64,000 nucleotides of DNA, taken from positions 15,934,001-15,998,000 of the forward strand of contig OX485806.1 in the NCBI GenBank assembly GCA_950295325.1, in the 5' to 3' direction. The notes beneath the pieces are model-generated. The model did no database searches. It saw only the letters and a list, made by a program, of their open reading frames with translations, and was not told the DNA's origin. The translations under genes were made by a program, and so were the position numbers. Below are positions 1 through 64,000 of the stretch, in pieces. This DNA comes from Polytrichum commune. Its lineage: Eukaryota > Streptophyta > Polytrichopsida > Polytrichales > Polytrichaceae. Each line of letters starts with the position of its first letter. Position 1 is the first letter of the stretch.

Positions 1-3000
1 CTTGATCATGTCTTTCGCAATAGAGGGCTCTAGCTTCTCATCAAGCATGAGGATGCAAATACCACGGTCATCAAGTCCACGTCGCCCAGCTCGACCACTC
101 ATCTGGATATACTCTCCACTAGTAATCCATCTAAACCTATCTCCATCAAACTTGCGTACATTGGTGAATACTACAGTTTTGGCTGGCATATTCAAGCCTA
201 TGCTGAATGTCTCTGTTGCAAATAAACACTGAACACAACCAAAGTCAAGATATTTTGATGCCTCTGTATGACACCTGAAGGCCCAGAATGGACCTCTTGG
301 AACCTTACGGGTTAATATCTTCAGATACATCAAATGACAAATGACATAAGCACCTTATGTCTAATATGAATAAAATACACATGAACAACAAAGTTGAAAA
401 TGTACCTTGATGAGGCCTTCTTGAAACAGAATCTCAATTACTTCCTTCAAAATTGGCAGCAGACCAGAATGATGCACACCAATGCCGCGTTTGAGTAATG
501 GAAGTAGATGGGAGACCTAATTTAATCACATGTTTCTGTCAAGATCATTGCTTATCAAAGTGAACTGTCAGACTTGCAGCTACAAAACTATCTTCAATTA
601 GTGTCACGTCATTATCCGCAAAATACAAGGCACTCATTGAATGGTTTATATCTACTAAGCAAGTGTGTGCCACTTGCATGACACCAACCTAGACTCATAT
701 GCCTTCAAATTAAGCATCAAAGACACTTCTAGGTGATATTTGTGTACTATATTTTTGTAGTCTCCTTACATGGATGTTTGCTTAACCAACAACTCTTGAT
801 GGTAGCAGGGATGATTTAGAAGTATACTACAATAGCTCACATATAATGTTACAATGGCAATCTACTCCACAACTCACCAGTGAGTGTATTGAAATAACGG
901 GAAAATTAGAATAGTGAAGAGGTTAATATGTCAATTTGCAGCATCCAAGACAATGCCATTATTTAACATTTATTATGAAACCACAACGTGGACAGATATG
1001 CTCATCTCAAATATTTCAAACAAGATGGACCTGTGCTGCCAAGAAGCATATCCTCACAGCATCAACTCAAAGTCTATACCTGAGGGAGCTTCTTATCATC
1101 ATCAGAAAGCGAGTCCATAGCATTCCAGAACACACCATCCACTAGCTTCTTCTCATTTTCATCATTTAAATCAAGCTTTGCCATCTGCAAAAGAAAACAA
1201 TACAATTAGAATCTGAGCCATGTCATAATTCTACACATGAGGAAGAGCCAGCTTCCATGAGCAATCCAATTGGGCATTCACAAAACATCAAAGTTTGCAG
1301 CCACTGTGTCCTTTTACAATGTGATTTGACGCCACTAAAATACAGGCAAGGGCCTTTCACACCCACATAACCATAATCAGGACCACACAAACAGAGACTT
1401 AAGTGTGGCTTGTGAAAAGTATGTACAAAGGGACACTAACTAGTTGTCATACAGAACCCCAACAAAGATCTGCTAAATCTAGCTAAAGCAGGAAGGATAT
1501 GTAAATTTGACCCCACCCATATAAAAAAAAAAAAAAAATTAATAATAATAATAATAATAATTACATGTAGTGCTCCAACATTTTGACAACACCCTGCTCA
1601 AGTTACAGTGGCCAGATAAAAACCTGAAGTGCATTTTCTTCACAGTTGCGTTTACTGAAACTGAATACAATCACAGGGTCAAACTGTCGCTGCATAATCA
1701 TCTTGATAATCTTAAAAATGTCACTAGGCTCGCCAGGTGCTCCACCCCTTCCACCCTTCTGCCACTTTCCAGTTTCCTTCTTTTTGGAAGAATCACCTGC
1801 TTCTTTTGTAGAAAGCGAATTGACAGCTTTTTGGAAGCTACTATCTCGGAACATACCCTTTTCATCCACAACCATATACAATCCATCGCCCCCAGCTGGG
1901 TATACATAGTGCTGTAGAGGAGTGGGACGGTAGTCTGTGTACACAATATGACAAGGTTGTTCATGAACCTACAGTCACAACCCCCACATTTGTTGATTGT
2001 GAATGTTATATTAACACAAACTCAAGAGCAGAACAATGACGCAGGTCAGAAATTTAGTAGACATAGGTAGAGGCAATTGACGATGAAAGCTCCAGAAAGA
2101 AAATCAACATGCCTATCAGCAAGAATGTTGTCAAATCTTCAGCAATACTGCTAGGACTGTTGAATTAATGTATTTCTCTCAGGCTGATGTAGTTACTTGA
2201 CATTTCTGAGAAAAGCCCTTCAATTCTTGAGTCACCAGCTATTACCGACCAAGAACACTATAATACAACTACACTAAATACGAACGCATACACTAAAAAT
2301 CACTAACCCTATGAAAGTAAGTAACATCAAATGTAAAGTCAAACACTAAATATCAACTATGGTAATATGTGGAAGTTACATGCATGAAGTTAGTGTAGTG
2401 CAAAGCCAGAACACATATCCTAAGAGTCCTTAAGCACCCTTTAGCTCCTGGAAAATATGAACGTTGAGGAAAACAACTAGAGAAAAGGTTCATACCTTTG
2501 CAACCCAGTCAGCAAACTCCTTTGCATTTGGTACAGTGGCAGAGAGGAACACAAAGCGAGCATTCTTGGGTGCCATCACAATGCTCTCCTCCCACACAAC
2601 TCCCCTTTCCCGGTCCCGCATGTAATGTACTTCGTCAAATATAATCCAGGCCACTTCCCTCATCACCTCTGACCCTCTATACTGCATACTACGTAGAATC
2701 TCTGTTGTCATCACCTAATACATTCAAGCTCAGTCAAAGTCAACAAAATTGAACATTTCTCTTACAGTGTTGAAGAGGAAAAAGGATTGATACAACAGAC
2801 CCTTTCAGAAGAAACAAGTATCGACCAGGAATAACCTACAGAAACTACACCACAGGGTTGAAGACTATTTTTACAAAAGTTTCCTGCCTGGAAGAATTGC
2901 CTGCTTTCAGGTCCAACAAAGACCTGAATTGCCCAACTTTAAGTCATGTTTCCATGCAAAATTTAAACATCATAGTATCCATTTAGTGTTCTCAATCAAT

Positions 3001-5662
3001 CTAATTAACAATAGTACAAGAAGAGAATTGGATGCATACCAAGCAAGAAGCATTTGGATTGATTGTGACATCCCCAGTCATGAGACCCACATCAGGAAAC
3101 TCCTCCAACATATCCCGATATTTTTGGTTGCTAAGAGCCTTAATAGGCGAAGTATACACAACTCGCTGTTTATCCCGCAGTGACATAGCAATTGCATATT
3201 CTGCAACTACTGTTTTTCCAGCTGATGTATGGGCAGACACCTGTACACACAGGGCACAACCTGTACATGACTATGGAGAGACTAAGGTGTTTTCATTGAA
3301 AGCTCAAAAACAGAAATGCAACATATCAATTGAAATACATTTGCAACTTTGGATCTCAAGTAAATTCCAAGGTGCTGAGGATGGCATAATAGTGTGCTAG
3401 AAAATTGCAGTGCCCTTGAAATTACATGTGCCTCAACAAACAAAATGACCTCAATAAACTCTTCAACAACCCACTTGTGTGGAAGTTCCTAGTGGCACTC
3501 AACATTGAGGAACCTAGAGTTCACACTAATAGGATATCCATATGTACTTAGACATCAGTAGGAACACAGTACCATAGAACATGGAAACTACATAAATTGG
3601 CAGACCACATTTGATTTTTATAAAAGATTGCCAGGCATCCATAACTTAGGTCTAGGCATACAGGCTGAGCCCTTGGGGTATGACTTCTTGTCTCCTCCAT
3701 AAAACTCAACATTGCCAATCATGAAATGATTGATTTCTTATAACAACTAAGGGCTTTCTTGTGAGATTATTCTGAGGTGAAAACCATGACATTAATGTGC
3801 ATTTTCATGCTGCAGATTAACTAAGAACTAGGATTACGCTCATCTAACTGGACTCTAGATTGAAAGTTTAAACTGTGCCAATGGACCGATAACCAGGCAA
3901 AGCAATTAACTCTGCATGAATGCACACCTTGAAGTGCAAAATAATAAAACTAGCGGCCAAGCCTTCCAAGAGCAGAACTTAAACTGCAAATTCAGTGAAG
4001 AACATGAAATATGCGTACAGGGTTAGAGTTGGATGGCTCAAGGTCATTAAATAAATCTGCAGGCAAGGCTCAGCACCTTGCCTATAAACTCAGAAACCCG
4101 ATAAACAGAAACACCAGGCATTGTAATTAAACTGAGAAGAGTATCAAAATGCCTGAAGGGTTAGAGTTGATGGCTCAAATTCATTAAATACATTTACAGG
4201 CAAGGCTCGGTGTCCTTGCTGAGCTGATTCCTGTGATCTCAATAATCTGCAACACACTTGAATTTAAAGCTTACAGCTCAAGAACAACTGATTGAGCATG
4301 TATGGACTCCAAAGTAGAGCATTCAAATATGTAATTTAGGATGCTAATCAGCTTTTTGTCCATAACAGATGAATTCAATTCTGCTCACATTTGACTAGAG
4401 GACATTAAGAAAACTTGGCTTCTTAAGTTACCAACACAGATTCCCCAGATTCCACGCACTGGATAGCTTCCCTTTGGCATGGACAAGGGAAAAGGATACT
4501 TCTTTGCGGGAGCATGAATATGCATAAAGGTTAAAAGTTGATGCCTTAAGGTCATTAAATAAGATTGCGGACAAGGTTAAGGGTCCTTACTGTGCTAATT
4601 CCAGTAAACTTGATAACCCGCAAGAAACTAAACTTTCCAGCTCAAGAATAATAAATTGAGGATGAATGGACTCCAAAGCGGAGCATCCAAAGGTGACAAT
4701 TTGGATGCTAATACGCTCTTTTCGTCCATTACAATTCAAATGTTGCTCACATTCAAATAGAACACATAAAGAAAATTCGACTTACATCTTACCGAGACAG
4801 AATATGCCTAAAAATTAAGTTGATGGCTTAAGGTCATTAAAAAAATTTACAGGCAAGGATGAGGGTCCTTGCTGGGCTGATTCCTAAAAACTCGATAACC
4901 CACAAGACACTAAAATTTAAGCTTTCCAGCTCAGGAATAGCTAAATTTAAGCATGAATGGCCTCCAAATTAGAATCCAAAGGTGAAATTTTTGGATGCTA
5001 ATGGGCTCCTTTCGTCGACTACAATTGGAATGCTGCTGCTCACAATCCAATAGACCACAAAAAGAAAAGTTGACCTCCTGGTTACCAACACCGAATATGC
5101 GTAAGGGGTAAAAGTTCATAACTCAAGGTCATTGAATAAATTTGCAGGCAAGGCTTAGCGTCCTTGCTGAGCTGATTCCTGTAAACTCGATAACCCGCAA
5201 CACACTAAAATTCAAAGCTTACAGCTCAAGAATAACTACAAGTGATCATGCATGCACTGCAAAGTAGAGCATCCAAAGGAATAACTGAAATGTTGAATTC
5301 TAATCGAATTTTTCATTGTTTGCGATTCCAATAGAGCACAAAAAGGAAAAATTAGGGTTATAGCTTACCAACACAGATTCGCCAGCTTCGAGGCACTGGA
5401 TGGCTTCCCTTTGGAATGGATCCAGGATAAATGGATACTCCTTTGCAGGCGCTGTATCTTTCCTCTCTGAGACCGGGCGGACGTATCCCTCCGGTATAGA
5501 GACATCGTGAAGACATGCAATGCCACCTTTCCCAGCCTCCCCCACGTCCACAGGCTCCGCAAGCTCCACGGGAGTATGTAGAATTCCCGGTTGCCGAGCT
5601 TGCTTTGCAGACGCTCCTTGTTGCTCCGGCTCGTCCTCCGCCTTCCTCTTGGCCGTTGCCAT
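1..5662 (-). CDS. MTR4: MTR4-type exosome RNA helicase, N-terminal half (partial, 7 exons)
   Basis: Ski2-like DExH-box RNA helicase of the nuclear exosome, expected to unwind and feed rRNA precursors and aberrant RNAs to the exosome in the nucleus. Exons, all joined in phase 0: 5369-5662, 3040-3240, 2496-2714, 1624-1968, 1080-1184, 406-516, and 1-228 to the window edge. These give 501 residues without a stop. Visible motifs are the FILDPFQ Q-motif region (about residues 78-84), Walker A AHTSAGKT (101-108), DEVH (192-195), SAT (223-225) and motif [12 protein letters not shown] (467-476). The second RecA domain is incomplete, and the arch/KOW and DSHCT regions lie outside the window; the family is usually near 1,000 residues. 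The start is the first ATG of exon 1, followed by a short lysine-rich N terminus as in plant MTR4. The close homologue HEN2 is less likely, judging by the segments around residues 166-250. Confidence 0.95.
3241..5368 (-). repeat. MTR4 intron 1 with about five degenerate ~290-bp tandem units
   Basis: This 2.1-kb intron is far longer than the other introns of the gene. From about 4000 to 5368 it is made of diverged direct copies of one unit, starting near 4010, 4148, 4515, 4803 and 5096. Each carries the landmarks 'ggtcattaaata', 'aggcaaggctcag', 'tgctgagctgattcctg' and 'ctccaaagtagagcat' in the same order. The last unit ends at the real donor site of exon 1. The first part of the intron (3241-4000) shows no unit structure. 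Confidence 0.85.
4427..4511 (-). pseudogene. decayed copy of the 3' end of MTR4 exon 1 inside intron 1
   Basis: About 80 bases resemble exon 1 bases 5363-5452, including the donor-site neighbourhood ('ttaccaacacagattc' in both) and the run 'ggcttccctttgg' (here 'agcttccctttgg'). Several substitutions and a gap break the reading. It sits between tandem units 2 and 3 of the intron, so it was probably copied together with the intron unit. Confidence 0.75.
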
Positions 5663-5800
5663 GGCTCAGAATTTGAGCACAAAAAAAATGCTGTTCCGAA
5701 AACCTACATCGCCAACTAAGTTACTCTCCGCAATTGGCAATCAGGAACACAAACAAAGCAGGAAACTCCCTCGTCGACAGCGATAGTGCGTGTCTGTGTC

Positions 5801-5827
5801 ATAGGGTTTAAGGGAGAATTAGGGTTT
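5801..5827 (-). promoter_or_regulatory. telo-box cluster near the MTR4 5' end
   Basis: On the minus strand the sequence AAACCCTAA lies at 5819-5827, with a second AAACCCTA-type match at 5801-5808, 140-165 bases upstream of the MTR4 ATG. Telo-boxes are common near transcription starts of plant genes for ribosome biogenesis and RNA processing, which fits an exosome helicase. The transcription start is not visible. Confidence 0.5.
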
Positions 5828-6418
5828 GGGGGGTTTTGGGAGCAGGGGATTTGACTTAGGGCTTGGACCTTATAGAGCAAGTGTGGAACATGGATGGAAA
5901 GTGGATGCCTACATATTTTATAAGGGCCCTTTTAAAATCCAAAATAGGAGGTGGGGCCCATCATTAATACCACAACCCCCCATAAACCACTTGCAATTTT
6001 AATAAGCATGATTTACTTGGGTAATTTGGAGTTGATAAAGATCCAATTTTGGATTAAAACCCCTAAAGACACAAAGCAAAATCTCTCCAAAATCATTGAA
6101 AACATTTTAGTCCAATCCAGCAATTTCTTGAAGAAATTTGGCACCTCTTATGGTATACATCATTTTATATTGGTGTGGTTGGGCAGAAATGATTGTGTGT
6201 ACTAAAACGTTTGTCTTGACCTTTAGGGGGCTTGGATTTCGCAACATCTACATGTTCTCAACTTCAAGTCCAAAGTTACGGATTTTCGTCTATTTATGTG
6301 GTTTTAAGAATATCACTTGGTGTAAGTTGCCCCCTTGTCTAAGGGCTCACATTTTTATCATGACTAAAATCTAGATCAAGAGGTTGTTGAATTTGTATAT
6401 GTAATGTTCACCTACCCA
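5828..6418. other. spacer between MTR4 and the MULE
   Basis: No gene is recognised. This is the remaining upstream region of MTR4 before the transposon insertion point; the short open frames here have no protein-like composition. Confidence 0.6.
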
Positions 6419-6470
6419 CAACTAGCAGGAAGACGTTAAATACCCCCCCACGAACTTATAGGGGGCACCT
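6419..6470 (+). repeat. left TSD (6419-6427) and left TIR (6428-6470) of the MULE
   Basis: CAACTAGCA is followed by the 43-bp terminal repeat. After position 43 the similarity with the right end falls off sharply. Confidence 0.93.
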
Positions 6471-6599
6471 CTGACAGGTACAGGACTGCCCGCGAAGTGA
6501 TGTCAGCAGTGTCCAGCCGTCCATCCACTCCACTCGACGTTCATCCACTCCACGTCCGCGTTGAAGGCGTCCTCCAGACCTGCGTAGCTAGGATTTAGT

Positions 6600-7045
6600 A
6601 CACGACATTGACATATACTAAGATCCTTATACATTTATACATACAATGTTATATACACAATGTTACAAGTATAGGGTACTGTATATCCAGTTCTGCATCT
6701 GCTGTTCTGTATACCCAGATATGTACACCCAGACCCAGTTCTGCATATGTACATGCTCTGCAGATCTGCGATGGAGTGTTCCTGTATATCTACCTATACA
6801 GAACATTCCCTTCAGATCTGCGATGGAGTCGTTCTGCATATGTACCTATACAGAACATACTCTGCAGATCTGCAGAATGGACTCGTTCTCAATCTCTACC
6901 TATAGATAACATGATCTGCAGATCTGTACATGGACTCGTTCTCAATATCTACCTATACAGAACATGATCTGCAGATCTGTAAATGGACTCGTTCTCAATA
7001 TCTACCTATACAGAACATGCTCTACAGGTATGCGAATGGAGTGAT
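6600..7045 (+). repeat. left subterminal repeats of the MULE
   Basis: From about 6770 a unit of roughly 55-65 bp recurs at least four times, built around 'tacctatacagaacat' and the palindrome-rich 'ctgcagatctg'. Before it is a stretch rich in 'tgtata' and 'gttctgcat'. Subterminal repeats like these are typical transposase-binding regions; no binding site can be proved here. Confidence 0.75.
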
Positions 7046-7166
7046 TTTTGGATCTAGGGTTTAAGGGTCTTGGAACGCAGAGCACACATTTCTTTGCATA
7101 GTGTGTGATGGTTTAGGGTTTCGTCATTTGTGCTCGCGTTTTCAGATTTTGAGTTCTTTGCTATCC

Positions 7167-7650
7167 GTTTCCAGTTCTCCTGTTCGAAGTTGTTGGGTAC
7201 TGCTCAAATTTTCTTCATCGCCTTCACCTTGCAAGGACACATCCCCTCCTTTGTTTCCAGTTCTGTTGTTCGAAGTAGTTGGGTACTGCTCAAATTTTCT
7301 TCATCGCCTTCTACTTGCATCCCCTCCCTCGTTTCCAGTTCTGCTGTTCGAAGTAGTTGGGTACTGATCAAATCTTCTTCATCGCCTTCACCTTGCATCC
7401 CCTCCCTTGTTTCCAGTTCTGTTGTTCGAAGTAGTTGGGTACTGCTCAAATCTTCTTCATCGCCTTCACCTTGCATCCCCTCCCTCGTTTCCAGTTCTGT
7501 TGTTCGAAGTAGTTGGGTACTGCTCAAATCTTCTTCATCGCCTTCACCTTGCATCCCCTCCCTCGTTTCCAGTTCTGTTGTTCGAAGTAGTTGGGTACTG
7601 CTGAAATTTTCTTCATCGCCTTCAACTTGCAAGGACACACCCCCTCCCTC
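7167..7650 (+). repeat. 78-bp tandem array (6 copies) upstream of the transposase
   Basis: Six copies begin with 'gtttccagttctgttgttcg'. The four inner copies are 78 bp; the first and last carry a 6-bp insert ('aaggac'). Since 78 is divisible by 3, several frames stay open on both strands, giving a serine-rich 26-residue repeat on plus and an acidic repeat on minus. Neither frame joins the transposase frame directly, because a TGA stands at 7681 in the transposase frame. It may be promoter or 5' leader. Confidence 0.85.
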
Positions 7651-7797
7651 ATCACATTCGTATTCATGGAAATGGCCTCCTGAAATTCTGTTCAAGAGAA
7701 GGCGACCACCCATTTCCCCCGCAATTTGTCAAATCCTCAATCCAGTGTAGAGTGCGATGATGACATCCCACAAATCGCTCCTGCAACATTTCGTGCA

Positions 7798-10700
7798 ATG
7801 CAGGCTGATCTTATAATTTCGTTGAGAGAGAGAGTTCAAAATCCTCCTCCAGGTGCATTTGCTATGGACGACTTGGTGTGGACCAACCACGTTACACAAG
7901 GTCAAGGGATACAGAAAACCTCTAAGCTAGCTGTAATATTGTGGGAGAGACTTGATGATTTCATTAAAGGCGAGCAACAACATCCTCAATTTCCCTGCAA
8001 TTTTACCAAGGAAATCGTCCGTATTAACTTGCCAAACTCCTTGCGAACACCTCGTGCACACAGTCCTGCTATTGTATTGAGGTTTGACCTACTGCCTGCT
8101 CTGAATTTGAAACCACACACTATTCATGTTCTGCTTGTCATAATGTGCTCACCAGCCAGATATCAAACTTATGCATTTTATTCTACACTCCACAATTTGC
8201 AGTACACTGTCCTTACTGTTCATGAGGGTGTATGGATTCCATGTCCTGCAAATATGTACATATAAAATTTTACATATTCAATACATGTGTTCTTCCATTG
8301 CCATTGCAGATACAGGTGCAATTTTGGTCCTGAAGATAGGAGTGATATTGTTGCGCATGATATGCAAGCTCTACTGAAATCTACACAAAAAAAAGCAGAA
8401 GATGTTGCAGAAGAAAAAGCGAGGTAAGAAGGTAATACCGGAATACGAGTCTTTCGCAGTGAGCAAATCAACCCATCCAAAGGTTGCGCGCATTGGCAAG
8501 ACATGTGCGGGCAACTCAAGAAAGCGAGGGTGCCAATGTTGTTTTCTTGCGAAGAAGCCCTATCTGGACCACTCGTTGTGTTTGCTAATTTATGAAAATG
8601 CAGAACACTTGAATAAAGCTGGAGAACACTGCCACGGCACCATGCTCGGTGGATTTAGATATGCGCTCGGTGCTAGTCTTTCAACTGAAATGAAACAAAA
8701 AATTGTTGAAATGCATGCCTATGGGTTATCCCCTACCCAAATCATGCAACAACACACCAAAGAGGTTCGTGAGCTTGTCGTGTGTAATGGAGTGGTGACG
8801 CACGACACATTCTTGTTGCCGTGCGACGTCAGAAACATATGTCGAAAGAGGGCTGAAGATCTGTGGGAGAAACATCCGTCCGACCCGATTAGCGTCCGTA
8901 TGTGGGCAGCAGAGAATCCAGACAGCGTGTTCTACTACCAAGAGCACTCGCTACTGGACCTTAATTCTCAAACACAAGACGACTCACCTTTCACCATAGG
9001 CATACAAACTGAATGGCAACTTGAAATGATGGCAAACTTCGGTCACAACAGCGCTCTTTCCATTGACGCCACGTTTGGTACCAGCCAGACTAGGGTAAGC
9101 TAATGTCCATGTCCTTCATCTTCGTCATCATGTTCTGTGATGATTTTCTCATACTGCCAGTCAATTTGTTTCAACCATGTTCTGCCCTATGCTAACAATG
9201 ATGTTCATTGTTTCTACAGTACCCACTCTACACTGTTATGGTGTTCGATGATTGGAGAAATGGCATACCAGTGGCTTTCTTTGTCATTTCGCGGACACGT
9301 GAACAAGATCTCCGCCCAGTTCTTCAAGCGCTGCATGACAGGGTTCAAGGGTTAAAAAATGATTGGTTACCATCCTCTATTATCGTTGACAATGCTCAGG
9401 CTGAAATAAACACACTTGGGTAAGCAGTTATTGTCTGTTCTGCAACTTTTACTTTGTAGTCTCACCCCAATATGTAATGCAGTGTCCTGCATTGCATATT
9501 GGTGTTAATTATTAATTCCTCACTGTTACAGGTATTTTCCTCAGTGTTCATCCTCTGAGCTCATAATCTACTGTTCTGTCTCTTGCACAGCATGGTGTGG
9601 CCGCAAGCCAAAATTTTCATGTGCTTGTGGCATGTCAGAAAGTCATGGGCAGAGAACGCCATCAAGAAAATTTCAAGCGCTGCAGAACGCAACACTGTTC
9701 TTCAAATGCTCGGCGACATAATGTACGGGAAAGGTTGCAAGGTTGACGATGATCCTATCGACTGGGCCCTCGACCAACTTGACAACATATCTAACACTCG
9801 TCCATTGGCGAGTGCGTTCATGACATACATGAACGATGTTTGGCGAGTCAAGACACCAATGTGGTGCGTCGGAGCGCGACGGATACCACATGCAGGATAG
9901 AACACTAACGCGGCTATTGAATCCTATCACAACAATTTGAAGAGTGTTCTAAACTCTGCCAAAGAGAAATTTGTGGGTAGGCGCATGGACTGGCTTATTT
10001 ATCATCTAACGGGTGACGTTTTGACTCATTACTGGTACAGTGTCCAATGCAAAGCATACGGATATATACGCAACAAGAAACAAGAAGGTATTGTTGCATC
10101 TGCAATTATGGGAGCCAACGACATACCTGATAGTAAAGTCCTCATTTGTATGGACGAGGATGTTGCATATGTGGGGTCTGTAAACAACCGCCCGAAGGTG
10201 TGGACCATCAAATGTCCGGACTCTGAATGGGCACAATGCAACTGCCCCGTCGCCAAAGAGGGCATGATTTGCAAGCACACCATTAAAGTCTTCAAGATGC
10301 TCCACCCTGGAATTGAAGATGGTGCCATAGTGCGTGAAGCTGGTACACGACATGGAACTCAGCGCGCCACTCCAATTGCGCGTTGTTACGCAGGACTGTC
10401 ACAACAGACTACTCAAATCCATGTTCCGGAAGACATGGGCACACCAATCAAAGTTGAACCTGTGGTGCAGGACAATGTTCTGCAAATTGATGTTGTCGAA
10501 GATCACATCACTCTAACTCCTGTGGACCCTGTGACTGTGGACGACGAACAGAACCCCTCGCAGTTCTCCTCTCAGTTTACCCAGATGGACTCCTTCCATT
10601 CGACTCCCCTTTCCCAAGAGAGTTCTTCACAAGCACCCACTGCCGCAACCGCGCACGACATTTACGCCACCCTTGCACTCAAGGCTGAGCAACATCCTGT

Positions 10701-10899
10701 TCTACAAACTCACTTGATCGCTAGCCTTAGGCACATTCGGGGCAAGCAAAACCAGCTTATTGCACAAGGGGTTACATGGATGCCATTAACTCCTACGACA
10801 ACCTCGTTTCCAGAGAGGGCAGGCGACAACTCTTTAAAACGCCGGAGGAGTTTCCTGGAGTTCCCGTTGCCGAAGAGAAAGCTTTCCAGCTCCAAATGA
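7798..10899 (+). pseudogene. MULE transposase with SWIM zinc finger, interrupted by one TAG
   Basis: DDE transposase that would cut and join MULE ends in the nucleus. Exons by phase-matched splice sites: 7798 (first in-frame ATG, start uncertain)-8081, 8310-9094, 9220-9419, 9591-10899. The catalytic triad is visible: D at 9065-9067 (SIDATFG), D at 9388-9390 (IIVDNAQAE), E at 9919-9921 (NAAIESYH). The CxxH motif (CLWH, 9622-9633) is present, as is a C-terminal SWIM finger C-x-C-x8-C-x-H (10237-10278). An N-terminal Cys/His-rich segment (about 8529-8640) probably binds zinc. Two faults: TAG at 9898-9900, seven codons before the catalytic E, and a frame shift at an A8 run (8387-8394), unless a very short intron follows it. 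The rest, ending in TGA, is open, about 859 codons. Confidence 0.88.
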
Positions 10900-11889
10900 T
10901 AGGGTTTAAGTGTGAACAATAATCTGCATTATCTGCATATTTGTAATGCAGTACACAGTTAGTTCTTACTTGTAATAGTTTTTAATTCTGTGTGCAAAGT
11001 TATGTGTTAACAATAAAATGGTCCTTCCTAAGTACCATATCTGGGTGTAGTAGGGTGATTCATGTTCTGGTTACGACATACCTCAGCTCATTTTCCTTGT
11101 TGTACTGCAACTCGCCTGTCCTGCTCATTGTGTATTGTTCTGCACCATTGGTTGATCACGCGCCAGTTGTCCTGCCCATTTCCTACTCTACACTTCTTCT
11201 ACTGCACATCGACTGTTTCTGGGTTTGGTGCGTTTTCATCATGACTGCTCCCATCCCTTTCAAGTGGTCCCATCTAACCACATCCCCCCCCCAACATCCC
11301 ATATCACACATGGTCTTCTGAAATGCCATTGTTTTATATCAAAATAGTTGCTATTGAAAGCAGTACAAATGGTCTTTGACCTTCGAATGTTCTTTGTATC
11401 ATGTTCTACGTTTTCTGTGTTGTATATCCTGTTATGTGTATCCTGTTCTACATGACTATACGGTATTTGATGTTGTACAATGTAATGGAAACTGTACATC
11501 CATTTTACAACATGTTACACATGTAAAAAATACAACCTAACTCTTGTCGACTACTTTCGGAGGTCCGACCTTGAGCCTTACTCTGCGATGTTGTTTCGCT
11601 GGAGGTCTTCGTCGTAGTGCTGTCTGGTGTGCAATTCTCACGTTCCATTCCGTGGAGTGGTGCCGTCCATTCTCTATCACATCGATCAACGCATTCCGAA
11701 CTACCCTCCTTGTACGCAATGCATCTGTCCTGCTATAGTTCAACGCGAATCCTTGCAACAACACAAACATCCTTAGAACATTTGTTGCAGAACAACAGTA
11801 CATTAATTGTGGTAGTATTATACTTAAACTTTTTATGATCTATTACTCATCTGCGTATTCTCTATGCATGTTTAGGTGTTCAAAGAGGT
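10900..11889. other. convergent spacer between the two MULE genes
   Basis: This holds the 3' regions of both tail-to-tail genes. A minus-strand frame at 11537-11803 encodes an arginine-rich 88-residue stretch that could be a further 3' exon of the protease gene. A donor-like GTAATT begins at 11904 (minus), but no convincing phase-matched acceptor was found. Confidence 0.5.
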
Positions 11890-14800
11890 CTAAGACTCAA
11901 TTACCTCACACAATGTAAGGGGTCTATCTCTCACGCTCTTTGTATACTCCATGATATTCTTCAACATGTAGAACCCGCAAGCCCAGCCAGAATTTTGTTG
12001 TGGCACAATTCCTTGTACCCACTGCTGGGACGAGCTAACATCATTCCACATATCAGCATCGATATCATTGCCACTCCACGCAGCCCACAACTTTCCGAGT
12101 CTTGTTTCAATTCTGGGGTCGGAATGGAGACTTGACCCTACCAAGGAATCGAGATGGAAGAACCCGTGTCCCCCTACTATGTAAACGGTCCAATGTTTCC
12201 CGCATGTATAAGGAACTATTAAAGTGTTTATGTTCTGCGTTGGAAGGGCTCCATGCACGTCATGTATGAAGGCTACATATACCTCTAAGGTGTCTTTTTC
12301 TTGGTCCTAAAGATGCGCTAGGAGCAGGTTTAGAAGATAAGGACTGCAAACGTGACACTTTAAACTCTCAAGTTGGGGATTCAGCCACGCCCTAATCCAT
12401 TCCATCATGTAGTTACTCAACTCCCCATGATTTTGAACCAAAGGCTTCATATCCCCTTTCCACTATAGACTCAAATTCTCACCACAATACAGAAACTCAA
12501 AACTTGCAACTTTCTTCCCACCTGCTTCAGCAATGATGGTGTTCACAAGTTCCTCAAGTCTGCAGAACACAACCTCATGTATTAGTCTCGTAGCCAGCAA
12601 CATCAAAGGACGGTATGAATATTATGTTTTGCATCATTAACACTACATAAAAGTTACCTTCCATCCGATTTTTGTGTTGTACTGCCCAGTACGTCGTCCA
12701 AAGTTTTGTCCTCCTTAGGCTGGACAGGACGGGAGCTGACCTTCACTGGCTCAACATGTTCCTCCACCTCTGATACTACCGGGCACGCAGTGCGAGTTGA
12801 AGTGGATGCATCCTTTGTCGCCGTCGAAACTTCACCCATGTTCTGGACCGAAGTGGATGCATCATTTGTCGCCATCGGAACTTCACACATGTTCTGGACC
12901 TCTTTGTAGGCGTCATTGAAAAGTGCGCCTATTTCGTCCGCTGCAGCACCAGCGTCCTGTGAGCATCGGGATGAGTCCAATGGTTTGTTGTGGGTGCAAC
13001 CAGTAGGGGTAGTGTCGTCGAGGTTCAACCTCCGTGCTGGAGAAACCATTGTCCTGCCATCCGGAGGCCCTATTGCAAGCGTGTGAGACGGCGTCCTGTA
13101 AAACCACGGTCTTGTGTTGACCATTTAGCAAAAGGCATAGGTGGAAGGCGCTTAATTGAACTCATAGGTTGATAAGGGTGTGGTATGAAACACGAACCTT
13201 AATGGCGTGTTCTGCATCTCAGAACTAAGTTGTGTTAGGGTTATGTCCTACGTGCTGATGCGGTCGACGCCATCGAAATCCATGTGCATAGGTATTGAGT
13301 CCAAACTCTCCAAACTCATGGCCTTATGTACTTCACCCCCGAACCCCAGTGTTGATCGAGATGATTTTTCCATAGGCATCGTCACCTCTTCGAACAACAA
13401 CGCCCTCGTGCAATGTAGGTCAGGGGCAATGTCATCTGTTGTTTCCTCCACTCCTAGTCCACAATTGAACAACCGCAATTGGGTGGACCTTACATATTGC
13501 AAGCTTTGTACTATATCCTTCACCCGCATCTGCACGCAGGTGCTCTTCTTGTGCAGGTCACCCAATGTCAATGTTCCTATGTCAACGTCCTCGCGGAAGA
13601 CCATTGATGAACACAAGACCTGCGCCACATATCCTTCACTTACTTTGGCCATCGTATGTTGTTATACCAATACTGTTCTGCACTATATAATACTATATTG
13701 TTTTACAATCAATATTCAAAATGTACTGTTAGACATATCATGTTCCTATTAACTCCCAATCGTCATAGTGAAGAACATGCTAAACCCCGAGGGTGATTGT
13801 CAGATGAACAGGACTCAGTACATACCTCGCTACACTTCGCTTGGCGTTGCTCTCCGACGTCGACATTGAACCACATGTCAGCAAGCTCACTTTCACGGTG
13901 CATGTGGACCATGTCTGCAATGGCTCGTTGCGCGATCCTACCGATGAAGGACTCCATTTTCTTAACCACAGCCATGCGCCCTGATGGTTCGTGTCCAAGC
14001 AGAGCTGCAACGTTTGTGAACAGGACATCAATGTGTTCTGCGGCACTCTCGATGCTGGGGAAAGTACACCAACCTGTTGTAGGGATGTTCTGGGCAATTG
14101 TCGTCAAGGCGACTGAGTGGACTATGTCTCGAGCAAGCTCCAATATGTATTCCTCGTGGAGACCTATAGTTGGGTGTGAGATTGGACGACTGAAGCCTGT
14201 ATGATTTCTGACCAAGTACAAAAATGCTCTCAAAACATGCGGGCACTCACGCTCAAGCGACAGAGGCTCGGTCTTCGTGTTCGACAGCAGAACATCTGAC
14301 ATCTCCAGCCACTCCTGTTCTGTGTGGTCCCATGGGCCAGCCTTGAAATTTTTTAGAGGCCATTTTCTGAATATCTGGTACAACGGTGACCATTTCCACT
14401 TGGACTCCTCCTCCTTCTCTTTCACGGCGCTGTCAAATTTTCGTAACGCGTCTTCGACGTGATTTCTTCTAAAATTCTCAAAGTTGACCTTGGCGGCAGC
14501 AACCTTCTCATCGTACTCCCTTTGTTCGACGCGATAATGAAGATAGTCTTTCAGGCACCTGAGCTCTTCATACACGTTCACATCAGAATTGCTCTTAAAA
14601 ACCCTGACCTGCGCCTTTATTTTATCCAAAAATTCGCTATGTTCTCCAAGGTTCTTCTGCAATGTATACACCGGCAGAACATAAAAAAACGACTCATTAT
14701 AAGAACATAATATTGTACAGCCAATCTGATCTGGTAGAACATGAGATGATAGAGCACATTCAAAACTGAAGAACATGGAGTGAAACACAATACCATATTT

Positions 14801-17003
14801 TTGCCATGCAGGTACCATTGCCCGAATGCAGCCCCAACGCGATAGCCAATAGAGCCATCTTCCAATTGTTTCTGGAGGTATTGCATGCAGCCATCCGGGT
14901 CATCTAAGAGACTTTTTGGCACCCAATAATCGTCAGTCTCGTTGATAAGCACATAGAGACCATCGACTGGCACTAGTTCTGGAGGCCGTGTAATCTCTTT
15001 AGGCGCATGGAAAAGAACTGTGGCCTCCTTGTACGCGTGTTGTTTGCACTCCTCCCGCGACATGGGGATAGGTTGGACAGGTTCAGTCGAGGGCTGGGCA
15101 ACAACAAGGGGAATAGCATCTTCCTGCGGAGGCTCGGGTTGCATAACAATGTCCGTCACAGGTACTGTTTGCGGAACAATGTCTATGTCTATGGCAGGAT
15201 TCAATAGTACACCATCGTGCGAAGTCGTAGCTCGAATAAGTTCAGTCTGCTGAACTTGTGGGTGGATATGTTCCACACGCGACGGCGAAGGCTGTGCACG
15301 ATGTCCATGCTCGTGCGTCACAACACGGAAGTACCCATGGCCATTGTTCTGCGAATTTGGAGTCGCCTCCTTTGATGTGGAGTCGGACTCGCTTGGCGAC
15401 GTGCCTAAATTCAGGTCCTCTTCGCTAGAGGATATACAAATCCTGCGAGATGTCTTCTAATTTTTCTTCGGTCGTCCCTTACTGGCAGAGGGTGACTTGG
15501 GTACTCTGGGCGGTCCCTTCACTGCAAGGTTTTGCGCCTTGCGGGGTGGTGATGAGGGAGCGGCGTCCACACCAACGCTGCGAGTTCTACAGCCAATGAT
15601 AGGAACGGGCGTCCTCGTTGTTAGCTTGCGTTTTCTGGATGGAACACCATGTCCTGCATCGGCAGCCACCAATGATGTACTGCCCACTGGATTGGACTCT
15701 AATTCCAGAGGCGGAGGAAACTGCGATGGGGATTGGGAGTGCGACCCATGTGGCGAGGAAACCTTGTTGAATTTTTGTGCAATCCTATGCTTTTCTTCAT
15801 GATTGCTTGGCTCCCAGGTTGGATATATCTTAAGTGGCTTCTCTCCCGTGTAGCTCTTACATAGGTTAAACATCCTATGGTAAGAGACAGTGTTCTTATC
15901 CTTGTATGACTCATTGCAATAAATACAATTGAACCTGTACCTGTTATTGGCCATTTGAACTTTGTCCCTCGCCTGCCAATATGCCTCTACCACAAGCTCC
16001 TCATACTCATCCTCTACGTACATACATGCACAGGTCTTCCTATTTTGTTTCATGGTACAACGGAAAACCCTAGATGTTCCATCTGGACCAGCAAACACCT
16101 GCAAAACAATACCTGTTCAATATGCAGAACTGATGGGAGGGAAGAAAGTTCTAATAGAACTACAGGACATGTTAAATTCCTAAAACAGATGAGAGGGAAG
16201 AAAGTTTTGATAGAAAAAACAGGACATGCTAATTTCCTAAAACTGATGGAAGGGAAGAAAGTTCTCATAGAAAAAACAGGACATGTTAATTTCCTAAAAC
16301 TGATGGGAGGGAAGAAAGTTGTCATAGAAAAAACAGGACATGTTCATTTCCTAAAACTGATGGGAGGGAAGAAAGTTCTGATAGAATTACAGGACATGTT
16401 AAATTCCTAAAACTGATGAGAGAGAAGAAAATTTTGATAGAAAAAACAAGACATGCTAATTTCCTAAAACTGATGGAAGGGAAGAAAGTTCTGATAGAAC
16501 TACATGACATGTTAAATTCCTAAAACTGATGAGAGGGAAGAAAATTTTGATAGAAAAAACAGGACATGTTATTTTCCTAAAACTGATGGGAGGGAAAAAA
16601 ATTCTCATACAAAAAACAGGACATGTTAATTTCCTAAAACTGATGAGAGGGAAGAAAATGCAGTGAGCAAAACAGGACCTGTTTAATACCAAAAACTGAT
16701 GCTTACCCCTTGAAAGTTCTAAGAAAATTTAACATATTGTTATGTAGCAAATATGTAACCAACAATACAGGAAAATGGTAAGGAAAAACAACACAACAAG
16801 TTCTGTGAATGAATGCTTACCCCTTCTTGCCAACCTTGTTTACCATGTATGCTCAAGTGGACGAATTTGTGCCTCCCCAAGGACCTTATCAGGGCTTCAT
16901 CTTCGAGGACATGCCAACCCACAGCAAGCGCCTATGGAAGAAGTTTCGCCCCGTTCTTGTTCCTAGTCACTTTGGATGCTCCTGTTCCTTCAGTTGTCGC
17001 CAT
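11890..17003 (-). pseudogene. MULE second gene: C2HC (BED-like) zinc finger plus ULP1/C48 cysteine protease, with five in-frame TAGs
   Basis: Exons by phase-matched splice sites: 16821-17003, 14794-16098, 13826-14656, 13198-13619, 12658-13095, 11890-12559. They sum to 1,283 codons including the stop, without any indel. Near the N terminus is a Cx2C-x12-H-x5-C finger (15859-15927). The middle is long, charged and low in complexity, with basic and acidic patches. The C terminus is a ULP1-like peptidase: H in KHWTVY (12193-12195), D in HLDSL (12148-12150), Q in PQQNSG (near 11998) and C in GWACGFYML (11977-11979), so the triad is intact. TAG codons interrupt it at 16932-16934, 15457-15459, 13248-13250, 12463-12465 and 12307-12309; the terminal stop at 11890 is also TAG. 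ULP1 proteins remove SUMO or related modifiers; what this one acts on is unknown. Confidence 0.82.
16132..16700 (+). repeat. 57-bp minisatellite (about 10 copies) in intron 1 of the ULP1 gene
   Basis: The unit starts 'gatgggagggaagaaagt' and recurs every 57 bp. It lies wholly inside the 722-bp first intron (16099-16820) of the minus-strand protease gene. The small open frames across it are by-products of the period being divisible by 3. Confidence 0.9.
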
Positions 17004-17984
17004 TAATGCGTTCGGGTATGATGATTTCAATTATGCACAAAAACACTCAAAACTACACTTGAAAATGAGCAAACCCTAAACCTCACACGCTTTCATAATT
17101 TGCTGGCATTAAATGTGCGATAAGGGAATGAAGAGTCTGCAAATAAGCAAAACTGCAAACCCTAATAAAATTGTGCAGAATGTCGCTAATGAACTTGCTA
17201 ATGTCGCTAATGAACGGCCGTGGACATAAACTGCCGCAATAATAACTGCTGCTACAACAACAACCAGAAGCAGTTATTGGACACCAATCGATTAGCACTC
17301 AAAACCCTTGGAATGCCGCAAAAACCTTTCGAGTATAACCCGCAACCGCTTCGAATGTCACTAAAAACGCTTAGATTCTAACTAAGTCGACTCATCGAAA
17401 TCATGTCCACACTCGCCGAACACACACCAGCTCATAAATTTCGCACGTTCCTACTCAAAAGAAAATCAAGCAGTTCACAAATGAAACCCTCGCAGCCCTT
17501 CACAAGCTCTTTAGAAAATGGTTAAACCTGCTGGTCTTCAACCCAATGACGTCCAAATGATACCTAATAACCCTAAACAATCACTTTCAGTGAAATCACT
17601 ACGTCATGATTGATGCAGCTATCATTAAAGAGCATGGGCGTACGACATCCCTTGAGCAGGACAGCAGTCGCGTCGAACTGCTCTGTACAGGACTGCAGTC
17701 GCGAGGAACTGGTATCTACAGGAAGGCAGTCACGTGAAACTGCTGTGTAGAACAGAACAGTAGTGCAGCAGTGCATCAATGGCGTGGAGGTGATATGCAC
17801 AGCACAGTAGTAGCGTGGAACGTTAAATAGGGAAAATGTTCAATTTGAAGAGGTTGTCAATGTCTCCCTTGTTCTATGTTGGAGATGAGATCGTGTTCGA
17901 CAATGAAGCATTGTCCATCTCCCACTGTAATAAAATGCATATCGTCTACGTTGGAGATGACTTCATGATCCACAACCAATAAGA
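17004..17984. other. upstream region of the MULE ULP1 gene
   Basis: This is probably the promoter side of the minus-strand protease gene. No gene is recognised. Short direct repeats such as 'ctgctgtg' and 'aggactgcagtcgcg' occur around 17650-17760. Confidence 0.5.
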
Positions 17985-19140
17985 ATGCATGTTCCACAAA
18001 AAACCATAGCCCATGTTCCTAAACCAAAAAGAGTGCATGTTCCCCAAAAACCAGTGTCCATGCTCCACAATGAACCAGTGTCCATGTTCTTAAACCCTAA
18101 ACCAGTGTCCATGTTCCTAAACCCTAAACCAGTGTCCATATTCCTAAACCCTAAACCAGTGTCCATGTTTCACAATCAAGCAGTGTCCATGTTCCACAAT
18201 CAAACAGTATCCATGTTCCACAATCAACCAGTGTCCATGTTCCACAATCAAACAGTGTCCATGTTCCACAATCAACCAGTGTCCATGTTCCACAATCAAC
18301 CAGTGTCCATGTTCCACAATAAACCAGTGTCCATGTTCCTCAATAAACCAGTGTCCATGTTCCATAACCAATAACATTCATGTTCTACAATCCTATGTTG
18401 TGCTAAATAATGTCTCTATGTTGTGCTAATTAATGTCCCTATGTTGTGCTATTTTATGTCTATATGTTGTGCTATTTTATGTCCATATGTTGTGCTATTT
18501 TATGTCCATATGTTGTGCTATTTTATGTCCCTATGTTGTGTTATGTTATGTCCCTCAATAAATTAGTGTCTATGTTTCACAATAAACCAGTGTCCATGTT
18601 CCTCAATAAACCAGTGTTCATGTTCCACAATCAAGCAGTGTCCATGTTCCTCAATAAACCAGTGTCCATGTTCCACAATCAACCAGTGTCCATATTCCAC
18701 AATCAAGCAGTGTCCATGTTCCTCAATAAACCAGTGTCCATGTTCCACAATCAAACAGTGTCCATGTTCCACAATCAACCAGTGTCCATGTTCCACAATC
18801 AACCAGTGTCCATGTTCCACAATCAACCAGTGTCCATGTTCCTCAATAAACCAGTGTCCATGTTCCATAACCAAGAACATCCATGTTCCACAATCCTATG
18901 TTGTGCTAAATAATGTCCCTATGTTATGCTAAATAATGTCCCTATGTTGTGCTAAATAATGTCCCTATGTTGTGCTAAATAATGTCTCTATGTTGTGCTA
19001 ATTAATGTCCCTATGTTGTGTTATTTTATGTCCCTATGTTGTGCTATTTTATGTCCCTATGTTGTGCTATTTTATGTCCATATGTTGTGCTATTTAATGT
19101 CCCCATGTTGTGCTAATTAATGTTCCTATGTTCTCCCTAG
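17985..19140 (+). repeat. alternating 24-bp and 22-bp tandem arrays in the MULE
   Basis: A 24-bp unit ('cagtgtccatgttccacaat' plus 4) fills about 18040-18370 and 18560-18890. A 22-bp unit ('tatgttgtgctattttatgt' plus 2) fills about 18395-18560 and 18893-19140. So the block reads 24-22-24-22, as if a composite unit of about 500 bp had duplicated. The MFHNQPVS repeats that appear in translation come from 24 being divisible by 3. Confidence 0.9.
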
Positions 19141-19156
19141 CTAAGTTCAATTCAAT

Positions 19157-19320
19157 GTGTACTGTATACGATGTCATGTATACGATGTCCTGTGTGGGAT
19201 GCACTGTATACGCAGTCCTGTATACGGGGTCATGTATCCGCTGTATTGTATACGTTGTACTGTATATGTCGTACTGTATCCGACGTCCTGTATACGCTGT
19301 ACTGTATACGCCGTAGAACT
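19157..19320 (+). repeat. right subterminal repeats of the MULE
   Basis: About twelve short units of roughly 13 bp share the core 'tgtatacg', separated by variable triplets. They lie about 90 bp inside the right TIR, and the same 'gtata' flavour appears at the left end. Confidence 0.8.
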
Positions 19321-19406
19321 CCTAAACGCGTTGTCATCCATACGCGTCCGCGAATGACCGGCACGACCGGTCACCCCGTCGCCGGGCTGCCCTGCACATT
19401 TTCAAC

Positions 19407-19458
19407 AGGTGCCCCCTATAAGTTCGTGGGGGGGTACTTAACGTCCTCCCAACTAGCA
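19407..19458 (-). repeat. right TIR (19407-19449) and right TSD (19450-19458) of the MULE
   Basis: This is the inverted copy of the left TIR, with two substitutions (at TIR positions 4 and 13), followed by an identical CAACTAGCA. Confidence 0.93.
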
Positions 19459-21600
19459 TGCCTCAAGTCTTAATAAGGGTAGTCATGACCACTTATGGTC
19501 CCACCCACCCATATAAAGGGACTTCATAAAAAGCCTTTGTGGCACTCTCTTCTTCTTTTTGTCTACTATCTTGAGGCTCTTGGTGGTTGTGGCTCTCAAC
19601 TTGTAAAATATGTGTAACTCTTGGATTATGTGAGAGTTGTTTGTGGCTATTCGATTATGATTTGAGGAATTTTGAGTTTGTGTACTTAGTAGTTGTAGTT
19701 CTTCATTTGCATTCTTGGAGCTTTTGTAATTATTTTTAGTAACTTTGGTGATCTCTCTTAATCAATTAACTTAGAACCATTATTGAATCTATCAAAGTCT
19801 CCTCATTTTTATTCATCATGGAATCTCTCTTTCAGACCTAACTCTTAGTTTCTTCACTTTGAAGCATTATTGGATTTCTCTTAATCTCCTCACTTTGGAG
19901 CATTATTGGATCTCTCCTAGTTCTTTAATTTTGAGTCAATATTGAATTTATCTTAATCTTTCATATATATATATAATATATAATATCTCTTTGATCTTAG
20001 AGCTCTTTTAATCCAAAAAAAAATACAATACAATACAACACGTAAACTAACTATTGATAAATTCACCAAATGTGAATTATATTTTTCATCAACATGATAA
20101 TGTTGATGGATATTTTTGGTTCTTTATTTTCTTCTAATGTATTACAAGTACATTGAATACAAGTGAGTACATGTACACATACACGAATACATACTACATG
20201 TATTCAATACTTGATAACTATGACACGCATAAAGATAAAACCAATAACTAAATAGTGGACAAACTAAATGATCATTCATATGCGTTAATTATTCAAGAGA
20301 ACAAGTAATGAGCACATCTTAAGCCAACAAAACAAAAACAAAAAAAACAACATACAAAAATAAAAACAATTAAAACAAAAACAATTTCATCTACCAAAGC
20401 AAAATAAACAAACATCCTAAGCTTTAGGGGAAAAAAAGAAAAAAGAAGAAGAAGAAAAAGACTTTTGAACAAATCTAAACTAAGATGCTAACCATGAAAA
20501 AAAATTTACATGCTAAGAAAAGAAAAAATGAACACAACCAAAGGCTTGCAAACTAAACTAACATCCGAAACAAAACAAATTAACAACATCAAAGCAAAGC
20601 ATACAAGGGCGAGGGAAGCAAAAGACATCGACATAAATTAAGCCTCGTATTAATAATAATTCTATTGTTAATACTAAGCCTAATGCTAATACTATGTGTA
20701 ATACTAACAATAATCATGCTACTAAAATTAAGACTAAAAGTAACCCTAATGTGAATTAACATGGTTCATGCAAACAATGAGTACATTAGTCTTTTTAAGA
20801 ATCAAATACTTAATATACATGAGGTTATTTGTTGACAATTCCTAGCAAGTATCAACTAGTTGTGGTAGGAAGGAAGGAAACATGAGTGATAGGTAGGAGG
20901 GAGCAAAAGGGGGGGGGGGGTTGAAGCAAAATGTTGTTTCCATGAAAGACAAGGTCATTACGCCAAAACCCAAGGTCACTAACCAAAACATGGCGAAACT
21001 AGCACCTAGATAGCAAAGCCAACAACTAGATCACATCAACCAACATCTAGATCTAAAGACTCAAGGTTGTAGAGTTGAAGGCCATGCACAAACAAGAAGC
21101 CAAAACCCCTTAGGCCGGATGAGAACCTCAAAATTTGAAGCATGCACAATTTCAAAGATGGTGGGGAGGAGAGAGTGCCTTCTTTATATTAGAAAATAAA
21201 AAGATATTAAGACTAAAGTCGTGGATTCAAGACTTACGAGCTCCATAGATCTCAACTGGGTCTAGTCATCTAAAGTCAACCCTACATCCGGGATTTGGAC
21301 ACATTCAAATGATATCATGATGAGTCGGTCATAGAAACTAACCCATATAAGACCCATCTATCTCATTCCAAAATCGGTTAATCACCATAGGCCGATTCCA
21401 ATCTCTCTCTCTCTCTCTCTCTCTCGCGGATTGTTAAATTAATTACACATTGATTAAAATGACCGCAATCAACATGTAAGGTGTAACTAGGCTATGACTT
21501 ATCATCCAAGTTGGTCAAATCTATTCATTATGATATAGAGCTTATACCTTACTCCTCTTCATATATACGACAAAATAATTAAATTTTGACAGATCATGTG
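19459..21600. other. AT-rich spacer without a recognised gene
   Basis: Low-complexity A-rich blocks (20330-20600), a CT dinucleotide run (21399-21424) and a G-run near 20910 are visible. A TATA-like 'ccatataaaggg' at 19509 is not followed by a recognisable coding frame. Confidence 0.6.
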
Positions 21601-22584
21601 ATTGCGCAATGTGCCTCATAATTGTTTTAACAAACTACTTGGTCAATTCAACAATTCCCTATACATACGTTCAAAAGGTGAAAGGGCGTATGGTAACCTC
21701 GAGGGGAGCGCATGGAGAACACCAAGGGAACTTCTAGAGAGCACGTGGAGAGCCTTCTCTCCCGTTCCCTATCCCGCCTCTCAGATGTACACCCGGCGTA
21801 CACACACCTTACAAAAGTAAGATCTATGCCCCAGGTACATGACGGGGCGGCTTCCTCGTGGCCCCCGGGCCTTCCTGGTCGTCGTCTGCCCTTATACTTT
21901 GCTTTGTCGCTGTTCGCCATTGCACAGGGAGGTGGCCACTTGTCGGCCCCGGCGGACCACGTACTCGACCTCCAGATGGCGATTTCTGGCTCGAATCTGG
22001 TGCGTCACATCCCGGGAACCCTTTCACCTAAATTTTTCGCCGTCCGAATTGATCCGGGTTTGGTGTATTTGCATGCATTTATGACACCATCGCCTTCTCG
22101 GTCCCGGTTGATGTCAATTTCGTGCAAGAAGATTCGCTTCCATCCCCTGTCTTTAGTGTCGCACGAAGATCTAGGGTATGGTGGTTTGCTTTGGCGAAGA
22201 GGACCAAGAATTTCGAGGTTTTGCTAAGTCAAAGTCCGATGATTTGTGAATGAATCATCGAAGCGAGTGCATTTGGTCCCTTTGCGAGGACGACATTCTA
22301 TTAGGTTGTGGATGACTGTTTGAGGACATTTAGATTTTTAGCTCACGTGTAGAATATTTTTTGGTAGCTCGATTGTGCCTTCCAGGCGCAATGCGCATCA
22401 TTTTCAAAGGCAAGAAGTGGCCAGGTTAGGGTTCACAGAACATCAGAAATTGACATGATATATTTATTCTTTTTCTTATGTGGTCTTTATGTGTGCAGCT
22501 GAGTAGGTCGGATGGCACAAGAACGTAGGCGGATCCATAAGGTTTCACGAAAAGACGGTTTGTGAAGGAAGGGATCAGTTGGAC
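21601..22584 (+). promoter_or_regulatory. probable promoter and 5' leader region of the DUF2045-like gene
   Basis: The stretch 21690-22230 is clearly GC-richer than its surroundings, as expected near a transcription start. A possible leader intron runs from donor CCAG|GTTAGG (22435) to acceptor TGTGCAG (22498). Spliced, this leaves a short upstream frame from the ATG at 22391 that ends at a TAG soon after the junction, in the same frame as the start codon chosen below. The open frame at 21712-22227 is not recognised as a protein. Confidence 0.4.
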
Positions 22585-25500
22585 ATGGCTTATGATGCGG
22601 ATAGTGCCTACAGGTTTGTAAATCATCACAAGCTTAAAAATTATTCAGGATCATCTATACTTCTGCCTGCATGTTGGACTTCGCCATTGGAATTAGTTTG
22701 TTCTGGTCAGTTTGATTCTAAGGTCGTCCAGGTACGACCATATGTAAAGTTGGAGTTTAGATCATCAATTGTAAGGAAGTAATAATTCTCAATGAATGAA
22801 TTAGCTAGGCTAAGGTAGATTAGTTTCAATGGTTACTATTTTCGACTAGCCCACTTTTCTAAGCGTTTGAGACTCGTGATTAAAACAATATGGTTAGCAA
22901 TTCGAATTGAGGCTGTAGCCACTTTCCTCATGATTTTTGGAGCTCATATGAATATATTATTCATTATTAAAGTGAAGATTCTCGTGCTCATCAAATGGGA
23001 ATGCAGGTTCCCCCAATTATGTTGACTAATTTGAGTCTAGAATGGTTATCACGTTCTGAGCACGCTGTCAAATCTCTTTCAAAACACATGTATTTTTGGT
23101 ATTTGTTCTTGGGGCCACACCAAACCACATACCACTTAAACATAGGTGTCTTAATAAGAAAAGTAACTGAAAAAGGGTTGTCTACCTTAAGTGTTCCAGA
23201 AGAAGGAGAAGAAGCAGTAGCAGCAGCAGCTTCTATGAAGGATCAGGTAGCTAGGTATATAATTTATGCTTACTGCATAGTAGCAGGTTAATATTTCGGT
23301 TAGTTTATTAATCGTCTTTGCTTATGTGTGCCCCATAATTGACATTGTTTTTTTTTTGAACAGTTTGTCGGTATTGCAACCAGTGTGTGAATGTTCAGTC
23401 TTGTCTGGTCGATTTACAATTAAAAAAAAATCACAAATTTAACTGAGGATCATGTGTATCTCTGCCAAGAGCATCCACAGCTGTTGTCCAGGTATGATCA
23501 TATGTGGAGATAAAGTTTAGATCATCAATTAAAAAAGTAACAATTTTCAAAGGAACCTATGCCTGAATTAGCTAGGGCAAGTGTTTAAGAAGGAAGGTTT
23601 GGTAGCTTCATTTGTTTATTTTTATTTTTATTTTTAAAAATAAAATTTTAGTTGGTTCAATGCACAGTAGCAGGTTTATATTCCGGTTGCTGGAATCATC
23701 ATGTTTGCTTACATGTGCCCCATAAATATAAAAAAACAAACTTGCTGCTTGTTGGTGTTCCAACAATGTGTGAATGTTCAGTCATGTCTTGCTACCTAAT
23801 CTTTAGGTAGTGTGTTTGGCAGGCATGAAATGGGAGGAGCTGAAGCGGAGGAGGAGGAGGAGGAAGAAGAATGGCAGCATGTAAATGCCACTGTTTTGAC
23901 GTAAGAATTATTTTGTCTCAAAGTTTAACCATTACTGTAGTTATGTACAATTTGGACGCTGATGTCCTGGAGTCAATCAGTTGCATTGTAGCTATTAGCA
24001 AAGGTCTTCTAGTTCCTTGAACAGTTGTACCTGTGTCGCTTTCGTTATGGAGATGATAGGTCCCCATCTCCTCAAACAGTATTCTTGGATACCTTTTCCT
24101 TGTTTATCCAGGTCCATTCACAGATGGTCTTCTATGCTTAGCCTTGTTTTTGTGGCCATATACATGCCAAGCAGTCAGTGTCCCGAACACTACAAAAATT
24201 GGCCAACTCTGAAAATTTCAAGCAGCTCATCTTTGTGATGTGCATTTCTGTTTCTAAGCACATGATCTCTTATTTGAGCCTGTGTTTTACTGTCTTTGCT
24301 TGTCACTTCTCTGCTCTCTATCTCATACTTCAACATCCAGTGATTGACGTAGATATGTAAGTAGAAGATAGTAAAGAGAATTTGAGCCCTTGCTAAAGTT
24401 TCACTTTGTGCAATTTGTATTCGCGTTATGTCTAATTTGGAGACCTTCTATTAGTGGATTGAAACTCGTGAGGATCTTAGGTATGACAGTTGTTTGCGGT
24501 CTCATGTTCGACAAGTTGTTGCAGCCTGGTTGAGAATTCCTCTGGGACTGCTTGAATATTTTTGGATAGGTTCATTGATGGCCCTTGTTGAAGTGAATCC
24601 TATAAATCATCTCCTCAATGTCTACATGCAAATATTTCATTATTTGATCAATCATAACAAAGACTAACATATAGCTTCTTAGCATTGCAAAGAGTAATTG
24701 GTGGTGTTATGTTGTAATCTGCTGGGTACAATTAACATTATAATACACTATTGGCAACACTGATACTTTCGGAACATACTGTATTCACACATTTGTGTTG
24801 TTCGACAAGTCTTATTGTTTAAATTATGAGAGATATCATTGAAGGTGGAGTTCGTAAACCTGATATTTGTTCTAACTCCTATTCTGTTTGTTCACTGGTA
24901 TTCTACAGACAACACAATATTGAAGGCCAAGAGCTGAAAAGCTTTCAAGGGGATGGTCATGTTCCTGCTATGCAATTGTCAAACAATGTGACTCCTTCTC
25001 GGTGCATTTAATCTTCTTACCCTTCTCACAGTGAAAGTCTTGGAATTAGAGTTGCATCTTCGGCTTTTGTTGACCTCATGTCACGCTGAGCAAATGAGGA
25101 TAGTGCATTGAACCTGTTTATGCATCAAAAGATTATAGTACTCAAGGATGATTAGAGATGCCCTCCAAGGTCCTCTATATGTTCAAACCAAATTTGTGTT
25201 GTAAGTACCCAGAAGTGTTGCAGGTATTTGACTTTAGGTGTAAACTACCAGTGTGGTATGTTTACAGATGAGTGAAGGTCAAAGACAATATCTATCTAGT
25301 AATTTCTTGCATGAACAAGCTTGTAAGAATATCAGCTGGGAGCTGGATCATTTTGTGGACCAATGTGTCATGTGAAGCAGTGTAATTGTGCTGTTGAAGT
25401 GTCGTTGTTTGAAACATTTGTGTAAAAATTGGATCTTCTGAGTCTGAAGCTGCAGTGCATACTGTTGCTGCAGAGATGTTGTAAGCTGTTGCAAGTATAT

Positions 25501-28500
25501 TCCAAGCGGTAGAAATTCATTCAAATTTGGGTTGATGCAGAGGAGAGTTACTGAACATTGTCAAGAAGCATTCATCATCTCTAGGGCAGGCTTCCAGTGA
25601 TGATGCTGAAGTGGATCCTCAATTCTGGTGTGAACTTCTGGACCTTTTCTTTGTACGTGGGAAAGCAAATCGCAAAGAAGGAAAAGGTGATGATGATCTT
25701 GTTTTCTTCGTGCGCCTCCAGGTAGGTTTTTGAAGATGACATGAACTCAGAGATATTGACAGTATTATTAGTAACTCTTTGAATAATAAAGGATTGGAAG
25801 CACAAAGAAAACTACAAGAAATACTGTCCTTTGCAGTTATGTGTTGCAACTTGTCCACTGCAACTCTTGGTTAAAACTGGCGACAAGGGTGCCGGGGAAG
25901 GGAACAGTACCCGATGAATCAACATGGTTGCTACCCAGAGGTTCTGGTCCCATATTGTTGGAGTTGTGGTGGATGGTTGGCAACCACAGTGAATTTATTT
26001 TATACATTTTTTGCTTGAAGTTGCAATGGACAAATTCTTTTATTACTGAAAGCAACAAGATTATAGTATTTGAATGCTTAGATTCTATCTCTTTTAAAGA
26101 ATGATATTCTAGGAACCTTCCACTTCCATTCTGAACATCTGATAGAAGCTTGTCATATATATGTGTTGGGAATGTCTATTGGGGTTGAAGGCACTTTCAG
26201 TGATCAAACGTCTAAAAACATTTATGATTCTGTCCAACTGGTCTTGCTTGGTATCAAGTACTTGCCACTTGTCATGTTATCAATTCTTTGATGGTGTTTA
26301 CATTCGATATTTGCTATGGAAAATGAAAGATAATTTGATTTGGATTTGAAATTTTGTGAGTGTTCAATGACCATGACTCTTCTCATTTGATTGCGGAAAT
26401 CATCCTCATAGGAGCAGAAACTCTCAAGTTTCTTTGGTGATGTCCTTCCCAGGACTCTCAAGTCTGGTTCACCTGGTTGGGCAGGTTGTACTTTTAAGGT
26501 AGTTTATAATCAAGCTGGGATTGTAGTGAATTTCATCATTGCTAATGAGGGGCTCATGGTGCAGAGTTTACAGTATGGAGACAACCAGCCATCAGAGTCA
26601 GATGATTCATCAGGAGAACCATTCTTTGTGCGTAGGTGGGCACCAGAGGTGGGTCTCCAAATGCTCTTTGTGCGTGGTGTATGGAAAGGTTTTTTTTTAT
26701 TAAACTTTAATAGTTTCTAGATGTTATATTTTATTTGGTTTTGTTTTAGTCCTTGTGAACTATCCTCTAAGTTGCATTACCAAAGCAAACTTCGAAGGTT
26801 TACGTTGTTGAAAATTTGACTAATATTTTAAATTATGTTTTTGGTTTAATTTGCAGCTTGTGAAGGTGATTGGGCACAGTGCTGGGCAAGTGGATTGGCA
26901 ACGTTCCTTCTATCTCAATCTCATATGTCACACAACATTTTCTCTCACAGTGGCAATCTGCAGGTATATCTCTGAACAGAACAAAGCTGATAAGGTCAAA
27001 TTGAGACTCACATGTAACGATAGCATTCAAAGTGATTGTAAGCAGCACCAGTATCGATAATGCTACATTGAGATTTGTGCTCATCTTTACTCTGCATGGA
27101 GTGGTGGGTTCAAAACTGGACTTTGGTGTTATCATTGGCAAATTATCCAATTAGAAATCAAGGGACGTTGGTCTCTGGTTATTTTTGACAGAAATTGTGC
27201 TAAATGTCAAAAGCTCTTCATATCTATGAAGGAGTGCTGTACATCACAGAGCTGCAGGTGTTGACTTTTAAACAGTTCAGGCAGTTCCAATTTTTGAGAA
27301 TTGTCCTAGGACCTCCAGTCAAAAAAAATCTGTGACATAACGTGGTCACATTGATGATCACTGTGAGGCTAGTAGCCATCATATTTGGGTATCCTTTGTC
27401 CTCATAGATTTAGCTTATCTCTCACACAATTATTGTCACAATTTTAGTTGCATTAATAATACTAGGAACTTACTGATAAATTTTCCTAAAATGCCTGGAT
27501 TCTCTATGCTTACTTTGATATCAATCGTAGTTGCAATTTACATGCCTTCTGGCATGATATTCATGTAATATCAACTACCCAACAACTTATATGTTGTGGA
27601 CAAACATGAGTCTGGCATATATATATATATATATATCAATTAGTTACAGCCCAAATGCTACATCTCTCAACTAGTGGTTGTGTGGTTCTGGATATGTATT
27701 GCTTGTTGAGCAAGACTTCTGGGCTTTACATGGATGATGTGCTTTTTTTTGCAGTCGTCAAGGTTTACAAAATCAACAAAATTCCAACTCATCTTTGGCC
27801 CCTATATACAAGGTGACAAAGAGGGTATATGCATCACCAAGTCGTGCAAATTTTCAAAGCGATTTCAGGTCCAAGGTAATATTACTATGCAAACCAGGTA
27901 GTAGATTCTACTCTATGTCTTTGCGTTGAAAACTAAGTCTCTGTTTATTGTGCTCATAGGTAAGCTATATAGAAACCACATAATGTTGCTTCTGGGTTGG
28001 GAAAGAGGAGAGGAACTTCCTATCTAGAATGTATAGCATTTTGCATGCATCACCAAGTATTCACCAGGTAAACCTCTTTGCGACTATGCAAATTCACAAA
28101 TTATTTTAAAAACAGGTTGAATTTGAGTACTTGGTGATGCATGCAAATTCAGTTAAGATGCATTTAACCCTGTTTTTGCAAGCTGATGATCATGGTGGGA
28201 ATTGTGAAATATTTGTAGCCAAGAATTTCCTAATACACTACACTGTAAACATTTACAGTAAACTCAAATTTTGTTGTGTAATATTTTGAGTGTTTTTCTA
28301 TTTGGAGTAGATGATTATTTCTTAAAAATGGCCTGGGTAAGTGAGTACTGTGGCTTGACTTGGGAGTTGTGGATTGTTCATTAAACAGGCGGTTGAGACA
28401 GTGCCTGCATACCCTAACATCTGCTTTGTGGTTGACGACTACGACAACACATTTGAGGATGTGGTCAGTATCCAGGCCTTGAACTACAAAATGACCCTTG

Positions 28501-31500
28501 CTTTGTTGCACTATCAGGTCTAGAGTTTGGAGTAGAAGGCCTCATGACAGTGGTTTTCATGTTGTTAAGTAAATGTTGGGCTACTCGTAATGACTGCCAG
28601 AAATCACCATGATCATCTCCAATATAACAGGCTTCTTCTGTTATGGAATATTGTTCTGCTTTTCTCTTATTGCTTGTGTGTTACGCTTTTCACATGTCCT
28701 TTAATTGATGACTCATATTTTAGTGCTGAACTTGTAGATCATAACAGAACCAGATCACTGCTATTGTGTTCTCTTGAATGCTCGAGGAGGAGCTGCACTG
28801 CCTCCTGAGTTATTTCCTGATCTCGAGGGCATGAGAGAAGCAGAGGAGCATGGAGAAGCAAATCTTTCCACTTTACCTAAAGTAAGTACTTCAAAGTTTT
28901 AATTTCATCCTCTGCACTGTGCAAGCATGGTCTACATTACATACATAAGGAGAATGTTCCATCACAGTTGGGTAGGTATGAGTAGAGATTCCATGCACAA
29001 CCATATGATGAACAGGCCATCATTTGGTTGTGGTTGGTGAATGTCTTGCTTCAACCTTCTAAGACTACATTTGTTGCAGGTGACATTATTTTCTGGATTT
29101 GTGAACTATGACTTGGTTTGGAATGCATACGAAGGTGATTAAATTCTGTTCAGTCCCTAATTGTAACTTGTTACTATCATGTAATGTCAGATTGTCACTC
29201 CTGATATTTATGTTCCAAATGAAACGCTTAAGTGAGTCTATCATTTATGTTTTGAAGTATTAATTTCCCATAGGCAGGTCACTAAACCTTAGCGTGTTGA
29301 ATTGCCAAAGGTTTTTCTTTTAAGTCCAGTCCAGTATGTATTCTTGGAAAGGCTGTGGGCTGTGAACTTGTCAGTTAACCGTCTCTGTTGTGAGGAGGAT
29401 GTAGGTGGTAGAGCAAAACTGGGAGGATTATTGCTCTTTTCACCTGCAGGAAAATCTGAGCGACTCATCATGCGAGGTCCAGGTGGACGCGGTGCTTTGG
29501 ATGTTGCAGTTTCCACTGTCTCTGGTATGTACACAAATTCTGTCTACAAAGGTCTTTGTATGTAGATTCTCCCTTCATAACCAACATATTTGCCGATCTT
29601 CACCTTAAGATTGAAAAGCCCTTTGAACAATTTATGAGGGGTAGAATTTGTCCATAAGCGTGACAGTTGGCACATTTCAAGAAATATGTCATTAGCGCTT
29701 CTTACAGGAGAGGAGAGACCAGTTAGGCACTTAGTTGATCCCAAGTTACCGTTCCTAATAGGTTTGTGGCAAAGCTCTTAAGTCTGCAGCATATCAACAA
29801 TGACTTTAGTTGTTTGTAAATATCCTAAAAGTGCTTCACAATGCATTGTCAGTCTCGAATAAAGTCTGGCACAATAATTTCTAAATTGCTTTTCCTCTTG
29901 AATTCAGGATTGACAACTACATTATGGCCCACAATAGAGCATGTAACCTTTCTGTTAGTTCATTTCAGTAGCCTGTTTCAGTTTTTGTCTTTGTTTGAAG
30001 CCAATCGTGTTCTCAAAAGTGTACAATGTTGCAATTAACCCTTAAAGGTCCAAGAGACCCATTGTGGGCCTCGAGGTGTCATATGGAGGGGTTTAAGCTT
30101 ACCTCTTGATATTTAAAACCAAAGGTGTCAATTTATGAGCTTGTATAATTGACTTCCACTCAAGTATATACCACATGTTTCTATTTCATTTCTTGAAAGG
30201 TTGTGCTAAATATGATTTCAATATTGTAGACCAAATAAAACATTGTTTCAGTACATGTTGAGGTTTGTACACATCGTCACAGATCCCATATAAATGCACT
30301 CTTGGTCCTTTAAGGTTGAAGGGGAAGACCATCCTATGCTATATTTCAGATATTCCTTCATAGATGAGTTTTCTGAAGTGCTGATGGATGCATTCCCTAT
30401 GTGATGGTTGGCTTAAATCCGATGCCTTAACCCAGATCCCATGGGAACTCCAAGGTGAAGCTGCCTAAGGCCTACTTGGATGGGTGACCTTCCTAGCACG
30501 TGATTTCTGGTGCACCCTACCACCTATGGTCCACCCATCGCAGTGGGGGTATCCCGATGACTGGATGTTTTCAGCCAACCATGTGGGAACCTAGGGGCTC
30601 GCTCTTGGGGGACATAGGTGCCAGCCGGCTTGTCTGTACCTGTTCAAGGTGTTCACCTTTGAAAGGAGAAAGCAGTAGTTGTCGAATGTCCTCTAATTTG
30701 TGGAATGCCCATTTTAAGATTACATATAGACTTGGACCAACTCGAAAATGAAGTAAAAGCTTAATTCACACCGGTGGCAACATTGAAGTCCTCTTACTTT
30801 TCTTTCTACTCTTATGTGATGTTTGTGTGATCTTTTTGTTGACAGTTCCGAATGAGGCTGATGACCTCCAGGGGCGACCTGTGTCGCCTCCAAGCCCCAT
30901 AGGCAAGAGAGGATTCAGTTCCATAATGCGCAAAGCAGCCATAGCTGCAAAGCAGGCTATGGCAGCTGCAGCCGCTAGCCAAAGGCTTGATCCAAACGTG
31001 CCACTTCCCCTCCGATGCTGTCTCATGTCCCTCTCATTGCCCTGGGATACGCTGGCAACCGACCTCCTCTTCAAGGTTTGCAACTAAATCTGATCTTGTA
31101 TATCATTTGACAATGAATTTGAAACACTAGTATGCTTCAGCTGTACAGATAACAAGTGGCTCCTGTTAAATCAGAAAAGTCCAAAACGAATGTTGAGGTG
31201 GACATACCAGCCGCTAAGCCTTGAAATACATAAGATACCCAAATTAAGTTTCTGGAGTGTATATTATCTAGCAGAAGAATGTAATCGGAAGAATGACAAG
31301 TAGTAATTGGAAAAGGGCGTTTTGGAACTTGGGTTTCTTAAATTTCAACAAAAGATGAGCTTTGTCTAATCATGTCGAGATTACCGACTGTCTGTCCAAT
31401 ATTTATTTGATGATCGTGTTTCTTAATTTCTTAAACTCCAGTAATGAAAATCCATTCAGTGCAGTAGAGGGTGCTAATTCCAACCCTCTCCTAAAAGTGT

Positions 31501-32251
31501 TCCCTATGCACACCACCTAATCCCATAACCACCTTAAACTATCCGAATGTCTCTGGTGCCAAGCAGGGGGGTTCCAAGAGAATGCGGGGTTAAATTTGGT
31601 CAAAAGTGGGATTGGATTTGGGCAAGTGTCAAGATGTAGCTAGGGTGGGATTACTTATATGTTTTAATTAAAATCCCATATGCAAAACTTATAAGGGCTC
31701 AAATTTTTTTTTTGGGTGGAGTGTTGGTTTTAGTGCGGGGGTGGTTTGAGCGAAAGGTGGGGACGGTTTTTGGAGGAGGCGGGGTTGATTTTGGGCAAAA
31801 GACGGGGGCGGTTTTGGGCGAGTGTCGGGATGCATTTGGGAGCCGTTTGCTCTGGGAAAAAAAATGTGGGTCTAGGGAGGGATTAAGTAGCTAGGGGTAA
31901 GTGACTGAAAAAAAGTTGTAGCATATTCATATGATTTTGAATTTAATTTAATTTGTTTTTTTCCACCATGTCTAAGCCAATTAGCTAAGACATCATGCAA
32001 AGCACTAATCCAAATGGACTTTCAAAATAGGCTAAATCAGCTAAAGGGTTGTTTTCAGCACCCTCTACCTTAGTGTTTTTCCTTTCAAATTGATACTAGA
32101 TAGAAAATATGTAACAAGCTACTAGTGTGGATAGTAGAGATGTTCATGCAAAGATGGCCCTAGCAGAAATGAGAAACAATAGTGGCACTTGAATACTGAG
32201 TCACTACTAGTTTCAGTTGTTCAGTCCTCTTGACAGGATACCCCCCAGTAA
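22585..32251 (+). CDS. KIAA0930/DUF2045-like protein, 13 exons
   Basis: Member of the conserved eukaryotic KIAA0930 (DUF2045) family; the molecular role is unknown. Exons in consistent phase: 22585-22613, 23192-23254 (or from 23159), 23823-23900, 25541-25721, 26565-26648, 26857-26963, 27755-27875, 28389-28467, 28748-28881, 29080-29134, 29405-29524, 30846-31075, 32237-32251. Total 432 codons with TAA stop. Family landmarks in order: DPQFWCELLDLFFVRG, FFVRRWAPE, DWQRSFYLNLI, VYASPSRANF, AYPNICFVVDDYDNTFEDV, LFSGFVNYDLVWNAYEG, MRGPGGRG, and the C-terminal CLMSLSLPWDTLATDLLFK. An acidic run (EEEEEEE) lies near residue 40. Exons 4-12 are well supported. The first two exons, and so the start, are uncertain, as is the 4-codon last exon. 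No membrane segment or signal peptide is apparent. Confidence 0.85.
22814..23186. mobile_element. MITE family A, copy 1 (about 373 bp)
   Basis: It is bounded by TAAGGTAGA and TCTACCTTA and shares an ordered set of landmarks with 38353-38723 and 56634-57014: 'agcccac', 'gattcttgtgctcat', 'ctagaatggttatca', 'ccacaccaaaccac', 'ataggtgt'. It ends immediately before exon 2 of the DUF2045-like gene. The superfamily is not assigned. Confidence 0.7.
28041..28146 (+). repeat. intronic hairpin with 19-bp perfect arms resembling an exon segment
   Basis: TTGCATGCATCACCAAGTA (28041-28059) is the exact reverse complement of 28128-28146, with a 68-nt loop, inside the intron after 27875. The arm also resembles the preceding exon around 'tgcatcaccaagt', which encodes ASPSR. 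Confidence 0.8.
30386..30518 (+). repeat. 5S rRNA-derived sequence in an intron
   Basis: The order GGATGC, CCAGATCCCATgGGAACTCC, GGTGAAGC, and TTGGATGGGTGACCTTCCTAG, ending in GTGCACCC, follows plant 5S rRNA from near its start to its end, including the intermediate element GATGGG and a C-box-like stretch. It is somewhat longer than 120 nt and diverged. Plant sources of dispersed 5S-like DNA include Cassandra-type TRIM retrotransposons, whose LTRs carry 5S sequence, and 5S pseudogenes. No LTR boundaries were found. Confidence 0.65.
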
Positions 32252-33633
32252 TTTCTTGCCCCAGATTTTTTGTATTCAGGAATTGGGACCCTCTTACTTT
32301 CACAATACTTATCGTCAACAGTTTGCTAACAAAAATTCCTCAATACATTTGCAGGAACTGTCTACCAAAGACACTTAATGCAGAGGTCTCTTTCTATGTT
32401 GATGCTGAGCATTGAGCTGTGAGTCCTGTTCGCTCCTAAATTGTGCTCCAGTTTATGCCTGAGACATGCGCAACAAACAAAGATGCAGTTAGCCTTGGCG
32501 CACACAGTGACGGAGCCTTAATTGTTGTTCCGGTCATTGTAGAAGCACTTGGAGGTTGCAGCTTAGAAGTTTGGTGGAACACTACCATCATATATTACAA
32601 TTGAGGTGAGGTCTCAACTGGGGCACCTTAGAAAACTCGTATTAGAGATGATTTATTTCATTGAAATGAGGTGTTGTACATGTACATAAATAGACCAATC
32701 TATGTACCAGAAATAGGTAAGTAGATGTTACTCGTAGTAGTCGTGGGAAATATGTTCCACCACATTCTGTTGGCTGTTTTTATCAAATTGTTTGTAAGTC
32801 ATGAACCTTGCCGGCCATGATTTGAATATCGTTGTACCTACGAGATACTGCAACCAAGCTTTTTTTGTCACAGAAACTTCTGGTAGGCATTTGATTGCAC
32901 TTTTTCATTTTGTATTCTTATTATGCATGTATCTCAATTCTGAAAGAGGAAGATTACTATTGGAGTGGAAAAAAGTAACCTCCACTTTACAGAGACCTGT
33001 GGAAAACATGGAGTTGAGAACAAGTTACTGCAATGAGAAAAGTCTGAGTGGCAACTTTCAGAAGTGTACCACCTGCATATCAATGACGTATGTTGCTTTT
33101 CTTCACACAATGTATACACACATACGTGCCATGATGTTTGACTGTTGGGGACATCGCTTTTGTCCTTGCCAGTTGATCAGAATACCTACCCTGCTGAATG
33201 AGTTGTTTTGTGCCAGAGCCCTCACATGAACTTACTCTTAAATGTCTAAAAAAACTCCATGTACGATCTATGTACACAATTTCTACAATTCCTCACCATG
33301 TCTGAAATTCATATTTTTATAGTTCATCGTATTGAAACCAGTATATGGACCCGAATCTGAAATTACTTTTAAAGTGTTCAACTGATTAAAGAAAACATTG
33401 TGAGTTAGTTTTGAGTATGGTCATTCTTGACAACTTTAGCTTATAATGGAAGTATGTACAGTAGTTCAGACAAATGTTTTTGTGCCTAAAAGGACCTCCC
33501 AAATGTGTGGAGGTCACGACTTGCTGAATGCTACACTAAACAAATGATTTAATGTGTCATGTTGATGAAAGTGGTCTTCATGACTTGCTGTGTAGTATCA
33601 TACGGAGTAATCATCTAAACATGTAAAAATCAA
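32252..33633. other. 3' flank of the DUF2045-like gene, no further gene recognised
   Basis: This probably includes the 3' UTR. The 142-residue plus-strand frame at 32801-33229 has no recognised motif and no supporting splice context. Confidence 0.5.
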
Positions 33634-34244
33634 ATGTTAACCCTCTATAAATGTTAACCCTTGGGAGTGGATCCAAGTTAACATTTATAGAGGTGTTAAC
33701 AATTAACAATTATAAAATTACTTTTTTGAGCAATATACAAATCTTAACATGTTATAAATATAATCAATTGTGAACAGTACTTGTGAGAGAATACAATTCA
33801 CAAAATTGCAAACCCAATCTAAACTTTATTCAATATCAAGTTTACAAATCATGGGTGAAGTATGAATCAATGGTTCTTTGGTGAGATTCATGTGCATGCA
33901 CAACTTGCAAATATTTCTCAATCTCCACCAACAAACCCACATACTTGGACACCCACATGAATGTGTTTCCATGTACCTTCTAATGGAACTTCTCATGTGC
34001 CTCCATTCTTGAACTTCCATCACTAGAACTATTAGTAGCCAAACTTAGTCTTTCCAAAAGACTAGTTATGGTTGTATTTCATTCGTTAACATTTATAGAG
34101 TCAAATTTACAAAGAAGGGAGTACCATTTTGTTAACAATTAACACGTTTAACATTTATAGTGTGCAATATGTGGGGAGTAGAAGAAAGTTAACATTTAGA
34201 AAGGGTTAACACTTATAGGTGTAACATTTATAGAGGGTGGACTG
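33634..34244. mobile_element. pogo-like (Emigrant/Lemi1-type) nonautonomous element, diverged
   Basis: The right end reads 'catttatagagggtggactg' followed by TA, inverted and similar to 'accctctataaatgttaac' at the left end. Plant pogo-type elements have CAGT...CCTCTATAAAT termini and TA target duplications. The left terminus lacks the outermost bases, and 'aacatttatag' recurs internally (33679, 34086, 34149, 34224). No transposase frame remains. Confidence 0.55.
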
Positions 34245-34246
34245 TA

Positions 34247-35019
34247 TGTGGAGAATTTTTTTTCACAAACCTCTTTCGTGTTTCCTTCAAATAATAAATT
34301 TTATTTAATTTACAGTAATATGTACTATAGTACACAAGTTTGGATATTGTCTTGGTGACGTCATACTGATGTAAGCCCTAATTTTGTATTTTATTAAAAT
34401 ATTTCTATGTTTCAAAAATCTATAAACGTTATGAATGGGGAAATGTTGGCCTATTTCCACGGTAATAGAGTCCCTACCTCTTAAAAATTTCTAAAAATAG
34501 TTCGATGTTTTTCCCTAAATCCTGCGGTTATAGGTGCATTTTTCCTCTCAATTCATGTCCCAAATTGAGTTCTCCGCTCTCCGCTCGCATACTAACTTTC
34601 CCCCAAAAACGCATCACGTTTAGATGTTTTTTTGGTAGCGTTGAATGGGGGATTTCAACCTAAATTATGACGCACCAAAGTATGTCTTATTTGCATTTTG
34701 TATACAAAAGTTACAATATTGGTAGATGATCCAGATCTCACATTGGAGCCTGAATATTAAGGTGGTGGACAATCTCTTAATTAATATGTACTTATTGTGC
34801 AAGATATTTAAATTGTGTGGTCAACATTGAATGTGCTCCTGGAGAGTCATGTAAATATTGCACAATAGATTCTACATTCTTGAGGATTGTCATGCATCGT
34901 TCGCAAAATGTAGATCTACCACAACAATACATTTGCATACTTCTCTTTCATCAGCTTGCCTATAACTTATTATGTTGTTTGTGTCACTTTCGTCATTCTA
35001 AGCACATTGATTATCCCAT
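34247..35019. other. spacer, nothing recognised
   Basis: AT-rich unique sequence; no protein-like frame, RNA gene or clear repeat was seen. Confidence 0.5.
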
Positions 35020-35427
35020 TTAGTGAGGGTGGGCTCATAGTGTGTGTGGGATATTAGTGAAGGTGATACTAAATCTTTACGCTATGAAATTAGTGCCACA
35101 AGAAGATCTAGGATTTCGGGAGGTCAAAGCGTCGGGAACTCTCGATGCAAGCTCTCTTTAGTTTCTTAGTGTTAGGAAATGCCTCAGGATTGAGTGGAGT
35201 TGACTGACAGAAGAAGAGGAACCTCTTGGAACTCATCAAAACAAATTTTGCAATCTACAAAACACCTTAGAATACACATTGATTTACCTGAAATGAAAGG
35301 TAAATGAGCGTGTATTCATGAATTTAGTATCACATAGTAAAGACTTTAGCCCTCACAAATATTGAGATATGGCAAAATAGTGTGTGTTACGGGTATCGGT
35401 ACCACACACACTAAATGAGACAACTAG
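35020..35427. mobile_element. MITE family D, copy 1
   Basis: Ends are imperfect inverted repeats: 'catttagtgagggtgggctc' on the left, 'taccacacacactaaatgag' on the right. The interior shares ordered landmarks with 63433-63829: 'ctatgaaattagtgcca', 'tttcttagtgtt', 'gagctcatcaaaa' (here 'gaactcatcaaaa'), 'caccttaga', 'aaaatagtgtgtgt'. Partial pieces also lie near 51645-51720 and 53163-53222. Confidence 0.65.
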
Positions 35428-36116
35428 CGTTATGAAGCCCTCAAATGTATGATTATAATATACATTAATTATGGTCATGATTATGATATGCATTGGTTGA
35501 TTATGATCCTATTATAGCATTGGTTGTGGGTAAGTAATACGTGCCTTAACTTCATCCTCATGAGAAAGTCCATACATGCCACGCTCCCTTAAAAAGTTGG
35601 GAGAAGAATTTCATTCCAACCTAGCTAGGAAAGTTGCTCAAGAAGTTTGTGGGCTCGTGCATTCAAGGCATCAAAGGTCTCGTAGGAGTTACTTGCACTT
35701 ATGCGCCACCGTCATGCCATTGAATCCCCCAAGCCTCTCATTATGGTATGTAGTGTTGGATTAAGTGTGGGTTTTTGTGCCTATACTTCGGCCCACACAT
35801 GCCAAGCCACACTCCCATAGATTGTTGGGACAAGAAATTCCGGTCCAACCTAAAAAGCCACTCAAGAAGTCATGCATCCGAGGTCTAGGGAGAGGAAGGG
35901 AATTGTCGTATACGAGCTTACCTCTCATCCATTCAACACAAAACTTAAAACCCCCCCCCCCCCCCCCCCCCTCCAGGTTTGTTGCGATTCGTCTCAAATG
36001 ACTTGTATTGGACTAATTCGGGGTCTTTAAAGCGAACTTCAGTGTCAAATAAACTAAACATAATAACATTTGGGATGCATGTAATTCCAAGGTTTTTATG
36101 CTGAATGAATGGTAAG
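35428..36116. other. spacer with a 21-nt C homopolymer
   Basis: No gene recognised. An uninterrupted C run lies at 35951-35971. Confidence 0.6.
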
Positions 36117-36197
36117 TACTCCCTCCGTCCCAAAATGTTTGTAAGATAGAAAAAAAAACTCGGGGTGTAGGACAATCATTTTGGGATGGAGGGAATA
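36117..36197. mobile_element. Stowaway-type MITE, 77 bp, with TA target duplication
   Basis: CTCCCTCCGTCCCAAAATG at 36119-36137 and its inverted counterpart ending at 36195 ('cattttgggatggaggga') match the plant Stowaway terminus. TA flanks both ends (36117-36118 and 36196-36197). It is very short for the family. Confidence 0.85.
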
Positions 36198-36452
36198 TCA
36201 TGGATGCTATGAACCGATTTATATTTTGCCTAAATTTCTGGAAGATTTTGAAATTTATAAAATTTTGTAGAAAAATATTCAGTTGCGTTGTCTGAAACGT
36301 TTAATTTTAAAATGAATATGGAAACTTTTGAAGGAAAACACATTTTCTTCTCAAAGTATTGATGAAATCGAAATATAAAATCACGCAAGTCGAATCAAGT
36401 GAATATAGTCCATCCTTGCGATTTGTAGCTTGAAATAGTAGGCTTGAATTGG

Positions 36453-37509
36453 ATAAGAAGCAGGGTTAATTTTTGCACCCGTCACAGCCCGTCACATGTC
36501 AAATTTCCGTCGAATTTTACCACAACTCGTCACAAGACAGAAAAATGTAAAGCTGAATCCGTCAAAAGACATAAAGCTTTTAAAATGCCCGTCAAATGAC
36601 AGGACCCAGTCTGAGATGACCTGTCACAGATTTAACTTTACAAGTTCCCTACATTCATCTACTAATCATCTTAAATTCCCAACAGGCATTCATTCATGCT
36701 AGGGCTCCCGTAAAGCATGATAGAAGCCGCCACGACAAGTTAAACATTGTTTCATAGACAACAACTTATCAGCCTTATCTGTTGAGGTTTGCTTCTCTCA
36801 GCTCGTCAAGTTGGGATCTGTTGAGTACCCGAGGTATGTTCTTATGCATTTTTCGTAGCGTATCTGCAGTTGCCATAATGTCCTGCAATGTTGTCTCTTT
36901 GAGAAGCTCGCACATCACTTAACGTAGAGCAGTAGACTCAGTGGAGGACCAATTGGCCCAATCTCACAAGATTATGGCAGAAGGTGCTTGTAATACCATC
37001 GAGTATTGCAATATGCGAGAGGGGATTTTCAAAGCAAAATTTGGTGAAGAGTGCATTGCGTTCTCGACTTCGATTGAATACATTGGACGCGTTAATGCGC
37101 ATATCTCTATGTGGCATAGATGTGGGAGATATAGATTGGTTAGCTGTTATGCAAGAATGGAGAAATATGCGAGATAGACATATTCTAGCATTGGATTGAG
37201 TGATCCCAATTTTTTTGGGTTGAGGTTGTGGATAGTGGACATTTACATATAAATGTTTTTGATATAAGAGTTTATTGGTATTTTAGTACAAAAATTTATG
37301 ATGTATTGCAAAGGGACTTCATTCTTTGAATACATGTTGAAGTTTACTTTGTAAATGAGCATTAAATAAATTCAACCCGTCAAATGAGAATTTTGCCCGT
37401 CAAAAAACTGGTTTATATTGGATGAACCCGTCACAAAAACAGGTCAAGAAATTACAGCCCGTCACAAGATAGATGGGACCCCTTGTCAAAAATTACCACT
37501 GATAAGAAG
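36453..37509. mobile_element. hAT element, internally deleted, 1,041 bp (36461-37501)
   Basis: There is a perfect 8-bp target duplication ATAAGAAG (36453-36460 and 37502-37509). The termini CAGGGTTAATTTTTG and, inverted, CAGTGGTAATTTTTG are typical of hAT elements. Subterminal regions on both sides are rich in 'cccgtca'/'ccgtcaca' motifs in both halves. A transposase C-terminal remnant lies inside. Confidence 0.9.
36981..37199 (+). pseudogene. hAT transposase C-terminal dimerisation domain remnant
   Basis: About 72 codons, opening with VLVIPSSIAICERGFSKQN, followed by TLDALMRISLCG and a tail ending at TGA. The CERGFS...LR.RL...LDALMRIS pattern is the hAT C-terminal dimerisation region. The catalytic DDE core and the BED finger are missing, so this is a deletion derivative that cannot encode transposase. 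Confidence 0.85.
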
Positions 37510-37599
37510 CTTGAGGAATAGGAAGAGGTGAACAACCTGGAGCTTTGAGTGCCAAAATCCTAAAAATCAAATTGAGGTGTTGAACCTACGCGTGTACCA

Positions 37600-37631
<32 letters not shown>

Positions 37632-38352
37632 GTATCCGACACCCAAGTGCCGAAATAGAGGGTAGGGTGTGGTACGTTTGTATGCGATAATTCCCTCTTT
37701 TTGTCTATTGGGGCTCGTGGACACCATGTGAACTGTCATAGAGCATGAATTATAGCATACAAGCGTACCTCTCATCCATCCAACATAAAAGCCTGACCTC
37801 CTATGGGTGTGTCACCGATTCATTATGTATGGCTAGGACTAGATGGATACGGGGTTCTTGAATACCCTCTATGTCAAATTCAGCTTTAAATAACAACTTA
37901 TGGGTTGTATACTAATTTCAACACTTTATATTGGATGAATGAGAGGTACGCTCGTATGCAATAATTCTCTTTATTATGCATTGTCTATTTGTCAAGGCTC
38001 CAAACCAAGTAAAAGAATAAATGAGTGTTGAGAAACCTCTGACTTATCAAACATGTGAAACATGACAATGCCCAACTTAAGGTACAGGACGTTAAAACAA
38101 TCACTTTAAGCGTTGAGCATAACTTCTCTTATTATATTGATTTTCAAAAAAGAAAATCGTTAGCAATTGACATGGGATTTCAATGCACCACAATATTTGA
38201 ATACCATTTAAAATAGTTTCAATGGCTCAAAGTTTTAATGGTAGGTGGCCCAAAACCAACACGGGAGCCAAGGTAGTGAACATTTTGAGGATCAACATAT
38301 ACTTATAAGTCATTTTGCAAGATTTTAGGGTACTATTTTTAGCACCGTGTAA
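37510..38352. other. spacer, nothing recognised
   Basis: Contains an A-run near 37611-37631 and repeat-like AT-rich sequence; no gene-like frame. Confidence 0.5.
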
Positions 38353-38723
38353 GGTAAGCAAGCCCCAAATGAACATTGTAAGCTATGCACCTACTTCTCA
38401 TACGATGCGAAACTCACAAGTAGTGTGAGAGGATTATTAGTTGTGTCCATGTCCAATTTCTTCATTAATTTTGGCACTCCTATGGATATCTTATTTATTC
38501 TCAAATTGAGAATTCTTATGGACATTAAACGGTCATATAATGTAGGCACCCCTTCAATATGTTGACTATTGACCCTAGAATGATTAACATTATGAGCACG
38601 CAATCCAATCTCTTTTTAAATACATGTCTTTTTGGTTTTCGTTCTTGCATTCGCACCTAACTACACACCATTCAAATATGGTAACCCAATCAGATAAAGT
38701 GAGCATGAAGTACTATGCTTACC
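38353..38723. mobile_element. MITE family A, copy 2 (371 bp)
   Basis: Termini GGTAAGCA and TGCTTACC are perfect inverses, with outer TAA and TTA. The interior follows the family order: 'gagaattcttatgg', 'ggtcatataatg', 'cctagaatgattaacat', 'ctttttaaatacatgtc'. Confidence 0.7.
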
Positions 38724-39994
38724 TTACCTTACCTTACTTCAACTAGGTATACAATATTGTAGTTTATTTGCAAATTAGGCAAGGTCTGTAGCCATATTGT
38801 GGACACTTCCAACTCCACAAACAACTTTGACCGTTGAAATCAAATTGAAAATGACCTCATTTGGTTAGCAATTACAAATCACACATATTAGCATTCCAGG
38901 TCACAAAAGTAGAGTGGAGATGGTCTTGCTACTGTATAAGAAGTCAACTGAAATATCTCTTTTGCTCTAAGTGACCACCTCGACACTTCCGATTATGTTA
39001 GCTACTGAGCCTAGAATGATGTCTATGATCTCAACACATATGCCAATCTCACCACGACAAGTGTTCTCATGATATCCATTATTGATCACAAGCATTGCCA
39101 TATACCACTCATATCTAAGTGTCCAATCAAGAAGAGTGTCCACATAAGGCCCCCACATACCACACATAGATTTTGGAGACTCGCAAACCTCATCCCGAGG
39201 AGTTGATTTTTCCTCTCGAAAACACCTAAGGGCCTACAAATAGAGGTGAGAGCACGAGAGAAAGTAAAGGTCGCCCGCTACTTATAAGTTGTTTGGTGGG
39301 GGAAGTACCCAAAGTGAGCCCAAAAGATAACGCCCTAGCTATATTGGGGCTTCAAAGAACCATAAAGTAGAGGTCAATAGTATTAGTAGCACATCTTTAA
39401 AACCTATCACTGAGGGCCTACTATCACTTTGACATACCACATTAAATTGTGGTCGACATAATTTTGTTGTGATTCAATGCCATTGTTTAGCCCACAATAC
39501 CATGTGATAAAAAATATAAATATGGAATTAATGTTTTTAACAATACATAAATCATTTTTCATTTAAGAATAAATTATCAATATTATTTTTTAGCTAAATA
39601 ATAATAATTTGAAGATCATCCCAATTTTCAACCCGCATAGGGTAACAAGGTTTTATAGTATTAGCCCACAATAATAGGTGTGAAAGGTGTAGTACTTGTT
39701 TCTCCTAGTATCTTTTGGGTCTTAGTGCTCACTAAAATGCTAGAAGTTTACAAGTTGAAAAAGTGGTGTATTTGTTTGTTTTTGTTTTTTTAATCATACC
39801 ATCCTACATGTGAACGAACACACTAATTGTGAATGGTGTACACGATTTAGAGTTGGGTTAGAGCTCTAAGGAGAGCAAAAAAAACAATATGATGGAGCTC
39901 CTTTTGTTGTTTGTTGGATATTATGATGAAAATTGTGAAAACAAGAGTGTATTTCTTAAATTAAACAACCAACAACCTAAGGGTTGTTGCACAA
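38724..39994. other. spacer with diverged repeat fragments
   Basis: No gene recognised. Fragments of family A-like sequence ('cctagaatgatgtctatgatctc', near 39009) suggest older nested copies. Confidence 0.4.
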
Positions 39995-41107
39995 GGGGTC
40001 TCAAGTCCCAAGTCCCAATCATGTCAACAAGTCCAAATATAGATGGAGGCAAAGTCCCAACTTTTGAACTTTAAGGACCCATTAAGATAAGGTTTTTATG
40101 GGATCTTTATTATTCTATACAAAAACCTTGGAACTTGTGTTGAGAGTTGGGTCTAGCTTTTGTTTGACCCAACTCCCAACACGAGTCATGAACCTCACCT
40201 CCAAAAAGTGTTGCTATGTAAGCACCCATGTCATACTTGGGACTTAAGACTTGGAACCTGTGTGAAGTAGTAAGTCCCAACTTCCATGCTCTCAACGGTT
40301 GAGATCGCACAGATTGACCTCAAATGAACCGGGACCTTAGGACTTGAGCCCCCATGTGAAATGGCAAGTCCCAACTTCCATGCTCTCAACGGCTGAGATC
40401 GCACAGATTGACCTCAAGTGAACCGGGACCTTAGGACTTGAGCCCCCATGTGAAATGGCAAGTCCCAACTTCCATGCTCTCAACAGCTGAGATCGCACAG
40501 ATTGACCTCAAGTGAACCGGGACCTTAGGACTTGAGCCCCCATGTGAAATGGCAAGTCCCAACTTCCATGCTCTCAACAGCTGAGATCGCACAGATTGAC
40601 CTCAAGTGAACCGGGACCTTAGGACTTGAGACCCCATGTGCAATGGCAAGTCCCAACTTCCATGCTCTCAAGGGCTGAGATCTCACGGATTATCCTCAAC
40701 TGAACTAGGACTCATGACTTGAGACACCCATGTGAAATGACAAGTCCCAACCTCCATGTTTTCAACGGTTGAGATTGCACAGATTGACCTCAAGTGAACT
40801 GGAACTTATCTGGACTTGAGACCCCATGTGCAATGGCAAGTCCCAACTTCCATGCTCTCAAGGGCTGAGATCGCACAGATTGACATCAAGTGAACTGGGA
40901 CTCAGAAATTGAGACCCCATGTGAAATGACAAGTCCCAACCTCCATGCTTTCAACGGTTGAGATTGCACAGATTGACCTCAAGTGAACTGGAACTTATCT
41001 AGACTTGAGACCCCATGTACAATGGTAGGTGCCACCTTCCATGCTCTCAACGGCTAAGATCGCACATATTGACCTCAAGTGAACTGGGACTTAGGACTTG
41101 AGACCCC
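39995..41107. mobile_element. MITE family B, copy 1, expanded by an internal 94-bp tandem array
   Basis: The left end 'ggggtctcaagtcccaagtc' is inverted at the right ('ggacttgagacccc', ending 41107). The first ~230 bp match copy 2 at 62843-63228. From about 40230 onward a 94-bp unit ('catgctctcaacggctgaga', 'gcacagattgacctcaagtg', 'ggacttgagcccccatgtg') repeats about nine times, the first five copies almost identical. Confidence 0.75.
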
Positions 41108-41240
41108 ATGTGAACCGACACTAATTAAGCAAGCTTGGTTTTAAAGACTAATGAAATTGAGCCCCAAGGAGTTCGATTTATCCCTATAAAGGACAATCCT
41201 ACATGAGCGGTGTGACCCTGCTACAAAGTCACCTATTGGG

Positions 41241-41548
41241 GGAAAGACCGGGGCTCCCTAAATACCCCCGACGAGCGTTGCAGGTGTCAGGTTCGGAGGC
41301 CAGGTTCGGTGAGGTTTATTTTTCTGGCCCTCCCCGTTTTAGCCACTTGGTGATTTTTTTTGGTTTTTTTTTGCTAAATTTGGGTCCTACGGCCCCAAAT
41401 TACCCTAGGGAGCCCCTTATGATATCAAATAAAGCCCCACCCAATTAAAAAAATAGGGGGCATGTTTTATGCCAACCCTGCCACCCCCTCCCGAACCTAG
41501 CCTCCGAGCCACGCTCGTCGGGGGTATTTAGGCAAATCCGGAAAGACC
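41241..41548. mobile_element. MULE-type MITE, 290 bp (41250-41539)
   Basis: A perfect 9-bp target duplication GGAAAGACC lies at 41241-41249 and 41540-41548. Imperfect TIRs read inward GGGGCTCCCTAAATACCCCC and GGATTTGCCTAAATACCCCC, each followed by GACGAGCGT, with similarity extending through a GGTTCGG segment. No coding capacity. Confidence 0.88.
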
Positions 41549-42619
41549 CAAGGGATGCCCAATAAAGGTCCGCCTTGCCTTGCCTTGCCTATATATGGGC
41601 TGGAAAGAGATTCACAAGTGGGGGCCTATAGTAGCACTTTGTCAATGACACAGGGAGAACCGACCGCCACACGGTTTTGTTGAATTAGTGTGGGTTACAA
41701 TTCAAGTTACATGTGGCTATAACTTTCAATCGTTTTTGACCAACTAATGCCCCCTCCCCACTTGACTTTAGCGAAGCCTAAAAGTTGGTTCTAAAAACAC
41801 GGCCTCCACACCATCGACATTATCTAGTGCCGAGCCTAGTTGGTAAATGATGTGGCATGGTTCACAAGTGGAGGTTTTAAGCCTCAAGCACCAGCCCTCC
41901 CATCGGTGCCTAAACATGAGGCAAGAATATAAGACCTTTAAAATCGTCGCCTCCCATCCTTGTGATTGGTTGCTTTTTAGTCTTAGCTATGAGGGCATGA
42001 GGAGCTCCATTAACAAAAACCGATGGTAAGATAGATGAGTAGTGAGGCATTTGGGGATGGGACAAAAACTACCCAACATGTCATTGCTTGGTAGATAAAA
42101 CCATGAACATGTGTGAAAGCTACTTAACTAAAACCTACTCAAAAATCTCTGGAGCAAGTTCTTGTAGGTGCATTGGGATAGCCGGGTGCCTCCCCTATAA
42201 CCAAGGGAGCTCTACCCGGGTTTTAGGAAAGACTTTGGTTATTTGGTAAAGTCAGGTGGGGAGGGGGCATAAGTTATATCTTTCTCTTTGATGTGCATAC
42301 TAACTACTTGTGTTATTTCGGTAAGAAACGATACTCTCAGTAAAGTGTTATAGTACTGTGTAACTCCAAATGGTAAGCCACACAAATTAGACAAAACCGT
42401 GTAGTTGCATATGAACTAGTTGAGTTTGAGATAAAACCGGTTAAAGTTTAAGACTTCAAAGAAATCACCGATCATTTTAGAGTGTTCTATGGGATATACC
42501 TCAAATTAACAGAGAAAACATGAAAGATCACAACATGTGACCTGTTGGACTTGTAAACACTAAGATATTGACTGATAATATCCAAAAATCTTCTTGAACA
42601 TTAGCACTTGTTAACCCTA
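41549..42619. other. spacer, nothing recognised
   Basis: No protein-like frame or repeat boundary was found; a short 'tgcct' repeat lies at 41573-41590. Confidence 0.5.
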
Positions 42620-43050
42620 GGATCATTTTGGTTTTAAAGCTCACTAAGGGTGAGTTTACAATATGGCCAAGGGCCATGACCATGAAAATGTGAGGGCCCT
42701 TGAAATTTATCCGAAAGGCCATACCATGAAAAATTGAAACTAAAGCATGTGTGATCGTGGGCCTCCAAGTCTAGTGTAATGACATACACAGCCAACTTGA
42801 TCTAATTTTTACTACTATCCCAATTATGTAGGCCCTTCTTCTCAATAAGTTATAATAAACCAATGGTTATGAGATTTCTACATGTCATGCTCTTCCAGCT
42901 ATGTGTAAACCCACCTCTTTGAGGTGGGCTTGATACAAAATTTGGTAGACCATGGCATATAACTATTGCATGCTATGTAGGACTATGTGTGTAGATTTGT
43001 TCATCCATTCCAACATTCTTCCTAAGCATCTCTAAGGAGCCCAATCTTCA
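42620..43050. mobile_element. MITE family C, diverged copy
   Basis: Shares landmarks with the copies at 52565 and 60264: 'gccaagggccatgaccatga', 'gtgagggccc', 'tcaagtctagtgtaatgaca', 'aataaaccaatggttatgag', 'cccacctctttgaggtgggc'. Its ends are not clear. Confidence 0.5.
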
Positions 43051-44253
43051 TTCATGACCTTCACATGCACAAATATTTGCATTTGAATGACATACTTCCA
43101 TTTTCAGGTAATTGTGTCAAAAGTGGCCCCATGTAAAATTAACTTGTTTTTCAATGCATTTTTTGTAGTTACCTAAATATGTTTTTGGGTTCAAATGCAC
43201 ATCATGGTTGTCCTAGAATGCAAGTGCACACTTAGTGTTTTGATCACCAATGTCACATTTGCTTGTATTTCTATTTTTTCCATGACATAAGTCCATGTCC
43301 TAAGTAAATTTGAACCTCATATATATTTTTTATTTTTAAAAAAATCAAAAGAATCGACTCAGTACTGCTCGTAATGTTTTTTGTAGTAATGCCCGCTCAT
43401 TTAGCCCCTTTGGTCCTTTGAGGGTTAATAAGCCCTCAAGCTCTAGTATAAAGTGAAGTCGCCCAGTCTCGTGAATTTCCATCAACGAGGGATTTAAAAT
43501 AAATGAAATCTAAAGCTTTAAGATAGACGTGCCTAAGTTGAACACAACAATAATTTGGACACCCATATTTGAGTTGCATGTAGTTATGTGTGGATCTAAA
43601 AACTTATGTCTCTAAAAGAGATTGGAGCACATGCTTATCAATATATGCTAACCATTCTAGGTTTAGAAGTCAACATGTTTGGGAGGACCTACTTGACCAC
43701 TTAATGAACACAAGAATCCTCACTTTGATAATGAACAAGACATTCATGTAAGCTCCAAAACTTATGAGACAAATGGCTACATGCACAATTAGGATCCGCT
43801 AATCCTCTTGTATCAATCGTGTGTGTTTCAAATCCTACGAGAAGTGGGTGCAAAGAGAATCCATTTAAAGCACCTCCACCTTAAGGTAGACTAGTCTTAA
43901 GTGGCTCTTTTTCTTAATCGGACCCATGTCTTCAATTGGTATGTGGTTCAGTGAGGATCAAAGAGCAAACGTCATAAAGATACATGTTTAAAAGAGATTA
44001 GACTACGTCTTCAAGTATTAATAACTACTCCACTCTCGATATTAAACACAATCGGGAGGACCTTTGTACCAAATTAAGAAATCAACAAACACGCACTTCC
44101 GACGACCATAACTAAACCAGGGGAGGTCTGATGCTCAATCCGGATCCTGCAAATGTTTCCTTGTAGATTTGCTAATGCATCATGAGGTTCATAACTTCAT
44201 CCAGGAATGTGTCATGTAATGTGCTAGAACTTTACCTTTTGAATACTTGTCTA
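43051..44253. other. spacer with inverted family A-like remnants
   Basis: Around 43640-43800 the order 'accattctaggtttagaagtc', 'gaccacttaatgaacacaag' and 'agctccaaaacttatgag' reads like family A in reverse orientation. No gene recognised. Confidence 0.45.
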
Positions 44254-44520
44254 AACAAAATTCAGCTTGATAAACTTGGGTGAAGCAATGTCACTAAATA
44301 CTATCAAAGTGGAATGGGTGACAACAGTTGAATAATGTGTTGTTTATTGCGAAGGTCGAATCAGTAGAAGTTGGGATGAAAAATGAACAAAATTCAGCTT
44401 GATAAACTTGGGTGAAGCAATGTCACTAAATACTATCAAAGTGGAATGGATGACATCAGTTGAATCATGTCTTGTTTATTGTGAAAGTCGAATCGGTAGA
44501 AGTTGGGATGAAAAATGAAC
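44254..44520 (+). repeat. direct tandem duplication of about 132 bp
   Basis: 44254-44386 and 44387-44520 are nearly identical, starting 'acaaaattcagcttgataaa' and ending 'gggatgaaaaatgaac', with a few substitutions. Recent duplication. Confidence 0.85.
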
Positions 44521-46641
44521 CATATAACACCCACACACTTTACTGAAAAAGTACGTTGCTGAAAGTTCTACAAGTTGGAAGAAGTGTTTACTTTTTGCTT
44601 TTCCTTTTTTTCTTTTTTCTTTTTTCATTTTCTTTTTGTATATTGGGACTGTGGTGGGTCACTTGTCCTCGTACAATAATAACAGACCACAGCAAAAAAA
44701 GGCCGGACAGTGCTTCAGTTACCGGTTGTTTTATGTACTCTAGGTGGAGTACAATGATGTCCAAGTGGGTCGCTTTGTCCCCAGTGGGACCAGCCTTTGC
44801 TTTTACTTTTTTACTTTTTTAAAAAACTTTTTTTCATTTGGTACCAAATTGAACATGTTCAATCGCAAGAAGAGATTGAAAGCACCAGGACCAGGCTTTA
44901 AGGTATGTGTGTGTTATTTGGTCCATTTTTCTCAAACTTCTGTTGATTAGATATACACACAACAAAAATCGTGTTGCAATAGCAAATCTATAATGGAACG
45001 TGTGCAAAAAAAGAGCCCCGGATTGAGAATTGGATCTCCCCTTAGTTAGTTATGGTTGTTGCAAATGTATTTTTGTTGATTTCTTGACTACATATATAGG
45101 TCCTCCCGATTGTGTTCGCGGTTTAGTGTAAAGTACTCATTGATGCTTGCAGACGTAGTCCAATCTCTTTGACACAATCTCTTTGGTGTCTTTATGACGT
45201 CTGCTCTTTCATCTTCACCGAACCACATACGAATCAAATACATGGGTCTGATTAAGAAAACAAGCCACTTAAGACTCTTCTACCTTACAATTCCTCCCTC
45301 CGTTCTTCATACTCCACCATTTGAAGGCAATACGATGAAGAGCCTTGGGAGTGTTCCAACCGGATTAGGGTTCGACTCATGCAGTGCCCACACTAGGACC
45401 AGTGACTAGTCCACACCAATACGAGAGTTTTCATCTAGTAGGAGCTCTTGTCTTGTATACACTACACCATTTATGGTATTTAGCATCACTTACTATTCGA
45501 AGTTACACAATGCTAAAATTATTTATTAAGAATGCTATATTTTACCAAGAAAAGTCATTTATGTTCTATAATGTCCAAACAACCTATTCAACATTTGTTA
45601 GTAAAAGTTGAACTCATGAGAAGTTATTGCATCACATAATTCCAAATCGTAATTGACACTAAATACCATAAGTGGTGTAGTGAAACTGGAGTACGTTACA
45701 TCTAGTGACATTAATATGTGAGTAAGACAACAATCCTACTGGTAGTAGTCAATTTTGGAGAGGGATGAACGTCCCTTACCAAGAGGGACTCCTCCTACTA
45801 CCAGTGAGCAACAACGACTGGCCCTAGTGTGGGCATGGTATGAATCTTGGCGATTCGTCATCAATTATGAGTGGCTTTTGTTGAGGTTCGTTTGTGCCGT
45901 CGCATGTGAAAGATCGCGCTACTTGTTGCATTCCTCTTTTACACAAGATTAGTACAATCACGAATGCACACAAGGCATTTACACTAAATATTCTATCACT
46001 TCTAGTTGGAGGTGTCTAACTCTAACATGGAAATCTTCCAGAAAAAGGAATCCAACTTCAATGCAAGGATCTTCTATCATGAATTGTCTTATTTCCATGC
46101 ACGATTCGTTCATGGGTTGTCTAGCCCTTGTTCACAAGTCACTCATGGGTTGTCTGACCCTAGGGCACAAGCCACTCTTGATTGTTTGACCCACTTCTTA
46201 CTCTAGAGTTATCCGACTCCAGTCACCATCTGCTCACCTACTAAATACAACAAAGTATAGTTAGTCATCATTCGTCAACGATGAATCAACAAATCTCTTG
46301 ATCAAGGTACCACTAAGACACATCACACTATTATTGATCACAAACGCCGCAGATTTTCGAGCAAAACATAGGTGTTTTGACCATCTCAATGTAGATGGCC
46401 AAAATTGGTCAAAACGTTGGCGTTTCCAAGCCCAACCAATTACATGTTGTGATCTTCCGGTTTTTCTTTGTCAATGTGAGATATATTCCATGGATTCCTC
46501 TAAAATGATGGGTAATTTCCCTAAAATCTTAAACCTCAATCGGTTATTTCTCAAGCTCAACCGGTTCATCTATAAGTAGTGGCCGGTTCTCCCCGTTCAT
46601 TCGTTGCCTTATACCAGGGCCACACCGGTAGGTCCATCCAT
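44521..46641. other. spacer with diverged repeat sequence, no gene recognised
   Basis: Family A-like phrases recur near 45090-45230 ('gtcctcccgattgtgttc', 'gccacttaagactc'). The open frames at 45194 and 45755 have no recognised motif. Confidence 0.45.
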
Positions 46642-46803
46642 AAACACCAGCCCCACGTATTCTCCGGGAATATAGGGCATGGCATTTGAGATGGCTGGAG
46701 TTGTTGGTTGCAGGCTACCCGCCTTCTTCCAGCCACTCCAGTAGCTCCAGCCATCTCAAATCCCAACCCTGTATTCCCGGACAATACGTAGGGTTGGTGT
46801 TTC
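46642..46803. mobile_element. foldback (long inverted repeat) MITE-like element
   Basis: The left arm 46642-46700 and right arm 46745-46803 are inverse copies with a few mismatches: 'atttgagatggctggag' against 'ctccagccatctcaaat', 'ccgggaatat' against 'gtattcccgg', 'aacacca' against 'tggtgtt'. The loop is about 44 bp. Confidence 0.75.
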
Positions 46804-48679
46804 TGTCTACTGGAGCTGCTGGGGTTTTTGGTGTGGCCTTGGTATTAATAAGTCGAAGTGTGTTGTTTTGTCCATCTTGTCGGCACATTGAATGCTCACA
46901 TTTTGTGCCCCCTCTTTTTACCTACAAATCGGGCCGGTCTCGTTTCCGTGTCCCCCCTTAGTTACTAGGCCAGGGTTGGAGTAGGGGACAGTCCTCTGTA
47001 ACGTGGCTAAGACATGGTCCCCAGTGTCAGTAACAATCACGCATGTAAGTTGTCACATGAGTCGTCACCTCAACTTTGGAATTTAACTTAAACACATCGG
47101 ATCCTATATGTTGGACACGGACGGTGGGTATAGGGTACCACTAGACCTACACAACCCTTGAAGGACGTCACTAGGGTCTCATATATCCGGCCAAATACAG
47201 TACACAACTTACACGGGCCTCTAAAAATCGATGCCGATGAATTTTTTGTTTGGGCAATTACTGTTGCCCGACAATACCAACATGCACATTTACGTCACAA
47301 CCTTCTGATTTTGGACACATAGATGGTTCAAAATTTGTGTGACCGGTTCCATTTCTACAAAGCATTCATCCGTACAATGAAATCTATCATAAGAAGTGTC
47401 GATTTGCTTCAATGAGTTTCTAAAGCGGATTGAAATTGTCTCAAGTGATTTTGAGGTGACTTTGCTTCGGCCTCTAGAGGTTAATCCAAATAGAGCAATA
47501 CTATGGATACCTATAGTCAAGTGGGAGAGTGCGGTTAGGTGTGGATTTTGGAACGAACATCAAAACGATATGTGTTTGGAAAAAGACTATATTGCGTGCT
47601 CAAAATTGCTCACCATTCTAGACTCAATAATAAACATGATTTAGGAGAGGAAGGGAGGGGGGACTATGTGACCACTTAATGAGTACGAGAATCTTCACTT
47701 TGATAATTATTACGATACCCATATGAGCTCCAAACTTTATGACTACGGGCATGACCTAAATTTGGTAATCGTCTCGCTCTAATTGCATGTGTCAAGTCCT
47801 ATGAGGAGTATAAAAGTATCCGAATAACACTAGTATGTATAACACACGCATGCCATTAGGTTGCACGACATATAATAAAGTAGAGTTGAGTCCTTGCAAT
47901 GAACTCTCGGAATTTTTTTTCCAGTCGATTCTATTGTACTGCTTTTATCCCTTCAAAGTCCAAGAAGCATATTTACCATTGATGAATTTTTGTGTGTGTA
48001 TATATATATATATTGGAACACATGACACGTTTGACCACTTAGCTAGTTTTCCCATCAAGTAGAGAGACGGTTTCACGGCTGGGAATCGAATTGCCAACCA
48101 CTATTATCCACTAGTCTAGGGTCATCTCGGACCTACCATTGATGGGTTTCAAAACGTTGAAGGCATTTAAAAGATTTCTTTATGAGGATAATTTATATGG
48201 AAGTTCTATCGATCTATTTAGTTGGGTTTTCATTCAACTTACGACAAAGGTATAGGAGTACATGCCTTATTGAATTTAAACCCTTATGAATCCATGAAGT
48301 AATTTTTAATAATTAGCATGGGTTATGGCCAAAACAACCCAAGCATCTATTCAACCATCCATGAAAACATTTCATTATAGAGTTGTAAGGATGCATAAAA
48401 CACCAAACTTTAAGTTAATAATTGGCATGGATTCCATCCAAATTTCAAGCGTTTATGACAATACTTGTCAACATGTTTATAAGACATGTCACTAGACTAG
48501 AAAGGTCACCTCGGTCACATAAAATGCCACATGACACCAAATACAATGTGTAGTTGTAGTGCTTGGTGTAGTACAACGTGTAGTGACGCTCTTAAGTATA
48601 AGCCACCGGTTACATTGAATGGAGGTTGAGCGGAGGCTACTTGTAGTGATCATTGAACCCCACACAAGGTACCAATCAT
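46804..48679. other. spacer with a family A-like remnant, no gene recognised
   Basis: 47615-47770 resembles family A in reverse ('gaccacttaatgagtacgag', 'cactttgataatta', 'gagctccaaac'). Nothing else is supported. Confidence 0.45.
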
Positions 48680-48799
48680 GCGGCCGGTGTGGTCACACCA
48701 AATTGTATGTGTTTTTGGGTGCCAAATATGCACCCACCGGACCGCCATTTCCCTAGTTTGTATCAATTGCCACCACCTACTCCGTCACAAAGGCAAGTG

Positions 48800-49990
48800 C
48801 CACATGGCCACACCCACCACAACACATGAGAAATACGAAGCCACCTTTCTTGCACCACATTTACCACAAGCCCTCCAACACACAAATCATATTGTACACC
48901 CACACCGCTTGAGCCTCTCGCGGTAAGGTGGGCATGCTCAAATCCAATACATAATCTGAAACCCGAAACTATGTATCATGACAATGTATTTGAAGTTCCC
49001 TGTTTGTGTGATTGTGGTATATAATGGTAGTTTTAGGTTTTATTGGTGGGTAAGGATTTACACATCTATCATGAGCCCTCCAACACAAAATCATATTGTA
49101 CACCCACACCGCTTGAGCCTCTCGCAGTAAGGTGGGCATGCTCAAATCCAATACATAATCCGAAACCCGACACTATGTATCATGTTAATGTATTTGAAGC
49201 TCCCTATTTGTGTGATTGTGGTATATAATGGTAGTTTTAGGTTTTATTGGTGGGTAAGGATTTACACATTTATCATGAGTCCTCCAACACATAAATCATA
49301 TTGTACACCCACACCGCTTGAGCCTCTCGCGGTAAGGTGGGCATGCTCAAATCCAATACATAATCCGAAACCGACACTATGTATCATGACAATGTATTTG
49401 AAGCTCCATGTTTGTGTGATTGTGGTATATAATGGTAGTTTTAGGTTTTATTGGTGGGTAAGGATTTACACATTTACCACAAGCCCTCCAACACACAAAT
49501 CATATTGTACACCCACACCGCTTGAGCCTCTCGCGGTAAGGTGGGCATGCTCAAATCCAATACATAATCTGAAACCGACACTATGTATCATGACAATGTA
49601 TTTGAAGCTCCATGTTTGTGTGATTGTGGTATATAATGGTAGTTTTAGGTTTTATTGGTGGGTAAGGATTTACACATTTATCATGAGTCCTCCAACACAT
49701 AAATCGTATTGTACACCCACACCGCTCGAGCCTCTCGCGGTAAGGTGGGCATGCTCAAATCCAATACATAATCCGAAACCGACACTATGTATCATGACAA
49801 TGTATTTGAAGCTCCATGTTTGTGTGATTGTGGTACATAATGGTAGTTTTAGGTTTTACCGGTGGGTCAAGGATTTACACATTTACCACGAGCCCTCCAA
49901 CACACAAATCATATTGTACACCCACGCACCCACACCACTTGAGCCTCTCGCGGGGAGATTGTGGTAAGGTGGGCATGCCCAAATCCAACA
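48800..49990 (+). repeat. 204-bp tandem array, about 5-6 well-preserved copies
   Basis: The landmark 'gagcctctcgcggtaaggtg' recurs about every 204-205 bp (near 48912, 49116, 49321, 49526, 49730) with 'gtagttttaggttttattgg' between. The period is divisible by 3, so a 261-residue frame stays open at 49182-49967; it is not a gene. Confidence 0.9.
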
Positions 49991-51270
49991 CATAACTTGA
50001 AACCGACACTATGTGTCATGACAGTGTATTTGAAGCTCTCTAATTGTGTGATTGCGGTACATAATGTTGGTTTTAGGTTTTACTAGTGGGTTAAAGCTCT
50101 ACACATCTTTGAGATATGTGGGTCTTAATGTGTGTGGTCCTTCTTCTCAACCTCAATGACACATGTCCAAACTATAAGTATCGTCCACCCCCCACACACA
50201 ACAGTCACAATGATCCATCGCACAAATAATATTGTGTACACACATACACACGCAATGGCCACTTAAACCTCGAGTAGGAGGAATGACAGTAAGGTGGGCA
50301 CACTCTAATCCAACACATAACTTGAAACCCATATTCTATGCCATTACAATATGTTTGAATGCCCCTTATTGTGGTACATAATGTTGGTTTTAGGTTTACT
50401 GGTGGGTTTTGGATCTACACATCTTGAGATATGTGGGTCTTATGTGGTCCTTTTTCTCAACCTAGATGACACATGTCCAAATTATAAGTATCGTCCACCC
50501 ACACACCCACACACCCAACGGCCACAACACTCCAACTCACAAATAATATTGTACACCCACATAAGATACAACAACCACTTGAACCTCATGCATGAGAAAT
50601 GGTGATTAGGTAAGGGAAGGCAAGGGAAGGTAAGGGAAGGCAAGGGAAGGTAAGGGAAGGCAAGGGAAGGTAAGGTAAGGTAAGGTAAGGTAGGCATACT
50701 CAAAACCAACCCATAACCTAAAACTAACATCATGTATCATAATCTTACATTTGAAGGCCCTATTTGTGTGAATGTGGCACATAATGTTGGTTTTAGGTTT
50801 AATGTAGTTTTGGATTTACACACCTTAAGATATTTGGGTCTTACATAGTCTTTCTTCTCAATTCAAACAACACATAAGCAAACAAGTATTGTCCACCCGG
50901 ACACACAATGGCCACTTGAATCTTGTGCGGGAAAAACCGTAGTAAGGTATGGTAGTGCATACTCAAAACCAACATTATGTACTAGTATCATACATTTGAA
51001 GCCCACATCTATATGACTGTGACACATAATGTTAGTTTTATGTTGCTTTTAGATTTATGCACCCTAAGATATGTGGGTCTTATGTGGTCCATTTTCGTAG
51101 CCCATACGACATATGCGGTAACAAGGAACCTCGTGCGGGGGAAAACTGTGGTAAGGTAGGCACACCCAACACATGACCTAAAGCCAACACTATGTGCCAT
51201 TGCCGTAATAATATCTTAAGTATCCAAATGTATAATTGTAGTACATATTGTTGATGTCATGTTCGTTGTC
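49991..51270 (+). repeat. degenerate continuation of the 204-bp array
   Basis: 'Ggtaaggtgggc', 'cacataatgttggttttagg' and 'gatatgtgggtctta' recur at wider, irregular spacing to about 51270, with inserted microsatellite-like DNA. A purine-rich simple repeat (aaggg/aaggt units) occupies 50606-50692. Confidence 0.7.
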
Positions 51271-52564
51271 GGTATTAGATATACCACCTTAAGACGTGTG
51301 GCTTTGTGTGGTCCCTCTTCTTGATCAAACAACTCAGGTACATGTACCCAAAACCAACCTACAACCAACACTATGTACCTAAATCCCTCAGTGATCCCAA
51401 AGTGACTATTTTTTGGAGTTTTCTTTGGTTTAATTTTCATTGTTCATAATTCTTATTTATTTATCACCCAAAACATATAGGAAGCATTGTTCATCCCGAC
51501 GCTGTTCATTGAAAATATTATTCATCACAACACCATCCACTGAAAAGTATCAACATTTGACATTACTCATTGAAAGTATTAGCACCTGGCATTATTCATT
51601 GACAAGCATAGGTTTCCATATAAATTTAGTGTCACTTAGTTAAAAAATTAACCCTCATTAACTTTGAGATTTGGCTAAATAGTGTGTGCTTTGGGAATTC
51701 GTACCACCCTCACTAATCCGCTTAATCAATGTAGTAAAACTAATTCATGGAACTTTGTGGCGTATCAAATAATGCAAGGGGCTGGAGAAGATCACATTTG
51801 AGTCAATTCTTCAACATTTCAAGGCTCAAAATTCCACAATGAAATCGACAATGTGAGGAGGTGGACCTCATCCCCTCACCCATTCGGTGAGAAATGCATG
51901 GTATAAGTTGTTTTTTCCAAATTTGTTGCCAATCACCTAAGGTGTGTGGGTGTTATTCGGTTCATTTTTCATGTTTTCCAAATTCGATTAACTAGGCTTA
52001 CATAACACAACTTGTGTTGCATTAGCAAATTTATGCTGAAGCATCAAGCAAAAACAGGATTGAAAATCATACCTCCTTTGGTTTAGCTATATTTATCGAA
52101 AGTTAATGTTTGTTGATTTCTTGAATGAATATACATGTCCTCCCAATCATGTTCATTGATGCGTGTAGAATAGTTAAATAATATTTAAAGACATAGTTCA
52201 ATCTCTTTCAACCTTGTGCCTTTATGATGTTTGCTCTTCGATCCTCAGTAAACTACATACCAATCAAATATAGGGGTCCGATAAAGAGAAGTAACCAAAT
52301 AACACCCACATACCTTATACACTAAATTTCCATACGACAATCACATGCGGACAGTTTAAAGGTTTTGAGTCGACTCCTAAAGTGTTCAAACTTAAATCAA
52401 TCAACCTCTAAATAATTGCAAACAGAGCCACACGGTTTAGGGCCCAGGTTGATGAATTCCTGACTTAGGAAATGAAAGGACCTGAAAGGATAAAAAATGG
52501 CTCAACACACGGCCATTTAATGTGTTGATTCTAGGTTTAATAGTCAACATAATGGGGGGACTTA
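51271..52564. other. spacer with family A- and D-like fragments
   Basis: A family D-like end lies at about 51645-51720 ('gagatttggctaaatagtgt') and family A-like phrases at 52120-52270. No gene recognised. Confidence 0.45.
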
Positions 52565-53073
52565 GGGCCACTTTTCACACGAGCCAAGAGCCGTGACCAT
52601 GAAATTGTGAGAACCCAAAAGAAAGTGCCCAAAGGCCATCCCAACACACCTCCAAAATCGTGTAGCTTGGTCACGGACCTTCAAGTGTAGTGTGAAACCA
52701 TATGTGACCAGACCCTAAACCAAATGCTATTTCAATGAATTTCTATTCATGCAAGTCCTCACACATGGTAAAAATAGAATAAATCAACGGTTTTGAGCGT
52801 TCGGAGTGCCATGGTCTCCAAATTTTGTGTTAGGCCCACCTCCAAGAGGTGGTTTTTGAAACTAGTCCAAGTGACCATGAAACACAATCCATTGGATGCC
52901 ATGTAGGATTCCATGTAGACTCTACATCCCTCTTGCATTCACATACTCCGTTGGTCCCTCAAGCGTAGTGTAAAGCGAACTTGGGCCAACTCCGCCTTTT
53001 CCACCAATGAGAGTGCTCGAAGCGTACTGGTCACGGGCACTCAGTCTCATGTGAGAAGTGACCCTTACATAAC
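52565..53073. mobile_element. MITE family C, copy 1 (about 509 bp)
   Basis: The left end 'gggccacttttcacacgagc' is inverted at the right ('ctcatgtgagaagtgaccc'). The interior order 'gagccgtgaccatgaa', 'tgctatttcaatgaat', 'aataaatcaacggtt', 'gttcggagtgccatggtct', 'cctccaagaggtggtttttg', 'ccgttggtccctcaag' matches copy 2. Confidence 0.75.
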
Positions 53074-56000
53074 ACTCTTAAGGATCAACATCATTGAACT
53101 TCGACCATCCACAACAATCTGATATTAGCTCCAAAACTTGATGAGAACGTATAAAGTAAAGAAGTTTAGTATCACCTTCACTAATTTCCCACACACACTA
53201 TTAGCCCACCCTCACTAAATGGGACGGTTATCATAGTAAACGATTTAACGCAAGCAACGATTAATGAAGTGCGATCCCACACCTCACTCGTGCTTGGAAG
53301 TTGGAACTTGAATGTCTATGGTGCCGAGTTCGGGGTGAGGCCCGCCACCACACAACGGGGGCTCCTATATCTCAACCCGCGAATGGATCATGCACCATTG
53401 CACCCTATCACATAGTAGTAACATGCGGTTTCTTATTCCAACCCCACAACCTCATCATAAACATAAACATAAACATAAACACTAACATAAACACTAACAT
53501 ATTGTTATTGTGGGTCTTAAATGCCACCTCATGATGCTTTAATCCGGTAAGATTACATCGCACAACCACCTCACATTGCTAATTCGCAACTTCTTCAAAG
53601 TGGCCATGACTCCCGCACATATTAGTTATATATAATAATGTATAATTATATAAAACGCGTACACTTGTTCCGCCCCCTTTTGTGCGTGTTCGGTTGGAGT
53701 AACTATGGTAGACATGACACTTGGTTTATTTAAATATGAATTATGTAATGACTTAGTCACAATAACTGCATCAAAAGAACAAAGAAACAACTCTTTCCAC
53801 AATTTTGGTTTTTTCCAAAACATAAAGGAAAATCGTATCCACATGGTCTCCATAGGAGTCGAGTTACGAAATACGACGCAAAGCTTAGAAGTGCAAAAAA
53901 TCAAGCGAGTTTTGAAAACTCGATTTGTTGATATTATGATGTGTGCATGTGACGTGCTATGTTCGGGTGACTTCGATCCCCTTCTATGGAAGTTATCACT
54001 TCCCTCCCCCTTTTTGGGCTTGCTAGCAACATGTTAGGTTTGTTTACTTAGGGAACCAAACAAGGTTTGTGGCTCTTCCTATGTGGTTTTAGGTGTTCAC
54101 TTTAATTCTTTGTCCCATCTTTTCGTTTTCTTCTTGAAACATAAGGACAAATCGATCTCTAAAAGAAGTGGACATACACCTGGAGGAGACACCCCCAAAA
54201 TTGGGGTATCCTTTAGCACTCAAGCAACAATACACCTAAGACGGCCTTTGTCCTTCCAATGGACAACTATGCTCTGTATGTAAGCAATCATACATCATGA
54301 GGTTTGTCAAGTTTAGAAATGCGGAAAACGAGGCAACTCTCTCAAAGCCGAATTTGTAATTGTTTGGTGCGCCGGTGAAATGCTTTGTGAGGTAACTTGT
54401 CTCACCTACAATGGAAGTTCCCCCCCCCCCCCCGGTTGCCAATTCATCCCTCATAAAAGCCTTCTCTCTCATGAGTATGAATGATGGGTGGACTCTCCAT
54501 TTTGTTTTTTTTACAATTTACTGAATTCTTCCAATAATAAATAAATATATAAAAACAAGCTCTCAAGTTGAAAGCTCAAGTGTGAAGTGGACTTGAGTGA
54601 ACAAACATGTATATAAAGAAACTCCTTTCTTCAAGCTCTCAACTTCTCAAGTGTCAGTGAGGCCTTGTGAACCAAAAATAGATTTTCAAATAATATCCTC
54701 TATGAGGAGAAACAAGAAGGGGAAAAAGCCAGATTTTTTTAAGAGGATTGTATATTTGTATATATATAGAGAAAGAGAATGAAACGATGGTGCATTGGCC
54801 AAATTACAAAGATTCATGGAAACCATCCATTTATTATCCTCATATATCACGGGCAACACTCAAACAAGAGAACGTTGTCCAAGCAATGATATCCTTGGCG
54901 AGGCCTTTTGGGTCCCGTGCTCCAACCGAAACTCATTTCTTTTTGTGGCGAAAAGCAAGTGTAGCTGGTCTGGATGGATAGCATAAGCTTCTCCTTTTTA
55001 GGGGCTTTTAGGGCAACGTTGATGTGGCGTTTCATTGACGCCCATCAACAACACTTCATATATATATATGAAGTAGCTAGAAAGGTGTGTGGCCCTATAA
55101 CAAATAAAGCGACCACTTCAAGCTCCACACACCATTTATGGTTGTTGGATTCACCTGAGGATTGTCTCATTCGATCATTCATTGCGACTCCAAGTTTCAA
55201 TTTGGGAGTCGAGATGCAAAAGATGTAACCAAAAGATAGATTAGCCATTCCCAAGGTTCATGAATTTGTTACTCACGACACCTTCGTAGCTCCATGGGAT
55301 CGAGTTGGATGATCTATCCATCCAACAATTCATCCAACAACTTCATGGTTGCATGCCCTCAACCTGCCCTGAAAACCATACATGAGGTTCAAAGTTCTCT
55401 CTCTCTCTCTCTTGCAATTGTCATGTGTCGTCAGAAAATCAATAAAATTTACCATCAACGCAAGATGATTACCTATGACTCATATGTTGGTAGTGATTCG
55501 TGCTCATTGTTGCATCTAGTATGTTGTCTATGTTTTGAGCACATGGTCCAAATTTATCATAACACGTGTCTTTTTGGTGTTTGCTCTTGACTACAAACCT
55601 TGCCATGTACCAGTAGAATATAAGCGTTGAATTAGAAAAAGTGGCCACACAATATGTACATGCCTTAAAAGTATATATATCGACCTTGACATGGTCGACA
55701 CTTCCAACATCTTAAGACTTGGGAACCAAAAAGACTATGGTGTTCATCACTAGCAAAAGCTTAGCAAAGCTCACTTGAAAGCCCCAGTGTTACCAAACCA
55801 TTTTTATTTCTATTTTTTACAAAAAAAATAGTTGTCTTGGGTTACTAACCAAGTTATATGTATTATAAATAAACTTAAAATTAACCGGACCCTCCCCCCA
55901 CTACTCATCTATGGGCAATCTCATCCAGTTTGTTGCTTTAGTTGATGACTTTGTTAGATATATTGGCCCTAGGTCACTATACCGTCTCGAAACTGCCCGA

Positions 56001-58218
56001 GTATTGGAGTTCTATCTACTTGCTAGGTTGGACGTGTTGAAAGCTTGTATGGTTGATGCTTTCAATTTGCTTTGGCTGTAACATGACAAGTTAAACATGC
56101 AAGCATGTTATGCTAGTATTATTGTTCTCTAGAGTTACCTTTGCAATAAAATAGAGTTTTGATTTGCAACCAAACAACAACAACAAATGAGGACTATGAA
56201 AGTTGACCTTGCTATTTCGTGAGCCAAACTGAATAGCTTATGAAGTCTTGAAGTCTTTCTTCTATATTTTGTTATATCATTTTCTTCTTTTCTTATGTAC
56301 ATTGCAAACCTTGAATTGTACCTATATGCTAGAAACTGTTGGAGGTTTAGTTTTTACTGAAAGCTTATACACCTTTTATATATATGTATACTAAATAAAC
56401 TCCAAAACTACTAGGACCATGTGAGGGGGAAAGGAATTTCTAGACGTGTCTAAAGATTTATTTTGGAATTTAGTTAGTTCTCTTGAGCCAACAATATAGA
56501 AGCTATGCAAAGACAAGTGCTTGATTTGAATCTAAGTGGCACCATAGGCGTGGTCCATATCATGGGATGTTTTCACATAAGCTAGGAATTTGGGACTTGG
56601 GAAATTTGTGTGCCATAGAGTATGTGCACATGGGGTAAATGGGTCTTAAATGGATTATTTTTTTCCGATTAGCCCACCTCTCCTAGGATGTGAAACACAT
56701 GATTAGTACAAGATGGTTAGCAAATCCAAACTGAGGCCGCTACCAGTTACCTCATTATTTTTGGAGTTCATATGAATATTTTTTCATTAGCAAAGCGAAA
56801 ATTCTTGTGCTCATTAAGTGGTCACATAGATCCCCCTTTTTCACAAATATGTTTGAGTATTGATTCTAGAATGGTTATCATAATTTGATCACACAATTCA
56901 ATCTTCTCTAAAGACACGTATTTTCAACATCTATTCATGGAACCACACCAAACCACGTACCACTAGAATATAGGTGTTGTGATACGAAAAGTAAGTGATT
57001 AAGGGTTGTTTACCTTGTATATATTGCATTGTATCAATAAAAAATTTGAGCTTTATGTTGAAGGTTTTGATATAGACGGTGTTGAAACCATTACCCCACA
57101 ATAACCAACACCCTTGTATCTTGTACGATATGTACATACCGATGTTAAGAATTTTCACTGCCTTTACATCAGACTCTTGTGATGCTTTTTGATCATCTTT
57201 CAGTAAATTTTTGAACTTTTGATTATTGCATATATGATTCAAATAAAACATGTTTTGGTGTGGAGTTAGTACGTTGAAAACTTATGCCAATTGCTAACTA
57301 TAATCTTGTAAATAAACAAATAATAGAATAGATGCATGATGCATAAAGTGACAATTTTAGCATCATCTATCCTTTCATGTCATTGTTCAGTTCAACAAGA
57401 GTGGTCTCCATCTAATTAGGATCATGCTTGTCAAATTTGTGCATATGGAGCATACTTAGGCAATCATGTGGAGCCATGTCACCCAAAGTGGGCTCAACTC
57501 CATGTATCATGAACCCATCATCCATTAACAATACCAAAAAGTATTTCAAAATTTGATGTGTTTGGGCATGAGATATGCTCCACTTTTGACATTTTTTTAG
57601 ATTTCAAGGAGCGTTCAATGGCGTTGAACCCCAAACTTGGGTGGGGATGTTTGATTTTGACCAAAAAAAAATTGCTATATAAAAATAAACTCCTTGTCAA
57701 ACGTGGGTCGTGTAAAAAAAAAGGCAACCAAGTCTTTTTGGAAGCGTTTTGGAAGGGCAACAATAAGAAATGTTGCCTTATAATTGGATGGGAAATAAAC
57801 CATATAAAAATCACTTATTCTTCAAGTGCACAAGTTCTCGAATCAATTGAATGCTAATTGTTCATGAAAGTTTAGGTTCAGTTATATAGCATGAGTGCCC
57901 TTGGATACAAAACACATCTTTCGTAACATGATCATCAATGTCGCTATGAATTCATATAAATTCCTTTTCTTTTCTTGACATAAGATAGTGTACTAAATAA
58001 TGTTAACCCCTAAATTTTGTAGGAACAACAATCTATGACTTGGTTAGGAGGCTCATACACATTGTTGATTTCATGATGAACATTTGAGACCCTAAGTCCA
58101 TTAAAGGTTACATAATACCAGCCCTAAGCCTCAACCGAGCTCAACGTACACCTCGTCTAGATGTGGTGCATCAGCCACTCTAGCCCTAATCAACACACAA
58201 GGAAATTATGATTAAGTG
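53074..58218. other. long spacer without a recognised gene (contains MITE A copy 3)
   Basis: Only short frames occur. The frame at 53705-54037 is not recognised; a related, decayed stretch follows near 54300-54420, suggesting an old repeat. A 14-nt C run lies near 54421 and an inverted family D-like end near 53163-53222. Confidence 0.45.
56634..57014. mobile_element. MITE family A, copy 3 (about 381 bp)
   Basis: GGTAAA and TTTACC mark the ends. The interior matches copy 1 closely: 'ttagcaaatccaaactgagg', 'ttggagttcatatgaatat', 'tctagaatggttatcat', 'ccacaccaaaccacgtacca', 'aaaagtaagtga'. Confidence 0.75.
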
Positions 58219-58524
58219 AGGATCATCTCTCGGGGGGTTCACTCTCTCTTATATTTTGCATACACGTGCGTTTGGGACCTATTTATTGGGGGGGTTATTT
58301 ACCTTGCATAAAAGATTATAAGGTGATGGTGTTTTACATGTAAAAAGCTTGAAAATATTATATGTGATGGTATTTTACATGTAAACATGTTTCACTATTT
58401 TTGAATCCCCTATTTTACATGTACATTTTTTACAAAATTTATTTACAATGAATATATTGGACCCTATTTTTTATCGCACGTTGTTCTACGATTTTCGCCA
58501 GTGAACCTCCCGAGGGATCATCTT
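58219..58524. mobile_element. unnamed MITE, about 306 bp
   Basis: The left 'gatcatctctcggggggttc' and right 'gtgaacctcccgagggatca' are imperfect inverse copies extending about 25 bp. The interior is AT-rich with repeated 'ttttacatgtaaa' phrases. The target duplication is not clear. Confidence 0.65.
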
Positions 58525-60263
58525 AACCCAACAATGCTCAAGCAACCCGAAATGAGTCGCCACCTAATATTCTATTGGGGTTTGCGACCCACTAGGTGGC
58601 AATCTACGTGGATGAAAAGGTATCTATTGGTGTAAAGTGGTCCCCGCTTACCATGTGGGCCAAACTAACATATAAAAACCTCATACTCCAAGTATATAAG
58701 ATTTTTTGTTAGGTTGGCATTGCTTGTTTTAGGAGGCAGTTCCATGTGTTGTTCAAATGTAGGAGCCAAATTAAGGAGCCAATGTCTTTCACATATGATG
58801 CCCAATTTGGGTGCGGTGTTTTTTTTTCTTAGGACAAGGTGACGATTGTGCATAAATTGACCCAGATAGATTTGGTAAAAGTTTACTACTCATGTTGCTT
58901 GCTCCATGAAAAAAGGGAAACTTCCAAAATGACCTCATGTGACCCCTCTTACTTTGAGGGGACAGACTTCGTCTAATTTTGCTAAAAAAAACAAAAACAA
59001 AAAAACCCAAAAAATTGGGAGCAACTCATTTGTCATCCACATAACATATTATGACAAAGTTGCCAAATTTCTAATATTTGTGGTGTGACCGAAATGGTCA
59101 TGAAATGAACGATTTTAGAGCTATCTCTAGCTGCTCCCCGGATGAAGACCTTGTCCATATGTAAACTAACCTAGCAAATGTGGTCCAATTGGCTTCAAAT
59201 TTTCTTATCAATAATGTATGGTAGTTAAGTTTAAATATGTACAGTTGGATTTGAAGAAAGAAAAACAAAATTTGGCTACATAACATAAATTTTCAGCACT
59301 AGTGTTGGAGGTGCCTGAAAATGGAATGTGAAGGCTTGAGCAATTAGGGTTAAACCAAGACAACACCCAAAACCACCAATCCTCCAAATCTTACTTGATA
59401 ATTACATGTTGATTTGAGAATAGTCACCATGTGAACATCAAGCCGCCTTAATGATTTTGGGTGCCAACATAGTTCCCACTTCAAAATTGTATATTTATTT
59501 CAATAGCCAGGGGGGGTTCAAACTCCTACCTCTTCCTTTCAAAAGGTAGAACCAAGGGTACTAGCCATCAACTTCAAGCCCATTTTGATGACCAACCTTG
59601 AAATGAAATGAAATTTATCCGGTTGTATGAGAGCATTTGTGTGGTATTTTGAAGGTTCCCATAGGGTTCCCTAAGTTCCACATAGAGTTCCCTTCCGGTG
59701 TCATTTTTGGATCCACGTGTAACCACACACCACTCAACTATAGGTGTTCACATTATAACTATGTTGGATATGCACATTATCTTATATGAAAAATGAAGCA
59801 ATTCTTTTGATGTGGAATGCACCTTTTCAACTTCATTAACTTAAACGAAGATTTGCTTTCCTATTTCATACCGTATGGCTAATTAAGGAGCTTTAAGTGT
59901 TGATACCAACATAATCATCATGCGCCAGATAACGGCCATTCGATGAACCAACTCCATGGGCACTTCTTAGCATATTTGACCCTAACATAACATCAAAGAC
60001 TGTGAGTTAGTCTAGTGAAATTAAGTTTGAGATGAATGAACCGTAAACCTAACTTGTGATAAGTTTATATTGGACCCCTTAATTAAATGAGTGGCACGGA
60101 TCCTAAGCCTCAGAAGTGCAATAATTGCACTGAAAATTATCATGGTGGCATTGAATTTCACATTGACGTCAAAGTGTATTTAACCCCATAAATACACCAA
60201 AGACTCCGGAATAGTCTAACGAGATTATTGTGAGCTGAAACGACCAAGAACCTATATATATAC
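58525..60263. other. spacer, no gene recognised
   Basis: Only short frames; A- and T-rich sequence without a clear repeat boundary. Confidence 0.5.
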
Positions 60264-60748
60264 AAGGGCCACTTCACACATGAGCCAAGAGCCGTGACCA
60301 TGAAGTTGTGAGAGCCCAAAAGAAAAGTGTCCAAAGGTCATTCCAAGACACTTCCAACTCAATTGTAGTGTGAAGTCATACGAGACCGGGCCCTCAACCA
60401 AATGCTATTTCAATGACTTTTCATTCATGCGGGTCGTCACACCTAATAAAATAGAATAAATCAACGGTTGTGAGCGTTCAGAGTGCCATGGTCTCTTGGT
60501 TTTGTATGAGACCTACCTCCAAGGCGTGGTTTTTGAAAATGGTCCAAGTGATATGAAACGTGATCCATGAGATGCCATGTAAGAACCCATGTAGAGTTTA
60601 CATCCATCTTGGCATTCACAAACTCCGTTGGTCCCTCAAGCCGAGCGGAGTGTGAAGCGAACTTGGACCGGCTCCGCCTTTTCCACCAACGAGAGTGCTT
60701 GAATTGCAATGGTCACATGCCCTCAGTCTCATGTGTGAAGTGACCTTG
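60264..60748. mobile_element. MITE family C, copy 2 (about 485 bp)
   Basis: The ends 'aagggccacttcacacatga' and 'tcatgtgtgaagtgacctt' are inverse copies, and the interior matches copy 1 over its whole length. Confidence 0.8.
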
Positions 60749-61929
60749 AGATATAAATTTTTGGACCCCTTGCAAAAGTGGCACGAATCCTAAGCCCCGA
60801 AAGTTCAATGCTTACAAACTCATACGAAATTCCATAGGCACTCCTTATCGTATATAACTTTGGGGGGGGGGGGGAATATTCAAAGACTATGAATTAGTTT
60901 GGTGAGATTAGAGTTATCCGCAAAGTACCCCAAAGAGGGACGAAACCTCAAGTTCGAACCTTCTTTGAGAAAAACCTTTGTATGGAGAGCTTGTTAGCCC
61001 ATCATGTACTGAAGCTTATTGTCAAAGTTGGATGAAATTTTTGGGGCCACCTCTTTTCACGTCAGAAACTTTGAGAGCATCTTAGGATCTAAAATAGGAT
61101 ATACGCATGGAGCCTGCTATCCTCAACCCCGCATCCCTATGCAAGGCTAGCTTGACCCACCCATCCTAGTAGGACAACCTCGAAAGTTGGTTTTCTATAG
61201 CCCGACATCATTTTTGGTGTATGAGAATTTAAGCAATAAGAAAGGTCGAACGACTTTGTGTAAACTTTCGTCAACTCAAGGTTTGGGGACTTCATCCACT
61301 TTACTTTACGGATAACGCTATTCAATTGGGCACAAATCAACCGCAAACCTAGCTACATGAGGCCGGCTTCTTTTACTCGAGTGGGCACAAATCCGAAGCC
61401 CTAATAAAGGGGTGGATTGCTTATGTAAGTCGAACTTTATCATGATGACAATGAATTCCATGTGCACTTTCTTGTAGGCTTGTCACGGGTCATTGGACAA
61501 AGGGCGAGGTGTGGATTGAAACATTGTCAAGTGTAGAATATAGAGTAAGTTGTTAATACAAATAAAGAAGGAAAGGAGGCGAGGCGAGGAGAAGAAGATT
61601 GAGAGGATAGAACAATGAGTGGGGTCTAGCTACTATACTTATTAACTCGAGAGTTTGCACATGGTAGCTAGCTAGCTAGGGAGCATAAGTTAAGTGAGTG
61701 CAGTAGTTGTGGTGTGTAGGCGGAATCATGAGGCCCGCTTTTAAAGCCTGAAAAGTGGAGTTGGAAAAGGGCACGCTACTTCAAGATGGACGAATGAGAG
61801 CAAGATCGGTCGGAGAGCAGATCAATAGAGACCACTCGACCGTCACTAGCTCCCTCCCTAACTGACAACGTTTGTGGGCCCTTTTTGGTGGGCTTAGGGT
61901 CCCCTACTCCTTGAACCTTGACCTCGGCC
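60749..61929. other. spacer, no gene recognised
   Basis: A G run lies near 60863. No protein-like frame. Confidence 0.5.
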
Positions 61930-62345
61930 TCGTTCCATTGGCTCGAACGTAAGGGGCAATGTACTTCACGCTAGAGCTTGAGGGCCCGTGACCATCACGC
62001 TTCGAGCGCTCTCGTTGGTGGAGTTGAGGTTGAACGTGTTCCATTGGCTCCAACGTAAGGGGCAACGTACTTCACGCTCGAGCTTGAGGGCCCGTGACCA
62101 TCACGCTTTGAGCGCTCTCGTTGGTGGAGTTGAGCTTGAACTTCTTCCATTGGCTCGAACGTAAGGGGCAACGTACTTCACGCTAGAGCTTGAGGGCCCG
62201 TGACCGTCACGCTTCAAGCGCTCTCGTTGGTGGAGTCGAGGTTGAACGTGTTCCATTGGCTCGAACGTAAGGGGCAACGTACTTCACGCTAGAGCTTGAG
62301 GGCCCTTGACAATTACGCATCGAGCGCTCTCGTTGGTGGAAAAGG
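61930..62345 (+). repeat. 106-bp tandem array, 4 copies
   Basis: 'Cgttccattggctcgaacgt', 'gagcttgagggcccgtgacc' and 'gcgctctcgttggtggagt' recur every 106 bp (landmark near 61940, 62046, 62152, 62258). The last copy runs into a reversed family C element, whose own end sequence resembles the unit. Confidence 0.9.
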
Positions 62346-62778
62346 AGGGGCCGGTCCAAGTTCGCTTCACACTACGCTTGAGGGACCAACGGGTATGTGA
62401 ATGGCAAGATGGATGTAAAGTCTACATGGATTCCTACGTGGCATCGAATGGATCGTGTTTCATGATCACTTGGCCTACTTTCAAAACCCACCTCTTGGAG
62501 GTAGGCCTAACACAAAAATTGGGAGATTGAGGCACTCTGAACGCTCACAACTGTTGGTTTATTCGATCTTCTCATGTGTGAGGACCCACGTGAATGGAAA
62601 TTCTTTGGAATAGCAATTGGTTGAGGGCCTGGTTACGTATGATTTCACACTACATTTGAGGGTCCGTGACCGTACTACGTGATTTTGGAGGTGTGTTGGG
62701 ACGGCTTTAGGACACTTTCTTTTGGGCTCTCACAATTTCATGGTCACGGCTCTTGGCTCGCGTGTGAAGTGGTCCTTG
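62298..62778. mobile_element. MITE family C, copy 3, inverted orientation
   Basis: Reverse complement of copies 1 and 2: 'cgctctcgttggtggaaaa', 'cttgagggaccaacggg', 'cacctcttggaggtaggcc', 'cactctgaacgctcacaac', 'catggtcacggctcttggct', ending 'gtgtgaagtggtccttg'. The left end overlaps the 106-bp array. Confidence 0.7.
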
Positions 62779-62842
62779 AAAGGTAACGTACTTCGCGCTA
62801 GAGCTTGAGGGCCCACGACCATTGAAATCTAAAACATGTCAA

Positions 62843-63228
62843 GGCCGGTTCACATGGGGTCCCAAGTCCAACTCATGTCAACATGTCCCAACATGGAGGC
62901 AAAGTCCCAACTTTTGAGCCTCGAGAAACCATTAAAACATGGTCAATTGTCATTAAGGTTGGATCTTCACTATTGTATGCAAATTCGGGGGACTTGTGTT
63001 GAGAGTTGGTTCCAGCTTTATGCTTGACCCAACTCTCAACATGTATCCCAAGCCTCACCTCTAAAAAATGTTGCCATGTAGGCATTCATGTCATACTTGG
63101 GACTTAGGGCTTGGGATCCTATGTGAAGTGGTAAATCCCAACTTCCATGCTCTCAACGGTTAAGATTGCACAAATTGAACTTAAGTGACTTGGGATTTAG
63201 GACTTGGGACCCTAATGTGAATTGGCCC
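62843..63228. mobile_element. MITE family B, copy 2 (about 386 bp, unexpanded)
   Basis: Inverted ends of about 28 bp: 'ggccggttcacatggggtcc' on the left and, on the right, 'gggaccctaatgtgaattgg' followed by ccc. It contains a single copy of the unit that is tandemly repeated in copy 1. Confidence 0.75.
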
Positions 63229-63432
63229 TTATTGGTTCAAAAGGTCGAGACCTTACCACTTTATTGGTTCTACCTTGAGCATAGTTATTGGTTTTTTTTT
63301 TTTTTTTTTCGCCCATAAGTGTGTCATGAATGAATGTATGCATAGGAATTTGAAAACTAGACTTCAATGTGGATGAAACTAAGTTAACTAGAGAAAAATA
63401 GAATTTCATGTAAGAAACTACATTAATTATTG

Positions 63433-63829
63433 CATTTTAACGAGGGTGGGTAATGGTGATGTTAAATTTCTTTATGCTATGAATTTAGTGTCACCATAAG
63501 ATGTAGGGTTTCAGGAGCCCAAAGTGCCAAAAAATTTCAATGTAAGCTCCACTCTTCAATTTCTTAGTGTTTGGAGATGCCTCATGAGTGAGTGATATCG
63601 ACTTGCAAAAAAAAAGGAAAAGAAAAAGCCTTTTCGAGCTCATCAAAATAAATTGTGCACTCTACAAACACCTTAGAGAACGCACTAATTTTCTTGGAAA
63701 AATTGTATGGTACATGAGCACGTATATCATCATTTTAGTATCACTCATTAGAAATTCAACCCTCACTACTTTTGAGATTTGGAAAAATAGTGTGTGTTTC
63801 AAGAACTAGCACCACACTCACTAAATGGG
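63433..63829. mobile_element. MITE family D, copy 2
   Basis: Starts 'cattttaacgagggtggg' and ends 'ccacactcactaaatggga'; the interior is collinear with copy 1 at 35020-35427. Confidence 0.65.
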
Positions 63830-64000
63830 AGAATCAATGCAGGTAGAGTTATCTAAAACCTAATAAGTTTACTCCCACTCTTAAGATAAGGCATGGGGGA
63901 GCTTACTGGACAAAGGTTACAACGATCACATGGACAAAAGCATCATTTTGCATGCACAAAATGGTATTTAAATCTTCCTTTGTTGTAGACTTAGGCACGA

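Follow-up and report, generated by a model that had tools for sequence, protein, structure and literature searches.

A Mutator-like element and its two genes

We identified a Mutator-like DNA transposon (MULE) of 13.0 kb, spanning positions 6428-19449, in the window, the 64,000-nucleotide stretch of Polytrichum commune DNA analyzed here. MULEs typically duplicate about 9 bp of their target site. Both flanks of the element carry an exact duplication of this length, and terminal inverted repeats (TIRs) lie just inside.

6419..6427, strandless: left target-site duplication CAACTAGCA, 9 bp, identical to 19450-19458
6428..6470, plus strand: left terminal inverted repeat, 43 nt, 95% complementary to 19407-19449
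19407..19449, minus strand: right terminal inverted repeat, 43 nt, pairing with 6428-6470 at 95%
19450..19458, strandless: right target-site duplication CAACTAGCA, 9 bp, identical to the left one

The locus is a MULE copy with intact ends and broken genes. It belongs to a dispersed multi-copy family that includes 13 loci (the window among them) at 96-100% over 1 kb, as well as further loci at 83-94% and near 70%. A 38-nt match to the left TIR (95%) is present in the diverged copy L024. Judging from their sequences, the near-identical copies look like the product of a burst.

The plus strand encodes a transposase model of 742 codons, whose sole internal stop is a TAG at 9898-9900.

8378..9094, plus strand: transposase exon with SIDATFGTSQTR at its end, then GT; frame open across copies, 5' start provisional
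9220..9419, plus strand: transposase exon with a MULE-domain match (PF10551, below the curated cut-off)
9591..10899, plus strand: last transposase exon, natural stop TGA at 10897-10899

The match of exon 9220..9419 to PF10551 (E=1.3e-5) scores 26.0 bits against a curated cut-off of 27.6. The other three transposase pieces yielded no Pfam family above its cut-off; exon 8378..9094 had no Pfam match, and the last exon gave only a sub-threshold SWIM match (E=0.058). One indel private to the window copy affects the transposase: the A-run at 8382-8386, on the margin of its first exon, is 1-2 nt longer in nine of nine close copies covering it. We took this run as preceding the coding part. A TAA at 9353 was considered as a missed premature stop and rejected, because that part of the exon is translated in a different frame.

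The minus strand encodes a ULP1 model of 1304 codons including the stop, spliced from 17003 downward at phase-consistent GT/AG sites. It contains five internal TAGs and zero other internal stops.

16821..17003, minus strand: ULP1 exon 1, ATG at 17003
14794..16098, minus strand: ULP1 exon 2, from the splice model
13786..14656, minus strand: ULP1 exon 3, from the splice model
13198..13642, minus strand: ULP1 exon 4; acceptor 13642 is the least certain splice site
12658..13095, minus strand: ULP1 exon 5, containing an in-frame 51-bp tandem repeat at 12799-12900
11890..12559, minus strand: ULP1 exon 6, C-terminal part of the C48 peptidase, natural stop TAG at 11890-11892

The number of 51-bp repeats in exon 5 differs between copies. 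Exon 6 matches PF02902 (E=1.1e-4, 22.5 bits, above the cut-off of 20.7), which identifies a C48/Ulp1 protease domain, and the predicted product has one solved-structure match, the Ulp1-like SUMO protease 6dg4 (E=0.002). The original prediction described an indel-free ULP1 frame of 1283 codons. Relative to the close copies, the ULP1 exons indeed contain zero indels private to the window copy and the five internal TAGs are present; the frame is 1304 codons long in our model, a comparison of lengths only, as the splice sites behind the earlier figure were not given.

Judged by its sequence, the element is a ULP1-carrying MULE, a known kind. Such elements include KAONASHI/KI-MULE of Arabidopsis and relatives in melon, rice and grapevine (PMC2528002 and PMC13317346), likened here by description, which combine a MULE transposase with a Ulp1/C48 gene as the window element does. 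ULP1 lies opposite to the transposase in KI-MULEs and some grapevine families, as it does here (PMC2528002, PMC13317346). KI-MULEs are non-TIR elements, whereas the present element combines 43-nt TIRs with a target-site duplication of 9 bp; we rejected an assignment to KI-MULE proper because TIRs are present. TIR-MULEs carrying ULP1 are also on record (PMC2528002).

Six premature TAG codons

We recovered all six premature TAGs at the predicted coordinates and strands, and they are the sole internal stops of both gene models.

16932..16934, minus strand: premature TAG in ULP1; GAG in all 7 close copies that cover the site, changed here by a G-to-T transversion
15457..15459, minus strand: premature TAG in ULP1; TGG in all 12 close copies, changed here by C-to-T on the plus strand
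13248..13250, minus strand: premature TAG in ULP1; CAG in 11 and CAT in 1 of the 12 close copies
12463..12465, minus strand: premature TAG in ULP1; CAG in 10 and CAC in 1 of the 11 close copies that cover the site
12307..12309, minus strand: premature TAG in ULP1; CAG in all 11 close copies that cover the site
9898..9900, plus strand: premature TAG in the transposase; CAG in 8 and CAA in 1 of the 9 close copies that cover the site

All six sites had been proposed to be former Gln codons, with CAG expected in relatives at each. This holds for only four (13248, 12463, 12307 and 9898); relatives carry non-Gln codons at 15457 (TGG) and 16932 (GAG). The stops comprise four CAG-to-TAG changes, one TGG-to-TAG and one GAG-to-TAG. 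The cytosine behind the TAG at 15457 stands in a CAA context, which is CHH. Among diverged copies, codon 15457-15459 is absent or gapped in L021-L024 and TGG in L025, and codon 12307-12309 is CAG in L021, TAG in L022 and GAG in L023 and L024.

Decay that yields TAG only and is free of frameshifts had been regarded as special. The 12 other close copies mix all three stops (30 in total: 17 TAG, 10 TGA, 3 TAA) and carry 7 small frameshifts (A-run excluded), giving P=0.56 for none in the window copy. The probability that six of six stops are TAG is 0.042 under the other copies' rates (TAG expected for 59% of stops) and 0.095 under the window copy's own rates (TAG expected for 68%). Shuffling the 36 stop types over the 13 copies gave P=0.052 for the window copy being all TAG and P=0.30 for any copy with at least five stops being all TAG. 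Six of six TAG (p~0.05) is thus barely beyond chance, a mild chance outcome of a TAG-biased process, and its claimed special status is not supported.

Unbiased decay, in which six random point mutations happened to give TAG, would be compatible with the number of stops, which is little above expectation (six observed against 3.9-4.3; P=0.20-0.27 for at least six). Flat rates, however, give P=0.007 for six of six TAG, the lowest value of the three rate sets, and the spectrum is clearly not flat. We consider this explanation very improbable.

Cytosine context of the mutations

We scored changes against the majority base among copies, counting C-to-T on either strand and denoting CAG/CTG as CWG. 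The window copy has changes at 32 of 610 CWG, 19 of 670 CG, 2 of 110 CCG and 23 of 2598 CHH sites, along with 8 A/T transitions at 4575 sites. CWG exceeds CHH 5.9-fold (p=9e-11, by a Fisher test that takes sites as independent and with a majority-rule ancestry that may misjudge fast sites). An excess of C-to-T and G-to-A at CHG sites elsewhere in this copy had been predicted and is borne out, as the difference persists when the six stop codons are removed (CWG 28/601, CHH 22/2595; 5.5-fold, p=3.7e-9).

The 12 other close copies, pooled, show changes at 233 of 6530 CWG, 173 of 7253 CG, 10 of 1210 CCG and 273 of 27675 CHH sites, and CWG exceeds CHH in 12 of 12 taken singly. For 11 loci of two retrotransposon groups, the counts are 51/853 (CWG), 64/1693 (CG), 14/556 (CCG) and 176/8115 (CHH). 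The context order of the window copy is thus repeated in the pooled close copies and in the pooled retrotransposon loci. CG sites changed at a lower rate than CWG sites (p=0.03 in the window copy, p=0.015 in the retrotransposons), a difference that is not uniform (CWG exceeds CG in 9 of 13 MULE copies and 8 of 11 retrotransposon loci). Outside exons, the C of CTG changed about twice as often as the C of CAG (54/1080 versus 25/1081). The proposed CHG deamination is therefore supported by the C-to-T excess at CAG/CTG, but it does not extend to every TAG, since not all of them came from CAG.

C-to-T and G-to-A changes outnumber others in 13 of 13 copies, which would also be expected from one or a few events of APOBEC-like single-strand deamination or repeat-induced mutation. 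Such events are highly unlikely, however, as both strands are affected in the window copy (15 CWG changes on the plus strand, 17 on the minus strand), the mutation load is distributed across all 13 copies and the preferred target is the palindromic CWG.

Selection, recoding and DNA methylation

Across the 13 copies, we counted 32 nonsense changes in ULP1, against 31.8 expected from non-exon rates, and a ULP1 synonymous fraction of 0.314, against 0.312 expected from the same rates. The transposase has 8 nonsense changes against 16.3 expected (Poisson p=0.019), a deficit suggesting that this gene may have experienced selection. Pairwise dN/dS is 0.48-0.73 for ULP1; for the transposase it is 0.78-1.12 among close copies and 0.50-0.56 against or between diverged copies. 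We rejected dN/dS as proof of selection, because biased mutation alone yields the ULP1 synonymous fraction among close copies, the set for which the bias was modelled; past selection may have acted on both genes.

Nine stop sites are common to at least two copies. Eight of them require two or more changes on the copy tree, in which most inner branches are short and have weak support; L023, a carrier of the ninth (15256-15258), lies outside the tree. Inheritance of the shared stops was therefore rejected. TAGs conserved in independent copies had been named as a sign of readthrough, and the stops we found are private or recurrent.

TAG readthrough or suppression, with the host reading TAG as Gln or terminating poorly to give controlled full-length proteins, would suit six TAGs of six in a ULP1 frame otherwise open and without private indels, but it is contradicted by ULP1 nonsense that accrues as without selection, a natural ULP1 terminator that is itself TAG in 15 of 16 copies covering the site (window included), Glu and Trp codons in relatives at two of the six sites, the use of TGA or TAA for 13 of the 30 stops of the other 12 close copies, and the recurrence of eight of nine shared stop sites, so that we give it next to no credence. 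A changed genetic code was rejected on the same codon, terminator, tree and nonsense-rate evidence.

We conclude, with a probability of about 0.92, that this is a decaying MULE copy with mostly CWG-biased C-to-T scars, in which the TAG-only pattern is a mild chance outcome. After insertion, the element's genes would have decayed under little or no selection while the genome probably silenced the copies by cytosine methylation. Cytosines in CAG/CTG mutate to T at several times the CHH rate. By C-to-T, more stops come from CAG than from any other codon, so TAG is the commonest scar. CWG-biased transposon decay thus accounts quantitatively for a pattern resembling recoding.

The sequence data suggest that the C-to-T excess stems from methylation, with the chromomethylase (CMT)-like enzyme of this genome as the probable agent. 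The best solved-structure matches of the CMT-like gene are 9mvy, 7ubu and 4fsx (2e-34; next 4.5e-13). A BAH-domain search of the genome found no CMT and recovered a MET1-like gene, recognized by two BAH matches and a motif; one 79-residue piece of it matched no Pfam family.

Transposon methylation by CMT3, ZMET2 and moss CMT is far higher at CWG than at CCG and CHH, on both strands, and the same order is seen here as a mutation scar only. The low CCG and high CWG rates agree with an intrinsic preference for CWG reported for ZMET2 (PMC9256654), and loss of CMT in a moss removes 97% of CHG methylation (PMC6453930). Unlike in those systems, pooled CWG sites here change at a higher rate than CG sites, and outside exons the C of CTG changes at about double the rate of the C of CAG. 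CG is usually the most methylated context in plants. Its lower mutation rate than that of CWG thus indicates that the rate depends on more than the level of methylation.

We propose only tentatively that transposons in this genome bear a CMT-type signature, with CWG decaying faster than CG and CTG about twofold faster than CAG, and that CHG methylation is the main mutagen killing their genes. If so, the CWG excess over CG would reflect better repair of G:T at CG or fuller methylation of CWG, and stops in dead transposons could offer a readout of CHG-methylation mutagenesis. Reading the CWG-over-CG scar, present in one MULE family and in two groups of retrotransposons, requires no methylation data. 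Literature listings on CAG-to-TAG scars in plant transposons included none plainly on point, which is not proof of absence.

We also identified, in the same genome, a high-copy family in which a single open frame matches both an aspartic protease and a C5-methylase; the pieces analyzed showed no reverse transcriptase. This family is separate from the window element and served as a control family. DNMT-bearing retrotransposons occur in the charophyte Klebsormidium nitens and in dinoflagellates (PMC5890265), and the family, known here from these matches, resembles them.

The transposon and its reading frames

We identified a 13.0-kb DNA transposon at 6428-19449 of the window (C4:15934001-15998000 in a 407.8-Mb genome). 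It has 43-nt terminal inverted repeats (TIRs) that are 95% complementary, and the 9-bp target-site duplication on either side, CAACTAGCA, is exact. Twelve other loci (L009-L020) are close copies, with 96-98% identity over the search kilobase, and five (L021-L025) are diverged copies, with 83-94% identity; the terminal repeat is also matched in one of the latter, L024 (38 nt, 95%). The transposon contains two genes:

8378-9094, 9220-9419 and 9591-10899, plus strand: exons of a MULE-type transposase (gene model)
17003 to 11890, minus strand: ULP1 gene, six exons with phase-consistent splice sites

A Pfam scan of nine pieces of these genes identified PF10551 (MULE; 1.3e-5, slightly below the cut-off), PF02902 (Ulp1/C48 peptidase; 1.1e-4, above the cut-off) and a weak SWIM match (0.058, below the cut-off) in one piece each, and six of the nine pieces had no family match. 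Arabidopsis, melon, rice and grapevine all have MULEs that carry a ULP1 gene, in either orientation; some of these elements have TIRs and others lack them (PMC2528002, PMC13317346). By these accounts, the element described here appears to be a further ULP1-carrying MULE, with TIRs and a reversed ULP1 gene, and is not a KI-MULE proper.

Tandem arrays are numerous inside the transposon (6751-7631 and 16128-19314), with units of 53, 78, 57, 31, 24, 23 and 14-42 bp; the listed spans amount to about one fifth of its length. The ULP1 gene includes an in-frame 51-bp tandem repeat (12799-12900) whose unit number differs between copies. Directly left of the transposon lies an open frame (5300-5665, minus strand) that we take to resemble the N-terminal region of an RNA helicase of the MTR4/HEN2 type.

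All six TAGs of the original prediction are present at the positions it gave. With phase-consistent splicing, the ULP1 gene of this copy spans 1,304 codons, in which the only internal stops are five TAGs (16932, 15457, 13248, 12463 and 12307); the single internal stop of the transposase model is also TAG (9898). Compared with the other copies, the ULP1 exons contain no indel private to this one. At 8382-8386, on the edge of the transposase's first exon, this copy has an A-run that lacks 1-2 nt relative to all nine close copies covering it; were the run coding, this copy would carry a frameshift there. Positions 8376-8400 were excluded from mutation counts.

Ancestral codons at the TAG sites

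Codons of the close copies at the six TAG sites
16932: GAG in 7 of 7 copies covering the site
15457: TGG in 12 of 12 copies
13248: CAG in 11 of 12 copies, CAT in one
12463: CAG in 10 of 11 copies covering the site, CAC in one
12307: CAG in 11 of 11 copies covering the site
9898: CAG in 8 of 9 copies covering the site, CAA in one

These codons imply four CAG-to-TAG changes, one TGG-to-TAG change and one GAG-to-TAG transversion. Where they cover the sites, the diverged copies have the same codons except at 15457, which is gapped in L021-L024, and 12307, where L022 has TAG and both L023 and L024 have GAG. The original prediction attributed all six stops to deamination of CAG (Gln) at methylated CHG sites. 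Its observation was right and its mechanism largely so, but the relatives have non-Gln codons at two of the six sites (GAG at 16932, TGG at 15457), an outcome that the prediction itself listed as refuting it, and its claim that every stop was once Gln is wrong for these two.

C-to-T decay by sequence context

A base was counted as ancestral if 70% or more of the other close copies had it; three repeat stretches were excluded. The control was a high-copy retrotransposon family from the same genome (L026-L037), in two groups, of which 11 of 12 loci were used (L036, 87-89% similar, was excluded).

C-to-T changes on either strand (CWG, CAG or CTG)
This copy: CWG 32/610 (5.2%), CG 19/670 (2.8%), CCG 2/110, CHH 23/2598 (0.9%)
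This copy, sites invariant in all others: CWG 15/240, CG 9/359, CCG 2/66, CHH 15/2002
Twelve other close copies, pooled: CWG 233/6530, CG 173/7253, CCG 10/1210, CHH 273/27675
Retrotransposon control, 11 loci: CWG 51/853, CG 64/1693, CCG 14/556, CHH 176/8115

The predicted CHG excess elsewhere in this copy is borne out: CWG exceeds CHH (p=9e-11), also with the six stop codons excluded (p=3.7e-9), and the stricter count gives the same picture. CWG changes hit both strands (15 and 17), and A/T transitions number 8/4575. The CWG load is slightly higher here than in the 12 other copies pooled (p=0.043). As the other MULE copies and the retrotransposons also have the CWG scar, it is not peculiar to this copy or element.

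CWG sites decayed faster than CG sites in this copy (p=0.03) and in the control (p=0.015). CWG exceeds CG in 9 of 13 MULE copies and 8 of 11 retrotransposon loci, so the ranking of CWG over CG holds for the pooled data and not for every copy. Faster decay at CWG than at CG would not follow from the usual ranking of plant methylation levels, and of the results only this one may be new.

Outside exons, the cytosine of CTG is about twice as mutable as that of CAG (54/1080 versus 25/1081, p=8e-4; 7640-17000, window and L009-L020), which makes the two strands unequal at a palindromic site. The control family has at least 123 scored matches among 353 candidates, on all seven large contigs. One member (L027:1-2100, C4:45872068) has aspartic-protease and C5-cytosine methylase matches within one open frame, and the family resembles DNMT-bearing retrotransposons of charophytes and dinoflagellates.

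The genome has a CMT-like gene (C1:60734161-60734617) that matches a query motif block at 65% identity and contains GGPPCQGASGFNRFRN. The stretch upstream, which has no Pfam match, is by eye presumably chromodomain-like. Among solved structures, the CMT-like gene is best matched by 9mvy, 7ubu and 4fsx (2e-34; next, 4.5e-13), and we take these three to be maize ZMET2; all solved matches are labelled DNA (cytosine-5)-methyltransferase 1. The genome also has a MET1-like gene, with two BAH matches. The chromomethylase ZMET2 works about threefold better with A/T than C/G after the target C (PMC9256654), and a moss without CMT loses 97% of its CHG methylation (PMC6453930). The CMT-like enzyme is likely the agent of the CWG scar.

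Stop types and readthrough

A clear ancestor could be assigned to 1,978 codons of the modelled frames, among them 40 CAG, 53 CAA, 38 TGG and 12 CGA. At the other copies' rates, the expected stops are 59% TAG, 21% TGA and 20% TAA, with CAG-to-TAG the largest source, and 3.9 stops are expected in this copy versus six observed (P(≥6)=0.20). The probability that all six are TAG is 0.042 at these rates, 0.095 at this copy's own rates and 0.007 at flat rates. Stops number 30 in the 12 other close copies (17 TAG, 10 TGA, 3 TAA) and 26 in the five diverged copies when these are read in the frame of this copy (16 TAG, 5 TGA, 5 TAA). When the 36 stop types were shuffled over 13 copies, six of six TAG in this copy had p=0.052, and any copy with at least five stops being all TAG had p=0.30. 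The all-TAG pattern calls for no special explanation.

Seven small exon frameshifts were counted in close copies, leaving aside the A-run and larger insertions and with exon coverage incomplete in several copies. L017 and L018 have frameshifts and zero stops, and L020 has an insertion of about 5.1 kb in exon 3.

Readthrough, by which TAGs would be tolerated, left no sign in these copies. Across 13 copies, ULP1 nonsense changes (32 observed versus 31.8) and the synonymous fraction (0.314 versus 0.312) match expectations from non-exon rates; single base changes were judged one by one, which is why nonsense changes do not add up to the 36 stop codons. TAG is also the natural terminator of ULP1, in 15 of the 16 copies that cover it, this one included (L024 differs). 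Eight of the nine stop sites common to at least two copies require at least two changes on the tree, and the ninth has one carrier outside it. Inner branches of this tree of 16 copies are mostly short with weak support; nodes with support of 84-100 are those joining L014, L019, L020, L012 and the diverged copies. Among sites with the minor base in at least two close copies, 44/48 CWG, 22/24 CG, 20/24 other C-to-T and 17/49 remaining sites are homoplasic.

The natural transposase stop is TGA (TAA in L019). Transposase nonsense changes (8402-10899, 13 copies) number 8 versus 16.3 expected from non-exon rates (p=0.019), a deficit that ULP1 lacks and that hints at selection or chance.
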